A program made the translations under genes and the position numbers. This document shows positions 1 to 64,000 of a stretch of DNA of 64,000 nucleotides, piece by piece. Numbering within the stretch: position 1 is the first letter of the stretch; the number at the start of each line of letters is the position of its first letter. Below the pieces are notes generated by a model that worked only from the letters and a program-made list of their open reading frames with translations, was not told the DNA's origin and searched no databases. This DNA is from Gammaproteobacteria bacterium (GTDB taxonomy: Bacteria > Pseudomonadota > Gammaproteobacteria > Xanthomonadales > SZUA-36), in contig JAJRRA010000091.1 of NCBI GenBank assembly GCA_024279945.1, positions 62,001-126,000 on the forward strand. The letters run 5' to 3'.

Positions 1-362
1 TTGCGCTGCAGGTCGCGGAATTTTTCCAGTGTCCACAGCGACTGCCATATCGCGGTGTCCAGCGGTGCCGGCATCCAGCCGACCAGCGCCGCGATGAAAA
101 TCAACAGCGCCGGACTGAACTCAATAACAAACAGTGATCGCGGCTCCGACCAGTCGATCAGTGGCACGGCCATGGCCGTGGCGATGACGGTCGTGATCAC
201 AAGCACCACCATCAGCACCTTGATGATGATATCCAGCCAGTGATAACGGCCGACCAGAATAATCACCGAGCACAGTGCGATTAAAAAGCCGGCAACTACC
301 TGGGGACTCGCCGTCAGTTTGTTGGGAAAGAACAACCCTGAATAAGGCAGGTCGGTGTTCAG
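1..362 (-). pseudogene. 5'-truncated Nramp-family divalent metal transporter (runs off left edge)
   Basis: The minus strand is open from 362 to the window edge and encodes hydrophobic segments with Nramp-type motifs, such as VGRYHWLDIIIK and VGWMPAPLDTAIWQSLW. Nramp proteins are proton-coupled Mn2+/Fe2+ importers of the inner membrane. The frame begins just after an in-frame TAG (365-363), four bases from the stop of the PLP gene, and has no ATG, GTG or TTG start. The family's first transmembrane segments, with the metal-binding DPG motif, are missing. It is therefore probably a gene that lost its 5' third, perhaps when the PLP gene region was joined here. The rest of the gene lies outside the window. 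Alternatively a CTG at 362-360 starts a shortened protein, which is unlikely to transport. Confidence 0.6.
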
Positions 363-366
363 CTAC

Positions 367-1698
367 TCACGGTGATAACGGTTTGGTTTCAAGGCCACTG
401 CACAAAACATTTTTCAGTTTTTCAATGACTATCTTCTCTTCTCCATCTTTCACCCCGCGACTGAAAAGCTGTAATCGTTTCCACGGGGCCAGAACATCAC
501 ATCCAGCCATTTCTACAGCGGGCGGTTCACCGGTCAGCATCAGCTGATTCAGATCTGTGATCCTTATATTCAGGGCTTGCTCATCTATCTCCAGTACACA
601 CGACGGACCACCTTCATGCATGTTGTCGTTCGGCCAGTCACTTTCCGGTACCACCCCTATGGCTTTCACATGGGGAAAATCTCTGAATTGATCTGCCATC
701 CAGTTACATAGTTTCATATCTCTGGCTGTTACTGCCTGGTCATCCATGGCGAGGTATCTTTTCAAGGCTGCAACCAGACCGACAATTTGCTCTTTGCTTA
801 CTTTGAATCCCCTCCCGATCAATTCCGATCTCGTTTTAGGATATTCAGGAAATTCACTGGATTCATAATTCAATGGAAATGCGGATGTCCCTTGTGGCGC
901 GGCTGCTTCAACTAAATCTTTTCGACCATAAACAAGACCGGTGTTGTTTGGTGCTTCCATCGCTTTACCGCAGGAGGTACAGACCAGATCGACGCCCATA
1001 TCCAGGTATTTTTTCAACAAAGCTTGCCCCCTTTTACCACCCGATGTCGGGAGATGTGAAGAATCTACTATCGTTGGAATGTTATGCTTTTGAGCAATCT
1101 TGACGATATCCTCTATTGGCACAGTAAGTGGAGGTGGCACTGATTTGGAAGTCGGGACCGCCGCTATAATCCCGGCGGTTCTTTCAGTTATGGCTTCTTC
1201 GATATCTTCGGGTAAAATTATAATTCCCATGGCTTTCCTTATGGATAACTCAGGATCATAAATTTGATTTCTTTCCGCGCCTTTACTTCCGGCCCAAATG
1301 ATCTTTCCGCCAGCAACCCTGAGTGATGTGAGATAGGCAGGGAACGTACCGACTTGTACTATGAATTCATTTCGCAGTTTGATCGGATAATCTGTTTCAG
1401 GAAGCTGTCGCATTTTTGTCAGATCCTTACCCGTCATCACGGCGGCGGCAGCCAGGGTAAGCGCCGCCGATCCGCCACTGGTAATAAACGCGGCTTCAGC
1501 ACCAATAAGATCGGCAACTGTTCTGCCTGCCTGGATAAGTAATGCCCTTTGATCAACCTTGTACTTCCCCGCTTCATGCATCGCTTGAAGCACCTCTTCT
1601 GAGAGGCGTGCTCCACCGGTAGGGGATAGCCAGGGAAATCCGATGGGAATACGGGGTTTGATTCCAAACCAATCTTCAAATATCGATTTATTCTTCAT
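367..1698 (-). CDS. SelA/DgaE-like PLP-dependent enzyme
   Basis: 443 residues with the fold-type I PLP arrangement of the SelA / D-glucosaminate-6-phosphate ammonia-lyase group. A Ser-Gly-Gly-Ser phosphate-site loop lies near 74-77. Asp212 in IVDSSHLP should hold the pyridine nitrogen. Lys245 in TSCGKAMEAP is the expected Schiff-base lysine, where the family usually has SGGK. It lacks the N-terminal tRNA-binding domain of true selenocysteine synthase, so a small-molecule lyase or aminotransferase role is likelier. The ATG overlaps the TGA of the upstream MFS gene (ATGA), so the two are translationally coupled, and the enzyme probably acts on whatever the transporter and TonB receptor import. 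The substrate is not identifiable from sequence. Confidence 0.8.
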   Translation of the reverse strand: MKNKSIFEDWFGIKPRIPIGFPWLSPTGGARLSEEVLQAMHEAGKYKVDQRALLIQAGRTVADLIGAEAAFITSGGSAALTLAAAAVMTGKDLTKMRQLPETDYPIKLRNEFIVQVGTFPAYLTSLRVAGGKIIWAGSKGAERNQIYDPELSIRKAMGIIILPEDIEEAITERTAGIIAAVPTSKSVPPPLTVPIEDIVKIAQKHNIPTIVDSSHLPTSGGKRGQALLKKYLDMGVDLVCTSCGKAMEAPNNTGLVYGRKDLVEAAAPQGTSAFPLNYESSEFPEYPKTRSELIGRGFKVSKEQIVGLVAALKRYLAMDDQAVTARDMKLCNWMADQFRDFPHVKAIGVVPESDWPNDNMHEGGPSCVLEIDEQALNIRITDLNQLMLTGEPPAVEMAGCDVLAPWKRLQLFSRGVKDGEEKIVIEKLKNVLCSGLETKPLSP

Positions 1699-3047
1699 AA
1701 TTTTCTCCTGTTTGCCGCCATCGCAGCCGACCGATAGGATTTCAGTCCGGACCAGAAAATCAGCCCGCTGAGTGGAGCAAAGATGACTGCAACGATGGAA
1801 ATCGAATAGCGCAATGCCAGATCGTCCCCGAATCCGTAGTCGGTAATCAACGCCACCACCAACGGTCCCAGACCTTCACCCAAAAGTGTCACAATGAAGA
1901 GAGAGTAAGCGGTGACCTGACCCCGGAGCTGGTTCGGAGTAACGAGTTGAAATGCGGTCGGAACAAGTGCTCCTATCACGAACAGCAACAGGGGAAGGAT
2001 CGCCAACAAAACAAGGGACGAGGCTGCCGTCGGCATCAGAGGCATGAGAGCAGCAACCGGTGTCAGCAAAAAAATAGTGACGATGAGCACACGCACAGGG
2101 GCATCAACATAATTTCGTTGCCGTAATCTGTCAGCAATCCAACCACCTCCTATACCACCCAAAGGGGCAAACGCCAGCAGGAAGATGCCGAAAGTGAATC
2201 CGATAGCGCTGGCGCTCCAACCGTAGCTACGGATGTACATGGTTGGGGTCCAGGTAAGGAGTCCGTTTTTCATCAGTGAGAGCATGGCAAAACCGCCAAA
2301 GAGCGGTGCGTAGGTCCGCCAATGAGTCACTATATAAGTAAGACCTGCACCCATCGATATTGACTCCACACCACCACGCAACTCCCCTGCAACTTTCATA
2401 CGCCCCTGTCGAAAGGGTTCCTTCCCCGTCATCATCAGTATGGCAACGAGAAGACCCGGAATGGCAACGAAGATGAAGGCCAGTTGCCAGGGTCGTATTT
2501 CACCGATTACAGGCAATACGATCTGTGGCAGCTTCTCTACGAGCATGATTACGGCGCCCCCCGCCACCAGGGCGAGGCCTGCGCCAACGGCGGCGCCGGA
2601 CATATAAACGCCCATGGCCCGGCCCAGACGGTGGGGCGGAAAATAGTCGGCGATCATGGAAAAAGCCGAAGGCGTCAGGGTTGCCTCGCCAATGCCCACG
2701 CCTACGCGGGCCAGGAATAACTGGCCGAAGGTCCGCGCAAGGCCGCAGAGCGCGGTCATCAAGCTCCAAGCGGTGGCGCCCACGGCGATAATCACACGCC
2801 GGCTACGGTTGTCGGCCAGCCAGCCGATGGGGATGCCGACGAAGGTGTAAAGGATGACAAAAGCGAAGCCACTCAACAGGCTCACTTGCGTGTCGCTAAT
2901 GCCCAGGTCGTGCCGGATGGGTTGGATCAGGAGGGTCAGGATTTGCCGATCTGCATATGAGACCAGATAGGCGAAGGTCAGCACGCCGACGACGTACCAG
3001 GCATGACCAGGCGACGGCCATGACGGTTCGCCTGACGGCCGGGGCAT
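1695..3047 (-). CDS. MFS transporter (spinster-like)
   Basis: Twelve-helix major facilitator, about 450 residues. The first loop carries YADRQILTLLIQPI and the 2-3 loop carries GWLADNRSRR, the usual MFS signature. The group with this YADRQ opening (spinster-like, hexuronate or phthalate-type anion porters) moves small organic acids across the inner membrane; the substrate here is unknown. I start at the ATG at 3047, which has GGGAG five bases upstream; an in-frame ATG at 3065 has no visible ribosome site. The gene lies just after the TonB receptor and overlaps the PLP enzyme, so receptor, transporter and enzyme form one uptake-and-conversion unit. Confidence 0.85.
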   Translation of the reverse strand: MPRPSGEPSWPSPGHAWYVVGVLTFAYLVSYADRQILTLLIQPIRHDLGISDTQVSLLSGFAFVILYTFVGIPIGWLADNRSRRVIIAVGATAWSLMTALCGLARTFGQLFLARVGVGIGEATLTPSAFSMIADYFPPHRLGRAMGVYMSGAAVGAGLALVAGGAVIMLVEKLPQIVLPVIGEIRPWQLAFIFVAIPGLLVAILMMTGKEPFRQGRMKVAGELRGGVESISMGAGLTYIVTHWRTYAPLFGGFAMLSLMKNGLLTWTPTMYIRSYGWSASAIGFTFGIFLLAFAPLGGIGGGWIADRLRQRNYVDAPVRVLIVTIFLLTPVAALMPLMPTAASSLVLLAILPLLLFVIGALVPTAFQLVTPNQLRGQVTAYSLFIVTLLGEGLGPLVVALITDYGFGDDLALRYSISIVAVIFAPLSGLIFWSGLKSYRSAAMAANRRKL

Positions 3048-3075
3048 GGTAACTCCCAACGTCATTGGTATTATT

Positions 3076-5643
3076 TTAGAATCTGTAGTCCAGGCTCAGG
3101 CCCCACTGCCGGGGTGCGGCGTACTGCACCCGGGAGTAGCCCAAAGCACCTATGGTTTGGCCCGCCGCAAGGTAGTTTTTGTCGGTGAGGTTGGTGATGA
3201 AAGCTGAGATACTCCAGCTACCACTGGTGTCGAAGGTAAGCCTGGCGTTCAACAGCCCATATGGAGCCTGAGAATTAAGTGGATCATTGACGGTTCGGTG
3301 CTCAATTCTCGTCTTATGGACGTAGTCCAACCGCCCGATCAGTTCCCCCCAGTCCTTTATGGGTGTCGCGTACTGTCCCGAGAGGGCCACAGTCCACTTA
3401 GGGGTCTTCGGGAACTTGTCATCAAGGCTGACACCCGATGCCGGGGTCACCTTGAGGTATTTAGCATCCGTATAGCCGATACCTGCGGTCAGGGTGAGAC
3501 CCGGCGCTGGTGCAGCAACGGCGTCCAATTCAAAACCCTGCACCCTGGCGCTAGCTTGATTACCCACGATCATGAGCGGGTCACCGGTTTCGGGGTCAGG
3601 AACGAATATCCTGAACTGGAGGTCCGTGTAGTCGCTGTAGAAGACGGTGCCGTTCAATCTCAGCCGAGCGTCCAACAGGTCGGATTTCAGCCCTGCTTCA
3701 TAGGTCCAGATATATTCAGGATCGTAGGGCAGGAAGTCTTTTTCTGACCGCGCACGGGCATTGAGACCACCGCTCTTGAAGCCGCGTGCTGCAGAGACGT
3801 AGCCCATGACCTTTTCGTTCCAGCGGTATTCAAGCCCGGCCCGGCCAGTCACCGCGTCCCAATTGCCGTTGCGACTGCTCAACGGGATGGTTACCTCCCC
3901 CGCCAAGTTGGTTCGCTGCCTCGCAATTTCCTTTTCTTCGTAGGTATAACGCAGACCCGCGGTCATGCTGAGCTTGTCGGTCAGGTCGAAGGTTCCTTGC
4001 CCGAAACCTGCATAGCTCTTTGTTGAGAACCAAACTGGAGCATCTAAGCTGATATCAAGTCCGATGGGGTCCTTTAGTTCCGGAAAGAGCAGGAGCACTG
4101 ACCCTTGTAAGCCGTTTTCCTCGAAGTAAAGTGCACCCGCAACCCAGTTAAGCCGGTCATCAAATGAGACGCCGCTGAATTGAAACTCCTGGCTGAACTG
4201 GTCCTGGTCAACGCTCCAATACGTGTCGTGAAGAAAATAAAAGCTCCCGTCTGCATCGATTTCAAGCTCCGATTTCGTTTTCCGATAGCTGGTAATGGAT
4301 TTCAGGGACTGATCTCCAAAACGCCAGTCCACGGTCAAAGAGGTGCCCCAGGCGTCTAGATCAGCGCGGTTGCCACCGCTGGAATAGTTTGTGAAATTGC
4401 TATCTGTAAAGAACGTTGCGTCGTTATAAGGGGGGTCTACAAACTGGTTCAAAAGCTTGACAAGTGGCGATTGTATGGTCTTCACGAGTTTGTATGCCGA
4501 GCCCTTCTCACGCGCCCTGGTAGCATCGATAGAAAACAGAACGTCCACGTTTTCGTTGGGTGTCCAGTCGAAATATGCCCGTCCACTCTGGCGATTCTCG
4601 TCAGCCATCTCGTCGATCTTTTTCCCGGTGTACCAATCAAGTCGCGTGCCATAACCATCGCGGTTTCGCGTTGCGCCCGCGAATCTGGCTGCCCACTTGC
4701 CAGGGACGATGGGGATATTGATACTCACTTTAGCATCGCGCCGGTTATACCGGCCGGTTATGACGCGGGCGATGCCCCTGAATTCGTCTGTCGGCCTGAC
4801 GGTCACCATATTTACCGCGCCACCGATGGTATTCTTGCCAAACAGCGTCCCCTGGGGGCCGCGCAATACCTCGATCCGTTCTATCTCCATGAGATCGTAA
4901 TCGAGCCCCTGCATCCTTCCCATGTAGACGCCATCCACATAAATGCCGACGCCCGGGTCATTGAAACCGGAGGGGTCTGTCTGGCCTACACCGCGGATCA
5001 TGACGACGCTCCCCCGCCGCCCTAGTGTCTCGTGTTCCGCAAAGGCAAAGTTCGGCGTAAACTCACCCACTTCCCTGAGGTTGGTGAATGACCTGGCTTC
5101 CAAATCTGCTGCAGAGAAGACGCTGACGGATATCGGCACGTCTTGAAGATTTTCCTCACGCCGGCGCGACGTAACCACAACCTCTTCAATCAAGGAACTA
5201 TTCTCTTGCTCTTCACCACCGCTCAGGTTCTTCGGCGCTCTCCCTGTTTTTGTCTTTGCCGGCGTCCCTGCCTGAGCGATCAGGGTCTGCTTGGACGCCG
5301 GTCGGGATTTTCCCGGCTCTTGCTCCTTCAAAGATTCCTTTTCCTGAATGGTTACAGTGCGCTCATTGACAAACTGGTAGGCGAGATTTGTGCCTTCAAG
5401 CAGTTCGTTCAAAGCTGTTTCGCTGGAGGCTCCCCGCGGAATCGCCTGGGCAGAAAGGTTGGCAACCAGGGCCGATTCATACAGAAGCTGCAGGTCGTAT
5501 TCCTCCGCCAGGGCTTGTAATGCAGGACCCAGTGCCTGGGCTTCAATCAGCATGTCTTCCTCTGCCGCCTGGGCGAACAGAGCGGTGGATGTCATAAGCA
5601 TGATGGTCGCGGAAATTCGAAGAGCGGTGCCAGGGTGAGTCAT
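3076..5643 (-). CDS. TonB-dependent outer-membrane receptor with STN signalling domain
   Basis: 855 residues. A signal peptide (about 1-26) is followed by an STN domain (about 30-105), the periplasmic segment that talks to FecR. After a low-complexity linker come the TonB box and plug (EEVVVTSRRREENLQDVPISV, about 153 on) and a 22-strand barrel ending in aromatic Phe (DYRF). The STN domain and the fecI-fecR genes directly upstream mark it as a transducer: ligand binding outside would activate the sigma factor. The start has AGGGAG eight bases upstream. It has its own promoter motif (5681-5718) shared with fecI. The ligand is unknown; the neighbouring MFS and PLP genes argue for an organic nutrient or chelate rather than a standard siderophore. 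Confidence 0.9.
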   Translation of the reverse strand: MTHPGTALRISATIMLMTSTALFAQAAEEDMLIEAQALGPALQALAEEYDLQLLYESALVANLSAQAIPRGASSETALNELLEGTNLAYQFVNERTVTIQEKESLKEQEPGKSRPASKQTLIAQAGTPAKTKTGRAPKNLSGGEEQENSSLIEEVVVTSRRREENLQDVPISVSVFSAADLEARSFTNLREVGEFTPNFAFAEHETLGRRGSVVMIRGVGQTDPSGFNDPGVGIYVDGVYMGRMQGLDYDLMEIERIEVLRGPQGTLFGKNTIGGAVNMVTVRPTDEFRGIARVITGRYNRRDAKVSINIPIVPGKWAARFAGATRNRDGYGTRLDWYTGKKIDEMADENRQSGRAYFDWTPNENVDVLFSIDATRAREKGSAYKLVKTIQSPLVKLLNQFVDPPYNDATFFTDSNFTNYSSGGNRADLDAWGTSLTVDWRFGDQSLKSITSYRKTKSELEIDADGSFYFLHDTYWSVDQDQFSQEFQFSGVSFDDRLNWVAGALYFEENGLQGSVLLLFPELKDPIGLDISLDAPVWFSTKSYAGFGQGTFDLTDKLSMTAGLRYTYEEKEIARQRTNLAGEVTIPLSSRNGNWDAVTGRAGLEYRWNEKVMGYVSAARGFKSGGLNARARSEKDFLPYDPEYIWTYEAGLKSDLLDARLRLNGTVFYSDYTDLQFRIFVPDPETGDPLMIVGNQASARVQGFELDAVAAPAPGLTLTAGIGYTDAKYLKVTPASGVSLDDKFPKTPKWTVALSGQYATPIKDWGELIGRLDYVHKTRIEHRTVNDPLNSQAPYGLLNARLTFDTSGSWSISAFITNLTDKNYLAAGQTIGALGYSRVQYAAPRQWGLSLDYRF

Positions 5644-5681
5644 TGGTATTTCTCCCTATGGTTTTTTGTCTCGCTATCCAC

Positions 5682-5718
5682 AACGACTCTCGAACAGGGA
5701 AAAATGGCTACCAAAAAA
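5682..5718 (-). promoter_or_regulatory. Candidate ECF sigma promoter of the TonB receptor gene
   Basis: On the minus strand, TTTTGGTAGCCATTTT is followed at a fixed distance by AGTCGTTGTGGATAG. The same two blocks at the same spacing occur upstream of fecI (7461-7504). I read the first block as the -35 element and AGTC as the core of the -10 element, with about 16 bases between them. The -10 block lies about 40 bases before the receptor ATG. Confidence 0.6.
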
Positions 5719-5750
5719 CATCCAGACTGCGGGTTGGCCATGCACTTTCT

Positions 5751-6887
5751 TCAAGATTGCGGTCGTATAAGCCGCGTCCCACCTGCCTCGCGTATCACTT
5801 CAATCCGGCGAATGGTTTTGAGAGAGTCCAACAGTGAATCGACATCACTAGGGTCAAAAGTACCGCTGATCTCCAGTGCACTCAGCTCCGGATCCTGCAC
5901 CCGGATTGACTGGCGGTTATAACGATTGAATTCATCAAGTACGGTGGCCAAAGGCTCGGCCGTAAAGATCAACCGCCGTGATGTCCAGGCAGTTACCTGC
6001 TCAGGATTTGCAAACGCAATCTGTTGAATTACTGCGCCAACAACGCTGACCTGCTCACCGGCGCCCAGTTCGATGAGCCCGGCATTTACAGTGACCCGCG
6101 CCATGTCCATGACCTTGTCAGCACCCTGGCGTTTGTTAGTGGTAAGTTCTATGGGCTCAAGCACGCTCACATCAGTGGCAACCTCAACCCGACCCTCAAG
6201 CACCGTCACCATAGCGCGGTCATCCCATAAGCGGACGTTGAACCGTGTACCCAGAGCACTGAACAGAGTCTCACCGCCGTGCACCTGGAAAGGGTGTGCG
6301 GGGTCTTTGGCCACAATAAACAGAGCTTCGCCGCGAACGAGATCAATGTGTCGGACATCGGCATCGAAGCGGACCCGTATCTCAGACTGGGTATTGAGGT
6401 GAATGGTAGAGCCATCCTCCAGGGTGAATGAACGCTGTTCGCCAATATCAGTGGAATAGGTATCCCCATTGTTAAAAACGGCGTCGCCCCAAAACAAAAT
6501 GCCACCCAGCACTACCAGTAAGCCGGCAGCAATGCTCAGCCAGCGATACGCAAGCGGCTTTATATTTGCCTGCTTTTCATCAGGCACTCGCCGATCAAAT
6601 CCACTGGAGCGACGGCCAAGCGGCACGACGGTGGAACCCTCCGGTCCTTCAGATGCAGCAGCCACCAGTGCCTCAACGGACCAATCAAGCTGTTCAGAGG
6701 CCTCGTTCAGTACACCGAATGTCTGAGCGACTTCAAGATAGGCAGTGATGTGATCAGGGGAAATCAGCAACCAGTCGGACAGCGCCCTGCGTGCTTCATT
6801 CCCCGGCTCGGCGCGCAAATCGATAAACAACCGAGCGGCTTCATCGCGTAGTTTTTTTGAGCCAACTCTTTGTTCAGCATGAGTCAA
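5751..6887 (-). CDS. FecR-type anti-sigma/sigma regulator
   Basis: About 378 residues with an N-terminal cytoplasmic DUF4880-type helix (LRDEAARLFIDLRAEPGN...ALSDWLLISPDHITAYLEV), one membrane span (LSIAAGLLVVLGGILFWG), and a periplasmic FecR domain (YSTDIGEQRSFTLEDGSTIHLNT). It ends in an STN-like segment (IFTAEPLATVLDEFNRYNR). Members relay the receptor's signal to the FecI-type sigma. The frame is open to 6950, but that ATG lies inside fecI. I prefer the TTG at 6887, which has TAGGA eight bases upstream, the TAG being the fecI stop. The C-terminal STN-like part would pair with the receptor's STN domain. Confidence 0.85.
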   Translation of the reverse strand: MTHAEQRVGSKKLRDEAARLFIDLRAEPGNEARRALSDWLLISPDHITAYLEVAQTFGVLNEASEQLDWSVEALVAAASEGPEGSTVVPLGRRSSGFDRRVPDEKQANIKPLAYRWLSIAAGLLVVLGGILFWGDAVFNNGDTYSTDIGEQRSFTLEDGSTIHLNTQSEIRVRFDADVRHIDLVRGEALFIVAKDPAHPFQVHGGETLFSALGTRFNVRLWDDRAMVTVLEGRVEVATDVSVLEPIELTTNKRQGADKVMDMARVTVNAGLIELGAGEQVSVVGAVIQQIAFANPEQVTAWTSRRLIFTAEPLATVLDEFNRYNRQSIRVQDPELSALEISGTFDPSDVDSLLDSLKTIRRIEVIREAGGTRLIRPQS

Positions 6888-6897
6888 GGCGGCATTC

Positions 6898-7419
6898 CTA
6901 AAGTTCGTGGTCGCGCAGATGATCGCGGCAGTATACAAGGGCAGTGGCAAGGTACTTCTTTACCGTGTGGCTTGACACATGGAGTGTCGCGGCGACCTCT
7001 TTGACCGTCATACCGTCTCTCCAGTGCAGGATAACGGCCGCTTTGGCCTGTGGCGATAATCCTTCCATGGCCTGCATCGCCTGGTGTACCAGCGCCTGGT
7101 GATGCATTGCATCTTCCATGGAGGTCTGATCTTCATCGGGTATTGTCCATTCTTCCCTGAATTCGATATGCCGCTGTCGCGCACCGAGTTGATCAACGCG
7201 GTATTCGTAGGCTACATTCGCTGCGATACGGAATAAATAGGCCTCCGGATCATGAATAAAATTAACTTTCGCCAGGCGTAACACGCGCAGATAAGCCTCC
7301 TGGGCGACATCCTCAACCTCGGAAGGGTCCAGCAAACGACCCCGCAGAAATCGCTTCAGATCGTCTCCGCGCAGCCGTATAAACCGGCTCAACATTCGCC
7401 TGGCGGTAGTCCTCGGCAT
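6898..7419 (-). CDS. FecI-like ECF sigma factor
   Basis: 173 residues with region 2 (LDPSEVEDVAQEAYLRVLRL, about 31-50) and region 4 (GLSPQAKAAVILHWRDGMTVKEVAATLHVSSHTVKKYL, about 118-155, with the HTH). There is no region 3, as expected for an ECF factor. It should direct RNA polymerase to the receptor promoter and to its own promoter, which share a motif. The ATG has AGGA nine bases upstream. The gene order sigma, fecR, receptor is the classical iron- or nutrient-sensing transmembrane signalling cassette. Confidence 0.88.
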   Translation of the reverse strand: MPRTTARRMLSRFIRLRGDDLKRFLRGRLLDPSEVEDVAQEAYLRVLRLAKVNFIHDPEAYLFRIAANVAYEYRVDQLGARQRHIEFREEWTIPDEDQTSMEDAMHHQALVHQAMQAMEGLSPQAKAAVILHWRDGMTVKEVAATLHVSSHTVKKYLATALVYCRDHLRDHEL

Positions 7420-7460
7420 GCTGGCATGTCCTGATTGTGAAGGAGCGGCTTTCTACCGGC

Positions 7461-7504
7461 CCTATCTACATAGACTGATAGTGTGCCAAAAGTGGCTACC
7501 AAAA
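7461..7504 (-). promoter_or_regulatory. Candidate autoregulated ECF sigma promoter of fecI
   Basis: Minus strand TTTTGGTAGCCACTTT, then AGTCTATGTAGATAG, at the same spacing as upstream of the TonB receptor. The -35 block matches at 15 of 16 positions and the -10 block is strongly conserved, while the spacer between them is not. The -10 block lies about 52 bases before the fecI ATG. This suggests that the sigma factor controls both its own gene and the receptor. Confidence 0.6.
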
Positions 7505-7616
7505 TCATGGATCGGCTTTTCAGGAATTGAACAAGCTGGCATTATTATTTCACCTGATATACTCCTTGGGGAGATTTCATCTACACTTAAAAAAGATTAA
7601 TCAACAGGTGAAACCT

Positions 7617-8180
7617 ATGACCCAATTGCTAATCGGTATTTTGCTGTGGAGCTTGACGCATCTTTTTCCCGCCGCAGCCAGTGACTTCAGAAGCCGGCTG
7701 ATTACGAAACTGGGTGAGAATCCCTACAAGGGAATTTTTACCCTGCTGATGGCACTGTCCATCTACCTGATTATTTCCGGTTGGAAAGCCAGCATTCCGG
7801 AACTGGTCTACCTGCCGCCGGCCTGGGGCAGGCACGTGACGGCCTTGTTGGTGCTGATTGGCTTTGTGCTTTTCGTTGCACCGTACCCGCCCAACAATTT
7901 CAAACGAATACTGCGTCACCCCCAGTTGACCGGCATGGTTTGCTGGGGTGTGGGCCATTTGCTGGCTAATGGAGATTCAAAATCCCTTATCCTGTTTGGC
8001 GGTTTGGCGTTATGGGCTGTTGTACAGATGATCTTCCTCAACCGGCGGGATGGCGACTGGGTCAGGCCTGGAAAAGTTTCCCTGAAGAAAGACATGATCC
8101 CGGTGCTTATAGGTGTTGTGGCTTACCTTGTGGTTATATCCGCCCACCAGTGGCTCTTTGGCGTATCACCCGTGGCGTGA
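7617..8180 (+). CDS. nnrU: NnrU family membrane protein
   Basis: 187 residues with five to six membrane helices. The opening MTQLLIGILLWSLTHLFPA and the segments LVLIGFVLFVAPYPPNNFKR and ILRHPQLTGMVCWGVGHLLANG are diagnostic of NnrU, an inner-membrane protein linked to nitrite/nitric-oxide metabolism in alphaproteobacteria but widespread without denitrification genes. The open frame extends upstream, but the ATG at 7617 has AGGTG seven bases before it and begins at the family's N-terminus. Its stop overlaps the GTG start of the YidC-like gene (GTGA). No denitrification genes are visible here. Confidence 0.85.
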   Translation: MTQLLIGILLWSLTHLFPAAASDFRSRLITKLGENPYKGIFTLLMALSIYLIISGWKASIPELVYLPPAWGRHVTALLVLIGFVLFVAPYPPNNFKRILRHPQLTGMVCWGVGHLLANGDSKSLILFGGLALWAVVQMIFLNRRDGDWVRPGKVSLKKDMIPVLIGVVAYLVVISAHQWLFGVSPVA

Positions 8181-9613
8181 AATGGGGCTTCCTTATCCTG
8201 TATCTGGTCCTGGCATGGAGTCCGCCCGTATTGGCCGAAACCCGGATCGTGACCGAAACACTCGATCTCAGCTTTGCATCCGATGGCACACTCAATTCAG
8301 CCATCGCCTGTTTTCCATCCCGCGGCAGTCCGGTCGCCAGTTGCGGCTCTTTTGGAAGCCGGGATGTCATTGGCCATGAAATCGGCAATGGCGCCTGGAT
8401 TCAGACTTCCACTAACAGTGAGACGCATATTGAACTGTATTTTGAACAGGCTTCCGGAGCTTCCCTGAGCTGGAAAATTCCCCTCAACGGATACCTGCTC
8501 GAACTCAAGACCCAAGCGGTCGGCCCGCTCTCAATTCACTCCGGGGCCGCTTTCAGGCCGCGTGAGGCAGCGGGTTTCGGCGCCTGGCTGGAACAGACCC
8601 GCTACCTGGGGATAGCAAACGGCAAAGTGACCCAGTCCGGCCTGGATGAGGAAGAGTCCACTCGTCTAGAGGCGGAACAATGGCTGGGTTACCGCAATCG
8701 TTTCTGGACGCTGCTGGTCAGTAGTGGGCGGTTGATGGAAGCGCAGATAAAAAGCGGCGAAGCTATGCTGGATGCGGAAATGAAAGTGGCATCAACCGGT
8801 CAGGGCATTGACACAGATACCCCGGAGTCGTGGTCCGTGTACCTCGGTCCGGTGGAACCCGGAACACTTCGTTCCGCCAGTCCGGAACTGGATAGCATTC
8901 TTTATGCCGGCCTCTGGTTCTGGCTGAGATGGATCTGTTTTGCCCTTTATTATCTGCTTTCCTGGATTGCCGCAGTAATCCCGTCCTGGGGCCTGGCAGT
9001 CATGGTCCTGTCGTTGACGGTGAATGTCCTGATGCGGCCGTTGAGCCGCATTGCAGACCATTTCCAGCAGCAGGTGCAGGCGACCGAGGCGCGGCTTGCA
9101 CCCGAACTGCAGCGGATCAAAAAGGAGTTCAAAGGCGGGAAACAGGCGGAGAAAATTCTTGCCCTGTACAAGACCGAACGGGTTCATCCCCTGTACAGCC
9201 TCAAGAGCATCCTGGGGGTGGCTGGCGTTATCCCGATTTTCATTGGTGCTTTCGATATGCTGGCCGAGAACATCCATTTACTGAACGCTTCCTTCCTGTG
9301 GATTGCGGATCTGTCGCAAGCGGATGCGCTGGCAAGTCTGCCATTTAATCTGCCCTTTTTTGGTCGGGACCTCAACCTGTTGCCCTTTCTCATGACCGGA
9401 TTCTCAACGTTGGCCTCCGGCTTGCACCAAACACCGGCTCTGGATGCCGGCTTGCGCAAAAAGCAGGCACGTAACATGCTGTTGTTGGCGGTCGGGTTTT
9501 TTGCCCTGTTTTATACTTTCCCGGCCGGCATGGTCCTGTACTGGACTACCAGCAACCTGATATCTGTTTTCAAGAGTCTCTGGGGCCGGCGCAATAAGCA
9601 TACTCCGGCATAA
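8177..9613 (+). CDS. Divergent YidC/Oxa1-family membrane insertase paralogue
   Basis: 478 residues from the GTG at 8177, which overlaps the nnrU stop. A signal-anchor (MKWGFLILYLVLAWSPPVLA) precedes a beta-rich periplasmic domain (about 21-225). Then comes the Oxa1 core: helices at about 240-290, a cytoplasmic basic hairpin (ARLAPELQRIKKEFKGGKQAEKI) and the final pair ending FYTFPAGMVLYWTTSNLISV. YidC inserts and folds inner-membrane proteins. In E. coli the groove arginine sits in TFIVRGIMYPL; the matching stretch here is SLTVNVLMRPL, with Asn at that place and Arg four positions on. Housekeeping yidC normally lies by rpmH-rnpA near the origin, so this is probably a specialised second copy serving its operon partners. 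Confidence 0.82.
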   Translation: MKWGFLILYLVLAWSPPVLAETRIVTETLDLSFASDGTLNSAIACFPSRGSPVASCGSFGSRDVIGHEIGNGAWIQTSTNSETHIELYFEQASGASLSWKIPLNGYLLELKTQAVGPLSIHSGAAFRPREAAGFGAWLEQTRYLGIANGKVTQSGLDEEESTRLEAEQWLGYRNRFWTLLVSSGRLMEAQIKSGEAMLDAEMKVASTGQGIDTDTPESWSVYLGPVEPGTLRSASPELDSILYAGLWFWLRWICFALYYLLSWIAAVIPSWGLAVMVLSLTVNVLMRPLSRIADHFQQQVQATEARLAPELQRIKKEFKGGKQAEKILALYKTERVHPLYSLKSILGVAGVIPIFIGAFDMLAENIHLLNASFLWIADLSQADALASLPFNLPFFGRDLNLLPFLMTGFSTLASGLHQTPALDAGLRKKQARNMLLLAVGFFALFYTFPAGMVLYWTTSNLISVFKSLWGRRNKHTPA

Positions 9614-9633
9614 GTTACTGAAGGATTATCTTT

Positions 9634-10026
9634 ATGAAAAATATTCGCGTCCCCGTTTCTCCCGGTGAAGTTCTGGACAAAATCACTATCCTTGAAATCA
9701 AGTCCGAACGCATGAGCGACCCCAAAAAAGTTGCCAATGTAAAAGTTGAACTGGCCTTGCTGCAGCAAACCTGGGCGGATTCCGTCAGTGAGGACAGTGT
9801 GATCCGGGAGTTGCACGCACAGTTGAAGGAAATCAACGAAGCCCTGTGGGAAATCGAGGACGATATCCGTGACAAGGAACGGGCCAGGGAATTTGATCAG
9901 CGTTTTATCGAGTTGGCCCGCAGTGTTTACGTCACGAATGACCGCCGCTCGAAAATAAAGAAAGACCTCAACCTCCACCTGGGTTCCGAAATCATCGAAG
10001 AAAAATCCTACCAGGACTACTCATAA
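9634..10026 (+). CDS. DUF6165 family protein
   Basis: 130 residues, soluble and highly charged, opening with the family motif VPVSPGEVLDKITILEIKSER. The middle is helical and probably coiled-coil (ELHAQLKEINEALWEIEDDIRDKERAREFD). AAGGA precedes the ATG. I recognise the DUF but no biochemical role is established. Such genes often sit near surface-polysaccharide genes, and here the LPS genes (GT9, kdkA) lie 2 kb away. It follows the YidC-like gene by 20 bases, so the two are probably co-transcribed; REP palindromes begin right after its stop. Confidence 0.7.
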   Translation: MKNIRVPVSPGEVLDKITILEIKSERMSDPKKVANVKVELALLQQTWADSVSEDSVIRELHAQLKEINEALWEIEDDIRDKERAREFDQRFIELARSVYVTNDRRSKIKKDLNLHLGSEIIEEKSYQDYS

Positions 10027-10027
10027 T

Positions 10028-10380
10028 GTAAGAGGCCGCTTATTGCTGTAAGAGGCCGCTTGCGGCCGAAGGGCAGGTCGCGCCCAAGGGCGCTCTTACA
10101 GATCGTAAGAGGCCGCTTGCGGCCGAAGGGCAGGTCGCGCCCAAGGGCGCTCTTACAGGTCGTAAGAGGTCGCTTGCGGCCGAAGAGCAGATCGCGCCCA
10201 AGGGCGCTCTTACAGATCGTAAGAGGCCGCTTGCGGCCGAAGGGCAGATCGCACCCAAGGGCGCTCTTACAGGTCGTAAGAGGCCGCTTGCGGCCGAAGG
10301 GCGGATCGCGCCCAAGGGCGCTCTTACAGCCGAAGGGCAGATCGCGCCCAAGGGCGCTCTTACAGCGGAAGGGCGGGTCG
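10028..10380 (+). repeat. Tandem 57-bp array of REP-like palindromes
   Basis: Units of 57 bp begin at 10048, 10105, 10162, 10219 and 10276, with degenerate partial units at both ends. Each unit holds two oppositely oriented palindromes: GTAAGAGGCCGCTTGCGGCC and, inverted, the element ending GCGCCCAAGGGCGCTCTTAC. The GTAAGAG head plus GC-rich stem is the plan of REP/BIME elements mobilised by RAYT transposases. No RAYT gene is in the window. Several frames remain open across the repeats but encode only low-complexity peptides. Confidence 0.85.
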
Positions 10381-10397
10381 CTTTTGTCAAAAGATGC

Positions 10398-10427
10398 TTG
10401 CATCGCCTGGCCGCAATCGCCTACAAT
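10398..10427 (+). promoter_or_regulatory. Sigma-70 promoter of metB
   Basis: TTGCAT (10398-10403) and TACAAT (10422-10427) are separated by 18 bases. Transcription would begin near 10434, exactly at the first helix of the SAM riboswitch, which supports the call. Confidence 0.65.
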
Positions 10428-10433
10428 CGAGAC

Positions 10434-10555
10434 TTACTCATTCAGACCGGTCGAGGGACTAGCCCAAAGACGCCGGGGCAACCTTCAAAGCTAACCACTT
10501 TGAAAAGGTGCCAATTCTTGCGAAGACCATGTGATGGTTTTCGGGAAATGAGTGA
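10434..10555 (+). ncRNA. SAM-I (S-box) riboswitch
   Basis: The aptamer is complete. P1 is ACTCATT (10436-10442) with AATGAGT (10547-10553), extendable by two pairs. P2 contains GAGGGACTAGCCC and GCCGGGGCAACC. P3 is TTCAAAG/CTTTGAA. The conserved joining strand AAGGTGCCAATTC follows, and P4 is GAAGACCAT/ATGGTTTTC. These match the S-box consensus closely. It precedes metB, so high S-adenosylmethionine should lower cystathionine gamma-synthase expression. Confidence 0.9.
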
Positions 10556-10623
10556 TCAGGCAGCAGTTCTGATGGACCTGATCATACTCAGCCTGCTCTG
10601 CGGGAATTCCGAATGAGATTTTT
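10553..10623 (+). terminator. Probable expression platform of the SAM riboswitch
   Basis: TGATCAGG (10553-10560) can pair with CCTGATCA (10577-10584). Next, ACTCA/TGAG flank a CCTGC/GCGGG stem that ends in a T-run at 10619-10623, like a weak intrinsic terminator. A second AATGAG (10612-10617) could compete for the 5' strand of P1 and act as the switch. The exact alternative fold is inferred. Confidence 0.4.
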
Positions 10624-10653
10624 GTCAAGCGGAATACTGAAGGAGCACAAGGC

Positions 10654-11868
10654 ATGAGCGCGACCCAATCTCACAACGGCAAACATCACCCGGAAACCAT
10701 TGCCGTCAGCCACGGCATCAACAGTGACAGCAGTTACGGCGCAGTCACGCCGCCGCTATACCTGTCGTCCACCTTTGCGTTTTCAGGTTTCGATCAAAAG
10801 GGCGAGTATGACTACACGCGCTCGGGGAACCCCACCCGGGACCAGTTAGCCGAAGCCCTGTCAGCTCTGGAAGGTGGCAAGGGCGCGGTGATCACCGCAT
10901 CCGGCATGGCAGCCGTGCACCTGGTAACGCAGTTGCTCGAAGCTGGTGATGTATTGATTGCACCCCACGATTGTTACGGTGGCTGCCATCGACTGTTCAG
11001 CGCGGCGGCAAAAAAAGGCCAGTTCGACCTGCACTGGGTAGCCCTGTGGGAAACCGAACACGCCCAAGCCGAGATCAGCCGCCTGCAGCCAAAAATCGTG
11101 TGGATCGAGACACCCAGCAATCCCCTGCTGCGCATCACCGATATTGAGGCTATTGCAGACGCTGCCCACGCGGCGGGTGCACTGGTGGTTGTGGACAACA
11201 CCTTCCTGTCGCCGGCCGGACAGAACCCGATCGCCCTGGGTGCCGACATCGTGCTGCATTCCACCACCAAGTACATTAACGGGCATTCCGACGTGGTCGG
11301 CGGCGCCGTCATCGCAGCCGATGAGCAACTGCTGGAAGAACTGGCCTGGTGGGGCAACTGCCTGGGCCTGACCGGATCCCCGTTCGACAGTTTCCAGACA
11401 CTGCGCGGTCTGAGGACACTGGGTGTGCGCTACCAGCGCCACCAGGAAATCGCCGGCCTGATCGCCACCGCGCTGGATGCGCATGAACTGGTCGGCAAGG
11501 TGCATTATCCCGGCCTGGCCAGCCACCCCGGCCACGCAATCGCCGCCCGCCAGCAGGCCGGATTCGGCGCAATGATCAGCTTCGAACTGGATGCAAGCGA
11601 GCAAGAAATCCCCATTTTCCTGAATGAATTACAGCTATTCACCCTGGCCGAATCGCTGGGTGGCATCGAAAGCCTGGTGGCCCACCCCGCCTCCATGACC
11701 CATGCCGCCATGTCGGCAGAGGACCAGCAAGCCGCCGGCATCAGCCGTACACTGCTCAGGCTTTCCGTGGGAATTGAGCACGTCGATGACCTGCTGAATG
11801 ATCTCGACAATGCGTTCAAAGCGGTATTACAGAGCCGGAAGAAACCACTCATACACAACGTAGCCTGA
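10654..11868 (+). CDS. metB: Cystathionine gamma-synthase
   Basis: 404 residues, a PLP enzyme of the Cys/Met metabolism family, colinear with E. coli MetB: PPLYLSSTFAFSGF, DYTRSGNPTRD, APHDCYGG, VDNTFLSPA and HSTTKYINGHSDVVGG, in which the Lys binds PLP. The C-terminal half keeps LFTLAESLGGIESL and LRLSVGIE. It condenses O-succinyl- (or O-acetyl-) homoserine with cysteine to give cystathionine. GAAGGAG precedes the ATG. Control is by the SAM-I riboswitch just upstream. The gene stands alone between two REP arrays; a candidate acyl-donor enzyme (metX-like) lies at 34.5-35.6 kb. Confidence 0.92.
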   Translation: MSATQSHNGKHHPETIAVSHGINSDSSYGAVTPPLYLSSTFAFSGFDQKGEYDYTRSGNPTRDQLAEALSALEGGKGAVITASGMAAVHLVTQLLEAGDVLIAPHDCYGGCHRLFSAAAKKGQFDLHWVALWETEHAQAEISRLQPKIVWIETPSNPLLRITDIEAIADAAHAAGALVVVDNTFLSPAGQNPIALGADIVLHSTTKYINGHSDVVGGAVIAADEQLLEELAWWGNCLGLTGSPFDSFQTLRGLRTLGVRYQRHQEIAGLIATALDAHELVGKVHYPGLASHPGHAIAARQQAGFGAMISFELDASEQEIPIFLNELQLFTLAESLGGIESLVAHPASMTHAAMSAEDQQAAGISRTLLRLSVGIEHVDDLLNDLDNAFKAVLQSRKKPLIHNVA

Positions 11869-11876
11869 TACCTCCC

Positions 11877-12049
11877 TGTAAGAGGCCGCTTACGGCCGAA
11901 GAGCAGTCGCGCCCAAGGGCGCTCTTACAAGTCGTAAGAGGCCGCTTGCGGCCGAAGAATGTAAGAGGCCCCTTGGGGCCGAAGAGCCTGATAAGTGAAT
12001 AGCGCCAGACTGACCCCCGCAGGTCGCGCCCAAGGGCGCTCTTACAGGA
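11877..12049 (+). repeat. REP-like palindrome cluster
   Basis: Three GTAAGAGGCC-type elements (about 11878, 11935 and 11961) and two inverted copies ending CGCTCTTACA (about 11929 and 12049). They lie between the convergent metB and GT9 genes, where they could act as a bidirectional transcription stop. The last copy overlaps the 3' end of the GT9 gene. Confidence 0.8.
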
Positions 12050-13082
12050 ACGCTTTCAGTTTCTCAATCACCTCATCAACTTCAATCAACTCCATCACCC
12101 CTGCCTCCTCGATCCGGGTCCCCCAGCGCAAGTCCTCCGGCACACTGTTCCTGAATCTCACCGCCGCCTCCGCAAAGCGGTCAACACATAAATCCAGACT
12201 GTTGTAGGGCCCCGACCGCCGCGACCAGGTAGCCGCATAAAGACCCAGCACCGGCGTACCCAGCGCCGAGGCGATATGCGCCGGCCCCGAATCCGGCGAA
12301 ATCACCAGAGTCGATTGCTTCAGTAAAGCCTTCGACTGCTCCAGCGTGTCCTTCCCCACCAGGTTCAGGCAAGGAGCCTGCATTTTGCGCTTAATGGCCG
12401 CAGCCGTTTCCACTTCCAGAGTACCAGGGCCACCCGAAAGGACGACACTCATACCCAGTTGACTGGCCGCATGATCCGCCACCGCAGCGTATCGATCAGC
12501 CGGCCAGTTACGCAAGGGGTGACTGGAGCAGGCATTGATCAGCAGAACATTTTCCCGTTCACTCAGTTGTTCCTCTGCCCATTGCATGGCCTTGCTGTCT
12601 ATCGGTAGGTCCCAGCGCGGCTCATCAATGGTGAGCCCCAGCGCCCTGGGAAATTCAAGGAACCCCTGGACCTGGTGCTGGAATGGGACAGATGCGACCT
12701 GTTGGCGGACAAAAGCAAAATGAAAGTCCCGTGAGCGTGCCCGGTCCCAGCCGAGGCGAAGCGGGGCGCGGATTAATTTGCTGAGCAGGTTGGCCCGGGC
12801 CGCCACCTGCATGTGTAGCAGTACATCAAAGTGGCGCTCGCGGAGCTTTCGTCGCAGCTCAAAGAGGGCGCTGCGCCCACCGCGCTTGTCAAACTCGATA
12901 AATTCAACCGCATCGAGACCGCGCAGCAGGCGATGCTCCAGTTTCCCGATGATCCAGGTGATGTGCGTTTCCGGCCAGTGATCCTGAATGGCCCGGACAA
13001 CGGGCAGCACATGGGTGGCATCGCCAAGTGCAGAAAGCCGCAGGATGCAGATGTTTTCAGGCTGTTCGGCTGTTGACAACAC
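12042..13082 (-). CDS. Glycosyltransferase family 9 (ADP-heptose:LPS heptosyltransferase-like)
   Basis: 346 residues from the GTG at 13082. The N-terminal Rossmann half opens ICILRLSALGDATHVLPVVRAI, the heptosyltransferase signature. The C-terminal half has the nucleotide-sugar site ACSSHPLRNWP and ISPDSGPAHIASALGTPVLGLYA. The family adds heptose to the inner core of LPS on the cytoplasmic side. The frame stays open to 13409, but that extension would cover the 5' part of the divergent kdkA and has no homology. It is paired with kdkA, another inner-core enzyme, which supports an LPS role. The exact acceptor is not determinable. Confidence 0.85.
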   Translation of the reverse strand: MLSTAEQPENICILRLSALGDATHVLPVVRAIQDHWPETHITWIIGKLEHRLLRGLDAVEFIEFDKRGGRSALFELRRKLRERHFDVLLHMQVAARANLLSKLIRAPLRLGWDRARSRDFHFAFVRQQVASVPFQHQVQGFLEFPRALGLTIDEPRWDLPIDSKAMQWAEEQLSERENVLLINACSSHPLRNWPADRYAAVADHAASQLGMSVVLSGGPGTLEVETAAAIKRKMQAPCLNLVGKDTLEQSKALLKQSTLVISPDSGPAHIASALGTPVLGLYAATWSRRSGPYNSLDLCVDRFAEAAVRFRNSVPEDLRWGTRIEEAGVMELIEVDEVIEKLKAFL

Positions 13083-13130
13083 TGTACCCCCGATTGACGC
13101 AGACCACGCGCAAAAGCACAATACCCGCGA

Positions 13131-13853
13131 ATGAAACCCAGCACCCACAAACAGGACGCCCGGATCATTGTATATGATGCCGAGCGGATTCAGCAGCCCG
13201 GCGCAGAGTTGTTTGCCGCTCATGTGTGGCAATGCAGTGGCGCTGTAGTGGGCCATGCGCCCGGCCGGGGCAGTGCGCTGTTGCTGGAAACCGAATTCGG
13301 CCCGGCGGTGCTGCGCCACTACCTCAGGGGTGGCTGGGTGGCGCGTATCAGCCGCGACCGTTACCTGTATACCGGGCTTCAGCGTGCACGCCCGGTGGCA
13401 GAATTTCACTTGCTGGCCTCACTTTACGAGGAGGGCTTGCCGGTGCCACGCCCGCTGGCAGCCCAGTGCGTAAGGGAAGGATTATTCTACCGTGGAGATC
13501 TGCTGACTCGCAGACTGCCCAATGTGATCCCCCTGGCCGATCTGCCGCCAGCCCGGCAGGTTGACTTGGCGCTGTGGCTGGCAACAGGCGCCTGCATGCG
13601 GCGCTTTCACGATCATGGCCTGGTTCACGCCGACCTGAATGCGCGCAATATTCTCATCGATAACGAAAACCAGGTCTACCTGATTGATTTTGACCGCGCA
13701 AAAATCAGGCCGGGCGCGGCCAGGCAGTTTGCTGCCAATCTGCAGCGTTTGCGGCGCTCATTGAAAAAATTCCTGCCTTCTGCAGCGCTGGAGCAAGGCT
13801 GGCAGCAGTTGCTGGCCGGCTACAGTGAGGAATCCCCGGCGCGTCCGACATGA
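13131..13853 (+). CDS. kdkA: 3-deoxy-D-manno-octulosonic acid kinase
   Basis: 240 residues with a compact protein-kinase-like fold. LRHYLRGGWVARISRDRYLYTG is typical of KdkA. The catalytic loop reads HADLNARNILID (about 166-177) and the metal-binding loop LIDFDRAKIRP. KdkA phosphorylates Kdo in lipid A-Kdo on the cytoplasmic face, making LPS with a single phosphorylated Kdo in some gammaproteobacteria. It is divergent from the GT9 gene with 48 bases between them, and its TGA overlaps the ATG of the GNAT gene. Confidence 0.88.
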   Translation: MKPSTHKQDARIIVYDAERIQQPGAELFAAHVWQCSGAVVGHAPGRGSALLLETEFGPAVLRHYLRGGWVARISRDRYLYTGLQRARPVAEFHLLASLYEEGLPVPRPLAAQCVREGLFYRGDLLTRRLPNVIPLADLPPARQVDLALWLATGACMRRFHDHGLVHADLNARNILIDNENQVYLIDFDRAKIRPGAARQFAANLQRLRRSLKKFLPSAALEQGWQQLLAGYSEESPARPT

Positions 13854-14383
13854 TTCTGCGCACCCTGGAGTCTGCGCGATTGACACTGGTTTCGGCCACG
13901 GCGGCCCTGCTTGAAGCCGATCTCGCCGGTCATGCTCAACTGGCCGAACAGATTGGTGCCCGGGTTCCGGACAACTGGCCACCGGATCTGTACGAACGTT
14001 CGGCGATACAGCTTGCGCTCAGGTTGCTACAGGATTCGGCCCAGCAGGGCTGGTCATTGTGGTATCTGCTGACGCGATCGCCCGGCGAAGCTGAAGTTCT
14101 CGGCTTGTGTGGTTTCAAAGGCAGGCCGGATGATGAAGGCAAGGTGGAAATCGCCTATTCTATTCTGAGCCAGTTTCGCAACCGGGGCTATGCTGCAGAA
14201 GCTGTGTCCCGGCTGGTTCTCTGGGCCTTCAGCCATCAGAAGGTCAGGGCAGTCACGGCCGAAACACTGCCTCATCTGCGCCAGTCCATCGCCGTGTTGG
14301 AAAAAAATGGGTTTACCCATACGGGTCCCGGATCAGAACAAGGAGTTGTTCGCTATGCAGTTCAAAGACCCGATGGGCACTGA
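13850..14383 (+). CDS. GNAT acetyltransferase (RimJ/RimL type)
   Basis: 177 residues. It opens LRTLESARLTLVSATAALLEADL and carries the acetyl-CoA site EIAYSILSQFRNRGYAAEAVSRLVLWAF, with the R/Q-x-x-G-x-A loop as RNRGYA. RimJ-type enzymes acetylate N-terminal amines of ribosomal proteins or small molecules; the substrate is unknown. The ATG overlaps the kdkA stop, and the 3' end overlaps the start of the next gene by 29 bases, so the three form a tight operon. Confidence 0.8.
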   Translation: MILRTLESARLTLVSATAALLEADLAGHAQLAEQIGARVPDNWPPDLYERSAIQLALRLLQDSAQQGWSLWYLLTRSPGEAEVLGLCGFKGRPDDEGKVEIAYSILSQFRNRGYAAEAVSRLVLWAFSHQKVRAVTAETLPHLRQSIAVLEKNGFTHTGPGSEQGVVRYAVQRPDGH

Positions 14384-15236
14384 CAGGCCCGGATTCCGCA
14401 CCCGGATGTTGTGGCAGTATGTTCTCCCGGCGGCCCTGCTGCTGTGGGGATTCACCAGCCCGCTTCAGGCCGACATCACGCTGACCCAACTGGCCAACGC
14501 AGGGATTCTCGTTTCAGACGGCGAAACCCGCATTATCATCGACGGCATGGTGGTTGAGCCCTATGCCGTCTACGGTGGGCTCCCATCCGATGTGATACCG
14601 ATGTTTGAGCAACTTTCCGGCCCGTTTGCCGACATTGATCTGGTGCTGGTCAGCCACCGCCATCACGAACACAATCAGCCCCGGTATGCCTGCCGGTTTC
14701 TGCAGCAGAGCCTGGTGACACGGTTTGTTTCCTCCCCCCAGGTGAACGGGCTGATGAGGGAAAAATGCCGGACTTTCATGACCAGCAGTCCCCGGGTCCA
14801 GGAAATCAATCCACCCTATGGTGAGCCACATATTATTGAGCTGCCGGGGGCCAGGGTGACCGTTTTCCCCCTCAGCCACGGCGCCCGTAAATACGCCGGC
14901 ATCCAGAATTTCGGCCAACTGGTGGAAATGGGTGGCATGACGGTGCTGCACATCGGAGATGCGGCGATGAATCCGGAGGATTTCGCCCGTGCCGGCCTGG
15001 ACCAGATAAAAATTGACGTGGTGGTGGCATCCTTCAGATTCTTTCAGCCGGGCCCGGGCAGCGAAATAATGACCCGGTTTTTCAGCAATTCAGGCAAAGT
15101 TGCCATGCATATCCCGCCGGGCGAAATGGACGAGGTCAGGGCCTATATGAGCGAACAATTCCCGCGCGTGATCATCCTCAAAGACACCCTGGATCAGGCG
15201 GCCTTCGGCCTGACGCCTCAGCCCGCAGGTAAGTGA
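14355..15236 (+). CDS. Exported metallo-beta-lactamase-fold protein
   Basis: 293 residues from the ATG at 14355, which has AAGGAG nine bases upstream inside the GNAT gene. After a signal peptide or anchor (MLWQYVLPAALLLWGFTSPLQA) comes an MBL fold of the UlaG/RNase Z-like kind: LTQLANAGILVSDGETRIIIDG, the metal motif SHRHHEHN in place of HxHxDH, and a later LHIGDAAMNPE. The canonical Asp is replaced by Glu, so zinc binding may be altered. The substrate is unknown. It is last in the kdkA operon and convergent with the FG-GAP region. Confidence 0.72.
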   Translation: MQFKDPMGTDRPGFRTRMLWQYVLPAALLLWGFTSPLQADITLTQLANAGILVSDGETRIIIDGMVVEPYAVYGGLPSDVIPMFEQLSGPFADIDLVLVSHRHHEHNQPRYACRFLQQSLVTRFVSSPQVNGLMREKCRTFMTSSPRVQEINPPYGEPHIIELPGARVTVFPLSHGARKYAGIQNFGQLVEMGGMTVLHIGDAAMNPEDFARAGLDQIKIDVVVASFRFFQPGPGSEIMTRFFSNSGKVAMHIPPGEMDEVRAYMSEQFPRVIILKDTLDQAAFGLTPQPAGK

Positions 15237-15271
15237 ATTGCCGGAGTTCCGACAGCATCCCTCAGGGGGGC

Positions 15272-16945
15272 TTATGGTGGTGCACTATGGGTATTGGTGG
15301 CCGGTATCAGTAACTTGATGGTTTTGCCGGCCGCCCCGTTGAGCACCGCGACCCAGACGCCGTCCTGGGGCGCCAGGGTACCTTTCATACCCGATGTTAT
15401 GTCATCGAAGACATCATAACTATTGCCGTTATAAATCCACATTTCTTTTTCCATATACCCTGCGGCTTTTGCGCCACTGGGCGTGTAAGCTGTGCCGTTC
15501 ACCTCAACCCGCACATCGGCCCAGTCCACGTCAAACGAGAACACCTGGCCGATCAGGTTGAAGCGGCGGGGTTGTCCTGTCCCTGGTGGTGTCAGGCTGA
15601 TCTCGTAACAGCCTTTAACCGCCACGCAGTTGGGGTTGCTGGTATCCAGAGGCGTTGTGGTGCCGTCGACATCCCATACCGTGGTATCGAGGCTGAAGAC
15701 CCAGTAGCCTGCACCCAAAGTCATCGGCGAGCTCAGTTTCAGCTTGCTGTACGTGTCATTGATGCTATCGCGCTTGTAGACCACCCAGCGCGTGATGTAG
15801 TTTAGCGGGTTAAGGTTGTCACCCAGAATGTCCTGCACCGTATTGGCAGCCCCCGGATCACAGGGGATACCAATTACGGTCCAGCGGTCGGCCAGTACTC
15901 CGCTGCCGTAACCGCAGGCAAAGTAGTACACGTAGGCCGCACCGCAATTCGTTCCCGCAGTACAGGTCACTCCGTAAGCACCAATCAGCGCCGTGTCAGC
16001 CGAGAGGGCGACTGAATAGCCGAAAAAATCACCCGCTGCGGCATCGGAAGCAGTAAGTTTTAGTTGCTCCGACCAGATACTACCACTGCGGACAAATACA
16101 TAGGCTGTACCGCAATTACTTCCTGCGCTACAAGCAGCCTCATAGGAACCGATGATCGCGGTGTCTCCCCAGAGGGCAACCGATATGCCGAAGTGGTCGT
16201 AGGCGCTTCTATCGCCATCCGTTGTCACCAGCTTGGTTTCCACCGACACCACCGGGTCCACCGTCACCGGCCACTGCGCGTCGGCCGGGTCAAACTGAAG
16301 CTGAATGTGTCCTTGTGTGAGCCGCATTTCGGCCTGCAGGTTCTTACCCTTGGCGTCCACCACCAGCAGTTTGTCGTAGCTGAAGGTGTAGTCGCTCAGA
16401 AGGCTATCTTCTCCCCTTCGTTCTGCCACCTTGGCTTCAGGTCACCGCTCAATCGTATTGTGATTATAATGTTCTCACCGGCTGTATGGCTTGCAGGTGT
16501 GTTCGCCAGGGTAAAGCCCTGTTCCAGCCCCTCAGGGCGGTTGATATACCATATCCTGGATATTACCCCGGTCCAGGGTGACGGTATTGCCGTCCCGGTG
16601 CAGTTTTTGTGTTGGGAAAGCCTGTCGGCTGCTCAATGTCCCATAGGACTCAAGCTGCTTGACCAGAGTCTGGTCGGCTCCGCGTTTGAACGTCACCCCC
16701 TTTTCATCAAACAGAAAGTGCAGCCGATTGGCCGGGTTCTGTCCGAAAAAACGGGCGCCGATGGCAGGGTCCGTGACTGGTTCGATCAACAACCGTGCTT
16801 TGGAAAAAGTTTCCCACAGGCCCTGGGGCATTTCCGTTGCGCCGGTATTTTCCGGGCGATCCGCCGCCACGGCGGCGAATGTGTTCACCGCCATAAAGGC
16901 CGATGCGGGCAGTGCGATAGCAATGTTTTTGAGTTGATATCTCAC
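15272..16945 (-). pseudogene. Frameshifted, collapsed FG-GAP propeller gene (third paralogue)
   Basis: Homologous end to end with the 829-residue protein at 17020-19509, but broken. Compared with that copy there is one extra base near 16552 (after the codons for LDRGNIQ) and a net 10-base loss near 16396 where the paralogue encodes IAFYTKQSD. The frame is therefore closed between 16532 and 16429. Only two FG-GAP repeats remain. The signal peptide, N-terminal domain and C-terminal WTVIGIPCDPG domain are still recognisable. The last repeat looks chimeric: one half equals repeat 7 of the neighbour and the other half equals its repeat 3, as expected from recombinational collapse. Two independent lesions make sequencing error unlikely. 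Confidence 0.8.
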
Positions 16946-17019
16946 TTTTATGATCTCCCTTTGCTATCGACCCATGACCCCGGGGCAGGCTATTTTTCTT
17001 CAGCCTCCCTCAGCGGGGT

Positions 17020-19509
17020 TTATGGTGGCGGTGGCGGTGCACTATTGGTGTTGCTGGCCGGTATCAGTAATTTGATGGTCTTGCCGGCTGCCCCATTGAG
17101 CACCGCGACCCAGATGCCGTCCTGGGGTTCCAGGGTGCCTTGCATACCCGGTGTGACGTCATCCCAGACGTTGTAGCTGTTGCCGTTGTAGATCCACATT
17201 TCTTTTTCCATATACCCTGCGGCTTTCGCGCTACTGGGCGTATAGGCCGTGCCGTCCACCTCAACCCGCACATCGGCCCAGTCCACGTCAAACGAGAACA
17301 CCTGGCCGATCAGGTTGAAGCGGCGGGGTTGACCAGCCCCGGGTGGTGTCAGGCTGATCTCGTAACAGCCTTTAACCGCCACGCAGTTGGGGTTGCTGGT
17401 ATTCCGGGGTGTTGTAGTGCCGTTGGCATCCCATACCGTGGCATCAAGGCTGAAGATCCAGTAGCCTTCGCCCAAAGCCATCGGCGAGCCCAGGCTCAGC
17501 ATGCTGTAGGCATCAGTGACGGGATCGCGTTTGTAGACCACCCAGCGCGTGATGTAGTTTAGCGGGTTAAGGTTGTCACCCAGAATGTCCTGCACCGTAT
17601 TGGCCGCCCCCGGATCGCAGGGGATACCAATCATGGTCCAGCGGCTGGCCAGTACTGAGCTGCCGTAACTGCAGGGGAAGTGGTACAGGTAGGCTGCGCC
17701 GCAGTAATATCCTGCGGTACACTGCGCATTCTTGACACCGATCAGCGCCGTGTCAGCCGAGAGGGCGACTGAATAGCCGAAAAAATCACCCGCTGCGGCA
17801 TCGGAAGCAGTCAGTTTTCGCTGCTGTGACCAGCCACTGTCGGTATGGACGAACACGTAGGCGGCGTTACTACCCCTGGCCCCGATGAGCACTGTGTCTC
17901 CGGAGAGGGCAACCGAGTAGCCAAAGGAGCCTCCGCTGATGGCATCAGATGCGATAAGTTCCTGCTGGTATGACCATCTACCCAGGGTGTAGTTAAACAC
18001 ATACGCCGAGCCACTAGTGCTGAGAAAGTCACTGTGTTTTTCGACCCCGATTACCGCTGTACTTCCGGATAGGGCTACAGCGCTGCCAAAGTAGTCCCCG
18101 GTTGCCGTATCAGGGGCGATGAGTTTTTGTTCCTGAGACCAGGCACCGTAGGCACGGAGGTAGGTAAAGGCGTCGCCGGTGACTGTAAGATCCCCTGGAG
18201 CCCCGATGAGTGCTCTGTCTCCAGAGAGGGCGACCGACCTACCGAATTGGCTATTGGCTGCAGCAAAGGATTCAGCAGTCAGTTTTTGTTGCAATAACCA
18301 GGTACTGCCGGAGCGGGTAAACACGTAGGCCGCACCGCAATTCGTTCCCGCAGTACAGGTCACTCCGTAAGCACCAATCAGCGCCGTGTCAGCCGAGAGG
18401 GCAACCGAGATGCCAAAGAAGGCTTGCGTGGAAGCATCGGAGGCCATGAGTTTTTGTTGCTGTGTCCAGGCGTTACCGCTACGGGTAAACACATAAGCTG
18501 CGCCGCAATACACAATCGTCGCAGTGCAATCAACCCCTAAAGCCCCAATCAGTGCGGTGTCGCCCGAAAGGGCAACCGAACCACCGAAGGAATCACCGGC
18601 ATTGGCATCAGACGCGGTGAATTTTGCCTGCTGCGACCAGCCGCTGCCGCTGCGTGTAAACACATAGGCTGAGCCACTGTTTGCGGCCGTGTCATCATCG
18701 TTGGGAGAACCGATGAGCGCTGTATCTCCAAAGAGGGCGACCGATGTGCCGAAGTTATCGCCCGCATCCGCATCTGCCCCCACCAGCTTGGTCTCTACCG
18801 ACACCACCGGGTCCACCGTCACCGGCCACTGCGCGCCGGCTGGGTCAAACTGAAGCTGCAGTTGCCCCTGCGCCAACAGCATCTTCGCCGGCAGGTTCTT
18901 ACCCTTGGCGTCCATCACCAGCAGTTTGTCGTAGCTGAAGGCGTAGTCGCTTTGTTTGGTGTAGAAGGCTATCTTCTCCCCTTTGTGCTGCCACCTCGGT
19001 TCGAGGTTACCGCTCAGTTTCAGAGTCAGTGTAATCTCCTGCCCTGGGGCATACCCCTGCGGTGCGCCCGCCAGGGTAAAGCCCTGCTCCAGCCCCTCGT
19101 TGCGGTTGATGTACCACTCCTGGATATCGCCCCGGTCCAGCGTGACGGTATTGCTGTCGAGATATAATTTTTGCGTTGCATAAGCCTGCTCAGCACCAGC
19201 GGTTCCATAGGACTCAAACTGCATGACCAGGGTCTGCCCGGCTTCGCGTTTGAAGGTCACCCCCTTCTCATCAAACAGGAAGTGCAGCCGATTGGCCGGG
19301 TTCTGTCCGGCAAAGCGTGCGCCGATGGCAGGGTCTTTGACCGGTTCGATCATTAGCCTTGCTTTGGAGAAAGCTTCCCACAGTCCCTGGGGCATTTCCG
19401 TTGTGCCGGTATTTTCCGGGCGATCCGTTGCCGCAGCGGCGAATGCGTTTTCCGCCATAAAAAGCGATGCGGTCAGTGCGATACATATATTTTTCAGTTG
19501 ATGTCTCAT
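17020..19509 (-). CDS. Secreted protein with one seven-repeat FG-GAP beta-propeller
   Basis: 829 residues. The signal peptide (about 1-26) ends AAAA. An N-terminal beta domain follows (about 30-240; RPENTGTTEMPQGLW, NRLHFLFDEKGVTFKRE, WPVTVDPVVSVETK), a module often found before repeat regions in exported proteins. I count seven FG-GAP repeats of about 54 residues (about 243-618), each of the form FGxSVALSGDTALIGA...GSAYVFTRSG, so a single seven-bladed propeller as in integrins. The C-terminal domain (about 620-829; RWTMIGIPCDPGAAN, GYWIFSLDATVWD, MWIYNGNSYNVWDD) ends in a proline run. It is probably cell-surface or extracellular. Function unknown; adhesion or ligand binding is only a guess. 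Confidence 0.8.
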   Translation of the reverse strand: MRHQLKNICIALTASLFMAENAFAAAATDRPENTGTTEMPQGLWEAFSKARLMIEPVKDPAIGARFAGQNPANRLHFLFDEKGVTFKREAGQTLVMQFESYGTAGAEQAYATQKLYLDSNTVTLDRGDIQEWYINRNEGLEQGFTLAGAPQGYAPGQEITLTLKLSGNLEPRWQHKGEKIAFYTKQSDYAFSYDKLLVMDAKGKNLPAKMLLAQGQLQLQFDPAGAQWPVTVDPVVSVETKLVGADADAGDNFGTSVALFGDTALIGSPNDDDTAANSGSAYVFTRSGSGWSQQAKFTASDANAGDSFGGSVALSGDTALIGALGVDCTATIVYCGAAYVFTRSGNAWTQQQKLMASDASTQAFFGISVALSADTALIGAYGVTCTAGTNCGAAYVFTRSGSTWLLQQKLTAESFAAANSQFGRSVALSGDRALIGAPGDLTVTGDAFTYLRAYGAWSQEQKLIAPDTATGDYFGSAVALSGSTAVIGVEKHSDFLSTSGSAYVFNYTLGRWSYQQELIASDAISGGSFGYSVALSGDTVLIGARGSNAAYVFVHTDSGWSQQRKLTASDAAAGDFFGYSVALSADTALIGVKNAQCTAGYYCGAAYLYHFPCSYGSSVLASRWTMIGIPCDPGAANTVQDILGDNLNPLNYITRWVVYKRDPVTDAYSMLSLGSPMALGEGYWIFSLDATVWDANGTTTPRNTSNPNCVAVKGCYEISLTPPGAGQPRRFNLIGQVFSFDVDWADVRVEVDGTAYTPSSAKAAGYMEKEMWIYNGNSYNVWDDVTPGMQGTLEPQDGIWVAVLNGAAGKTIKLLIPASNTNSAPPPPP
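17665..18795 (-). repeat. Seven ~160-bp FG-GAP coding repeats
   Basis: DNA-level tandem repeats inside the 829-residue gene. Blocks such as AGCGCCGTGTCAGCCGAGAG recur between repeats and also in the pseudogene at 15272-16945, which suggests gene conversion between copies. Confidence 0.75.
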
Positions 19510-19526
19510 TTTATGCTCTACCTTGC

Positions 19527-20348
19527 CTATCGACCAACGGCCGGGGGTGGGCCATCGATGGGGTCAGATCCACTCTGCGAACTGCCGGGCTGCAGCGTTT
19601 CATCGGGGCGATGTCGCTTGGTCTTTTCGGCTTTTGGCGAACGACCAAAACGGTCTTCCAGAACCCAGCGGAAGCTGCGCACATTACGACCGTCCATATT
19701 GAACTCATAACTTTGCGGGTAACCGGAACTGACTGCATAGATGCGGTCGCCGGTCTGGGTGTCTTCCAGCCACATGCGCTCAAACAGATCCTGGGCGGTG
19801 ACCCTGCGCGGGTCCTCAAGGCGCTCACTCTCATCGGCATTCGCGTCGACCTTGCGCGCCACCAGTCGGGGCTGGTCCCAGTACAGGGTGATGTTGCGGT
19901 AGCTGTCGTCTGAATGAACCTGGAAAGACCACTGATCCAGATTGCCTCTGACCGGCGTGATCGCCCGGTTATCCGAGTTCTTTTTCTTTTTCTTTTTCTT
20001 ATTCTGGTCCAGATCTCCCGTGGCATGGAAATCACTGCTGTAGTTGCCTGGCTCCGCCCAGTCATCGTGTTCAAAAACCAGTGTCAGGTAAGGCGAACTG
20101 AAGGGGTTGAGTTCCATCAGGTCGTGCAGGTCGTAACCTTTGCGGCTGTCGTCGAGTTGGCCCAGGACGTTTCCCCGGTCGCGTATATTGTCTTCATCCG
20201 GAGCCACTACCGTCAGGCGCAGATACCACTGCGGTTCGAGGTTGGCTGCCCTGTCCTTGTGGCGCCCGGCACTGACTGAAACCGTGATCAGCAGGGCCGC
20301 CAGGGCGATAAATGTGGTGAGGAGCTTCATTATTTTCAGGTGCATCAT
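19527..20348 (-). CDS. Exported protein of unknown function with poly-lysine run
   Basis: 273 residues. A signal peptide (MKLLTTFIALAALLITVSVSA) is followed by a beta-rich domain (LEPQWYLRLTVVAPDEDNIRDRGNVLGQLDDS, PYLTLVFEHDDWAEPGNYSSDFH). An NKKKKKKKN run is encoded by a TTTTTC microsatellite on the plus strand. The C-terminal half (YDLHDLMEL earlier, then ITLYWDQPRLVAR, AQDLFERMWLEDTQTGDRIYAVSSGYPQSYEF) has no family I recognise. The tail is Ser/Pro-rich. It sits between the Tat-signal peptide gene and the 829-residue propeller gene on the same strand, 17 bases before the latter, so it is probably co-expressed with it. Confidence 0.65.
   Translation of the reverse strand: MMHLKIMKLLTTFIALAALLITVSVSAGRHKDRAANLEPQWYLRLTVVAPDEDNIRDRGNVLGQLDDSRKGYDLHDLMELNPFSSPYLTLVFEHDDWAEPGNYSSDFHATGDLDQNKKKKKKKNSDNRAITPVRGNLDQWSFQVHSDDSYRNITLYWDQPRLVARKVDANADESERLEDPRRVTAQDLFERMWLEDTQTGDRIYAVSSGYPQSYEFNMDGRNVRSFRWVLEDRFGRSPKAEKTKRHRPDETLQPGSSQSGSDPIDGPPPAVGR
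19979..20001 (+). repeat. TTTTTC microsatellite within coding sequence
   Basis: Three perfect TTTTTC units plus partial ones, encoding the lysine run. Gain or loss of a 6-bp unit would keep the frame and change lysine number by two, so it could vary length but would not switch the gene off. Confidence 0.6.
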
Positions 20349-20756
20349 AGTTTTTTCCTCATTTTCGCGAATACCGTTAAGTACCCCTGGTCGGGGGTGG
20401 TGGCCAGGACTTGGTTGGTGTGTTCGGTGGACAGCCCAGCGGCTGGGTTTGACAGGAAGTGCCGGCCGTTACCGGGGGCGCAACCCCCAGTGCGATCAGC
20501 GCAGGCGCTGCATAAACCGCTTTTTGTAGCAGTTGTCGGCGGGTACAGGATGGCCTTTTTCCTTCACGCATCATGGTGCTTTTCAGGTTTGAACTATTCT
20601 TGTTTGGGCCGGTTCTGAAGGTGCGAATTGCACCGAACCAGGGAGCGTCCATTCTGCCGGCTGGGTATTTCGCATTCAAAGTGACCAGTTACAGACCTTA
20701 AACCCTTGCACAAATCAGGCGCGAGCCGGATGACTTGGGTCAACAAAAGCAAGACC
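20341..20756 (-). repeat. Segmental duplication, intact copy
   Basis: This stretch is nearly identical to 24570-24885. It contains the upstream region and gene of the small Tat-signal protein and the start of the gene after it (MMHLKIMKL). The other copy lacks about 90 bp in the middle. Confidence 0.8.
20377..20574 (-). CDS. Small protein with twin-arginine signal and Cys/Pro-rich tail
   Basis: About 65 residues from the paired ATG at 20574. A twin-arginine-type leader TRRQLLQKAVYAAPALIALG is followed by APPVTAG and a tail TSCQTQPLGCPPNTPTKSWP rich in Cys and Pro. The frame stays open to 20679, so a longer start is possible. Short proteins of this shape occur beside surface-repeat genes in environmental gammaproteobacteria, but no function is known. 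Its whole segment is duplicated in damaged form at 24577-24870 just before the 14-repeat gene. Confidence 0.5.
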   Translation of the reverse strand: MMREGKRPSCTRRQLLQKAVYAAPALIALGVAPPVTAGTSCQTQPLGCPPNTPTKSWPPPPTRGT

Positions 20757-20836
20757 GGACAAAGGAAGGCCCCGGCACAAGCGGAGCCATCCTCAACCGT
20801 ACCCACTGTGGGGCAGGCTATTTTTCTGTCAACCCC

Positions 20837-23800
20837 TCAGGGGACGGTCGGTGGCGGTGGCCCAGGCGGTGAGCCGAAGGTGTTTCTGACCGGCACCAGT
20901 AACTTGATGGACTTGCCGGCCGCCCCATTGAATACCTCGACCCAGATACCGTCCTGGGCCATCAGGGTACCTTCCATGCCCGGTGTGGTGTCATCGAAGA
21001 CATCATAGCCGTTGCCGTTATAAATCCACATCGACTTTTCCATATACCCCGCCGCTTTCGCTCCGCTCGGCGTATAGGCCGTGCCGTTCACCTCAACCCG
21101 CACATCGGTCCAATCCACGTCAAATGAAAATACGTGGCCGATCAGGTTGAAGCGAGGGGGCTGTCCGACCCCCGGTGGCGTTAGGTTGATCACGTAACAG
21201 CCGTCAACCGTTATGCAGTTGGCATTGCTGGTGTCCCTGGCAGTCTCGGTGCCGCTGACATCCCACACCGTGGCATCCAGGGAGATGATCCAGTAGCCCT
21301 CGCCCAGCGCCATGGGTGAGGCCAGGCTCAGCAGGCTGTAAGCATCGGTTGTGGCATCGCGTTTATACAGTATCCAGCGCGAATAATAACGCGACGGGTT
21401 GAGCTGGTCACCGAAGATATCCTGCACGGTATTGGCCGCCCCCGGATCACAGGGGATGCCAATCATGGTCCACCGGTTGGCCAGCAGTCCTTTGCCGTAA
21501 CCGCAGGCAAAGTGGAGCAGGTAGGCCGCGCCGCAATAGTTCCCTAAGTTGCTGCAGGGCGTGTTCATTGCCCCAATGAGGGCAGTGTCTCCAGAAAGAG
21601 CCACGGAGGAGCCGAAAAGAGCATCGCTCCAATAAACGGAGGCCAAGAGTTTTCGTTGCTGCGACCAGGCGCTGCCGGTCCAGGTATACAAATAGGCCGA
21701 GCCGCTATGATATCCACCGGCATTACTCGTGTAAGCTCCAATGAGCACCGTGTTTGCAGAAAGGGCGACCGAGTAGCCGAAATAATCGTAGTCCGCGCCA
21801 TCGGTAGCCGTAAGTTTTTGTTGCTGTGACCAGGTGCTGCCAGTGCGGGCAAACACATAGGCCGAACCGCGATAAATACCGGTATTTTCGGCCCCGATCA
21901 GTGCCGCGTCAACCGAGAGGGCGACCGAGTTGCCAAACTGGTCACCGGCCGCCGCATCGGAGGCGGTGAGTTTTTTTTGCTGCGACCAGGTGCTGCCGCT
22001 GCGGGTAAACACATAAGCCGAACCGCTGTTGGTACCACCGTCATCATCCTGGTAGGCTCCGATCAGTGCTGTGTCCGCCGAGAGGGCTACCGAGTAGCCA
22101 AAGGCGTCAGAGGCCGCGGCATCGGAGGCGGTGAGTTTTTGTTGCTGCGACCAGGTGCTGCCGCTACGGATATACACATAGGCCGAGCCGCAACCCACGA
22201 CCGTCGTACTGCAGTCATCCTCATAGGACCCGATCAGCGCCGTGTCTCCAGCCAGCGCCACCGAGTAGCCGAAGTAGGTATAGGCTGCGGCATCGGAGGC
22301 GGTGAGTTTTTGCTGCAGTGACCAGGTACTGCCGCTGCGAGTATACACATAGGCCGATCCGCTGTCTGTCCCGCCGTCATCGTCCTGATAGGCCCCGATG
22401 AGTACCGTGTCTCCAGCCAGCGCGACCGAGTAGCCAAAGAGATCATAGTCAGCGGCATCGGAGGCGGTGAGTTTTTGTTGCTGCGACCAGGTGCTGCCGC
22501 TACGGGTAAATACATAGGCTGAGCCGCGGTCCCAGCCGCCGACATCATCAGAATAAGCAGCGATCAGAGCGGTGTCACCCGAGAGGGCGACTGCGTTGCC
22601 GAAGAAGTGTAGGGCGCGGGCATTGACCGCAGTGAGTTTTCGTTCCTCTGCCCACGTGCTGCCGCTACGGCTAAACGCATAGGCTGAGCCGCTGTTTGTG
22701 CCGCCGTCATCGTCCAGAATGGCTCCGATGAGCGCCGTGTCCGCCGAGAGGGCGACCGAAAAGCCAAAGTAATCGCTGCTCGTGGCATCGGAGGCGGTGA
22801 GTTTTTGTTGCTGCGACCAGGTGCTGCCGCTACGGTTAAATACGTAGGCCGAGCCACTGTCTGTGCCGCCGTCATCATCAGAATAAGCACCGATCAGAGC
22901 GGTGTCACCCGAGAGGGCGACCGATTTGCCGAAATAATCGTAAGTCGCGGCATCGGAAGCAGAGAGTTTTTGTTGTTGTGACCAGTTACTGCCGCTGCGG
23001 GTAAATACATAAGCCGAACCGCTGTTGGTAGCACCGTCATCATCCTGATAGGCCCCGATGAGCGCAGTTTCTGCAGATAGCGCCACCGAGTTGCCAAAGA
23101 AATCATTTGGCGCGCCATCGGCAGCGGTGAGCTTTTGTTGTTGCGACCAGATGCTGGCGCTGCGGGTAAAAACATAGGCCGATCCACAATTTGCTCCGGC
23201 AACGCAATCATCACTACTGGCCCCGATGAGCGCGGTATCTGCATCAAGAGCGACCGAGTCGCCGAAGTAATCAACGGCCCCGGCATCGGAAGCAGTGAGT
23301 TTTGCTTGTTGTGACCAGCTGCTGCCGGTGCGGGTAAACACGTATGCCGAGCCACAATCCAGGATCGTCGCGCTGCAGTCATCCCTATAGGCCCCGATCA
23401 GCGCCGTGTCTGCCGAGAGGGCGACCGATTTGCCGAAATAATCGTAAGTCGCGGCATCAGAAGCAGTGAGTTTTGCTTGTTGTGACCAGCTACTGCCAGT
23501 GCGGGTAAACACGTATGCCGAGCCACAATCCAGGATCGTCGCACTGCAGTCATCCCTAAAGGCCCCAATCAGCGCCGTGTCTGCCGAGAGGGCGACCGAG
23601 TAGCCAAAAAAATCAGCATTTATGGCATCGGAGGCCGTGAGTTTTCCCTGGAAAACCCAACCGCCGCCGGTAGTGCCAAACACATAGGCCGAGCCACAAT
23701 TCAGGATCGTCACACTGCAATCATCGTTAAGGGCTCCAATCAGCGCCGTGTCCGCCGAGAGGGCAACCGAGTAGCCAAAGTTATCATTAGTCGCGGCATC

Positions 23801-24574
23801 ATTATCCGCCCCCACCAGCTTGGTCTCAACCGATACCACCGGATCCACCGTCACCGGCCATTGTGCCCCGGTCGGGTCAAACTGAATCTGCAACTGCCCC
23901 TGCGCTAGCAGCATTTTCGCCGGCAGGTTCTTGCCGTTGGCATCCACCACCAGCAGTTTGTCGTAGCTGAAGGCGTAATCGCTTTGCTCTGTGTAGAAGG
24001 CTATCTTCTCACCTTCGCGCTGCCACCTCGGCTCCAGGTCGCCGCTCAATTGTATTTTGAGCACGATGTCCTCACCGGCCGTATGGCCGGCGGGTTTATC
24101 CGCCAGCGTGAAGCCCTGTTCCAGCCCCTGTGCGCGGTTGATGTACCATTCCTGGATATCGCCCCGGTCCAGGGTGACGGTGTTGCCGTCCAGGTGCAGT
24201 TTTTGTGTTGGAAAAGTCTGCTGGTTGCTCCTTGTCCCGTAGGACTCAAGCTGCATGCCCAGGCTCCAGTCGCTGCCGCGCTTGAAGGTCACGCCCTTCT
24301 CGTCAAATAAAAAGTACAGCCGGTTAGCCGGGTTCTGTCCGGCAAAGCGTGCACCGGAAGAGGGGTCTTTGACCGGTTCGATCAACAGCCGTGCCCTGGA
24401 AAAAGCTTGCCACAGGCCCTGGGGCATTTCCGTTGTGCCGGTGTTTTCTGGGCGATCCGCCGCCACGGCTGCAAATGCGTTCGCCGCCATAAATGCCGAT
24501 GCGGTCAGTGCGATGCAAATGGTTTCGAGTTGCTGTTTCATCATGATGAGCTTCATTATTTTCAGGTGCATCAT
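20837..24574 (-). CDS. Secreted protein with fourteen FG-GAP repeats (two predicted propellers)
   Basis: 1245 residues from the ATG at 24574, which has GAGGGA upstream; the open frame runs on to 24820 through a damaged duplicate of the small Tat gene. The first residues MMHLKIMKLIM derive from the duplicated leader and are joined to the usual signal peptide (MKQQLETICIALTASAFMAANAFA). The N-terminal beta domain spans about 35-248, followed by fourteen FG-GAP repeats (about 249-1025) and the C-terminal RWTMIGIPCDPG domain. Some blades have acidic loops (YQDDDGGTNSGSAYVF, possibly Ca2+-binding) and others paired cysteines (DDCSATILDCGSAYVF). Fourteen is twice the seven of its neighbour. The role is probably extracellular but unknown. 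Confidence 0.8.
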   Translation of the reverse strand: MMHLKIMKLIMMKQQLETICIALTASAFMAANAFAAVAADRPENTGTTEMPQGLWQAFSRARLLIEPVKDPSSGARFAGQNPANRLYFLFDEKGVTFKRGSDWSLGMQLESYGTRSNQQTFPTQKLHLDGNTVTLDRGDIQEWYINRAQGLEQGFTLADKPAGHTAGEDIVLKIQLSGDLEPRWQREGEKIAFYTEQSDYAFSYDKLLVVDANGKNLPAKMLLAQGQLQIQFDPTGAQWPVTVDPVVSVETKLVGADNDAATNDNFGYSVALSADTALIGALNDDCSVTILNCGSAYVFGTTGGGWVFQGKLTASDAINADFFGYSVALSADTALIGAFRDDCSATILDCGSAYVFTRTGSSWSQQAKLTASDAATYDYFGKSVALSADTALIGAYRDDCSATILDCGSAYVFTRTGSSWSQQAKLTASDAGAVDYFGDSVALDADTALIGASSDDCVAGANCGSAYVFTRSASIWSQQQKLTAADGAPNDFFGNSVALSAETALIGAYQDDDGATNSGSAYVFTRSGSNWSQQQKLSASDAATYDYFGKSVALSGDTALIGAYSDDDGGTDSGSAYVFNRSGSTWSQQQKLTASDATSSDYFGFSVALSADTALIGAILDDDGGTNSGSAYAFSRSGSTWAEERKLTAVNARALHFFGNAVALSGDTALIAAYSDDVGGWDRGSAYVFTRSGSTWSQQQKLTASDAADYDLFGYSVALAGDTVLIGAYQDDDGGTDSGSAYVYTRSGSTWSLQQKLTASDAAAYTYFGYSVALAGDTALIGSYEDDCSTTVVGCGSAYVYIRSGSTWSQQQKLTASDAAASDAFGYSVALSADTALIGAYQDDDGGTNSGSAYVFTRSGSTWSQQKKLTASDAAAGDQFGNSVALSVDAALIGAENTGIYRGSAYVFARTGSTWSQQQKLTATDGADYDYFGYSVALSANTVLIGAYTSNAGGYHSGSAYLYTWTGSAWSQQRKLLASVYWSDALFGSSVALSGDTALIGAMNTPCSNLGNYCGAAYLLHFACGYGKGLLANRWTMIGIPCDPGAANTVQDIFGDQLNPSRYYSRWILYKRDATTDAYSLLSLASPMALGEGYWIISLDATVWDVSGTETARDTSNANCITVDGCYVINLTPPGVGQPPRFNLIGHVFSFDVDWTDVRVEVNGTAYTPSGAKAAGYMEKSMWIYNGNGYDVFDDTTPGMEGTLMAQDGIWVEVFNGAAGKSIKLLVPVRNTFGSPPGPPPPTVP
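21500..23830 (-). repeat. Fourteen ~166-bp FG-GAP coding repeats
   Basis: Tandem coding repeats, several almost identical at DNA level: the pair at about 23270-23620 encodes DDCSATILDCGSAYVF twice with few differences. Many units share GTGAGTTTTTGTTGCTGCGA. Such identity implies recent unit duplication or gene conversion and makes copy number likely to vary between strains. Confidence 0.8.
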
Positions 24575-24576
24575 GG

Positions 24577-24870
24577 TTTTTCCCTCATTTTCGCGAATAC
24601 CGTTAAGTACCCCTGGTCGGGGGTGGCGGCCATGATTTGGTCGGTGTGTTCGGTGGACAGCCCTTTTTAAGAGCTGTCGGCGGCTACAGGATGGCCCTTT
24701 TCCTTCACGCATCATGGTGCTTTTCAGGTTTGAACTATTCTTGTTTGGGCCGGTTCTGAAGGTGCGAATTGCACCGAACCAGGGAGCGTCCATTCTGCCG
24801 GCTGGGTATTTCGCCTTCAAAGCGGCCAGTTACAGACCCTAACTCTTGCACAAATCAAGTACAAGCCGGA
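24577..24870 (-). pseudogene. Damaged duplicate of the small Tat-signal gene
   Basis: Near-identical to the intact copy at 20377-20720, but about 90 bp are gone after the codons for SRRQLLK. The hydrophobic core and the Cys/Pro tail are lost, and the remaining sequence reads through in frame into the 14-repeat gene. It now serves at most as that gene's leader. Apart from this nothing is seen between 24870 and 24896. Confidence 0.7.
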
Positions 24871-24896
24871 TGATCTGGGTCAGCCAATGCAACGCA

Positions 24897-25808
24897 CTAC
24901 GGATTGGCGGTACACAAGTGGTTCAGGCGGAGTTCTGAGGTGTCTCTTAACTGCAGTTGTGCATAACGGGCTTTCAACTGCTCGTCATCGTGAAGGATGT
25001 AGCGTTCCGGCGCCGTGAAATAGTCGGAGCAAAAACTCAGCAGGCGTTCTTTCATATAAGGATAAAGCAGCGAATCGTAGTCATTGATGTTAAGGGCTTC
25101 ATCCCAGTACTCATTGACGTGATCCGCCCAGGTAAAGGGGCGATTGATTACCCATTTGTTTTCCTGCCAGCTCAGAATAGCCTTTTTGCCTGGAATGATG
25201 TCGTCTTCAAACAGGCTGCGATAGAAGCGGTAGCCCTCGTAGTTGGCCACCAGGTCGGCATTGGAATAAACACCCGTGGTCATTTGCCCGAAAATGGCCC
25301 GTTCGGTGTAGGCTGAGTGTTCGGCGGCCTGTGACTCAAGCCCGGACTTGAGGTAGCGGCGGTAGAACTTTCTTCCCTGCGACAGAAAATGCCCCATTTT
25401 GTCTGAACCGATCAGTTGTCCGTTGACCTTGATGGTTGGGCCGACACCGAAAATGCCTGCCACCCGTGTTGCCCAGAACGGCTGTCCCTGGTAAATGGAT
25501 TCACGGCGCGAGGTCTGCAGATGTTCGATCTCGGGAGACTTCATCGCCCAGCGCTCAATTTTGTCAACCCAGTGATAGCCGCCGATGTCGTGAAAGATGG
25601 CATTGATGACTTTCCAGTCATCGCGGGGGCCTTTCCAGTTGGCAATTGCTTTTTCGATGGACTGATTGACCCTTTTATCCAGCAGGGCTGTGGCGTCCCT
25701 GATCGGTTTTAGCCGGTTGCTGAACTGGTCGGTTTCATAGGCGAAGCAGGGTTGCACTGCGGACAAGAGGATGACGATCAGCAGGATAAAACGGACATGC
25801 GCCTGCAT
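24897..25808 (-). CDS. Exported protein of unknown function with SDKxxHF motif
   Basis: 303 residues. The signal peptide ends CFAYETDQ. A helical domain follows with repeated aromatic/charged motifs. The notable segment GSDKMGHFLSQGRKFYRRYLKSG (about 140) resembles the D-K-x-x-H-F motif of YfiM/DUF2279-like envelope proteins. Other conserved-looking pieces are YSNADLVANYEGYRFYRSLFED and NRPFTWADHVNEYWDEALN. It ends in LCTANP. It lies 12 bases after the outer-membrane protein gene, so the two are an operon. No enzymatic motif is visible. Confidence 0.65.
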   Translation of the reverse strand: MQAHVRFILLIVILLSAVQPCFAYETDQFSNRLKPIRDATALLDKRVNQSIEKAIANWKGPRDDWKVINAIFHDIGGYHWVDKIERWAMKSPEIEHLQTSRRESIYQGQPFWATRVAGIFGVGPTIKVNGQLIGSDKMGHFLSQGRKFYRRYLKSGLESQAAEHSAYTERAIFGQMTTGVYSNADLVANYEGYRFYRSLFEDDIIPGKKAILSWQENKWVINRPFTWADHVNEYWDEALNINDYDSLLYPYMKERLLSFCSDYFTAPERYILHDDEQLKARYAQLQLRDTSELRLNHLCTANP

Positions 25809-25820
25809 GGGTCACCGCAC

Positions 25821-26612
25821 TCAGAATCTGTAGGTAAAGTTGAACAGGGTGTGATCACGGTCACCAAATCCGAGTTCCAGTGTCACCATGGCCTTCGGGC
25901 TGAAAATATGCGAGACGCCCACGGCATAATTCCAGTTCTTGAGGCTTTCCAGTTCGACATTGAACGGCACCGGGGGAACTCCGGGAATGGGCAGTTGAAT
26001 GATGCCGTTGTGCTTTTCCTGGGTGTCGAGATACATGCCGCCCAGCCAAAACGTCCACTGGTCCTTGATCAAGCCCAGCCTGGGTTGGCTGGTGAACGAG
26101 GAAACCGTGGAGTTGAAGTCGCCGCTCAGTTTGGCGCTGGTCCAGGTGTTGTTGAGGGAGACAAACCACCAGTTGCCACCGTAAACCAGGTTGAAGCCGC
26201 CGCCGTACACGGTTCCATCGTAGGAGATGGGCAAAACCCCCAGGGTAATGGGCAGGCCGGTGATGGTCGCCTTGCTCAGATCAACCAGGGTGTCGGCATT
26301 GATCCGCCCCAGGATACCGAAGACGTTAAGAAAAGGCGTGAGCCACACATCAAGTTGCATGTCGAAATGCTGCAGTTCGTTGGTGACATCGATTTTGGAT
26401 GGGTCATCAATGCCGACACCCGGAAGGTTGAACTGCAATTGCTTGAGACCGTAGTCCTGCTCCATGGTGTAGAAATCGAAGCCGATGCCCCAGGGTTCAA
26501 AAAACTCCCGGTCTCCCAGCAGGTCCTTCATGAACAAGGGGCCGGAACCCGATTCCTGGGCACTCAGTGACAAGGGGGACAGGAACAAAAGCAATACAAA
26601 AACCAGGCGCAT
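25821..26612 (-). CDS. Outer-membrane beta-barrel protein
   Basis: 263 residues from the ATG at 26612, which has AAGGAG upstream (the frame extends six codons further). The signal peptide ends LSAQESG. Alternating aromatic strands (VYGGGFNLVYGGNWWFVSLNNTW, FWLGGMYLDTQEKH, NWNYAVGVSHIFS, MVTLELGFGDRDHTLFNFTYRF) and a terminal Phe mark a barrel of roughly 10-12 strands inserted by the Bam complex. No specific family recognised; a channel or lipid-handling role is possible. Probably co-transcribed with the downstream exported protein. Confidence 0.75.
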   Translation of the reverse strand: MRLVFVLLLFLSPLSLSAQESGSGPLFMKDLLGDREFFEPWGIGFDFYTMEQDYGLKQLQFNLPGVGIDDPSKIDVTNELQHFDMQLDVWLTPFLNVFGILGRINADTLVDLSKATITGLPITLGVLPISYDGTVYGGGFNLVYGGNWWFVSLNNTWTSAKLSGDFNSTVSSFTSQPRLGLIKDQWTFWLGGMYLDTQEKHNGIIQLPIPGVPPVPFNVELESLKNWNYAVGVSHIFSPKAMVTLELGFGDRDHTLFNFTYRF

Positions 26613-26694
26613 TGTGCTTCTCCTTCTCAAGGTGAGGCCAAGTATAACGCGAACACAATCAAGAAAAAGACACCATTAAATGCTTCAGCCTGGC

Positions 26695-27438
26695 TCACGT
26701 ACCCTTGATGATTTCCAGAAACAAAACCGGATCCGGTCGAACCCGGTAGTTATCGGTTTCATCGGCAAAAAGTATGCTTCCGTCCGGGCTGGTGATGATC
26801 ACGGTGGGCATCACCGTGTCGTTGCCGTATCCCAGGGCCTGCATACCCATCGGCGTGCCGAAACGGTGCACGATACCCAGTTGTTTTGCCGCTGAATTAT
26901 CCGGATCACGCAAGAATTGCATTGGCGCCTCAAATTTTTCTGCCAATTTACGGCTGTGGCTTTGGGGTTGCGAACTGATCAGCACCACTTCGGTGTCCAG
27001 TGCCTGCAAGTCACGGTAGTGTGCGGCCAGTTCGCGGATTTGGGCAGAACACAGGGGACACCAGTTGCCACGATAAAAAACCAGCACGTGGTGTTTGCCC
27101 CTGAATCTGCTTGATGAAACCGTTTCACCCTGCAGGTTTTCAAGTGTGAACCCGGGAAGCAGGGCTCCCAGAACCAGGTTCTTGCGCGGAGAAAACACCG
27201 AATACCAGCGGAGATAGACAAACCAGCCCAGCAGGCATAATCCCGCCCACAGGTGAACCACCCCACTGGCTGTGCCATAACGCCAGTTGGCGGCCATTGT
27301 AATGGCAACACCCAGGCCGCAAAGTGCACTCACTGCCACCGGGTGGCGGGATGTTCGTGCAGCGTTCGCCAGGTACAGCCAGGCGAAGAATACCAGCGGC
27401 GCGCCGGCAGACAGGGCCAGCCCCAGCCAGGAAAGCAA
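26695..27438 (-). CDS. Membrane-anchored peroxiredoxin/thioredoxin-like protein
   Basis: At least 247 residues: three or four N-terminal membrane helices, then an AhpC/TSA-type thioredoxin fold with FYRGNWCPLCSAQIRELAAHY, in which the CxxC is WCPLC. The last standard start in frame is TTG 27438, but the frame continues upstream through another good helix (ISAFTSYIALAFFYALVQLIGG) and has AGGAG eight bases before an ATC at 27531-27529, right after the protease stop. The true start may therefore be a rare ATC, giving 278 residues. It probably reduces peroxides or disulfides at the membrane. Confidence 0.75.
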   Translation of the reverse strand: MLSWLGLALSAGAPLVFFAWLYLANAARTSRHPVAVSALCGLGVAITMAANWRYGTASGVVHLWAGLCLLGWFVYLRWYSVFSPRKNLVLGALLPGFTLENLQGETVSSSRFRGKHHVLVFYRGNWCPLCSAQIRELAAHYRDLQALDTEVVLISSQPQSHSRKLAEKFEAPMQFLRDPDNSAAKQLGIVHRFGTPMGMQALGYGNDTVMPTVIITSPDGSILFADETDNYRVRPDPVLFLEIIKGT

Positions 27439-27533
27439 AGGCTCCGTTCCACCAATCAGTTGGACCAGTGCATAGAAAAACGCAAGCGCGATATAGCTGG
27501 TGAAAGCGGAGATAAAAATGGATCGAAGGATGT

Positions 27534-29948
27534 CTATTTCTCCTGTTCCGGGGAATCAGCTTTTGCTTTGCGACTCGGCCGGTTCATCGTCTTGTGCCAG
27601 AAATCCGTTGCCTTTGACTGGGCCAGGCCGAGCAGGGAGTCTTTCGGATATTTGCCATCGCTTCCCGCCTGACCCACCTCTCTCCCGGTCAGTACCTCCA
27701 GTGCCTCGTTGACATTTTTCACCGCATGAATATGGAAGTGGCCTTGAGCACAGGCCTCCAGCACATCCGGGCGCAGCATCAGGTCCCCGACATTGGAACA
27801 GGGAATCAGAATCCCCTGTTCATCACTTAATCCCATGGCGTTACAGGCATCGAAAAACCCTTCGATCTTCTCATTGACGCCACCAATCGCCTGGATGTGG
27901 CCATGCTGGTCAATGGCGCCGGTCATGGCCAACTCCTGCCGGATGGGTATGCCTGTGAGCGCACTGATCAGGCAACAGATTTCTGCACCCGAGGCGGAGT
28001 CACCATCAATGCCGCCGTAACTCTGCTCGAAGGCAATCGAGGCGCTGAAAGCCAGTGGGTGATCCGAATGCAGCAGGTGGCGCAGCAAGCCGCCCAGGAT
28101 ATGGAACCCCTTGGTGTGGATGGAGCCGGACAGGGCAGCCGCGCCCTCGATATTGATGATGCCGGCCTGGCCGGCGCCAATGGTGGCCGTGATTCGCGCC
28201 GGGAAACCGTAACTCAGTTGTCCGGCGCTGATAACGGCCAGGCCATTGATTTGCCCGACCACGCTGCCCTGGGTCTGAACCATGATGGTGCCGTCATGGA
28301 TGAGTTCCTGGAAGCGGGTCGAAGGCAGGCTGGCACGGTATTTTGTGCGGACGATTGTGTCTTCTACGTGTTTGCGGCCTACCAGTGGTGCGTCTGCTTT
28401 GGCGGCCAGGAATGAGGCCTCGCGAACGATGTCGGCAATGCGTCCGAAGCGAGCAGTAATTTTTCCCTTGCGTGAGGCAATCCGCGCACCATGCTCTGCC
28501 AGTGCAGCCACACCGGAGGCATCAAAATGAACCAGGTCTTCATCCCGGCAAATGCGAGCGACCACGGCGGCATACTGGTTGATGCCCAACTCGGAGCGTT
28601 CGATTTCAGAGTTGAAGTCGGCCAGTACTTTAAACAGGTTGGTGAAGTCCTGATCAACCTGGTCCAGTTGGTAGAACAGGCGACTGCTGCCGATTAGAAT
28701 AATGCGCACCGAAATATCGATGGCCTGGGGCTTGAGTGATTGACTGACCAGCGGCCAGCCCAGGTCTGAGGGCACAATCTCCACGCTGCCGGTGCGCAAA
28801 GCCCGCATCAGCATGCGCCAGGAACCCGGCTCACTCAGGACATCGTAGGCATCCAGAATCAGGTAGCCGCCATCCGCACGTACCAGCGCACCGGCCCGGA
28901 TACCCCGGTAGTTGGTCACCATCTGACCGTTGGCGACGAGTTCCGGCTCAACCGAGCCGAGCAGGTTTTTCACAGTCGGCGTATTTTCGGTTACGACGGG
29001 GTTGGAATCGGGGTCATAGGAACTGATGACATTGACGCCGTACAGCACCTGGGGAGGCGGCTGGCCTTGCAGGGATTGCGGGTCAATGCGGTTTTCAATG
29101 ACGTCATCAATGACTTCTTCAATAAACTGTTTGACTTCAGCCTGGGGCATTTCAGCCAACAACTCAGCAGTTTGGTGGTGGAGAACGGCCCGGGCTTCAT
29201 TCTCAAAAAATTCCTGGATCTTTTTTATCCCTTGCCGCCAGGTCTTGTTGGCTTCGTGTGATACTTCCTGGAGGCGTGGTGCGAATTGCTGAATTTTTTT
29301 GTCGTATTCCTCCAGGTCCTTTTCGCTCAACTTGCCGGCTTTGAGCTGTTGCGCCAGTTCCTCAGGTGGCGTGGGCTGGCCATCCACCACCGGGAACATG
29401 GCAGTCCTCGTCAACTGGCCGGACTTCAGGCGCACCAGGGCCAGGCCGTTGGCCTTGAGTTCTTCTTCCAGCGGACCGGTAATGCTTTCGATCGCGTCCT
29501 GGGTGGTTTTCGAGATGGCATCCCGGCTGGCTTTGAGAGGTTCACTGTCAAGAGATTCAAGCAACTGGCTTTCAATGAAATCGGCCAGTTCCTTGACCCG
29601 GCGGCGCAATAGCGGCCCCTGGCCGGCAGGTAAGGTGATCAGGCGTGGCTGATCCTGTTGCAGGAAATTGTGTACGTAGCAACGATCAAGCCTGCGGCGA
29701 GCCTGGGGGTTGAGCTCGGCGAGTAGTGATCTGACCAGGCTGGTGCGGCCGGTGCCGCTGGTTCCCCGGACGTAGATATTTTGTCCTGGCGCATTGCTTT
29801 CAACGCCAAAACGCAGTGCCTCCATGGCAACGGGCTGGCCGATAATACCTTCGGCCGGGTCAATTTCTGAAGTTGATTTGAAGTCCAGCGTGTTTTCATC
29901 AACCTGCCAGCGCAGGGCATCAATCGGCAAAACAAAGGATTTACTCAA
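27534..29948 (-). CDS. Lon-family ATP-dependent protease (LonB/YcbZ-like)
   Basis: 804 residues from a TTG with GGAG nine bases upstream. The N-terminal AAA_32 region has a degenerate Walker A, GTSGTGRTS, with Arg68 in the usual lysine place, as is common in this subgroup. A long helical insertion (about 120-290) is followed by the second AAA half (RADGGYLILDAYDVL) and the S16 protease domain. The catalytic dyad is Ser651 in DGDSASGAE and Lys694 in GGVNEKIEG. Members degrade damaged or regulatory proteins in the cytosol. The stop overlaps the ribosome-site region of the peroxiredoxin-like gene, so they may be coupled. Confidence 0.9.
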   Translation of the reverse strand: MSKSFVLPIDALRWQVDENTLDFKSTSEIDPAEGIIGQPVAMEALRFGVESNAPGQNIYVRGTSGTGRTSLVRSLLAELNPQARRRLDRCYVHNFLQQDQPRLITLPAGQGPLLRRRVKELADFIESQLLESLDSEPLKASRDAISKTTQDAIESITGPLEEELKANGLALVRLKSGQLTRTAMFPVVDGQPTPPEELAQQLKAGKLSEKDLEEYDKKIQQFAPRLQEVSHEANKTWRQGIKKIQEFFENEARAVLHHQTAELLAEMPQAEVKQFIEEVIDDVIENRIDPQSLQGQPPPQVLYGVNVISSYDPDSNPVVTENTPTVKNLLGSVEPELVANGQMVTNYRGIRAGALVRADGGYLILDAYDVLSEPGSWRMLMRALRTGSVEIVPSDLGWPLVSQSLKPQAIDISVRIILIGSSRLFYQLDQVDQDFTNLFKVLADFNSEIERSELGINQYAAVVARICRDEDLVHFDASGVAALAEHGARIASRKGKITARFGRIADIVREASFLAAKADAPLVGRKHVEDTIVRTKYRASLPSTRFQELIHDGTIMVQTQGSVVGQINGLAVISAGQLSYGFPARITATIGAGQAGIINIEGAAALSGSIHTKGFHILGGLLRHLLHSDHPLAFSASIAFEQSYGGIDGDSASGAEICCLISALTGIPIRQELAMTGAIDQHGHIQAIGGVNEKIEGFFDACNAMGLSDEQGILIPCSNVGDLMLRPDVLEACAQGHFHIHAVKNVNEALEVLTGREVGQAGSDGKYPKDSLLGLAQSKATDFWHKTMNRPSRKAKADSPEQEK

Positions 29949-30028
29949 CGGAATTGTCTCCCATCAGGGCCATAAAGCCTTATCATAGCGTTTTCTTATG
30001 TAATCGAGTAAAGCACTGGATGGATCCC

Positions 30029-30646
30029 ATGAAAAAAGCACCCAAAATTGCCTTGTTGATCACACTTCTGAGCCTGTTTTCCCTGGGCGTTCAGGCCGGG
30101 CCGGATTGTTTCCCGGAGGATATCCTGCCGGATAATCTGTTTCCTTCCGTGCGCCTGGAGACCAGCATGGGCGATATCGTGGTTGAACTCAATCGCCTGC
30201 GTGCCCCCGCCACCAGCAACAATTTTTTGCGCTATGTTCTCAATAAGCAGTATGACGGAACCATTTTCCATCGTGTAATGCCTGGTTTCGTGGTGCAGGG
30301 CGGAGGCTATACCGAAAACCTGGAAGAACGGGGTATCTATCCACCGGTGATCAATGAATCGGGCAACGGTCTCAAGAACATGCCCATGACGATTGCGATG
30401 GCACGCTATGAGGACCCGCATTCGGCTACCAGCCAGTTCTATTTCAACCTGTCGGCCAACAGCTCACTCGATCCCAATTCCAGCAACTGGGGTTACACGG
30501 TATTTGGCCAGGTTGTCTCGGGCCAGGATGTCGTAGAGGCGATTGCCGCAGTGGAGACGGGCTACAACGAGGACCTGGACGCCACGGATGTGCCGCTGAA
30601 ACCCGTTTATCTCCTCTCGGCTACCGTACTGGAAGAGCCTCACTGA
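30029..30646 (+). CDS. Exported cyclophilin-type peptidyl-prolyl isomerase
   Basis: 205 residues from the ATG at 30029 (an ATG three codons upstream at 30020 is equally possible). After the signal peptide (ending GVQAGPDC) comes a full cyclophilin domain: VRLETSMGDIVVELN, YDGTIFHRVMPGFVVQGGGY, MARYEDPHSATSQFYFNL and WGYTVFGQVVSGQDVVEAI. The FHR and SQFYFN residues form the active site. It assists proline isomerisation of periplasmic proteins. It is divergent from the Lon-type gene, followed 14 bases later by the EamA transporter gene. Confidence 0.88.
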   Translation: MKKAPKIALLITLLSLFSLGVQAGPDCFPEDILPDNLFPSVRLETSMGDIVVELNRLRAPATSNNFLRYVLNKQYDGTIFHRVMPGFVVQGGGYTENLEERGIYPPVINESGNGLKNMPMTIAMARYEDPHSATSQFYFNLSANSSLDPNSSNWGYTVFGQVVSGQDVVEAIAAVETGYNEDLDATDVPLKPVYLLSATVLEEPH

Positions 30647-30660
30647 GCGTGAACTAAGCT

Positions 30661-31551
30661 GTGGAGACGATGGGCTGGGGTGAGTTTTTTGCTCTGAGCA
30701 GCGCAGTCAGTTGGGCCCTGGCGCTTGTGCTGTTCCGGCAACCGGGGCGCTTGCTGCCTGCCTTCGAGCTCAATTTGTTCAAAAACCTGCTGGGTTTTTT
30801 ACTACTAGTCCCGACGCTGTTACTGGTGGATGGATTATCCCTGCCGGACTTCAGCCTGCCGGACCTTGCACTGACGCTGCTTTCCGGTTGCATCGGAATT
30901 GCCCTGGCTGACACCTGGTATCTGCGTGCGCTGAATCTGATGGGCGCGAGTCGCACCGGCATTGTGGGCAGTTTGCTCAGTCCTTTTGTAATTTTGCTCT
31001 CGATTTTTTTTCTGGGAGAATCACTCAGCGGCTGGCAAATCCCCGGTCTGGTGCTGGTGATGGCGGGGATCCTTCTGGTGACCTGGAAACAAAAGCGCTC
31101 CAGCGTTGACAGTGAAAATGTTCAAAAAGGCGTTCTGTATGGTATTGGGGGCGTGTTCATGATGGCTGTGGGCGTCGTCATGGTTAAGGAAATACTGGAA
31201 ACGCGGCCTTTTCTCTGGACGGTGGAGATTCGCCTGTTTGGTGGACTGCTCGGGATGCTTATCGTCATGCTGCTGCGTAGGCGCGTGGCGTCCGTTAAGG
31301 CGAGTTTTTCAGTCTCATTGCCCTGGGTGCAGATCACGGTTGCGAGCTTCCTGGGCGCATATGTGTCGACCTTGCTGTATATGGCCGGATACAAACTGAT
31401 CCCGGCTTCCGTGGCATCCATTCTGAACGAAAGCGCAAACGCATGGATCGTGCTGCTGGCCTGGCTGATGCTGGGTGAATCGCTGGGTTTGCGTAAAGTT
31501 GCCGGACTCTTGCTGACCCTGGCGGGGGTCGCGATCATGATATTGCTGTGA
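30661..31551 (+). CDS. EamA/DMT-superfamily transporter
   Basis: 296 residues with ten membrane helices in two EamA repeats. Repeat 1 ends SPFVILLSIFFLGESLSGWQIPGLVLVMAGILLV and repeat 2 ends ESANAWIVLLAWLMLGESLGLRKVAGLLLTLAGVAIMI, each with the G-E-x-L motif. The family mostly exports amino acids or metabolites across the inner membrane; the substrate is unknown. It starts at GTG 30661; an ATG at 30670 is an alternative, and neither has a strong ribosome site. Its 3' end lies 7 bases from the convergent nuclease gene. Confidence 0.82.
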   Translation: METMGWGEFFALSSAVSWALALVLFRQPGRLLPAFELNLFKNLLGFLLLVPTLLLVDGLSLPDFSLPDLALTLLSGCIGIALADTWYLRALNLMGASRTGIVGSLLSPFVILLSIFFLGESLSGWQIPGLVLVMAGILLVTWKQKRSSVDSENVQKGVLYGIGGVFMMAVGVVMVKEILETRPFLWTVEIRLFGGLLGMLIVMLLRRRVASVKASFSVSLPWVQITVASFLGAYVSTLLYMAGYKLIPASVASILNESANAWIVLLAWLMLGESLGLRKVAGLLLTLAGVAIMILL

Positions 31552-31558
31552 CAAACTC

Positions 31559-32377
31559 CTAGCGGTCGAGTTCGACCTCAGCTTCACCGACGACGGCGTT
31601 CAGAATCCGGGCAAGCCGGTCTCCGGCGCTGAGCCACTGTTGGCGGATCAGTAGCCAGCTATTCTTGGCGAAATCTTCCTGAATGATTTCACCGGGCGGG
31701 TAGGCTGCCTTGCCGGCGAGTCGATGAGACTCCTCGGTCCAGGCATCTGTTTCTACCGGATTCCATCGATTGCCGATGAGTGAAGTGGCGCTGGCTGATG
31801 CCGGTTTTTGCCAGGCGCCATCCGGGTTGAGATATTCCTGTATCACGGCGCTGTCCCAGAACTGATGCAAGTTGATTTCCTTGCCCCGGTAGTTGACGTT
31901 GATGTTGTTGCCGCCACGATCATCGCGGTAGCCGGCATGCAATGGCTGATGCAGATCACCCACCAGGTGGCACAGCCAGGCGAAGGCTTCCCACCGCTTA
32001 CGCCTGTTCTGCCGCGGATCACCCAGTTGGTTCGCATATTTCTTGATGGCTTCAGTCACGCACAGACCGTCAGGACAGTCCCGCTGCCGATCATAGCGGG
32101 ATGTGCTGCGTGGGATATTGACGTAATGCTGGGGTGCGGCCCAGTCCCAGGCCGGGTTTCCCCTGACGCGGTCCGGCCAGTTGCAGGCCTTGTCGATTGC
32201 CTCAACGTCATCCGTCCCCAGCAAGTCCTGGAGCCAGGCGCTTGCAAGCGGGTCAAGACCCTTCAAGGCTAGTTTCCCGACCTCGAAGTGGCCCTCCGGA
32301 CCCCAGGCCCGGGCCGTGACCGGGTGCAGTAAAACCAGCATCGCCAGCACGGTGAAATGAATCAAAAAACGGCGCAT
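31559..32377 (-). CDS. S1/P1-type zinc nuclease
   Basis: 272 residues. The signal peptide ends ARA, leaving Trp as the mature N-terminal residue (WGPEGHFEVGKLAL), which binds zinc in this family. Other ligands are in CNWPDRVR, QHYVNIP, LCHLVGDLHQPLHAGYRDDRGGN and LHQFWDSAV. S1/P1 nucleases cleave single-stranded DNA and RNA and act as 3'-nucleotidases outside the cytoplasm, recovering phosphate or nucleosides. It follows the sulfatase gene by 45 bases, so both may belong to a scavenging operon. Confidence 0.9.
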   Translation of the reverse strand: MRRFLIHFTVLAMLVLLHPVTARAWGPEGHFEVGKLALKGLDPLASAWLQDLLGTDDVEAIDKACNWPDRVRGNPAWDWAAPQHYVNIPRSTSRYDRQRDCPDGLCVTEAIKKYANQLGDPRQNRRKRWEAFAWLCHLVGDLHQPLHAGYRDDRGGNNINVNYRGKEINLHQFWDSAVIQEYLNPDGAWQKPASASATSLIGNRWNPVETDAWTEESHRLAGKAAYPPGEIIQEDFAKNSWLLIRQQWLSAGDRLARILNAVVGEAEVELDR

Positions 32378-32422
32378 TGTCGTGTCTGTCCGGTTTCCGG
32401 GTCATTGACCCGGAAACGGGGT

Positions 32423-33952
32423 TTACTGTTGGTTGGCTGCGGTTTTGAGCTTGTTCATTACCGCATCAATGCTCAAGGTCCCACCTTCCTGTCTTTGCGG
32501 GTAATCCCTGAACGTTGACAGGAATTTGGAGACCAGGGCCTGTGCCGGTACAAACATCCACATTTGGTCGGCATAGAAATCCCTCACATACATGGAGGAA
32601 TCAGGGCCCACTTCAAACGGATCCATGCGCAGGTTGACGATCAAAGGCCAACTGGGTGTTTTGCGATAAGCCTCATTAATCGCGCCTTCCATGATGGTGA
32701 AGTGAATCTTCCAGTCCTGGTAGCGGATTGCATTGAGATTGCCACCGGCATCAAAATAAAATATTTCCTTGCGTTTACCAGGACCCTTACCGGCTAAAAG
32801 ATCGGTCTGGTCATAGCCGTCGAGATGTACTTTGAAATTCCTGCTATTGGCCCTGTGGCCCTTCAATAAATCTTCCTTAACTGTAGGCTCGCCGGCAGCG
32901 GCCATCAGCGTCGGCAGCCAGTCTTCCTGGGAAAAAATATCATTGATCACGGTGCCCGGCTTAACCGTGCCTGGCCATCTGACCATCATGGGAACGCGGA
33001 AGCCACCCTCCCAGGTGCTGCCTTTTTCACCCTTGAAAGGGACCGTTCCGCCGTCCGGCCAGGTAAATTTTTCGGCGCCATTATCGGTGCTGAACACGAC
33101 AATGGTGTTGTCGGCTATCCCCAGTTCATCAAGCTTGTCCAACAGGGCGCCTACATTGTCATCCAGTTCCATCATGCCATCCGCGTACAGGCCATAACCT
33201 GATTTGCCTTTGTACTTATCGCTCAGATGCGTCCATACGTGCATGCGGGTGGAGTTGTGCCAGACAAAAAATGGTTTGCCGGCCTTGTGGGCCCGTTCAA
33301 TGAAATCCAGGCTGGCGGCGAGGAATTCGCTGTCAGCAGTTTCCATGCGCTTTTTGGTGAGTGGTCCGGTGTCTTCTATTTTGCCATCGGCATAAGAATG
33401 CAGTACGCCACGCGGTCCAAACTTCTTACGGAATTCAGGGTCTGTCGGGTAGAACTCTGTTTCCGGCTCTTCCTCGGCATTGAGATGATAAAGGTTGCCA
33501 AAAAATTCATCAAAACCATGGTTGGTCGGCAGGTGTTCATCCTGGTCACCCAGGTGATTCTTGCCAAACTGCCCGGATACGTAACCGTAGTTCTTCAATA
33601 ATTCAGCGAGGGTAGGGTCCTTTTCACTGATGCCGCCCTTGGCGCCAGGCATGCCAATGGTTAACAGGCCGGTGCGAAACGGATGCTGGCCAAGAATAAA
33701 TGCAGCACGTCCGGCAGTACAGCTTTGCTGGGCATAGCCATCGGTAAACAGGGCGCCTTCATCGGCAATGCGATCAATATTCGGTGTGCTGCCACCCATC
33801 ATGCCGCGGTGATAGGCGCTGATATTGTACATACCGACATCATCACCCCAGATGACCAGAATATTGGGTTTGTCTGTTTTCGCAAACGCATTGATGGACG
33901 TCAACAGCGCAACGGTCAGCAATAACAACCGTATGAAGTGTTTTTTTATCAT
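32423..33952 (-). CDS. Type I arylsulfatase
   Basis: 509 residues, with a signal peptide ending NAFAK. Metal residues are in WGDDVGMYN (Asp37, Asp38) and FSTDNGAE. The residue converted to formylglycine is Cys78 in QSCTAGRAAF, a CxAxR variant of the usual CxPxR. FGKNHLGDQDEHLPTNHGFDEFFG and the GGFRVPMMVRWPG substrate region fit the family. It releases sulfate from sulfate esters in the periplasm. No maturase gene is seen nearby. A Fur-like box lies 54 bases upstream of the start. Confidence 0.9.
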   Translation of the reverse strand: MIKKHFIRLLLLTVALLTSINAFAKTDKPNILVIWGDDVGMYNISAYHRGMMGGSTPNIDRIADEGALFTDGYAQQSCTAGRAAFILGQHPFRTGLLTIGMPGAKGGISEKDPTLAELLKNYGYVSGQFGKNHLGDQDEHLPTNHGFDEFFGNLYHLNAEEEPETEFYPTDPEFRKKFGPRGVLHSYADGKIEDTGPLTKKRMETADSEFLAASLDFIERAHKAGKPFFVWHNSTRMHVWTHLSDKYKGKSGYGLYADGMMELDDNVGALLDKLDELGIADNTIVVFSTDNGAEKFTWPDGGTVPFKGEKGSTWEGGFRVPMMVRWPGTVKPGTVINDIFSQEDWLPTLMAAAGEPTVKEDLLKGHRANSRNFKVHLDGYDQTDLLAGKGPGKRKEIFYFDAGGNLNAIRYQDWKIHFTIMEGAINEAYRKTPSWPLIVNLRMDPFEVGPDSSMYVRDFYADQMWMFVPAQALVSKFLSTFRDYPQRQEGGTLSIDAVMNKLKTAANQQ

Positions 33953-34005
33953 ATTTCTGGCCTGTTTATAAACTGGAAATGCATCTTACTACATTCTTTG
34001 CATAT

Positions 34006-34024
34006 GAGAATGATAAGCGTTACC
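34006..34024 (-). promoter_or_regulatory. Candidate Fur box upstream of arylsulfatase
   Basis: Plus-strand GAGAATGATAAGCGTTACC matches 15 of 19 positions of the Fur consensus GATAATGATAATCATTATC. It lies 54-72 bases before the sulfatase ATG, where it could block a promoter. Similarity only; no -10/-35 pair was located with certainty. Confidence 0.35.
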
Positions 34025-34106
34025 ACGAGTGTAGTTTATAAAGAGCTTCTCAAATTTCTCGACAAGGTGGAATGTTGAATGGAAAAGGGCCGGCTTTTCA
34101 AGAGAT

Positions 34107-34193
34107 TGGTGCCGAAGGAGAGACTCGAACTCTCACTCTGTTGCCAGAACCGGATTTTGAATCCGGCGCGTCTACCAGTTCCGCCACTTCGGC
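34107..34193 (-). tRNA. tRNA-Leu (anticodon CAA)
   Basis: 87 nt including an encoded 3' CCA. The acceptor stem is GCCGAAG/CTTCGGC, the D-arm GGCGGAACTGGTAGACGC is typical of leucine tRNAs, and the anticodon loop TTCAAAA (anticodon at 34157-34159) reads UUG codons. A long variable arm (TTCTGGCAACAGAG) and TTCGAGTC T-loop complete the class II fold. Confidence 0.97.
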
Positions 34194-34296
34194 ATGGGTG
34201 GTCTTGTCCTGCGAGGCGCAGATTATAGCCGTGCTGGTGCGGTAGGGCCAGTAATTGTGCAGGGTTTTGCCGGCATGGCCGGTTGTTTGACGGATA

Positions 34297-34455
34297 CGGG
34301 TCGGGTCGCCCGCAAGCGGGCTCTTACGGTGAGAGCTCCCCTGGGCGCGACGGGCTTGTGAGGTTGCACGCCGGTCGCCCGCAAGCGGGCTCTTACTGTA
34401 AGAGCGCCCTTGGGCGCGACGGGCTTGTGAGGTTGCACGCCGGTCGCCCGCAAGT
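34297..34455 (+). repeat. REP-like palindrome cluster between tRNA-Leu and the acyltransferase gene
   Basis: A ~70-bp unit occurs twice and begins a third time: GTCGCCCGCAAGCGGGCTCT, then TAC, then a GTAAGAGCGCCCTTGGGCGC-type element, then GGGCTTGTGAGGTTGCACGC. These are opposed REP palindromes with the same GTAAGAG head as the arrays at 10.0 and 11.9 kb but a different stem (CCCGC/GCGGG). Between 34194 and 34296 I see nothing else. Confidence 0.8.
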
Positions 34456-34466
34456 GAAAGCGAAAG

Positions 34467-35591
34467 CTATCTGATGTGTGCGAAGTAATCTGCTACGACA
34501 GGACAGAAGCGGTCATAGTCGACCAGGAAGGAATCGTGGCCCTGGATGGAGGGCAGGAGTTCAAAGGATGACTGGATGCCGTTGGCCACAAGCATTTCAG
34601 CGATTTGCTTTTGTTGATGAACCGGCCACAGGAAGTCGGTTTCCACGCCGATTATTTTGGCTGATTCCAGGCGGATGCCGGCGAACGCCGATGCCATGTC
34701 CTCGTATCCGTTGCTGATATCGAAAAAATCAATTGCCTGTGACAGGTAGAGGTAACAACTGGGGTCAAAATTGCGGATAAATTTCCTGGCGGCGGATTCC
34801 AGGTAGGATTCAATGTTGAAGTGCATGCCGAACAAGCGCTCTTCATAGTGATCCTGCACGCTGCGTCCGAAGCGTTCTCTCCACTCCGGCTCAGAGCGGT
34901 AGGAGATCATACCGAGCTTGCGCGCCAACCTCATTCCGGTCTCGGGCCACTCCTGCTCGGTGTAAGCGCCATCGTTCCAGGCCGGGTCGCGCACCACCAT
35001 TTCGCGCTGCAGGGAGCGGATGGAAATAGCAAAGGGTTCAGCCCGCGCGGCAGTGGAAATTGCCAGGAAATGTCGAGCCACACCCGGTTTGAGTTTCAGC
35101 AAGGCCAGCCCGCTCATGCCCCCCATCGAAGGCCCGACCACGGCACGTAGCTGATCGATTCCCAGGCTTTCCAGCACCAGCAGGGAGGAAGATGCGATGT
35201 CCTGGATCATCAGCTCTGGAAATGAAAGCCGGTAGGGTTTGCCGGTCACCGGGTTGATGCTGGCCGGTCCGGTTGAGCCCTTGCAACTGCCCAGTGAGTT
35301 GACGCAGATGACAAAATAGCGGTCGGTGTCAATGGGTTTGCCCGGGCCGACCATGGGTTCCCACCAGCCATCCTTCGGGTCCGCCGCACTGCTGGCCACG
35401 TGCGCACTGGGCGAAAGGCCGGTCAGGATCAATATGGCATTGGATCTTTCAGCGTTGAGTTGACCCCAGGTTTCATAAGCCATGTCGAGGCGGGGAAGTT
35501 CGCCACCGTTGGCAAACCGGAACGGCTGCTCATAATGCAGGTATTGCGTTGCACCCTGCGGGCTTGTTTTGGCTTGAATTGACTGGGTCAT
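34467..35591 (-). CDS. MetX-family acyltransferase (homoserine or serine O-succinyl/acetyltransferase)
   Basis: 374 residues, alpha/beta-hydrolase fold of the MetX family: LDMAYETWGQLN, CVNSLGSCKGSTGPASINPVTGKPYRL and nucleophile Ser in VVGPSMGGMSG. Asp in GVETDFLWPVHQQ and His in SIQGHDSFLVDY complete the triad. MetX makes O-acetylhomoserine, but the GSCxGSTGPASxNP version is the one I associate with the xanthomonad enzyme described as L-serine O-succinyltransferase, which feeds cysteine synthesis. Sequence alone cannot settle acyl donor or acceptor. It stands alone behind REP elements. Confidence 0.82.
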   Translation of the reverse strand: MTQSIQAKTSPQGATQYLHYEQPFRFANGGELPRLDMAYETWGQLNAERSNAILILTGLSPSAHVASSAADPKDGWWEPMVGPGKPIDTDRYFVICVNSLGSCKGSTGPASINPVTGKPYRLSFPELMIQDIASSSLLVLESLGIDQLRAVVGPSMGGMSGLALLKLKPGVARHFLAISTAARAEPFAISIRSLQREMVVRDPAWNDGAYTEQEWPETGMRLARKLGMISYRSEPEWRERFGRSVQDHYEERLFGMHFNIESYLESAARKFIRNFDPSCYLYLSQAIDFFDISNGYEDMASAFAGIRLESAKIIGVETDFLWPVHQQKQIAEMLVANGIQSSFELLPSIQGHDSFLVDYDRFCPVVADYFAHIR

Positions 35592-35681
35592 CAGGTGATT
35601 ATCTTTAGTCCGATGCCAATGATACCTTGAAGATGGGGTTTGTTAGCAGCTATTTTTGGAATAAGGATATAAGAATTACAT

Positions 35682-36401
35682 ATGACGCAAAGGTCCGTTT
35701 CTTCACCGGTTCGCAGCAGCCAGTCATCACTGCACCCCCGGCTGGCTGTGCTGGTGCGAAAACACCTGCGTAGTGAGTGGCGTCAGCCATTGCACACACC
35801 AACGGTGAGGGCTTTTGCCGCCTTGATGACAAGCGGAATCGATCCGGACCGGAAAATAGTGCTTGATTCAGGTTGTGGGACCGGCGTGAGCACCCGGCGG
35901 ATCGCGGCGCGTTATCCGGACTGCCTGGTGATCGGTGTAGACAAATCCGCAGCGCGACTCAGCAAACTACCCGGGCGGAACTCATTGGCCCACCACTTTT
36001 TTTATCGCGAAGGAAATGTGATGTGGCTTCGTGCTGAGTTAGCCAGTTTTTGGCGACTGGCTGTACGGGAAGGCTGGCGTTTACACCGTCATTACCTGCT
36101 CTATCCCAATCCCTGGCCCAAACCAGCGCAGGTGTTACGCCGCTGGCATGCACACCCGGTTTTTCCGGTCCTGATGCAACTGGGCGGGCAGTTGGCAATG
36201 CGTTGCAACTGGGAAATCTATGCCCGTGAGTTTGTGGCAGCTTTAGAAATAGCGGGGCGCCGTGAAGTCACGCTGACGGAAGTTGCAGATGTGCAGATTA
36301 CAACGCCGTTTGAACACAAGTATAGAAACAGCGGGCAGATTCTGTACCGTGTGGTGGCGCCGGATCCAGCTAGCTGTGGTCGTCGGGATGCAACGGCGTG
36401 A
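35682..36401 (+). CDS. TrmB-like SAM-dependent methyltransferase
   Basis: 239 residues. SAM motif I is IVLDSGCGTGVSTRRIA, followed by VIGVDKSAARL. The TrmB-type motif reads HYLLYPNPWPKPAQVLRRWHAHPVFP, where true tRNA (guanine46-N7)-methyltransferases have FPDPWPKKRHHKRR. The C-terminal part NWEIYAREFVAALEIAG and TTPFEHKYRNSGQILYR also fit. It is a divergent paralogue, so the target could be tRNA or something else. Its last 32 bases overlap the 3' end of the convergent MBL gene. Confidence 0.75.
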   Translation: MTQRSVSSPVRSSQSSLHPRLAVLVRKHLRSEWRQPLHTPTVRAFAALMTSGIDPDRKIVLDSGCGTGVSTRRIAARYPDCLVIGVDKSAARLSKLPGRNSLAHHFFYREGNVMWLRAELASFWRLAVREGWRLHRHYLLYPNPWPKPAQVLRRWHAHPVFPVLMQLGGQLAMRCNWEIYAREFVAALEIAGRREVTLTEVADVQITTPFEHKYRNSGQILYRVVAPDPASCGRRDATA

Positions 36402-37323
36402 ACTGTGTAATACCCTGCAGGCTGTTATAAATAAAAGTGACCAATTGTTCCGGGGTGATCCAGGCTCCCCCGAGGATGGCGTCCCACTGTGCGGTGGGTT
36501 TAGCGGCAACCGTTTCTCCCAGGCTCTTGCCTTCATCGATCAGCTTTTGCACATTATCGCGTGCATTGACCAGGAAATCATGGTATTCAGTCAGGCTGGC
36601 CTTGTCGCTCAGGGGGCCGTGCCCGGGAATGATCTGTGTGTCCTTGCCGGCGAGTGCGAGACCCCGTTCAACACCTGAGATCATGCCCTGGATGCTGCCG
36701 CCGGCGTCCAGATCAATGAATGGGTAAAGCCCGTTGAAATAGAGGTCTCCCATGTGGATCACGTCGCTGTCGGGGAAATACACAATGCTGTCCCCATCCG
36801 TGTGGCCATGTGGTTCGTGGATTACCTGTGCGGTTTCGCCGTTGAAGTGCAGGGTGACCTGGTCATTGAAGGTGACAACCGGCAAGGAGTCTTTGGGCCA
36901 GGCGGGTGTTGTTTCATTGAAAAAATGATTGAACTGTTCAGTACTCAATCTTTTGTAGACATTGTCGTGCGCAATGATGACCGCGCCGCCTTTACCGATG
37001 ACTTCATTGCCGCCGACATGATCGGGGTGGTAATGGGTGTTGATGACAAAGCGGATCGGCTGATCGCTGATCCGGGCGATCGCCACCAGCAACTGGTCGG
37101 TAACGGGCTTCACCTGATCATCAATGATGTAAACACCGTCTTCGCCGGCTGAAATGGCAATGTTTCCGCCACGGCCCTTCAGCATGGTCAGCGTATCGGA
37201 CAGCCGGGTGGGGATGTATTCGACCTTGTCATCCCCTGCGGGGCTTGAAGTCGATACGAAAAGCGCGGCAATCGCAACAGCAAAAAGAAGCGGGGATACG
37301 GAACGAATGGGAAGAAGGCGCAT
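36370..37323 (-). CDS. Exported MBL-fold hydrolase, last gene of the ccm operon
   Basis: 317 residues, with a signal peptide ending STSSPAGD. Zinc motifs are NTHYHPDHVGG (HxHxDH), HEPHGHTDGDSIVYF, IHMGDLYFNG and IPGHGPLS, so this is a competent class B-like metallohydrolase of the periplasmic group that includes quinoprotein-relay and SoxH-like proteins. Substrate unknown. Its ATG lies one base after the ccmI stop, so it is co-transcribed with cytochrome c maturation genes. Confidence 0.82.
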   Translation of the reverse strand: MRLLPIRSVSPLLFAVAIAALFVSTSSPAGDDKVEYIPTRLSDTLTMLKGRGGNIAISAGEDGVYIIDDQVKPVTDQLLVAIARISDQPIRFVINTHYHPDHVGGNEVIGKGGAVIIAHDNVYKRLSTEQFNHFFNETTPAWPKDSLPVVTFNDQVTLHFNGETAQVIHEPHGHTDGDSIVYFPDSDVIHMGDLYFNGLYPFIDLDAGGSIQGMISGVERGLALAGKDTQIIPGHGPLSDKASLTEYHDFLVNARDNVQKLIDEGKSLGETVAAKPTAQWDAILGGAWITPEQLVTFIYNSLQGITQFTPLHPDDHS

Positions 37324-37324
37324 T

Positions 37325-38353
37325 TCAGTCTACCTGTTGGTCGAGGCTTAACTGCACGGTCGTCGTGGTGTTCAGCGGAACCGTTATCGGGGCGCTTTGC
37401 CAGTCACCGCTTTGTGCATTGGCGCCGCCTGACAGGGACAGCCGGGCCTGGATGCGCAGTTCGGATACCGAGGAAATCTTACGTGCTTCCATCATGCTGT
37501 CCTGATCGTTGATGGTCACTTCCAGCGGCAGCACAGGATGGTCAATCCGGCGCACCCCCAGGGGCGGCCCGGCCACGGGTCCGACAGAACGGATAATAAT
37601 AAACAGAACGGCGCCCGGCGGTACGTTCGCATTCAATTCATCGCCGGCGGATAGATGCAGTTTAATGCCTTCCTGCCCGGCGCTGGGGCTTGAGTCGAGG
37701 CCGAGTCGTTGCTGTGCTTCTGTAATTTGTTCCTGCACCGAGGCGGCAACGGTTCCGTCGGGATCCAGTAGTTGCAACAACTGCTGCCAGTATTCAATCG
37801 CGGCGGCATCGTCTTGTGACTGGGCTGAGGCCACTCCCAGCATCCACAACCCTTTCTGCTGGCCTGGATCCAGGCGAATGGCATCTTTCAGCAGGGTAAT
37901 CATTTCATCGTCAAACTGTCCCTGGCCGGAAACAAAAATACGAGCTTCTACCAGTTCGACCAGCACCATGGGGTTTTCCGGTGCAATCCGGTAGGCGGTT
38001 TCGGCTGCTTCCAGGGCTTGCGGGTAACGCTGCATGGTTTTCAATGTCTTGGACAGTAGCAGCCAGCCATCGAGGTGCTCGGGGCTCTCGGTCAGGCGAT
38101 TGCGCAGATTGGCCACCAGGGCATCGATATCGATATTCTGACCGGCATGCGGGGCCGCGGGGGTGATAACGGCTGCCGGGTTCAGTGCCTCAGGCGTGCC
38201 TATGTAGGGATAGACCATTAGCACGCTGGCGGGCACAAGGAAGACCAGCACGATGGCGATGGGTGTCCAACCGCTCCGGGTACGGATCAGGGGAAAGCAG
38301 CTTATAAGTGCCGCAAGAGTCAGTACGACAGCGGCTAAAATCCAGAATATCAT
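37325..38353 (-). CDS. ccmI: Cytochrome c maturation protein CcmI
   Basis: 342 residues from the ATG at 38353, which overlaps the ccmH stop. Two N-terminal helices (IFWILAAVVLTLAALISCF, TPIAIVLVFLVPASVLMVYPYIG) flank a cytoplasmic loop much shorter than usual. A TPR region follows (HLDGWLLLSKTLKTMQRYPQALEAAETAYRI) and then a beta domain (about 225-342) like that of NrfG/CcmI. CcmI presents apocytochrome c to the CcmF/H heme lyase in the periplasm. The frame is open upstream to 38458 but that part lies within ccmH. Confidence 0.88.
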   Translation of the reverse strand: MIFWILAAVVLTLAALISCFPLIRTRSGWTPIAIVLVFLVPASVLMVYPYIGTPEALNPAAVITPAAPHAGQNIDIDALVANLRNRLTESPEHLDGWLLLSKTLKTMQRYPQALEAAETAYRIAPENPMVLVELVEARIFVSGQGQFDDEMITLLKDAIRLDPGQQKGLWMLGVASAQSQDDAAAIEYWQQLLQLLDPDGTVAASVQEQITEAQQRLGLDSSPSAGQEGIKLHLSAGDELNANVPPGAVLFIIIRSVGPVAGPPLGVRRIDHPVLPLEVTINDQDSMMEARKISSVSELRIQARLSLSGGANAQSGDWQSAPITVPLNTTTTVQLSLDQQVD

Positions 38354-38784
38354 GATGAGATCTCTTCCTCTTGTCCCTCGGAATCCGGTTTGCGTTTGCG
38401 CACCACCACTAACAGGACCAGCGCACCGCCGAACAGCAAGACACCAGGCATCAGCCACAAGACCAGCGTATTGCTTTTGACCGGAGGCATATAGAGAACA
38501 AAATCACCGTAGCGGTCGATCAGGAACTGCTTGATTTCATCGTCCGTGCTGCCGGACTGCATCATTTCATAAATTTCCTGGCGCAGATCCTGTGCCAGTG
38601 GTGCGTCTGAATCCGCCAGGTTCTGGTTCTGACAAACCAGGCAGCGCAGTTGAGTGGTCAGTTTCAGGTAGCGGGTTTCCTGATCAAGATCTTTGAAAAT
38701 CAGGGGTTCCCCGCTGGCAAAGGCCGGGACCGTCAATAGCAGCAGGATAATGGCCAAAAGGATTCTGAACCGGCTTGATATCAT
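38350..38784 (-). CDS. ccmH: Cytochrome c maturation thiol protein CcmH
   Basis: 144 residues. A signal peptide (ending FASG) is followed by the redox motif LRCLVCQNQNLADSDAPLA, a three-helix bundle (QEIYEMMQSGSTDDEIKQFLIDRYGDFVLY) and a C-terminal anchor helix. CcmH reduces the apocytochrome CXXCH disulfide or forms a mixed disulfide with it. It is the short form (CcmH proper); the TPR partner is the separate CcmI. ATGA overlaps join it to ccmG and ccmI. Confidence 0.93.
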   Translation of the reverse strand: MISSRFRILLAIILLLLTVPAFASGEPLIFKDLDQETRYLKLTTQLRCLVCQNQNLADSDAPLAQDLRQEIYEMMQSGSTDDEIKQFLIDRYGDFVLYMPPVKSNTLVLWLMPGVLLFGGALVLLVVVRKRKPDSEGQEEEISS

Positions 38785-39320
38785 GGTTGACTGCTCCCTC
38801 CTGACTCGATCAGGGGCAATATCTCCTGTTCGATAATTTGTGGTGTCACCATACCAATCTGCTTGAACAGGATGTAGCCGTTGGCGTCCACCAGAAAAGA
38901 CTCCGGCGCTGCATAAACACCAAAATCGATCGCAGTCCTGCCACTCACGTCGGCCATGATCAGTTCGTAGGGGTTACCGAAATACTCCAGCCAGGCCAGT
39001 GCATCTTCCTCCTCATCGCGGTAGTTCAGTCCGATTACGCGAAGCCGGCCGGATGCAGCCAGTTGCTCAATAAAGGGATGCTCTGTCCGGCAGGTAGGGC
39101 ACCAACTGGCGAAAACATTCAGCAGGAATGGCTCACCAATCAGGTCTTTGTCCGTGATCGTCACACCTTCGCGTCCAAGAGCCGGCAGTGAAAATTCAGG
39201 TATTTTTTTGCCAATCAGGGGCGAGGGAATATCTGTCTTGTGGTCTGAGATTTTCAAGCCGACCGCGAGCAATACGCCCAGCAGAACGAACAGGACGATG
39301 GGAACAATACGGCCGATCAT
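38781..39320 (-). CDS. ccmG: Thiol:disulfide interchange protein CcmG/DsbE
   Basis: 179 residues from the ATG at 39320, which overlaps the ccmF stop. One anchor helix (IVPIVLFVLLGVLLAVGLKI) precedes a periplasmic thioredoxin domain with VFASWCPTCRTEHPFI and the cis-Pro region AAPESFLVDANGYI. It passes electrons from CcdA/DsbD to CcmH and apocytochrome c. An upstream extension of the open frame lies within ccmF and is not used. Confidence 0.93.
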   Translation of the reverse strand: MIGRIVPIVLFVLLGVLLAVGLKISDHKTDIPSPLIGKKIPEFSLPALGREGVTITDKDLIGEPFLLNVFASWCPTCRTEHPFIEQLAASGRLRVIGLNYRDEEEDALAWLEYFGNPYELIMADVSGRTAIDFGVYAAPESFLVDANGYILFKQIGMVTPQIIEQEILPLIESGGSSQP

Positions 39321-41263
39321 GTTGTTTGCCCCCTCGCCGCTGCAGATGGTTTCCTGCGATAGCGCCGGTCGGCAGCCGCCAGGAAGCCGCCAGCCGTCAT
39401 CAGGAGCGCACCCAGCCAAATGAAACGGATAAACGGTTTGAAGTAGAGCCTGACCGCCCAGGCCTTGCCCTCCTCATCCAGTGCCTCCCCCATCGATATG
39501 TACAGGTCATGGGTCAGTCCGGGGTCGATAGCGGCCTCGGACATAACTTGCCTGCCTTGCGTATAGCGACGCTTCTGTGGGTGCAGGGTGGCGACGCGCT
39601 CACCGGAACGATAAATAATGAATTCCCCTTCATCGGCTGTGTAGTTGGGGCCCTCCAGGCTGCGGGTACCCTCAAAAACAAAATTATAACCGGCCAGTTC
39701 AAAGGACTCACCCGGCTCCATGCGCAGATGTTTCTCCGCACTGGTGGCATTGGTCAGCATGGCGCCAATCAGGAACAGCCCGACACCGAAATGAGCCAGC
39801 GTCATGCCGGCCTCACTGAGTGAAGGCCAACGCCCCGGCATGGAAAGCTTGCGTTGGAGATAATGCTGGATGCTGGAGACCATGATCCAGACACCACCGG
39901 CAACAGCAGCCACTCCCCATCCACCCGCTTTGGGTGACAGGAATGCGGTGGCGACACCCGCCAGCAAGGCGATTACCGCAGGAACACGCAGTTCCCGCAA
40001 CAAACGTCCTGCTTTATCTTTTTTCCAGCGTGCGTTGAATCCGAACGGGAGCAGGATAACCAGCGGAACCAGCAGCAGGCTGAACAGTGTGCCGAAGTAG
40101 GGCGGACCCACCGAGATCTTGCCGGCATCCAGCGCATCCAACAGCAGCGGGTACAGTGTGCCCGTCAGCACCATGGCAGCAATTACGGCAAACAGTAAAT
40201 TGTTGATCAGTAACAGGGTTTCACGTGACAGGCCGGAAAACTTGCCGTCCTGAACCATGCCGGGCGCCCGGAAGGCAAACAGCAACAGTGAGCCACCGAC
40301 GATGACAGACAGGTAAACCAGGATGAACACACCACGCGTGGGGTCCGAGGCAAAAGCGTGCACCGAGGTCAAAACGCCGGAACGCACCAGGAAGGTACCC
40401 AGCAGGCTAAGTGAAAAAGCACTAATGGACAGAATCAAGGTCCAGTTTCGGAAGGCGCCGCGTTTTTCGGTCACCGCCTGGGAGTGGATCAGCGCGGTGC
40501 CGACCAGCCAGGGCATGAACGAGGCATTTTCAACCGGATCCCAGAACCACCAGCCACCCCAGCCAAGTTCGTAATAGGCCCACCAACTTCCCAGCGCAAT
40601 ACCCAGTGTCAGGAAGGCCCAGGCGATGTGTGTCCAGGGCCGTGACCAACGCACCCATTCGCGGTCGATCTGCTTGCCCAACAGGGCGGCGACGGCGAAA
40701 GCAAAAGAAACGGAAAAGCCAACGTAACCCATGTACAGCATCGGCGGATGGATGATGAGACCCGGATCCTGCAGCAGGGGGTTGAGGTCCATTCCATCAG
40801 CAGCGGCCGGCAACAGGCGGATAAAGGGGTTGGAGGTGAAAATAATGAACAGCAGGAAACCGAAAGAGACCCAGCCCAGAACGCCGAGCACCCGGGCGCG
40901 GAAGTCATCGGGCAGGCGTTTACTGAACAGCGCCACGGCGAATGTCCACATACTGAGGATCAATTCCCACAGCAGTAGTGAACCCTCATGGGAGCCCCAT
41001 ACCGCCGAGTAGCGGTACTCCATGGGTAGCAGGGAATTGCTGTTCCGCGCTACATATTCGAGCGAAAAGTCCTGGGTGACAAAGGCCCATGTCAACAGGA
41101 CAAAGGCGATGGCGACCAGCAGGAATTGGGCGGCAGCGGCGCTTGAGCCGACCTTCATCAATTGCTGATTGCCGCTCGAGGCGCCGATCAGCGGCAGGAT
41201 ACCCTGAATAATCGAAATCAGTAAGGCGCCCAGCAGTGCAAGCTGTCCCCATTCGGCAATCAT
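39317..41263 (-). CDS. ccmF: Heme lyase CcmF
   Basis: 648 residues with about 15 membrane helices. The WWD/heme-handling motif reads GWGGWWFWDPVENASFMPWL; histidines lie in GSHEGSLLLWELIL, DPGLIIHPPMLYMGYVG and SVHAFASDP. A large periplasmic domain near the C-terminus contains LRMEPGESFELAGYNFVFEG. CcmF takes heme from CcmE and attaches it to apocytochrome c. It starts 33 bases after the ccmE stop. Confidence 0.95.
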   Translation of the reverse strand: MIAEWGQLALLGALLISIIQGILPLIGASSGNQQLMKVGSSAAAAQFLLVAIAFVLLTWAFVTQDFSLEYVARNSNSLLPMEYRYSAVWGSHEGSLLLWELILSMWTFAVALFSKRLPDDFRARVLGVLGWVSFGFLLFIIFTSNPFIRLLPAAADGMDLNPLLQDPGLIIHPPMLYMGYVGFSVSFAFAVAALLGKQIDREWVRWSRPWTHIAWAFLTLGIALGSWWAYYELGWGGWWFWDPVENASFMPWLVGTALIHSQAVTEKRGAFRNWTLILSISAFSLSLLGTFLVRSGVLTSVHAFASDPTRGVFILVYLSVIVGGSLLLFAFRAPGMVQDGKFSGLSRETLLLINNLLFAVIAAMVLTGTLYPLLLDALDAGKISVGPPYFGTLFSLLLVPLVILLPFGFNARWKKDKAGRLLRELRVPAVIALLAGVATAFLSPKAGGWGVAAVAGGVWIMVSSIQHYLQRKLSMPGRWPSLSEAGMTLAHFGVGLFLIGAMLTNATSAEKHLRMEPGESFELAGYNFVFEGTRSLEGPNYTADEGEFIIYRSGERVATLHPQKRRYTQGRQVMSEAAIDPGLTHDLYISMGEALDEEGKAWAVRLYFKPFIRFIWLGALLMTAGGFLAAADRRYRRKPSAAARGQTT

Positions 41264-41296
41264 GGTTTTATTCTCCGTTCTTCATTTGATGCTGAC

Positions 41297-41743
41297 TTAC
41301 TCAGCACTTTTGACTGTGTGGCCGGTTTTTTCCAGCGCATCCGCCACCTCGGGCGGCATGTAGTTCTCGTCATGCTTGGCAAGTACCTCAGTGGCCATGA
41401 AAATACCTTCTTCGTTTAAGGTTCCGCGGGCAATCACGCCCTGGCCTTCGCGGAACAGGTCGGGGAGAATGCCAACGTATTGAACAGCGATTTCAGCAGG
41501 CCCATCCGTCACGATGAAGTGGCTTGCAAGACCGTCCTGTTCCCGGCTGACGCTGCCGGGCTTGACCAGCCCGCCGAGCCTGAACTGGCGCCCGGGTGGC
41601 ATGGATATATCCGCTATTTCACTGGGACTCTGGAAATAAAGCAGATTCTGCTGCAATGAATAAAATGCAATGGTGGCGGCCACACCGACCCCGGCCAGGA
41701 TTAATACGATGGCGATCAGTCTTCTTTTACGAGTTGGCGTCAC
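41297..41743 (-). CDS. ccmE: Heme chaperone CcmE
   Basis: 148 residues from the GTG at 41743, whose last bases overlap the ccmD stop (GTGA). An N-terminal anchor (RRLIAIVLILAGVGVAATIAFYSL) precedes an OB-fold (FRLGGLVKPGSVS, VQYVGILPDLFREGQGVIARG). The heme-binding motif LAKHDENYMPPE has the covalent His. CcmE accepts heme from CcmC/D and carries it to CcmF. Confidence 0.93.
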   Translation of the reverse strand: MTPTRKRRLIAIVLILAGVGVAATIAFYSLQQNLLYFQSPSEIADISMPPGRQFRLGGLVKPGSVSREQDGLASHFIVTDGPAEIAVQYVGILPDLFREGQGVIARGTLNEEGIFMATEVLAKHDENYMPPEVADALEKTGHTVKSAE

Positions 41744-41883
41744 TTGCTTTGTTCCCTTACCTGGTTGAATGTGCGGATGTTTTTGATGATGGTCCTTTTG
41801 CTGACCAGCGGGGCCAGGGCAGCCCACAGCAGAACAATTGCGCTGATCACGTACGATCCCCATATGAACGGTGCATGATTCAT
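41740..41883 (-). CDS. ccmD: Heme exporter accessory protein CcmD
   Basis: 47 residues: MNHAPFIWGSYVISAIVLLW, then AALAPLVSKRTIIKNIRTFNQ and a short tail. One helix preceded by the FxWxSY pattern and followed by a basic stretch is the CcmD hallmark. The ATG at 41883 overlaps the ccmC TGA and its own TGA overlaps the ccmE GTG. It forms the CcmABCD complex that releases holo-CcmE. Too short to be called by length filters, but its position is exact. Confidence 0.9.
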   Translation of the reverse strand: MNHAPFIWGSYVISAIVLLWAALAPLVSKRTIIKNIRTFNQVREQSK

Positions 41884-42662
41884 GATTTATGCTCCCCGGC
41901 AGTGCCTTCAATAACATCCCGGGTCCAGCCTTTGCGCAAATCCTGCTCCAGCAGCGTGATGCGTGAGCGGGTAATCAGGTTGGCTCCGTAGTAAAACTTC
42001 ATTGCAATCGCCATGATCAGCAGGGGCCATAACATGCTGGGGTCTATTTTGCTGCCGGTCATGCTGATGCTGCTGCCCTGGTGAAGGGTATTCCACCATT
42101 TGACGGAATAATGGATGATGGGCATGTTGACCAGGCCAACCAGCGCGAGCAGGCTGGCTGCCCGTGCGGCTTTCCGGGGTTCATCCATGGCCTTGTACAG
42201 GCCGATCACACCGAGATACAGAAACAGCAACACCAGTTCACTGGTCAGGCGGGCATCCCATACCCAGTACGTTCCCCAGGTCGGGCGGCCCCACAGGGAA
42301 CCGGTGACCAGTGCGATCAGTGTGAATGCGGCGCCGATCGGGGCGCTGTTCATGGCCATGATTTCCATGGTTCGAACACGCCAGATCAGTGCAATGAAAC
42401 CCATGACAGCCATCACGATGTAGATCAACATCGACATCCATGCAGCGGGTACATGGATGTACATGATGCGATAGCTCTCGCCCTGTAAATAATCCGGCGG
42501 GGCTTTGAACAGGCCGAGGTACAGTCCCCAGATGGTCAATACGGTAAATCCGGCCCAAAGCCAGGGTACGAATTTCCCGGTAAAATTGTAGAACCAGGGC
42601 GGTGAGCCCATCTTGTGGATGAACATCAGGAATGCATTTTTTCTGGGTTTGTCGTTTTTCAT
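41880..42662 (-). CDS. ccmC: Heme handling protein CcmC
   Basis: 260 residues with six helices. The tryptophan-rich motif is GSLWGRPTWGTYWVWDARLTSELVLLFLY, with histidines in MYIHVPAAWMSM and IIHYSVKWWNTLHQG. CcmC loads heme onto CcmE at the periplasmic face. The N-terminal 20-25 residues (NAFLMFIHKMGSPPWFYNFTG) are family-typical. It follows ccmB by 16 bases. Confidence 0.95.
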   Translation of the reverse strand: MKNDKPRKNAFLMFIHKMGSPPWFYNFTGKFVPWLWAGFTVLTIWGLYLGLFKAPPDYLQGESYRIMYIHVPAAWMSMLIYIVMAVMGFIALIWRVRTMEIMAMNSAPIGAAFTLIALVTGSLWGRPTWGTYWVWDARLTSELVLLFLYLGVIGLYKAMDEPRKAARAASLLALVGLVNMPIIHYSVKWWNTLHQGSSISMTGSKIDPSMLWPLLIMAIAMKFYYGANLITRSRITLLEQDLRKGWTRDVIEGTAGEHKS

Positions 42663-42678
42663 GTTCTGTTATCTGGGT

Positions 42679-43374
42679 TCATGACAAGCTGATTTTAAGT
42701 GCCGCCGCCGCCGCAAATGGCGCAAGCGTGACGGATGTTACCAGCCCTGCAGTCAGCAGACCCAGAAACGCGCCGTAAGGCAGGCCATCGGAGGCCGCCA
42801 TCACGGCTGCCGTAGCCAGAATTAAGATGGGGACATAAAGCGGGAAAACCAGTAGTGACAGCAACTGTCCACCGCGTTTCAGGCTCAGGGTCAGGCCAAC
42901 ACCGATGGAACCGATCAGACTCAGGATCGGCGTACCCAGCAACAGCGTTACAATCAACACGCCCAGCGAATCCAGCGGCAGGTTCATCCACATGGCCAGC
43001 AGGGGCGACAACAGAACCAGCGGCAGCCCTGCCACCAGCCAGTGGGCGACGATCTTGGCCAGCACGATCAGGGTCAGCGGGTGCCCGCTGAGAATGAATT
43101 GCTCCATGGAACCGTCATCAAAGTCAGAGCGAAACAGGCCGTCCAGCGAAATGACGGTGGCCAGCAGGGCGGCTATCCAGATAACACCCGGCGCAATGCG
43201 CGCGAGTAAGTTGGGGCCCGGGCCGATTCCCAGCGGAAACAGGCTGACCACAACCAGCAGAAAGGCGACCGGAAACAGCAACTCGGTGCGGCGGCGGAAG
43301 GCCAGCAGAATGTCACGCCGCAGCAGGGCGAGAAAAGCGGAAAACATGCTCTCGCGGAGCGATTCGGTCAACAT
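42679..43374 (-). CDS. ccmB: Heme exporter membrane subunit CcmB
   Basis: 231 residues with six helices, opening with FSAFLALLRRDILLAFRRRTELLFPVAFLL and containing GVIWIAALLATVISLDGLFRSDFDDGSMEQFILS, both highly typical of CcmB. It forms the ABC permease with CcmA. The ATG at 43374 overlaps the ccmA 3' end by seven bases; an ATG at 43347 is an alternative start. Confidence 0.93.
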   Translation of the reverse strand: MLTESLRESMFSAFLALLRRDILLAFRRRTELLFPVAFLLVVVSLFPLGIGPGPNLLARIAPGVIWIAALLATVISLDGLFRSDFDDGSMEQFILSGHPLTLIVLAKIVAHWLVAGLPLVLLSPLLAMWMNLPLDSLGVLIVTLLLGTPILSLIGSIGVGLTLSLKRGGQLLSLLVFPLYVPILILATAAVMAASDGLPYGAFLGLLTAGLVTSVTLAPFAAAAALKISLS

Positions 43375-43961
43375 TCGGAGGCCCCGGAAAGCAGATAATA
43401 ATCCTGGCTGGATGCCCAGTCGGGGCGGTGGTTGCCGTGGGTGGCCAGTACACAGGCGCCTCCTGTAGAAAGATGCCTGGTGAGGATGTCATCGACCAGT
43501 TCAACTCCTTCCTGGTCCAGGTTGGAGTAGGGTTCATCAAGCAACCACAGTTTGGCATTGCCCAGCAACAGACGGCCCAGGGCGCAGCGCTTGCGCTGAC
43601 CGGCTGAGAGGGTTCGTGCCAGTTGGTCCGACACGCGATTGAGACCCAGTTGGGCCATGACTTCTTCGCAGTTGCGGCCGCGCACACCCATGAAATTTCG
43701 CATAAAGCGGAGGTTTTCGATCACGCTGAGGTCATCTTTTATGCCCAGGTAGTGTCCTACGTATGCCGTGCTGTCGGACTGGCAGGCATATTTTCCGGAA
43801 GAGGCGTGAAGAAATCCGGCCAAAACCCGGATTAGTGTAGTTTTACCGCAGCCGTTCGCACCGGTAACCAGCAGCAGACCACCCGCTTCCAGCGCGAAGC
43901 TGACGGGCTGAAAAACCGGCTCAAAATAACGTTCAAAACTAATTTCAAAAACAGAAAGCAT
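43368..43961 (-). CDS. ccmA: Heme exporter ATP-binding subunit CcmA
   Basis: 197 residues, an ABC ATPase. Walker A is VTGANGCGKTTLIRVLAGF, the signature LSAGQRKRCALGRLLLG, Walker B KLWLLDEPYSNLD, and the H-loop CVLATHGNHRPDW. It powers release of heme-loaded CcmE by CcmABCD. It is the first gene of the operon; an FNR/ANR-type site lies about 85 bases upstream of its start. Confidence 0.94.
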   Translation of the reverse strand: MLSVFEISFERYFEPVFQPVSFALEAGGLLLVTGANGCGKTTLIRVLAGFLHASSGKYACQSDSTAYVGHYLGIKDDLSVIENLRFMRNFMGVRGRNCEEVMAQLGLNRVSDQLARTLSAGQRKRCALGRLLLGNAKLWLLDEPYSNLDQEGVELVDDILTRHLSTGGACVLATHGNHRPDWASSQDYYLLSGASEC

Positions 43962-44043
43962 GAGGCTGGGTTACCGATCATCAGGGTGTGGCGCTATGCT
44001 ACGGATTCGACTGTGGCAAGTCCATGAGATTCTCTATGGGCAA

Positions 44044-44057
44044 TTGATTCATGTCAA
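44044..44057 (-). promoter_or_regulatory. FNR/ANR box upstream of the ccm operon
   Basis: TTGATTCATGTCAA fits TTGAY-N4-RTCAA fully; on the minus strand it reads TTGACATGAATCAA. It sits in the divergent ccmA/gor intergenic region, centred about 90 bases before ccmA and 165 before gor. Oxygen-responsive control of cytochrome c maturation by FNR-type regulators is known in enteric bacteria, so ccm is the likelier target. Confidence 0.55.
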
Positions 44058-44215
44058 TACATGATTTATGTTGATGAAAGATTTCTCACCCTGCTTCCGG
44101 TCATATAAACGTTTGGCGCTATTGAGGATACTCGACATTACCGACACCGCTGATTACCCTATCCGGCTTGAATCGCCAGAATCGGAGCTGTCGGGAGCCG
44201 GGGAGGAATGAATAC

Positions 44216-45571
44216 ATGAGCCAGTTTGACTATGACCTTTTCGTGCTGGGCGCCGGTTCCGGGGGTGTGCGGGCGGCCCGCATTGCCGCAGCGCATGGCG
44301 CACGTGTTGGTATATGTGAATACAGCAGGGTAGGCGGTACCTGTGTGATCCGGGGCTGTGTGCCCAAGAAATTGCTGGTGTACGCCGCGCATTTTGCTGA
44401 AGACTTTGAGGACGCGCGCGGTTTTGGCTGGGATGTCGGTCCGGTTCGCTTCAGTTGGCCCGACCTGATCCGGGCCAAGGATCGTGAGATCGACCGCCTC
44501 AATCAGATTTACCTGTCTCTGCTTTCAAATTCAGGAGTCACGCTTTATCCACAGCGGGGCAGTTTCATTGATCCGCATCGCCTGCAGGTGGGGGACGAGC
44601 TTATTACTGCAGAACACATTCTGATTGCCACCGGTGGCTACCCCTGGGTGCCGGACATTCCGGGTGTCGAGCATGTCATCACTTCGGACGAAGCTTTTGA
44701 CCTGCCGGAATTGCCCAGACGGGTAGCCATAGTGGGCGGTGGTTTCATCGCCTGTGAATTTGCCGGTATCTTCAACGGACTGGGTTCGGAAGTCTTCCAG
44801 TTATATCGTGGTGATGCCGTTCTGCGTGGTTTCGACCATGACGTGCGCAGAGTGGTTGGGGCTGAGATACAGAAAAAGGGCGTTCGCCTGATGCTGGAAA
44901 CAGAGGTTGAGTCAATCAGGAAAACGCAGCAGGGGCTGGAGCTTTTGTTGCATGACGGCAGCACGCTGGAAGTGGATCAGGTGATGTATGCGACCGGGCG
45001 TGAGCCAAATATATGGGGCTTGAACCTGAAGGAAATCGGTCTCGATGTCCGGCTCCGCGGCCGCATTGTCGTCAATGATTTTTCACAGACAAATATCAAG
45101 CATATCTACGCGGTTGGCGATGTCACCAGCCGGGTTAACCTGACCCCGGTGGCGATCTACGAAGGCCATGCTTTTGCCGATACGGTATTTGGCGGCACTG
45201 CGCGACCGGTTAACCACGAATTCGTACCTTCAGCCGTTTTTTCCCAGCCACCGGTAGGAACCGTTGGCCCGTCCGAGGAAGAAGCACGTATTCACTACGG
45301 CGCGATTGATGTGTATCGTTCGGAGTTCAAGCCGATGAAGCATACGCTTTCAGGCCGGGACGAGAAAACCCTGATGAAACTCATTGTCGATCGTGAGAGT
45401 CAGAAAGTTATTGGCATTCATATTGTCGGCGCTGATGCACCGGAAATTGTTCAGGGATTTGCCGTTGCGGTAAAATCTGGGCTGACCAAGGAGCGGTTCG
45501 ACTGCACGATTGGCATACATCCAACGGCTGCCGAGGAACTGGTGACCATGAGATCCCCCGAACAGGGATGA
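44216..45571 (+). CDS. gor: Glutathione reductase
   Basis: 451 residues from the ATG at 44216 with GGAGG nine bases upstream. It has an FAD site FVLGAGSGGVRAARIAA, the redox disulfide GGTCVIRGCVPKK (Cys43, Cys48) and an NADPH site VGGGFIACEFAGIFNGLGSEV with Arg in LYRGDAVLRGFD (NADPH rather than NADH). The second FAD loop is HIYAVGDVT, and IGIHPTAAEELVT carries the catalytic His. The GGTCVIRGCVPKK form is that of glutathione reductases. It keeps glutathione reduced in the cytosol. Its stop lies 18 bases before the subtilase start. Confidence 0.9.
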   Translation: MSQFDYDLFVLGAGSGGVRAARIAAAHGARVGICEYSRVGGTCVIRGCVPKKLLVYAAHFAEDFEDARGFGWDVGPVRFSWPDLIRAKDREIDRLNQIYLSLLSNSGVTLYPQRGSFIDPHRLQVGDELITAEHILIATGGYPWVPDIPGVEHVITSDEAFDLPELPRRVAIVGGGFIACEFAGIFNGLGSEVFQLYRGDAVLRGFDHDVRRVVGAEIQKKGVRLMLETEVESIRKTQQGLELLLHDGSTLEVDQVMYATGREPNIWGLNLKEIGLDVRLRGRIVVNDFSQTNIKHIYAVGDVTSRVNLTPVAIYEGHAFADTVFGGTARPVNHEFVPSAVFSQPPVGTVGPSEEEARIHYGAIDVYRSEFKPMKHTLSGRDEKTLMKLIVDRESQKVIGIHIVGADAPEIVQGFAVAVKSGLTKERFDCTIGIHPTAAEELVTMRSPEQG

Positions 45572-45588
45572 ATAACGGAGATCACTTT

Positions 45589-48500
45589 ATGTGGAAAGTA
45601 CATCAAGAACTTGTTTTGCGCCTGATCATTACAGCCATGCTGATCATTCCCGGTTCCGTGGCGGTAGCAAAATCGGTCAAGCTTGAACCGCTCGACAATG
45701 AAGGTAAAAGAACCTGGATTGTCGAGCTGGCTGACCCTTCTGTCGTTCAGTTGGATGATAAAACCGGCAGACACCTGGATCTGCTCAGTCCGCAGGCAGT
45801 GGCTTACGGGAAATACCTCGATGGGCGCCTGCAGCAGTTTCTTACAGACGCTGTGCAAGCAATCGGCGAAACTCCTGAAATTCGGGCTCGTTACAAAAAC
45901 CTGATCAACGGTGTGGCGCTCAGATTGACGGAGGCGCAGGCTGCGCGACTGCGCGGCGCTCCGGATGTTAAAAACGTGATACCCAATGAGATTTATCGCC
46001 TGGAGACCGATGCAGGCCCGATCCTGATTGGTGCCGGAAAAATCTGGAAAGGCGAGGGCGGGCTGCCTTCCGGCCAGGGCGAAGGAGTCGTTATCGGAAT
46101 TGTTGACACTGGTATTAACTGGGATCATATGTCTTTTCAGGATCCGGCCCCGGATGGCTATGATCACGTCAACCCCCTCGGTGAGCAACTGGGCTTGTGC
46201 AGCGATACGGAAGTCCTGTGCAATGACAAGATCATCGGTGTTTATGATTTCACTGATGAAGGCAGCAAGGGTAAAGATACGGCTGCACACGGTAGCCTTG
46301 TCGGAAGTATCGTCGCAGGTAATCGCATCAGCGCCACCCTGGAGGGTCAAAGCACCACACTGCAGGGGGTTGCCCCGCACGCTAATTTGATTTCTTACAA
46401 GGTCTGCCGTGAAGATGATCCGGATACCCCCGATGTAGATGAAGAGGGCTGTGGCGCAGCAGATATCGTTAAGGGCCTGGAGCAAGCCCTGACCGATGGT
46501 GTGGATGTGGTGAATCTGTCCATTGGTGGTGGTTCGGCCAACCCGTGGAGTACCTATGCTACTTCTCTCCTGGATATGAGAAATGCCGGAATTTTTGCGG
46601 TTACTTCAGCGGGAAATAGTGGTCCGGCGCCGGCATCCGTAACCAATCCCGCGCTGGCGCCCTGGTTGCTGGGTGTGGCTGCAGCCACCCATACGCGCCT
46701 GACGGGCGCCATACTGAAGGATCTCTCCGGCGGCAATTCCATGCCCCCACAGGACATTGCCGGTCAGGGCCTTGACCCGGTAAACGGCTCCGCCGATGGC
46801 ATCGGACCGGTGGATATTGTATTTGCAGGCGATTTTGGTAATGCCCTGTGCGGAACGGGTGAGCCTGAACTCGGCGCCTCTTGCGCTGACAACACAGGCG
46901 CTACCAACCCTTTCGCGCCCGGCACATTCAACGGTGAAATCGTTGTGTGTGAAAGAGGTGATTACGGCAGAGTAGAAAAAGGCAAGAACGTGATGCTGGC
47001 CGGTGCAGGTGGTTACGTTCTGATTAACTCGGAAGACTTCGGAGAAAGCCTGCGTCCGGATAATCATTGTCTTCCGGGCATCCATGTAGGCTACTCAAAG
47101 GGCAAGGAACTAAAAACCTGGCTGACTTCCGGGGCCGGCCATAAAGCAACGATTGGCCCGTTTGGCCTGTCCTATGAAACCAGTGTGGCGGATGTTCTTG
47201 CCGATTTCAGTTCACAGGGTCCCAATGCGGCGGTTCCCGGCAATATGGTCCCGAACATTACCGCTCCGGGAGTTGCGATACTTGGCGCCGGCAAAGACGA
47301 TGATTCTTTGATTACCGCCAGTGGCACCTCATTTTCATCCCCCCATGTGGCGGGAGGCGGCGCACTGTTACTGTCGGCTGATTCCAGCCTGACGCCTTCG
47401 CAACTACAGTCCATGTTCCAGACCACAGCGACAACTGAGGTGCGGAATCACAAGGGTAGCCCAGCGACACCGTTTGAAATGGGTTCCGGGCGGATACAAC
47501 TGGCCGAAGCCCTCCAGGCCGGCTTATATATGGACGTGAGCGGCCAGGAGTTCCTTGCCGCCAATCCGGATGCAGGCGGTGATCCATCTAGCCTGAATCT
47601 GCCGGGTATGGTGAACGAAGCCTGCCAGGAAAAGTGCAGTTTCAACCGAACAGTCACAGACCACGTCGGCGGAGGAAGCTGGACGGCAACTGCAGTCGAT
47701 TTCCCCGCAGGCTCTCAGGTAACGGTCACACCGGCTAATTTCACCCTTGCCAATGGCGCCTCCCAGACCCTGAAAATCGACATAACTCTTTCTTCCGAAA
47801 CCATTGGTGACTGGGTTTTCGGTAAGATCATGCTGGTTGCAGCCGGATTGCCGGATCAGCATCTGTCCGCGGCAGTTTATTCCTATGGCGGCGATCTGCC
47901 GGAGAGTTGGAACATCAGCAGCGACCGGGACGGGGGTTGGGAAGAATTTACGCTGGAGAAACTGAGCGCCATGCCGGATGCCACCTTTACGGCCGGTGGC
48001 CTGGTTAAACCCAGCCGGTTTGAGAAGACCCTGATCGAAGATCCCACCAGGGACAATCCCTACGACGGTGGTGAGGGCGTCATGACGCAGTGGTTCAATG
48101 TGCCACAGGGCACCTTGTGGTTCCATAACCGGACGCCGTCCTCGCCGGCCGACGATCTGGATCTGTTTGTGGGGCGCGATACCAACGGTGATGGATTTGT
48201 CGAAGAATCCGAACTCCTTTGTTCCAGCACGACACCAACGGATATTGAAAACTGCGATATCTTCTCTCCGGAACCTGGAAATTACTGGGTGATTGTGCAG
48301 AACTGGGCAGGCTCGGGAGCCGTTAGCGGCGACAAGGCAACGCTGATTAACGCCGTGGTCGGGCCGGACGGGGAAGCCGGGCTGGCAGTCAGCGGACCGG
48401 GCATTATCGGCAAGAATGAAACCTTCAATGTTCGTGTGAGTTGGGACAATGTTAATGCACTCCCCGGCGAAGAATGGCTGGGAGCCGCAGGTATCGGCAC

Positions 48501-49689
48501 CAGCCGTGACCGGCCCTACAACATTGGCATTATTCCCGTCCATTTCAGCCGCACAGGAATTGCGCCGCCGATGACCTTCCCGCTGATGAATGGAAGCACA
48601 CACGGTCTGGCGCTGGACGCCGGTGCGGTACATGACCGGGTCTTTATCGATGTGCCGCCCGGAGCGAGCAGCCTGTCGGTAACAGCCGGCGGCGCAACGG
48701 ATACACAGAGCGACAACCTGAAGCTTGACCTTTCCCGGGTTGATTTTGGTGACAGCCTGGGCAATCCGCCTTTTGCCTCGGCGCCTGGAAACGCACCGGT
48801 GGTTGTTTCCGCCACGGGCAGTAACGGGAACGGCCCGTCTGTGACGGTCACCGGGGGCGATCTGACACCCGGACGGTGGCATGCCGTACTGAGCAATCAA
48901 AGCGACACAGCACTGGCCGTAGACATCCGCGCCGATGTTGAATTTACCGGTACGCCCATCCCGGGTCATCCTGGCCTGTGGGAGCCCATTTCCAGGCCGG
49001 GCCTGGGTCAGGGCTATGAATACAACTTCGGTGGGTCTGCCCGGGCCCTGATCTGGTATACCTATGATGAAAGCGGTCAGCCGGTCTGGTTCATCGCCGG
49101 CAATCCATCAGTGGACGGCAATATCTGGACCGCCGACCTGTTGCGTGTAACCAATGACGGCAGTCAGCAGCATCTGGCGGTGGTGGGACAAGTGTCGGTC
49201 AGCCTGCTGGCCGAAAACGATGCCATGTTTTCATACACCTTGTATGGTGAGTCGGGCACGGAACGAATGGTGCCGCTGAGTGCTTTGACCTGTCCGGTCA
49301 TCAATGGCTCCAAGAAAAGCTACACTGCACTCTGGTATCGCGGTGTTGATGGACTGGGAGGCGCCAGCGTCCTGGTGACGGCAATAACCCAGGCCCAGAT
49401 CCACTACCTGTTCGATGCCGTTGGTTTGCCCCGGTGGTTGTTTGCGCAGGATACCGTCAATCCGGAACCGACCAATGCGGATATTCCCATGCTACAGTTC
49501 AGTGGGTATTGTGCCGTTTGCGCCAGGACCGCGGTGGCATCGCAGACTGTGGGCGTGCTGAGCAGAACCTTCAGCACGGAAACAAGCGGCAGTTGGACAC
49601 TCAATTACCTGTTGGCGTCACCACTATCCGGGTCGGTGGACCGTACGGATCAAATTATCAAGCTGACCGATACGATTACATGTGACTAG
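45589..49689 (+). CDS. Large secreted subtilisin-like serine protease (S8) with PA domain
   Basis: 1366 residues from the ATG at 45589 with CGGAG nine bases upstream. The signal peptide ends VAVAKS. An inhibitor-I9-like propeptide (about 20-125) precedes the S8 catalytic domain: Asp in IGIVDTGINWDHMSF, His in AAHGSLVGSIVAGN (HGS instead of HGT), Ser in SGTSFSSPHVAGGGALL. A PA domain (VCERGDYGRVEKGKNVMLAGAGG) sits before the Ser block. Downstream are a fibronectin-like and a pre-peptidase-like region (LDLFVGRDTNGDGFV) and a C-terminal domain with GLWEPISRPGLGQGYEY and paired Cys. Probably an extracellular protein degrader. Confidence 0.9.
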   Translation: MWKVHQELVLRLIITAMLIIPGSVAVAKSVKLEPLDNEGKRTWIVELADPSVVQLDDKTGRHLDLLSPQAVAYGKYLDGRLQQFLTDAVQAIGETPEIRARYKNLINGVALRLTEAQAARLRGAPDVKNVIPNEIYRLETDAGPILIGAGKIWKGEGGLPSGQGEGVVIGIVDTGINWDHMSFQDPAPDGYDHVNPLGEQLGLCSDTEVLCNDKIIGVYDFTDEGSKGKDTAAHGSLVGSIVAGNRISATLEGQSTTLQGVAPHANLISYKVCREDDPDTPDVDEEGCGAADIVKGLEQALTDGVDVVNLSIGGGSANPWSTYATSLLDMRNAGIFAVTSAGNSGPAPASVTNPALAPWLLGVAAATHTRLTGAILKDLSGGNSMPPQDIAGQGLDPVNGSADGIGPVDIVFAGDFGNALCGTGEPELGASCADNTGATNPFAPGTFNGEIVVCERGDYGRVEKGKNVMLAGAGGYVLINSEDFGESLRPDNHCLPGIHVGYSKGKELKTWLTSGAGHKATIGPFGLSYETSVADVLADFSSQGPNAAVPGNMVPNITAPGVAILGAGKDDDSLITASGTSFSSPHVAGGGALLLSADSSLTPSQLQSMFQTTATTEVRNHKGSPATPFEMGSGRIQLAEALQAGLYMDVSGQEFLAANPDAGGDPSSLNLPGMVNEACQEKCSFNRTVTDHVGGGSWTATAVDFPAGSQVTVTPANFTLANGASQTLKIDITLSSETIGDWVFGKIMLVAAGLPDQHLSAAVYSYGGDLPESWNISSDRDGGWEEFTLEKLSAMPDATFTAGGLVKPSRFEKTLIEDPTRDNPYDGGEGVMTQWFNVPQGTLWFHNRTPSSPADDLDLFVGRDTNGDGFVEESELLCSSTTPTDIENCDIFSPEPGNYWVIVQNWAGSGAVSGDKATLINAVVGPDGEAGLAVSGPGIIGKNETFNVRVSWDNVNALPGEEWLGAAGIGTSRDRPYNIGIIPVHFSRTGIAPPMTFPLMNGSTHGLALDAGAVHDRVFIDVPPGASSLSVTAGGATDTQSDNLKLDLSRVDFGDSLGNPPFASAPGNAPVVVSATGSNGNGPSVTVTGGDLTPGRWHAVLSNQSDTALAVDIRADVEFTGTPIPGHPGLWEPISRPGLGQGYEYNFGGSARALIWYTYDESGQPVWFIAGNPSVDGNIWTADLLRVTNDGSQQHLAVVGQVSVSLLAENDAMFSYTLYGESGTERMVPLSALTCPVINGSKKSYTALWYRGVDGLGGASVLVTAITQAQIHYLFDAVGLPRWLFAQDTVNPEPTNADIPMLQFSGYCAVCARTAVASQTVGVLSRTFSTETSGSWTLNYLLASPLSGSVDRTDQIIKLTDTITCD

Positions 49690-49716
49690 AGGTCTGACCC
49701 ATGACTCAGAGCAGCC

Positions 49717-50733
49717 TTGAAGCGCAGTGATTTTTATTTTGAGCTGCCTTCAGGGCTGATCGCCCAGCAGCCGCTGGAGCGGCGCTCGGACAGCCGCTTG
49801 TTGCACCTGTCTTTACATAACGGCAGCTTCTGCGACCGTTCGTTTCGCGATATTCCCGCACTACTTCGTGAGGATGATTTGCTGGTGTTCAATGACACCC
49901 GGGTGATCCCGGCCCGTCTCTACGGTCGCAAGGAAACCGGTGGTAAAGTGGAGATCATGCTGGAGCGCCTGCTCAGCGATAGCGAGTGCCTGGCCCAGTT
50001 AAGGGTCAGTAAAACACCCATGGCAGGTAGCGCCATCGTGCTGGAAGACGGTAGCCGGCTGGAGGTCACCGGCCGGCAGGATGCTTTTTTTCAGCTTCGT
50101 TTACAGCATGGTGACCTCGCTGACTTGCTTCAGCGACTGGGTCATATGCCCTTGCCGCCCTACATTACCCGCGAAGATACATCCGCAGACCGGGAGCGCT
50201 ACCAGACGGTTTATGCCAGGCATCCCGGAGCGGTCGCTGCACCCACCGCCGGGCTGCATTTTGACCGTGAACTGCTCGACACCATTGCCCGTCAGGGTGT
50301 CGCCAGCACCTGGGTCACCCTGCATGTCGGCGCCGGAACCTTCCAGCCGGTTCGCAGTGAGCACATTGAGGATCACCGCATGCACGCGGAATACCTGGAA
50401 GTGTCCGAATCTGTTTGCGCGGCAGTTGAGCAGGCAAAAAGCAGGGGTGGGCGTGTCATTGCCGTGGGCACCACAGCAGTTCGCAGCCTGGAGACAGCCG
50501 CCTCCAATGGAGAACTGCGACCGTTCAGCGGGGACAGCCGTATTTTCATTTATCCGGGCTATGAATTCAGAGTTATTGATGGACTGATCACCAACTTTCA
50601 CCTGCCTGAGTCCACCCTGCTGATGCTGGTCAGCGCCCTGGCCGGCGTGGAAGAAATCCGCGCAGCTTATGCACATGCCGTGCAGGAGCGCTACCGTTTT
50701 TTCAGCTACGGCGATGCCATGTTGATTCTTTAG
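49717..50733 (+). CDS. queA: S-adenosylmethionine:tRNA ribosyltransferase-isomerase QueA
   Basis: 338 residues from a TTG; the first residues [19 protein letters not shown] align with the N-terminus of E. coli QueA, and no ATG lies in frame. Signature blocks are [69 protein letters not shown]-like [21 protein letters not shown] and [19 protein letters not shown]. It makes epoxyqueuosine from preQ1 in tRNA, downstream of Tgt. It precedes tgt as usual, but a methyltransferase gene and a palindrome lie between them. Confidence 0.94.
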
Positions 50734-50966
50734 CTGTTAATTCCAACAGGCTTGAATTCCATTAAGGTTGTTTACTGTTTGTGGAGGCTTCGGAGCGGCT
50801 TGTGCGATGCTGTGATGCAGAATTCTGAATAGCCGGAAGGAGTACGGTCGCTCGCAGCCGGCGCACCGAATAGAAAGACTGCCTGGATGTCTCCGGAATT
50901 CACATCTGGCTGGTATTTTGTATGACTTAGATGCCATAATTCGCCCGCATTTTCCCGGAGATAAAG

Positions 50967-51717
50967 ATGTCCAATTTAATTGAGCAGGCACGGGCAAAGG
51001 AGTGGTTCTATTCCTTTGAGCTGCCGGATGGAAGCACCACGCCGACCTATCACGGCATCGATATCCAGGCGATCCACGATACCCGCTGGCAGATGGTTCA
51101 GTCCTGCCTGAATGAACGGCTGGGTAGCGGACGCGGCGGCCTTACCGCGCTGGATCTGGCCTCGCACCAGGGCTGGTTTGCGGTGAACTTGGCGCGTGCC
51201 GGCTTTGCTGATGTACTGGGTATCGATGCCCGCGAATCGCATGTGGAAGACAGCCAGTTGATGCGTGACATCTACGGCCTGGAACATCTTTCATTCCGCC
51301 AGGGCAATATTCACGATCTGGATCCGGAGCAAATAGGTCGATTCGAAGTGGTCCTGATGCTGGGCTTGCTTTATCACCTGGAAAATCCCATCGGCGCACT
51401 GCGGGCCTGCCGTGCTTTGTGCAAAAACCTGTGCCTGATAGAAACCCAGATCGTACCGGGCATGAACGGTTACGTGGACTATGGCAGTTATCAGTATGTG
51501 CGGCCGTTGAAAGGCAGTTTCGGTATTATCGATGAAACGGAAGAAACTCACGGACCGGAAGCCAGCATCACCGGTATTTGCCTGGTGCCGAGCCTGGATG
51601 CGCTGATCTGGATACTGCACAAGGTCGGTTTTTCCGATGTGACCGTACTGGAACCGCCGGCGGACGCGTACGAACAGCTTCGTTACCACAAGCGCGTGAT
51701 GGTGGCGGCCCAGGTAT

Positions 51718-51719
<2 letters not shown>
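50967..51719 (+). CDS. Class I SAM-dependent methyltransferase (DUF1698/CmoB-like)
   Basis: 250 residues. The SAM site is LTALDLASHQGWFAVNLARAGFADVLGIDARESHV, and motif IV is VVLMLGLLYHLENPIGALRACRAL, resembling the CmoB-like DUF1698 group but without its tRNA-specific tail. KNLCLIETQIV follows. The target is unknown. It has AGATAAAG-type weak ribosome site before the ATG. The TAG stop lies at the edge of a 163-bp palindromic element, so the element's insertion may have set the present C-terminus (VMVAAQV). Confidence 0.75.
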
Positions 51720-53010
<1,291 letters not shown>

Positions 53011-53013
<3 letters not shown>

Positions 53014-53116
53014 GAACCCGCTTGCGCGACTGTAAGAGCCCGCTTGCGGGCGACAGGGTAAGACCCTCCAGAGCCGACAAGCTCCGGACAGCTCGGCTCC
53101 AAGGGGGCTCTTACAG
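53011..53116 (+). repeat. REP-like elements between tgt and yajC
   Basis: TAAGAACCCGCTTGCG (partial), GTAAGAGCCCGCTTGCGGGC and an inverted element ending CCAAGGGGGCTCTTAC, the last with an imperfect inner stem CTCCGGACAGCTCGG. They have the same head as the other clusters and overlap the tgt stop codon. From 53117 to 53267 I see only the yajC leader. Confidence 0.75.
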
Positions 53117-53267
53117 AAAGAAAAACCGTAAATCAATAGGATGATAAAGGTCTTTGATTTATAATGCTCCGCTGCGAAAGTGGTACGGTGGCTTGCTGAT
53201 TGAAAAGCAGTTAACGGCCCCCATATCCGCTGAATCAATCTAAACCGGCACTTGAATGAGGGTTCTC

Positions 53268-53603
53268 ATGGAAATCTTGGATTTCTTTATCTCCAGCGCA
53301 TATGCACAGGATGCGTCACCCCAGGGTGGGCTGATGTCTTTTTTACCGCTCATCGTCATATTCATCATCTTCTATTTTCTGCTGATCCGGCCGCAAATGA
53401 AGCGGTCCAAAGAGCATCGCAAACTGGTTGAGGAGCTTTCCAGTGGAAATGAAGTGGTGACCAATGGCGGATTGCTCGGCCGGATCACGCACGTGGATGA
53501 GTCGTTTGTCACCGTCGAGATCGCCGATAAGGTGCAGATCAAGGTTCAGAAACACGCCATTGCCAGTGTGATGCCCAAAGGAACCATCAAGGCTACTAAA
53601 TAA
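53268..53603 (+). CDS. yajC: Sec translocon accessory protein YajC
   Basis: 111 residues from the ATG at 53268 (GAGGG five bases upstream; an ATG at 53256 is less likely). The N-terminal ISSAYAQD segment is followed by one helix, SFLPLIVIFIIFYFLLIRPQ, then KRSKEHRKLVEELSSGNEVVTNGGLLGRI. YajC associates with SecDF and YidC at the inner membrane. Its TAA overlaps the secD ATG (TAATG). Confidence 0.95.
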   Translation: MEILDFFISSAYAQDASPQGGLMSFLPLIVIFIIFYFLLIRPQMKRSKEHRKLVEELSSGNEVVTNGGLLGRITHVDESFVTVEIADKVQIKVQKHAIASVMPKGTIKATK

Positions 53604-55435
53604 TGAATCAATATCCTGCCTGGAAATATCTGCTTATTCTGACGATCCTGGTGGTAGGCACTTTTTACGCCCTGCCAAACCTGTTTGGTGAGGATCCGGC
53701 ACTGCAGATTACATCCACCCGTGGTTTTGCCATCCCGTTGGATCTGGAAACGACCATCGATGACGCACTGGCGGTCGAGAACATCAAGTACAAGGATCGG
53801 GAGAAGCAGGGCAATCGCCTGTTGTACCGTTTCAATTCCACCGAGGACCAGTTGCTGGCTGCCGATGTGCTTAAAAAGGCACTGGGTGAGCAATACATTG
53901 TCGCTCTGAACCTCGCGCATTCAACCCCGGGCTGGCTGCGTGCCATGGGTGGGAAGCCGATGACCCTGGGTCTTGACCTGCAGGGTGGTGTGCATTTCCT
54001 GATGCAGGTCGATATGGATACCGCTCGGGGTCAGATGCTCGATCGTGTGGTGGATGATATCCGCACGGCCCTGAGGTCGGAAGGTATTCGCTATGTCTCG
54101 GTGCGCCGCGAAGGCAACGGCATTCTGGCGCTGTTGCGCTCGGCAGCAGACCGCGACCGCACCATGAATATCATGGGTAAAGATCAGAGCCTGCAGGGGC
54201 TGGATGTCAAGGAAGTGGAGGCAGGTGATAATTTCGGCCTGTCGGTGAAGGTCAAGGAACAACAACTGGTCGAGTTACAGCAGACTGCCTTGAAGCAGAA
54301 TATCACCACGCTGCGCAACCGGGTCAATGAAATCGGTGTCGCTGAACCCGTGATCCAGCAGCAGGGTGCAGAGCGCGTGGTGGTGCAACTGCCCGGCGTG
54401 CAGGATACCGTGCAGGCTAAAAAAATCATTGGCGCAACGGCCACACTTGAATATCGTGCGGTGGATGAGGCCAACGATGCCTTCACCGCCGCCCAGACCG
54501 GTCGGGTTCCCCCGGAGGCACGCCTCTACAACCGCAGAACGGGTGAGCCGGTGCTGTTGAAAAAACGCCTGATCGTATCCGGTGATCAGTTGATCGGCGC
54601 CTCCAGTGGATTTGATCAGCGAACCGGTCAGCCGCAGGTCAGCGTGACCTTAAACGGTGTCGGCGCCAAGCGCATGCTGGACTTTACCCGCAACAACGTG
54701 GGCAACCGCATGGCCGTGGTCTACATTGAGCAGAAACCCGGCGGCCACAAGATCGAAGAAGTCATCAGCGTGGCGGTGGTGCGTGAACCATTTGGCAAGC
54801 GCTTCCAGACCACCGGGCTTGACTCCATGAATGAAGCCAGCCAACTGGCCCTGCTACTGCGGGCCGGCGCGCTGGCTGCACCGATGGAAATCGTCGAGGA
54901 ACGCACGGTTGGCCCCAGCCTGGGTGCTGATAACGTCGCCCAGGGCTTCAAATCCGTATTGATTGGGTTTGTCCTGGTGCTGGTTTTCATGGCGATCTAC
55001 TATCGGGTATTTGGCCTGATCGCCGACCTGGCGCTGTTCGCCAACATGATCCTGCTGATTGCCCTGTTATCAATGCTGGGCGCCACGCTGACCATGCCGG
55101 GTATTGCCGGTATCGTTCTGACCGTGGGTATGGCGGTGGATGCCAACGTTCTGATCTTTGAACGCATCCGGGAAGAACTGCGCAACGGCAACACGCCGCA
55201 AGCCAGTATTCGCGCCGGCTATGACAAGGCTTTTTCAACCATTGCTGATGCCAATATCACTACGCTGATCGCAGCCTTTGTGCTGTTCCTGTTCGGCACC
55301 GGGCCGATCAAGGGTTTTGCAGTCACACTTTCACTGGGTATTATCACCTCCATGTTCACCGCGATCATGGGTACCAGGGCCGTGGTTAACCTGGTTTACG
55401 GCGGCAAGAAGCGCGTCGGTAAACTGGCGATTTGA
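53603..55435 (+). CDS. secD: Protein translocase subunit SecD
   Basis: 610 residues. First helix YLLILTILVVGTFYALPNLFGEDPALQ, then the motif LGLDLQGGVHFLMQVDMD. A large periplasmic P1 domain carries LRNRVNEIGVAEPVIQQQGAERVVVQLPGVQD. The C-terminal five helices include MPGIAGIVLTVGMAVDANVLIFERIREE, with the conserved Asp of the proton path. With SecF it uses the proton gradient to pull exported proteins across the membrane. Confidence 0.96.
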   Translation: MNQYPAWKYLLILTILVVGTFYALPNLFGEDPALQITSTRGFAIPLDLETTIDDALAVENIKYKDREKQGNRLLYRFNSTEDQLLAADVLKKALGEQYIVALNLAHSTPGWLRAMGGKPMTLGLDLQGGVHFLMQVDMDTARGQMLDRVVDDIRTALRSEGIRYVSVRREGNGILALLRSAADRDRTMNIMGKDQSLQGLDVKEVEAGDNFGLSVKVKEQQLVELQQTALKQNITTLRNRVNEIGVAEPVIQQQGAERVVVQLPGVQDTVQAKKIIGATATLEYRAVDEANDAFTAAQTGRVPPEARLYNRRTGEPVLLKKRLIVSGDQLIGASSGFDQRTGQPQVSVTLNGVGAKRMLDFTRNNVGNRMAVVYIEQKPGGHKIEEVISVAVVREPFGKRFQTTGLDSMNEASQLALLLRAGALAAPMEIVEERTVGPSLGADNVAQGFKSVLIGFVLVLVFMAIYYRVFGLIADLALFANMILLIALLSMLGATLTMPGIAGIVLTVGMAVDANVLIFERIREELRNGNTPQASIRAGYDKAFSTIADANITTLIAAFVLFLFGTGPIKGFAVTLSLGIITSMFTAIMGTRAVVNLVYGGKKRVGKLAI

Positions 55436-55444
55436 GGTAATGTC

Positions 55445-56386
55445 ATGAAAATTCTGAACAGAAAAACACAACTTGATTTCATGACCCACCGCAAGGTGGC
55501 CTTGACTCTGTCCATCATCGTGATGGTGCTGAGTATTGCTTCACTGGTGGTTCGCGGGCTGAATTTTGGCCTGGATTTCACCGGCGGCATGCTGATCGAA
55601 GTCAGTTATCCCTCGGCGCCCAAAATTGCCGATGTCCGGGCGCACCTGAATGATGCCGGGCTGGATGATGCCGTGGTGCAGACCTTTGGCGCCGCTTCGG
55701 ATATCGTCGTACGCATTCCGCCCCGGAGTGAAGAAGAAAGTGATGCCGAGTTGTCCACGCTGGTCCTGAACGCGCTCCAGGTCGGAGTCGAGGGCGAAAT
55801 TATCATGCGCAGGGTCGAATTCGTGGGGCCCCAGGTGGGGGATGAACTTGCGGAGCAGGGAATCCTGGCCGTGGTTTATGCCATGATCGGCATTTTCCTG
55901 TACGTCATGTTTCGCTTTCAGTGGCGCTTTTCCGTTGGTGCGGTGGCGGCCCTGATCCACGACGTGACCATCAGTATGGGAATCCTGTCTGCGGTGCAGA
56001 TTGAATTTGACCTGACGGTCGTCGCCGCCTTGCTGGCCGTGATCGGTTATTCCCTGAATGACACCATTGTCCTGTTCGACCGAATTCGGGAAAATTTCCC
56101 ACGCTTACGCAAAAAATCACCGATTGATGTGGTCAATACCTCGATCAATGAAACCCTGTCGCGTACCCTGATGACCTCCATGACCACGCTGCTGGTGCTG
56201 GCCGCGTTGTTCATTTTCGGTGGGGAAATCATCCACTCTTTCGCCTTTACCTTGATCGTGGGTGTGATGGTGGGTACTTATTCATCGATCTACATAGCGA
56301 GCACGGTATTGCTGCAACTGGGTGTCAGCAAGTTCGATCTGCTGCAGGTTGAAAAGGAAGGGGCCGCCGTCGATGCGCGGCCCTGA
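55445..56386 (+). CDS. secF: Protein translocase subunit SecF
   Basis: 313 residues with six helices: LDFMTHRKVALTLSIIVMVLS, GLDFTGGMLIEVSYP, VGPQVGDELAEQG, and LLAVIGYSLNDTIVLFDRIRENFPRL followed by INETLSRTLMTSMTTLLVL. All are SecF signatures. It starts nine bases after the secD stop. The 41-base gap to the convergent suhB stop contains no clear terminator. Confidence 0.96.
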   Translation: MKILNRKTQLDFMTHRKVALTLSIIVMVLSIASLVVRGLNFGLDFTGGMLIEVSYPSAPKIADVRAHLNDAGLDDAVVQTFGAASDIVVRIPPRSEEESDAELSTLVLNALQVGVEGEIIMRRVEFVGPQVGDELAEQGILAVVYAMIGIFLYVMFRFQWRFSVGAVAALIHDVTISMGILSAVQIEFDLTVVAALLAVIGYSLNDTIVLFDRIRENFPRLRKKSPIDVVNTSINETLSRTLMTSMTTLLVLAALFIFGGEIIHSFAFTLIVGVMVGTYSSIYIASTVLLQLGVSKFDLLQVEKEGAAVDARP

Positions 56387-56427
56387 GCCAAAGCCTTAGT
56401 TAAAGCCTGAGCCGATATCCAGGCGAT

Positions 56428-57216
56428 TCAGGGTTTCCATTTTGCGGCAATCAGTTGCCGCAATTGCGTCATGATTTTGTAGGGTGCTGCAATGATGGTG
56501 CCGGCCTCTTCCACGCCGTCATTGCCCTCGAAATCCAGCACCACTCCGCCGGCTTCGCGCACTAACAGCGCACCGGCGGCAACGTCCCAGGGCTTCAGGC
56601 CAATTTCAAAAAAACCATCCATGCGCCCGGCCGCAACCCAGGCCAGATCGAGGCTGGCGGTACCGGCACGGCGGAAATCTTCCACCTGCGCAAACACCGA
56701 CTGAAAAATACGTCCGTAAGCCTGCAGCTTGTCCCGGTTTCTGAATGGGAAGGCGGTGGCCAGGATGGCATTGTCGAGGCCCTTACGGGCCGAAACACGC
56801 ATGCGGCTGTTGTTGAGATAAGCGCCTGAACCCCGGCTGGCGGTAAACAATTCATCGCGGATCGGATCGTAGACCACGGCGTGCTCAGTGCGCCCTTTCA
56901 CCTGCTGCGCAATGGACACGGCAAAGTGGGGCAAGCCATGCAGGTAATTGCTGGTGCCGTCCAGAGGATCGATCACCCAAACAATGTCGCCTTCACCCGA
57001 TGCTCCGCTTTCTTCGCAATTGAAAGCATGATCAGGGTGAAAGCGTTTAATTTCCCGTACAATTTCCGTTTCGCAGGCCCGGTCCACCTCACTGACGTAA
57101 TCGTGGCGTGCTTTCAGATCGACCGGGATGGCATCGACATGCTTGAGCTGGCGCCGCATGATTTCGCCGGCTGCGTGGGCGGCTTCGATAGCTACATTTA
57201 CTACAGGATGCGTCAT
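56428..57216 (-). CDS. suhB: Inositol-1-monophosphatase SuhB
   Basis: 262 residues from the ATG at 57216, matching the E. coli start (MHPMLNIA versus MTHPVVNVA). Metal motifs are NCEESGASGEG, WVIDPLDGTSNYLHGLPHFAVS and GLKPWDVAAGALLVREAGG. In E. coli SuhB both hydrolyses inositol phosphate and joins the rRNA antitermination complex. The frame stays open far upstream but that region encodes trmJ on the other strand. The ATG shares the palindrome CATG with the trmJ start. Confidence 0.93.
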   Translation of the reverse strand: MTHPVVNVAIEAAHAAGEIMRRQLKHVDAIPVDLKARHDYVSEVDRACETEIVREIKRFHPDHAFNCEESGASGEGDIVWVIDPLDGTSNYLHGLPHFAVSIAQQVKGRTEHAVVYDPIRDELFTASRGSGAYLNNSRMRVSARKGLDNAILATAFPFRNRDKLQAYGRIFQSVFAQVEDFRRAGTASLDLAWVAAGRMDGFFEIGLKPWDVAAGALLVREAGGVVLDFEGNDGVEEAGTIIAAPYKIMTQLRQLIAAKWKP

Positions 57217-58048
57217 GGCTGAAAAATCATCTGTACAGGAAAGGGCGGCACAGGATACCAGAAGCAGCGGGGCTGTGGCAGGGGAGGAGGGCAGTTCACC
57301 CGAAAATCGTCTTGCCCGGGTGCGGATCGTATTGATCAACACCACCCATCCGGGCAACATCGGCGCTGCCGCACGGGCGATGAAAGTGATGGGTCTTTCT
57401 TCACTGCACCTGGTTACACCAAAAATATTTCCCCACGCCGAAGCCACCGCCAGGGCTTCAGGCGCCGATGACCTGCTGCAAAACGCACAGGTACATGAAT
57501 CACTGGATTCCGCCCTGGCCGGTTGCCCGCTGGTGCTGGGCACCAGTGCGCGTTTGCGTAGCCTGCCGATGCCCATGCTGGATGCCCGCCGCGCATCGGA
57601 GCAGGCCCTGGAGGAGTCTGCTGCACATGAGGTGGCCATTCTTTTCGGTCGCGAACGCTATGGCTTGATCAACGAGGAAATGCAGCGCTGCCAGTACCTG
57701 GTTAATATTCCTTCCAACCCCGCCTATTCATCCCTGAACCTGGCGCAGGCGGTACAGATCATCGGCTATGAATTGCGCGTGGCGGCCATCGGCGGGGCCG
57801 GTTTGTCGGTGCCGCCGGCCGACTGGGAACCGGTGGATGACAGCCAGATGGAAGGCCTGTTCGGGCACCTGGAGCAAACCCTGCTGGACATCCGTTTCCT
57901 CAATCCGAAGCAACCCAAACGATTGATGATGCGCTTGCGAAGATTGTTCAATCGCGCCCGGCCAGATCAAAATGAAATCAACATTTTACGGGGTATATTG
58001 AAAGCGTCACAGGATGTCGCTGAACGGGCGGAAAAAGCACATGAATAA
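57215..58048 (+). CDS. trmJ: tRNA (cytidine/uridine-2'-O-)-methyltransferase TrmJ
   Basis: 277 residues if it starts at the ATG at 57215. The SPOUT domain has VRIVLINTTHPGNIGAAARAMKVMGLSSLHLVTP, LVLGTSARLR, ILFGRERYGLINEEMQRCQYLVNIPSNPAYSSLNLAQAVQI, the knot motifs of TrmJ. The C-terminal helical extension LEQTLLDIRFLNPKQPKRLMMRLRRLFNRA is also typical. It methylates position 32 of tRNAs. The first about 34 residues are not conserved, so a GTG at 57317 (start of VRIVLIN) is an alternative that would separate it from suhB. Confidence 0.9.
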   Translation: MAEKSSVQERAAQDTRSSGAVAGEEGSSPENRLARVRIVLINTTHPGNIGAAARAMKVMGLSSLHLVTPKIFPHAEATARASGADDLLQNAQVHESLDSALAGCPLVLGTSARLRSLPMPMLDARRASEQALEESAAHEVAILFGRERYGLINEEMQRCQYLVNIPSNPAYSSLNLAQAVQIIGYELRVAAIGGAGLSVPPADWEPVDDSQMEGLFGHLEQTLLDIRFLNPKQPKRLMMRLRRLFNRARPDQNEINILRGILKASQDVAERAEKAHE

Positions 58049-58163
58049 ACTGACTGCCCCACTTCAGTCGTGGATGGCGGGTGGCCATTTTGCCCTGGAT
58101 GAAGTCGGCCACTACCCGCAGTTGAAGGCGCCCGAAGCCGTTGCTGAATGCCTGTTGCAGTAA
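58041..58163 (+). pseudogene. C-terminal remnant of an alpha/beta-hydrolase
   Basis: A 40-codon frame that overlaps the trmJ stop and reads MNKLTAPLQSWMAGGHFALD, then EVGHYPQLKAPEAVAECLLQ. GHYPQLKAPEAVAE is the C-terminal pattern of alpha/beta-hydrolases, where the His is the catalytic one. The nucleophile and acid parts are absent, so this is the tail of a lost gene, probably fused here by deletion. Confidence 0.6.
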
Positions 58164-58250
58164 ATGAACCTGTTATCCTGAACAACTAATCGATGCGATC
58201 ACAGCACCCTGAATTGCAGGGGCAAAAAGCACGCTTGGTCAGTATGTTAT

Positions 58251-58448
58251 TCAGCGCGGTCTTTTTAACGCTGAAATTTCTGATTTTAAATCAGCTAAAT
58301 GCTCATTCGTTTTTTTAGTTTCTGCAATTAGCTCATTTAATTTATCTTTTGTTCCAAAAATCGCAAATGGTAGAAAAAACCATAAAACAGCAAGAACAAA
58401 TAAAAATATACCAGTCACAAGATACATTCCGCCAAAAGTTTCAGTCAT
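58251..58448 (-). CDS. Small membrane protein with coiled-coil tail
   Basis: 65 residues from the ATG at 58448 (a start four codons earlier is possible). One helix, MYLVTGIFLFVLAVLWFFLPFAIF, is followed by GTKDKLNELIAETKKTNEHLADLKSEI, a likely coiled coil facing the cytoplasm. The coding DNA is visibly richer in A and T than its neighbours, a sign of transfer from elsewhere. No family recognised. The region 58164-58250 holds nothing I can identify. Confidence 0.55.
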   Translation of the reverse strand: MTETFGGMYLVTGIFLFVLAVLWFFLPFAIFGTKDKLNELIAETKKTNEHLADLKSEISALKRPR

Positions 58449-58595
58449 AGTGCTTTCCATTTTTTAAAAGTAAACGAACGGTTCGAACTGTATTGATTTT
58501 GCCTGATGCGCGAAGTACTTGATCGGCCACAGGCAGGCCGTACACATTAGGCAATATGTTTGTAATCCGCCCTATAGTAGCTGAATTCAGAACTA

Positions 58596-58775
58596 TCATT
58601 TGGTCTGACATAACCGGTTTTCGAAGAGTAATGAAGCAAAACGGGCCTGTAAAAGCCCGCTTTTCTTTCGAATGCTTTGGGCTTTTGGAACATTGACAAC
58701 GCGGGCGGATTCGCCCCGTTTCAGTTGGCGAATTCCAACCAGGATTTCAGTTCCGATATCCCTTTGCTCCGTCAT
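58596..58775 (-). pseudogene. Truncated HigA/XRE-type antitoxin gene
   Basis: About 59 residues from the ATG at 58775, which has AGAGGA upstream. It begins TEQRDIGTEILVGIRQLKRGE and continues VPKAQSIRKKSGLLQARFASLL, which matches the beginning of an XRE helix-turn-helix in HigA-like antitoxins (usual form GLSQxxFAxLLGVSxRTLxxWEQG). After FASLL the sequence diverges (FENRLCQTK) and stops, losing the recognition helix. The cognate toxin is not recognisable upstream (58776-59022). A remnant of a toxin-antitoxin pair. Confidence 0.6.
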
Positions 58776-59022
58776 TCTCAATTTCCTCTCGACTCTGTTT
58801 CAAAACATTCCCAGGTATCGAGTCAGTGAATAACGTATCCGGCAAACACCATTATTCGAATCGTTTATAAGGAAAGGTACGACCCAACTGCAAGCCTTGA
58901 AGGCTTATCCAAAGACATCCGGGTTTTCGCCTACCCGAAATTCGACCTCAACAAAACGGAAATCGAACGGACTGCAGATTATCGGCGTGGGCTTTGAACC
59001 TGAAACTTTGCGCCTTGTCAGC

Positions 59023-59595
59023 TTACAAACCCAATTCGTCAATGGCCGCCAGCACGGCATCGATTTGTGGCCGGTCGCGGTAGCTGACTTCAGCAAATTT
59101 CGCCCGTATGACGCCATGGGTGTCGATAATGATGATGCCGGGGTTCGGGATGCCGTAACCCCGGGAACCGGGCTTTTCACGCCGATTGAGAATACCGAAA
59201 GCCTGGATCACGCGGGATTCCGGATCGGACAGGAAGGTCAGGTCGGGTGCTTGTTTGAGCTGAAACGTCTTGAGTGTTTCTATCGGATCGTAGCTCATCA
59301 CTACCAGGCGGAATCCCCGTTGGGTAAAATCATCGACCCGGGTTGTCAGTTCTTTTGCCTGTTTCTTGCAAAACCGGCACCAGTCAAGAGAGCGCAAAAA
59401 GACCAGTGCCAGGCCTTTCTCTCCCACCAGGCTATTGAAAGACTGCTCTTTACCATCCTGGTCCCGGCTTTCAAGCTGGTCGGGTATTACGCTGCCCAGT
59501 TTCGGGCCCCATGATGCAGCGGGTTCTGCGCTGGCGTTTGCCGTCATCAGCAGCAGCACGAATAGCAGTGGTGTTGTCAAAATTGGTTTTCTCAT
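59023..59595 (-). CDS. Exported AhpC/TSA-type peroxiredoxin
   Basis: 190 residues from the ATG at 59595. The signal peptide ends ASAEPAAS. The thioredoxin-fold domain has LALVFLRSLDWCRFCKKQAKELTTRVDDF, with a CxxC (WCRFC) where classical peroxiredoxins have a single peroxidatic Cys, and FLSDPESRVIQAFGILN and IIIIDTHGVIRAKF later. It probably reduces peroxides or disulfides in the periplasm. Similar in type to the protein at 26695-27438, but soluble. An upstream extension of the frame to 59763 is unlikely to be used. Confidence 0.82.
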   Translation of the reverse strand: MRKPILTTPLLFVLLLMTANASAEPAASWGPKLGSVIPDQLESRDQDGKEQSFNSLVGEKGLALVFLRSLDWCRFCKKQAKELTTRVDDFTQRGFRLVVMSYDPIETLKTFQLKQAPDLTFLSDPESRVIQAFGILNRREKPGSRGYGIPNPGIIIIDTHGVIRAKFAEVSYRDRPQIDAVLAAIDELGL

Positions 59596-59856
59596 CGCGG
59601 TTTCGTCTCCAAAATTATGTCTTACTAAATAAACCGTTTCCGGTCCTCCAAGGACCGAAGTTAAACGTCCTGAATAGACATGACCGGAATGTCTGCATTT
59701 TCCTCGCAGTAGCGTAAATATTCGAACCTGGGAATTAACAGTGGTATAAAGTCCAGGAGACAATGACTGTCAGGATGCAAAATTTCCAGATAAAAAAATC
59801 AGGCGCCTGCAGGCTGCGTTTCGACTCTACAATAATTATTCCAGGAGACTTGGACC

Positions 59857-60432
59857 ATGACACAACCGATAAGACTTGCGCATATTGCTTATAAGACAAG
59901 ACGCTTTGACGAAATGATCGACTGGTACAAACAGGTTTTTGAGGCTGAAGTGCAACACCAGAATCCAGCGCTGGCCTTTCTTACCTTCGATGATGAACAT
60001 CACCGATTCGCCTTCCTGAATCTCGATGTGATTGATCCCGTGAGTGAAAAAAAGAAAATCTGCACGGATGATGGACTTGATCATGTAGCCTACAGCTATG
60101 CTGATTTGGGGGCGCTGCTGAATACCTATGCTCGCCTGAAAAATCAAAACATCAGTCCATACTTTCCGGTAAACCACGGGGTCACTCTATCGCTTTATTA
60201 CAAAGATCCGGACGGTAACCGGCTGGAGCTGCAGGTAGACTGCTTCGCTAGCGCTGAAGAAGGCGCCGCATACATGCAGGGTGAGGCATTTGCATCTAAT
60301 TCCATCGGAGTAGGGTTTGACCCCGATGTGCTGCTCGGACAATACCAGAGTGGCGTTGCGGTGGAGAAACTCCTGGCTCTTCCAGACGGGCCACCGGCAT
60401 CAATACCGGCTGAACACGGTATCGGCGCCTAG
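59857..60432 (+). CDS. VOC-superfamily (glyoxalase/extradiol dioxygenase-like) protein
   Basis: 191 residues, with GGAG about 13 bases before the ATG. RLAHIAYKTRRFDEMIDWYKQVFEAEV and LDHVAYSYADLGALLNTYARLK are paired VOC beta-alpha-beta units with metal-site His residues. SLYYKDPDGNRLELQVDCF holds the third ligand Glu. The tail GVGFDPDVLLGQYQSGVAVEKLLALPDG resembles that of catechol 2,3-dioxygenase-like family members. Cytosolic, substrate unknown. Its TAG forms part of an intrinsic terminator. Confidence 0.8.
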   Translation: MTQPIRLAHIAYKTRRFDEMIDWYKQVFEAEVQHQNPALAFLTFDDEHHRFAFLNLDVIDPVSEKKKICTDDGLDHVAYSYADLGALLNTYARLKNQNISPYFPVNHGVTLSLYYKDPDGNRLELQVDCFASAEEGAAYMQGEAFASNSIGVGFDPDVLLGQYQSGVAVEKLLALPDGPPASIPAEHGIGA

Positions 60433-60460
60433 CAGTCCGACAGACTGCTAGTGCTTTTCT
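60429..60460 (+). terminator. Intrinsic terminator of the VOC gene
   Basis: CTAGCAGTC (60429-60437) and GACTGCTAG (60443-60451) form a perfect nine-pair stem with a five-base loop, followed by TGCTTTTCT. The stem includes the stop codon, so the terminator sits unusually tight against the gene; it also lies at the 3' end of the convergent dehydrogenase. Confidence 0.7.
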
Positions 60461-61322
60461 AGGGCTCCAGACGCTTGATCAGGCTGGAGGTGTCCCAGCG
60501 TGAGCCACCCAGTTGCTCGACCTCGGCGTAGTAGCCGTCTACCTGTTGTGTCATAGACAGGTTTGCACCGACGCGCCTCGCCTCATCCAGCGCGATCTTG
60601 AGGTCCTTGCGCATCCACTCCACGGCGAAACCGTAGTCGAATTCGTCGTTGACCATGGTTTGCCATCGGTTTTCCATCTGCCATGACTGGGCGGCACCTT
60701 TGGAAATGGCGCCGATGACGGCGGTGATATCGAGATCCGCGCGCTTGGCGAAGTGCAGTGCTTCGGACAGGCCCTGCACGATGCCGGCAATGCAGATCTG
60801 GTTGACCATCTTGGCCTTCTGCCCACAGCCCGCTTCCCCGATCAGGGTGCAGGCTTTGGCGTAGCAGTCCATCACCGGCAAGACGTGCTGATACACCTCT
60901 TCATCGCCGCCGACCATGATGGTGAGTTGGCCGCTGTCGGCCCCGGCCTGGCCACCGGATAAAGGCGCATCGAGAAAATCGACCTGCTGCTTTTTGGCCG
61001 CCTCGTATACCTCCCGCGCCACCTTTGCTGACGCCGTGGTGTGATCGACGATGACACTGCCTGAGGCAATGCCTTTGAGTACGCCCACATCACCCAGGAT
61101 CACGGAACGCACATCGTCATCGTTGCCCACGCAGACGAAGACAATTTCGGCATTTTCAGCGGCCCCAGCGGGTGTATCGGCCAGCATTCCAGGATGTTCA
61201 TCACACCAGGCACGGGCCTTTTGTGCTGTTCGGTTGTATACCGTGACTTCGTGCCCGGCGGCGGCGAGAAAGCCAGCCATCGGGTAGCCCATCACGCCCA
61301 GTCCAACGAATGCAACGCGCAT
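60459..61322 (-). CDS. NAD(P)-dependent beta-hydroxyacid dehydrogenase
   Basis: 287 residues of the 3-hydroxyisobutyrate/tartronate-semialdehyde reductase family. It has a Rossmann motif FVGLGVMGYPMAGFLAAAG, substrate motif LDAPLSGGQAGADSGQLTIMVGG and catalytic Lys in GCGQKAKMVNQICIAG, with KDLKIALDEARRVG near the C-terminus. Members reduce or oxidise small beta-hydroxyacids in the cytosol; tartronate semialdehyde, hydroxyisobutyrate or succinate semialdehyde are possible. Monocistronic here. Confidence 0.87.
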   Translation of the reverse strand: MRVAFVGLGVMGYPMAGFLAAAGHEVTVYNRTAQKARAWCDEHPGMLADTPAGAAENAEIVFVCVGNDDDVRSVILGDVGVLKGIASGSVIVDHTTASAKVAREVYEAAKKQQVDFLDAPLSGGQAGADSGQLTIMVGGDEEVYQHVLPVMDCYAKACTLIGEAGCGQKAKMVNQICIAGIVQGLSEALHFAKRADLDITAVIGAISKGAAQSWQMENRWQTMVNDEFDYGFAVEWMRKDLKIALDEARRVGANLSMTQQVDGYYAEVEQLGGSRWDTSSLIKRLEP

Positions 61323-61389
61323 GTTTTTCCCTCGTTCAGATTTTCAGTCAGCTTGTAGTTTAAACATTATGGTGCAGTGCAAACAGCTT

Positions 61390-61704
61390 CTATTTCAGAT
61401 AAGCAGGAAGGGGATATTTTTCCAGCAGATTCGGCGCATCCTGCGGCTTTCCGGGCTGCATTGCCAGAGGAACGACACCGGCCCAGAGCGGGGCGGACAG
61501 GTCGGCCGCCGCATCACCGGGTGGGCCGCTGCGGCTCTTGATACTGAAGGTTTCTATCGGCAGGGAGAGCAGGGCGGTGGCGTTCAGTTCCTTGCGCGTT
61601 GAAGGTCGAAGTTCGGCCAGCCTGCCGGGCAGCAGGTGTTCCACCAGGGCGTCGAGTCCCTGCTGCCCCGCTCGGGCGCTCTTTTCAATTGGGTATCGGC
61701 ACAA
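61390..61704 (-). pseudogene. C-terminal fragment of a pyridoxamine-phosphate-oxidase-like flavoprotein
   Basis: An open frame of 104 codons from TTG 61704. LDALVEHLLPGRLAELRPSTR, then KELNATALLSLPIETFSIKSRSG and SAPLWAGVVPLAMQPG, match the C-terminal half of the Pyridox_oxase_2-type FMN-binding family. The N-terminal half with the flavin site is missing: the upstream sequence is only about 56 bases long before the divergent atl gene. Most likely a decayed gene; a short functional product is possible. Confidence 0.5.
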
Positions 61705-61760
61705 TCGGTCACTTTATTCGGGCTCCTGGCTTCGGAAAAATGTAAGAATACACGCTACAC

Positions 61761-62141
61761 ATGACTAATGACACGCCAGGCTCTTTTGCCAAATCATCTG
61801 ACTTCGACAACTGGGTAAAATCCGTTTGGCATGTGGTCAATGGTATTCCTCGCGGCCATGTGCTGACCTATGGGGAAGTCGCTCGGCTGGCCGGTATGCG
61901 CAGTGCGGCCCGCCGGGTCAGCCAGGCCATGCACCGGGCGCCCCGCAGCATGAAATTGCCCTGGCACCGGGTGGTTAACGCCCAGGGCAAAATTTCGATT
62001 CCCCAGGACAGCCCGGGCCATCAGCGCCAGAAAGAGTTGCTGGAGAGTGAAGGTGTGGTATTTCTGAATGGAAAAATCGACCTGCAGCGCTTTGGTTACC
62101 AGGGCGCGCTGGATCAGTTGTTGTGGGGAGATCCGCTGTGA
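61761..62141 (+). CDS. Alkyltransferase-like protein (Atl)
   Basis: 126 residues with the MGMT C-terminal fold: IPRGHVLTYGEVARLAGMRSAARRVSQAM, where the Arg finger flips damaged bases. The active-site motif is LPWHRVVNAQGKIS, with Trp68 in place of the reactive Cys of PCHRV, the hallmark of Atl proteins, which bind O6-alkylguanine without repairing it and hand it to nucleotide excision repair. The TGA overlaps the GTG of the next gene. Confidence 0.9.
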   Translation: MTNDTPGSFAKSSDFDNWVKSVWHVVNGIPRGHVLTYGEVARLAGMRSAARRVSQAMHRAPRSMKLPWHRVVNAQGKISIPQDSPGHQRQKELLESEGVVFLNGKIDLQRFGYQGALDQLLWGDPL

Positions 62142-62668
62142 ATCAGTTCAAGGCGGCTTGGCAGCGCTTCCGTTCCCACTACTGGCTGTCCCTGATTTTC
62201 GATGCTTTTCTTATCTTGAGCATTCTTCTGTTGGTTCATGCCTGGCAGACCAGAGATCTGCCGCTTGATCAGCCCGCGCCGTCCACGGTGCTTGCTTTAC
62301 TTGATGGTTCAGGGATACGCCCTGCGGTGTCTGTGGACGAGGTGGGCATCGTGTACTTTTTCGCACCCTGGTGCTCTTTGTGTCGCAGTAGCATCGGCAA
62401 TCTGGATGAGTTGGTCGGAGAGGGTCGCGTCGCCTGGGGAACCGTTATCGCACTGGATTATGGTGATGCACATGCGGTGCAGGAATTTATTGATGACACG
62501 GGCGTTTCCCTGCCCGTTTTGATGGGTACCCGGCAAACGGCCGCAGACTGGGGTATCCGCGGGTTTCCCACTTATTTTGTTATCGATGCACAGGGGCGCA
62601 TCAACAGCCGCTCGGTCGGATACTCGACCGAGATCGGGATGAGTGTCCGCAACTGGATGGCGCGTTAA
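62138..62668 (+). CDS. Membrane-anchored thioredoxin-like protein (TlpA/ScsD type)
   Basis: 176 residues from the GTG at 62138, overlapping the atl stop (GTGA). One helix, WLSLIFDAFLILSILLLVHAW, is followed by a periplasmic thioredoxin domain with YFFAPWCSLCRSSIGNLDEL (CSLC redox pair) and the cis-Pro region WGIRGFPTYFVIDAQGRI. Length and layout fit ScsD-like proteins, which protect or reduce periplasmic thiols. Role here unproven. Confidence 0.82.
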   Translation: MNQFKAAWQRFRSHYWLSLIFDAFLILSILLLVHAWQTRDLPLDQPAPSTVLALLDGSGIRPAVSVDEVGIVYFFAPWCSLCRSSIGNLDELVGEGRVAWGTVIALDYGDAHAVQEFIDDTGVSLPVLMGTRQTAADWGIRGFPTYFVIDAQGRINSRSVGYSTEIGMSVRNWMAR

Positions 62669-62682
62669 TATTCTGCCGTGCG

Positions 62683-63507
62683 TCAGGACACCTGGTGCAG
62701 GTGCACGTCGGTCTGCGGATACGGGATATTGAGGCCGGCCGCATCAAGCTCTACCTTGGCCTGCTCCAGTATGTCCCCCTTAACCGTCCAGTAGTCTTCG
62801 GTTTTTACCCAGGGGCGAACGGCAAAGTCCACGCTGCTGGCGCCGAGATTAGAAACAAATACCTTCAACGCGGGTTCATCCAGCACTTTGGGATGGTTTG
62901 CGCACACCCGCGTCAACACTTCCCGGGTCAGCTTCAGGTCGTCGTTATAGCCCACGCCGAAGACCATATCCACGCGGCGCATATCATGTGCCGTGTAGTT
63001 CGTGATGGTATCGGCATTGATCAGGCCATTGGGAATGATGATCTGCTTGTTGTCGCCCGTGGTCAGGATGGTGCTGAAAATCCGCACTTCGTCCACCACA
63101 CCGGCGACACCGGCCACCTCGACGAAATCACCCTTACCGAACGGCCGAAACATAACCAGCATGACACCTGCTGCGAAATTACCCAGGGAATCTTTCAGCG
63201 CCAGGCCAACGGCCAGACCGGCGGCGCCGACCACGGCAAACAGTGAGGTGATCGGCAAGCCCAGTGAATCCAGTGCGGCCAGGATGATTGCGACCAGCAG
63301 GGTTGCATAGACAATGTTGGCGAGAAACTGGCTCAGGGTTTCATCGACGTTCCTGGCTTTCATCATTCCTCGGAGCGCAGCGGTGATCTTGCTCGCAATC
63401 CACTTACCAATGATGTAGATAGCCAGCGCCAGAGCCAGCTTTCCAGCCCATGTAATCAGCATGGGCGCCATGTCCGCATTGCCGAAAATGTCATCGATAA
63501 TTTCCAT
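62683..63507 (-). CDS. mscS: Small-conductance mechanosensitive channel MscS
   Basis: 274 residues, family-typical length. Three helices come first; the pore helix contains VGAAGLAVGLALKDSLGNFAAGVMLVMFRPFGKGDF, with the Ala/Gly packing and the QGSL-like turn. The beta domain has VDEVRIFSTILTTGDNKQIIIPNGLI and the alpha/beta cap DVHLHQVS. It opens under osmotic downshock. TCTCTCCTGAT on the plus strand gives AGGAGAGAG before the start. Confidence 0.93.
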   Translation of the reverse strand: MEIIDDIFGNADMAPMLITWAGKLALALAIYIIGKWIASKITAALRGMMKARNVDETLSQFLANIVYATLLVAIILAALDSLGLPITSLFAVVGAAGLAVGLALKDSLGNFAAGVMLVMFRPFGKGDFVEVAGVAGVVDEVRIFSTILTTGDNKQIIIPNGLINADTITNYTAHDMRRVDMVFGVGYNDDLKLTREVLTRVCANHPKVLDEPALKVFVSNLGASSVDFAVRPWVKTEDYWTVKGDILEQAKVELDAAGLNIPYPQTDVHLHQVS

Positions 63508-63522
63508 AGCTCTCTCCTGATA

Positions 63523-63930
63523 TTATGCGACGTCGCCTTCCGGTTCCAGTATTTGTTCCATCTGGTCGGCCATTTGTGCTACATGTGTAATGGCGTAATC
63601 CAGTTCATCATCCCCGAGAAAGGCATAGGGCAGGTTTTCACACATCTTGATGTACGGCACGCCGTCCAGATCACCCACCGCAAGATAGGCAACCCGCAAA
63701 GTCAGGTTCATTCGCAGGCATTTTTCCGCTGACAGATCCGCCAGCGGCACCACTGGCGTTTCGACCCGCAAAACCCGGCGGCCATCATCGGTTTGCAATT
63801 CAGCAAGAAAAATACTCTGCCGCCGATCTCCGCCGGTGATCAGGTATTCAAAGCTGATTATGAAAGGTTCATCAATCCTGAGCTTGTACGATTGGCGAAT
63901 GTGGTTGCGGACTTCGGCAAAAGTCTCCAT
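63523..63930 (-). CDS. YbjN-like small protein of unknown function
   Basis: 135 residues from the ATG at 63930, which has GGAGAGAC just upstream (another ATG four codons earlier). Alpha/beta pattern: VRNHIRQSYKLRIDEPFIISFEYLI, SIFLAELQTDDGRRVLRVETPVVP, LRVAYLAVGDLDGVPYIKMCENLPY and a C-terminal helix HVAQMADQMEQILEPEG. The fold suggested is like YbjN or type III secretion chaperones, by pattern only. It is 15 bases upstream of mscS and probably co-transcribed with it. 63943-64000 shows nothing further. Confidence 0.6.
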   Translation of the reverse strand: METFAEVRNHIRQSYKLRIDEPFIISFEYLITGGDRRQSIFLAELQTDDGRRVLRVETPVVPLADLSAEKCLRMNLTLRVAYLAVGDLDGVPYIKMCENLPYAFLGDDELDYAITHVAQMADQMEQILEPEGDVA

Positions 63931-64000
63931 CTGTCTCTCCATGTTATTTTTGCCCCTATCTGGGGGCCAATCTCACGGCGCCATCCAGCCGGATGGTCGT

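Follow-up and report, generated by a model that had tools for sequence, protein, structure and literature searches.

Bacterial integrin-type β-propellers have been described as proteins in which seven FG-GAP repeats make up one propeller, and some of these proteins carry 14 repeats, which were read as a tandem pair of propellers (Chouhan et al. 2011, PMC3192720). Work on repetitive β-propellers holds that propeller amplification has no counter and that the blade number is set afterwards (Pereira and Lupas 2022, PMC9218822). Lasso clusters with HPr-like kinases (BsfK type) combine a YxxPxL leader motif with the kinase residues H-G-G-G-K-S-D-D; in one lasso system, YxxPxL substitutions left phosphorylation unaffected and only a triple substitution impaired leader removal (PMC10368454). 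Here, we analyzed a cluster of exported propeller proteins within a 64-kb stretch of DNA (referred to as the window) and compared it to these systems. The propellers are of a known kind and follow an unusually clear 7/14 rule, and we regard the linkage of a detached domain, a small RR peptide and PqqD/kinase genes as the more interesting result. Our searches of the literature on HprK-related kinases, on PqqD with twin-arginine peptides and on FG-GAP proteins in secretion returned no description of this linkage, nor of these PqqD/HPr-like-kinase gene sets.

The cluster contains three paralogous genes that share an N-terminal domain, an FG-GAP block and a C-terminal GIPCDPG domain, as an earlier sequence-only reading had proposed, and the RR peptide and the 273-aa exported protein lie amid them where that reading had placed them (Table 1). 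In the direction of transcription, the 1245-aa gene is followed by the genes for the 65-aa RR peptide, the 273-aa protein and the 829-aa protein and by the broken paralogue. Gaps of ~29 and ~17 bp separate the RR-peptide, 273-aa and 829-aa genes, an operon-like layout. The Pfam model FG-GAP_2 (PF14312, curated cut-off 23) scored 338 bits for the 829-aa protein, 813 for the 1245-aa protein and 105 for the broken copy. It marked 7, 14 and 2 stretches, respectively; direct parsing of the repeats concurred, so that the counts first read by eye, including the broken two-repeat copy, were borne out, and the chance expectation for them is effectively zero. Pfam assigned no family to the 273-aa protein or the RR peptide, NCBIfam and PADLOC gave no name to the former, and PADLOC gave none to the propellers. 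The poly-Lys partner that had been listed proved to be a real stretch of seven lysines, located inside the 273-aa protein. The signal peptides of the exported propeller proteins were read in the sequence and the fold is predicted; these proteins may be located at the cell surface.

Table 1 Features of the propeller gene cluster (positions within the window).
Feature	Position	Strand	Remarks
1245-aa exported protein gene	20837-24574	-	Signal peptide, N-terminal domain, 14 FG-GAP_2 repeats, GIPCDPG domain
14 FG-GAP_2 repeats of 1245-aa protein	21497-23803	-	
GIPCDPG domain of 1245-aa protein	20867-21472	-	
829-aa exported protein gene	17020-19509	-	Signal peptide, N-terminal domain, 7 FG-GAP_2 repeats, GIPCDPG domain
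7 FG-GAP_2 repeats of 829-aa protein	17653-18777	-	
GIPCDPG domain of 829-aa protein	17032-17640	-	
Broken paralogue	15272-16945	-	2 FG-GAP_2 repeats, GIPCDPG domain intact; N-terminal domain with frameshift and stops
273-aa protein gene, apparent signal peptide	19527-20348	-	Stand-alone WYxRL domain
WYxRL domain of 273-aa protein	19653-20237	-	With inserted Lys7 run
65-aa RR peptide (CTRRQLLQKAVYAAPALIAL..., Pro-rich tail)	20377-20574	-	
Duplicate of 20318-20701 (leader, RR-peptide gene, 273-aa gene start)	24544-24842	-	93-94% identity

To describe the fold, we used structural models. The model of the 829-aa protein superposes onto the integrin α4 headpiece with a Z-score of 42.1 and an rmsd of 2.7 over 351 residues (model residues 209-585; Foldseek match with E 4.7e-13). 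It thereby matches the whole integrin alpha propeller, in line with the expectation that seven repeats make one propeller, and the model supports a single integrin-type seven-bladed propeller. The model of the 1245-aa protein was poor (pLDDT 52), with chains of Fbw7 as top structural matches (Z 25.7). Fbw7 is an eight-bladed WD40 ring. Based on the counts, the 14 blades of the 1245-aa protein would form two rings of seven. The calcium-binding motif DxDxDG (D-x-[DN]-x-D-G) is absent from the 829-aa and 1245-aa proteins, which are therefore integrin-like in fold and not integrin-type in the strict sense of PMC3192720. They share with that set the seven repeats per propeller and the existence of 14-repeat members, but the proteins selected in 2011 have DxDxDG in every blade, whereas the blades of the window belong to FG-GAP_2 (PF14312) and have none. 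Beyond that study, we measured the 7/14 rule and the turnover of blades and describe the gene-cluster partners. By analogy with VCBS/integrin-like propellers (PMC9218822), the ligand of the propellers is likely a carbohydrate or a protein.

A phylum-wide search for FG-GAP_2 at E 1e-21 returned only the source genome (G000), and the repeat survey was then limited to the same order, with two loci from other phyla (L102 and L103) added; repeats were counted in full-length arrays. Among 56 complete contiguous arrays with at least five repeats, 38 have 7 repeats and 18 have 14; no such array has any other number. Grouping at 60% identity left 36 groups, of which 23 contain seven-repeat arrays, 12 fourteen-repeat arrays and one both. 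Every array counting 9, 10, 11 or 12 repeats ends at a contig end. The exceptions, with fewer than five repeats or irregular spacing, are the window pseudogene, the fragmented L079, the short three-repeat L078 and the irregular L143; further ones (L076, L152, L167 and L169) are diverged members whose repeats are poorly scored by the model. The proposed quantisation in sevens thus held, and we saw neither a random repeat number among relatives nor neighbours that never co-occur, the two outcomes that had been named as speaking against the sequence-only reading.

The same survey bears on the idea that we are looking at a decaying cluster in a draft assembly, with the repeat numbers and the broken copy being partly assembly artefacts. 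The source genome is indeed a draft of 91 contigs, the two-repeat copy carries a frameshift, and long tandem repeats would be difficult to assemble. However, the 56 arrays that fall on 7 and 14 come from many genomes, and even arrays as long as 770 residues keep an open reading frame, at dN/dS values of ~0.2; we consider this explanation very improbable.

The sequence-only reading had further suggested that the family may diversify by adding whole propellers, which would make the cluster an extracellular system for adhesion or recognition whose binding surface grows in steps of seven blades. Counts of exactly one and two times seven and the integrin-like fold agree with this idea, but the missing DxDxDG motif and the relationships among the blades do not. 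Within the 1245-aa array, DNA identity is 68% at lag 7 vs 74% at lag 1, and the closest pair are the adjacent blades 2 and 3 (90% DNA identity). Similarity between repeats i and i+7 was found neither in this gene nor in the 17 other 14-repeat arrays; over all 18, a repeat of the first half finds its closest second-half match at i+7 in 1.2 of 7 cases, with 1 expected by chance. Moreover, the blades of the 829-aa protein do not match those of the 1245-aa protein by position, although the two proteins share 79% identity in their flanks. Lacking a lag-7 signal, the addition of whole propellers is unsupported, and we regard such an adhesion system as improbable. An ancient doubling that was afterwards erased by blade exchange is possible.

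The blades instead show a faster turnover than the domains on either side. The final blade of the broken copy (15958-16045) is a mosaic of blade 7 and blade 3 sequences from the 829-aa gene (17715-17802 and 18351-18438), identical to them in stretches, a sign of exchange between paralogues. Together with the likeness of adjacent blades and the lost positional match, this indicates that single blades or parts of blades are copied and exchanged while their number returns to a multiple of seven. Folding would hold the blade number at multiples of seven while single blades duplicate and exchange. Such a process fits the general view in PMC9218822, with which it shares blade-by-blade amplification, decay of young copies and convergence on a preferred number; unlike the survey reported there, which found many numbers, complete FG-GAP_2 arrays here have only 7 or 14. 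FG-GAP_2 arrays offer a clean case of a copy number limited to 7/14 although the repeats are duplicated and swapped singly, a restriction that bears on the evolution of closed folds whose intermediates should not fold.

Outside the blades, the 829-aa and 1245-aa proteins are 78-79% identical with a dN/dS of 0.18-0.22, and both are therefore under purifying selection; values of 0.18-0.25 over flanking domains and blades likewise indicate purifying selection. The broken copy loses its frame in the N-terminal domain and is later back in frame, with stops in between, and we thus regard it as a pseudogene, barring an assembly error at this point. Its C-terminal domain is 86% identical to the counterpart in the 829-aa protein. 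A longer ORF at 20837-24820 (1327 aa) was rejected as a gene since it runs across a disrupted second copy of the RR-peptide gene, and the start at 24574 (1245 aa) is the plausible one. This start falls where the beginning of the 273-aa gene is duplicated at 94% identity, within a segment of ~300-380 bp that is present twice (Table 1). In the upstream copy, an 85-bp deletion at ~24663 breaks the RR-peptide frame, and this copy now contributes the start codon of the 1245-aa protein as well as its first residues. The signal peptides of the paralogues, thought at first to be identical, are therefore not quite alike. The DNA identity of the two propeller genes (~80%) is below that of the duplicated segment, which was thus probably copied after these genes had split.

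The 273-aa protein is the detached third domain (WYxRL) of the same exported architecture. A WYxRL homologue directly follows GIPCDPG in one polypeptide in two proteins of contig C26 of the source genome (G000:C26) and in relatives. L102 (a Holophagae MAG) encodes FG-GAPx14-GIPCDPG-WYxRL as a single chain of 1422 aa, and L179 (G547) encodes FG-GAPx9-GIPCDPG-WYxRL in one chain with the array cut by the contig end. L161 and L164 show a protease-GIPCDPG-WYxRL order, the N-terminal part of such members being reprolysin-like or subtilisin-like. In L167 and L169, a stand-alone WYxRL protein adjoins propeller-type proteins, as in the window. These fusions suggest that the WYxRL domain acts together with GIPCDPG proteins. 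Used as a neighbourhood query, the N-terminal domain gave little information, since it precedes varied large proteins. The neighbours do co-occur in relatives, but the link runs via the C-terminal and 273-aa domains and not, as had been proposed, via the N-terminal one. An exported protein family without a Pfam domain becomes accessible through the RR peptide and the detached WYxRL domain, which link it to PqqD/HPr-like-kinase gene sets.

In the proteins at L101:10345-12462 and L163:6713-8626, the GIPCDPG and WYxRL domains are preceded by a zinc-protease-like HELGH motif; Pfam did not recognise the HELGH-motif protein of L101, the one scanned. The 14-repeat propeller of L102 (JAUXDC010000129.1), on a contig binned as Holophagae, is ~49% identical to the window protein and comes complete with N-terminal, GIPCDPG and WYxRL domains, pointing to inter-phylum transfer or mis-binning. 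The source genome also encodes a 7-repeat FG-GAP_2 protein (L100:7468-10719, G000:C74) that ends in an apparent IPTL-CTERM sorting signal, unlike the three window paralogues.

We then asked how the RR peptide is distributed. A profile built from five peptides of WYxRL loci was run on 39 genomes of the family and gave 12 matches in 8 of them, all 8 among the 13 genomes that encode WYxRL. The overlap corresponds to a hypergeometric p of 2e-5, with the seeds included and with related genomes that are not independent. Eleven of the 12 matches lie within 2.5 kb of a WYxRL domain, or 6 of 7 once the five seeds, originally found by looking beside WYxRL genes, are left out. The RR peptide is thus tightly linked to WYxRL genes; this conserved linkage does not bear on the chemistry. 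Peptides of the family have RRxLLxKAxYxAPxLxxL in common, and the RR together with a hydrophobic stretch is conserved in 12 family members, one having KR. The window peptide matched no NCBIfam model, the Tat model TIGR01409 included, and one class-level relative passes TIGR01409.

Genes for peptide modification are frequent neighbours of the peptide. A PqqD-type protein and an HPr-like kinase lie beside it in L164, L167, L169 and L173, either of the two alone in L163, L172 and L175, and PqqD with an Asn-synthase-like protein in L101 and L161/L183. An NTP_transf_5 protein is often present in those family loci that have modification genes. Among class-level genomes, L196, L197 and L199 combine the peptide with PqqD and/or kinase, and the peptide loci L195, L198 and L200 have no PqqD or kinase alongside. 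In the kinase-type family loci, the RR peptide is the only short RR/YxAPxL ORF recognised beside PqqD, and the kinases keep H-G-G-G-K-S-D-D as in lasso precursor kinases. A weak PADLOC match of one kinase to mad8 (E 7e-4) looks like a P-loop match. We found no PqqD, kinase, Asn-synthase-like, cyclase or NTP_transf_5 gene in the window and no HprK-like gene in the source genome. A PqqD/Asn-synthase pair at G000:C26 adjoins a second RR peptide and the two GIPCDPG-WYxRL proteins, and any role of peptide modification here would therefore need this pair.

Among the closest described systems are the BsfK-type lasso clusters (PMC10368454), with which these loci share YxxPxL, a PqqD-type B1 protein, the kinase residues and, in some loci, an Asn-synthase-like protein. 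In contrast to lasso precursors, the RR peptides lack a conserved penultimate Thr/Ile/Val, Gly1 and acceptor Asp/Glu, although YxAPxL is present in nearly all of them; no cyclase was found in the kinase-type loci, and the partners are large exported proteins. The window peptide has an apparent lasso core (Thr at -2, Gly1), which we rejected, as these residues are not conserved in relatives and an acceptor residue is missing. The PqqD and Asn synthase of G000:C26 reach 58 of 80 and 399 of 525 bits, respectively, and stay under the lasso model cut-offs. A full lasso B1/B2/C set was found only in G024, with precursors of its own, and the RR-peptide loci do not qualify as lasso-system loci. The HPr-rel-A system (NCBIfam TIGR04352/TIGR04353) resembles them in that a PqqD-like protein adjoins an HprK-related kinase, but the members here score far under the curated cut-offs for HprK_rel_A and PqqD_rel_X (kinase at most 72 of 200 bits, PqqD at most 22 of 35 bits) and fall outside that system.

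The G024 locus encodes two lasso-type precursors at L183:2382 (+) and L183:7029 (+) (e.g. WQQPKLGQLYLKHTKGGPVVGPGEIDGF); with the PqqD, the Transglut_core3 protease and the pair of Asn-synthase-like cyclases next to them, they probably form a lasso cluster with two products. Since the PqqD-B2-cyclase set sits there with two ordinary lasso-type precursors, the RR peptide of that locus may be a bystander.

Two readings of the whole cluster carry most weight. According to our preferred one, to which we give close to an even chance, extracellular propeller proteins are linked to a PqqD-guided peptide modification and export system; linkage and motifs point to the modification and export steps. The exported architecture comprises an N-terminal beta domain, an integrin-like FG-GAP_2 propeller of 7 blades, or of 14 blades read as two rings of seven, and GIPCDPG, with WYxRL detached as the 273-aa protein, plus the RR peptide. 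In the cytoplasm, the PqqD-type RRE would bind the RR peptide via its YxAPxL motif, and a partner enzyme would modify it, of the kinase type in most relatives and the Asn-synthase-like protein with PqqD at G000:C26. The modified peptide would be exported through Tat by its RR motif and, outside the cell, would work with the propeller/GIPCDPG/WYxRL proteins, which would serve as a scaffold for binding on the cell surface or farther out.

The second reading takes the propeller proteins for ordinary FG-GAP_2 proteins, exported to the cell surface or beyond it and duplicated locally, with the RR peptide being a small Tat-exported operon protein and the PqqD, kinase and lasso genes unrelated neighbours. 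We consider this a real contender, somewhat short of even. FG-GAP_2 proteins with 7 or 14 repeats are widespread, and integrin-type proteins with these repeat numbers are known in bacteria (PMC3192720). The failure to find modification genes in the window, the separate lasso-type precursors beside PqqD/B2/cyclase in G024 and the TIGR01409 match of the class-level peptide also agree with it. On the other hand, most loci of the family and three class-level genomes have a PqqD or HprK-like gene next to the peptide, and no other short RR/YxAPxL ORF was recognised at PqqD in the kinase-type family loci. A stronger version of our preferred reading would take the set for an undescribed maturation and export system, in which a PqqD-type RRE would recognise short RR/YxAPxL peptides; after modification by a lasso-type HPr-like kinase or by an Asn-synthase-like enzyme plus nucleotidyltransferase, these would leave the cell through Tat and serve outside it with propeller or protease proteins that bear GIPCDPG and WYxRL; we hold this to be rather doubtful.

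Elsewhere in the window, positions 10048-10329 consist of tandem 57-bp palindromic units (GTAAGAGGCCGCTTGCGGCCGAAGGGC...GCGCTCTTAC; 4.9 copies, 95%), which also occur at 34304-34454 and 11934-11985. Similar-looking tandem units in G000:C26 adjoin an ORF that resembles a REP-associated transposase (L101:1624-2694), and the 57-bp units look like a REP-type mobile repeat.
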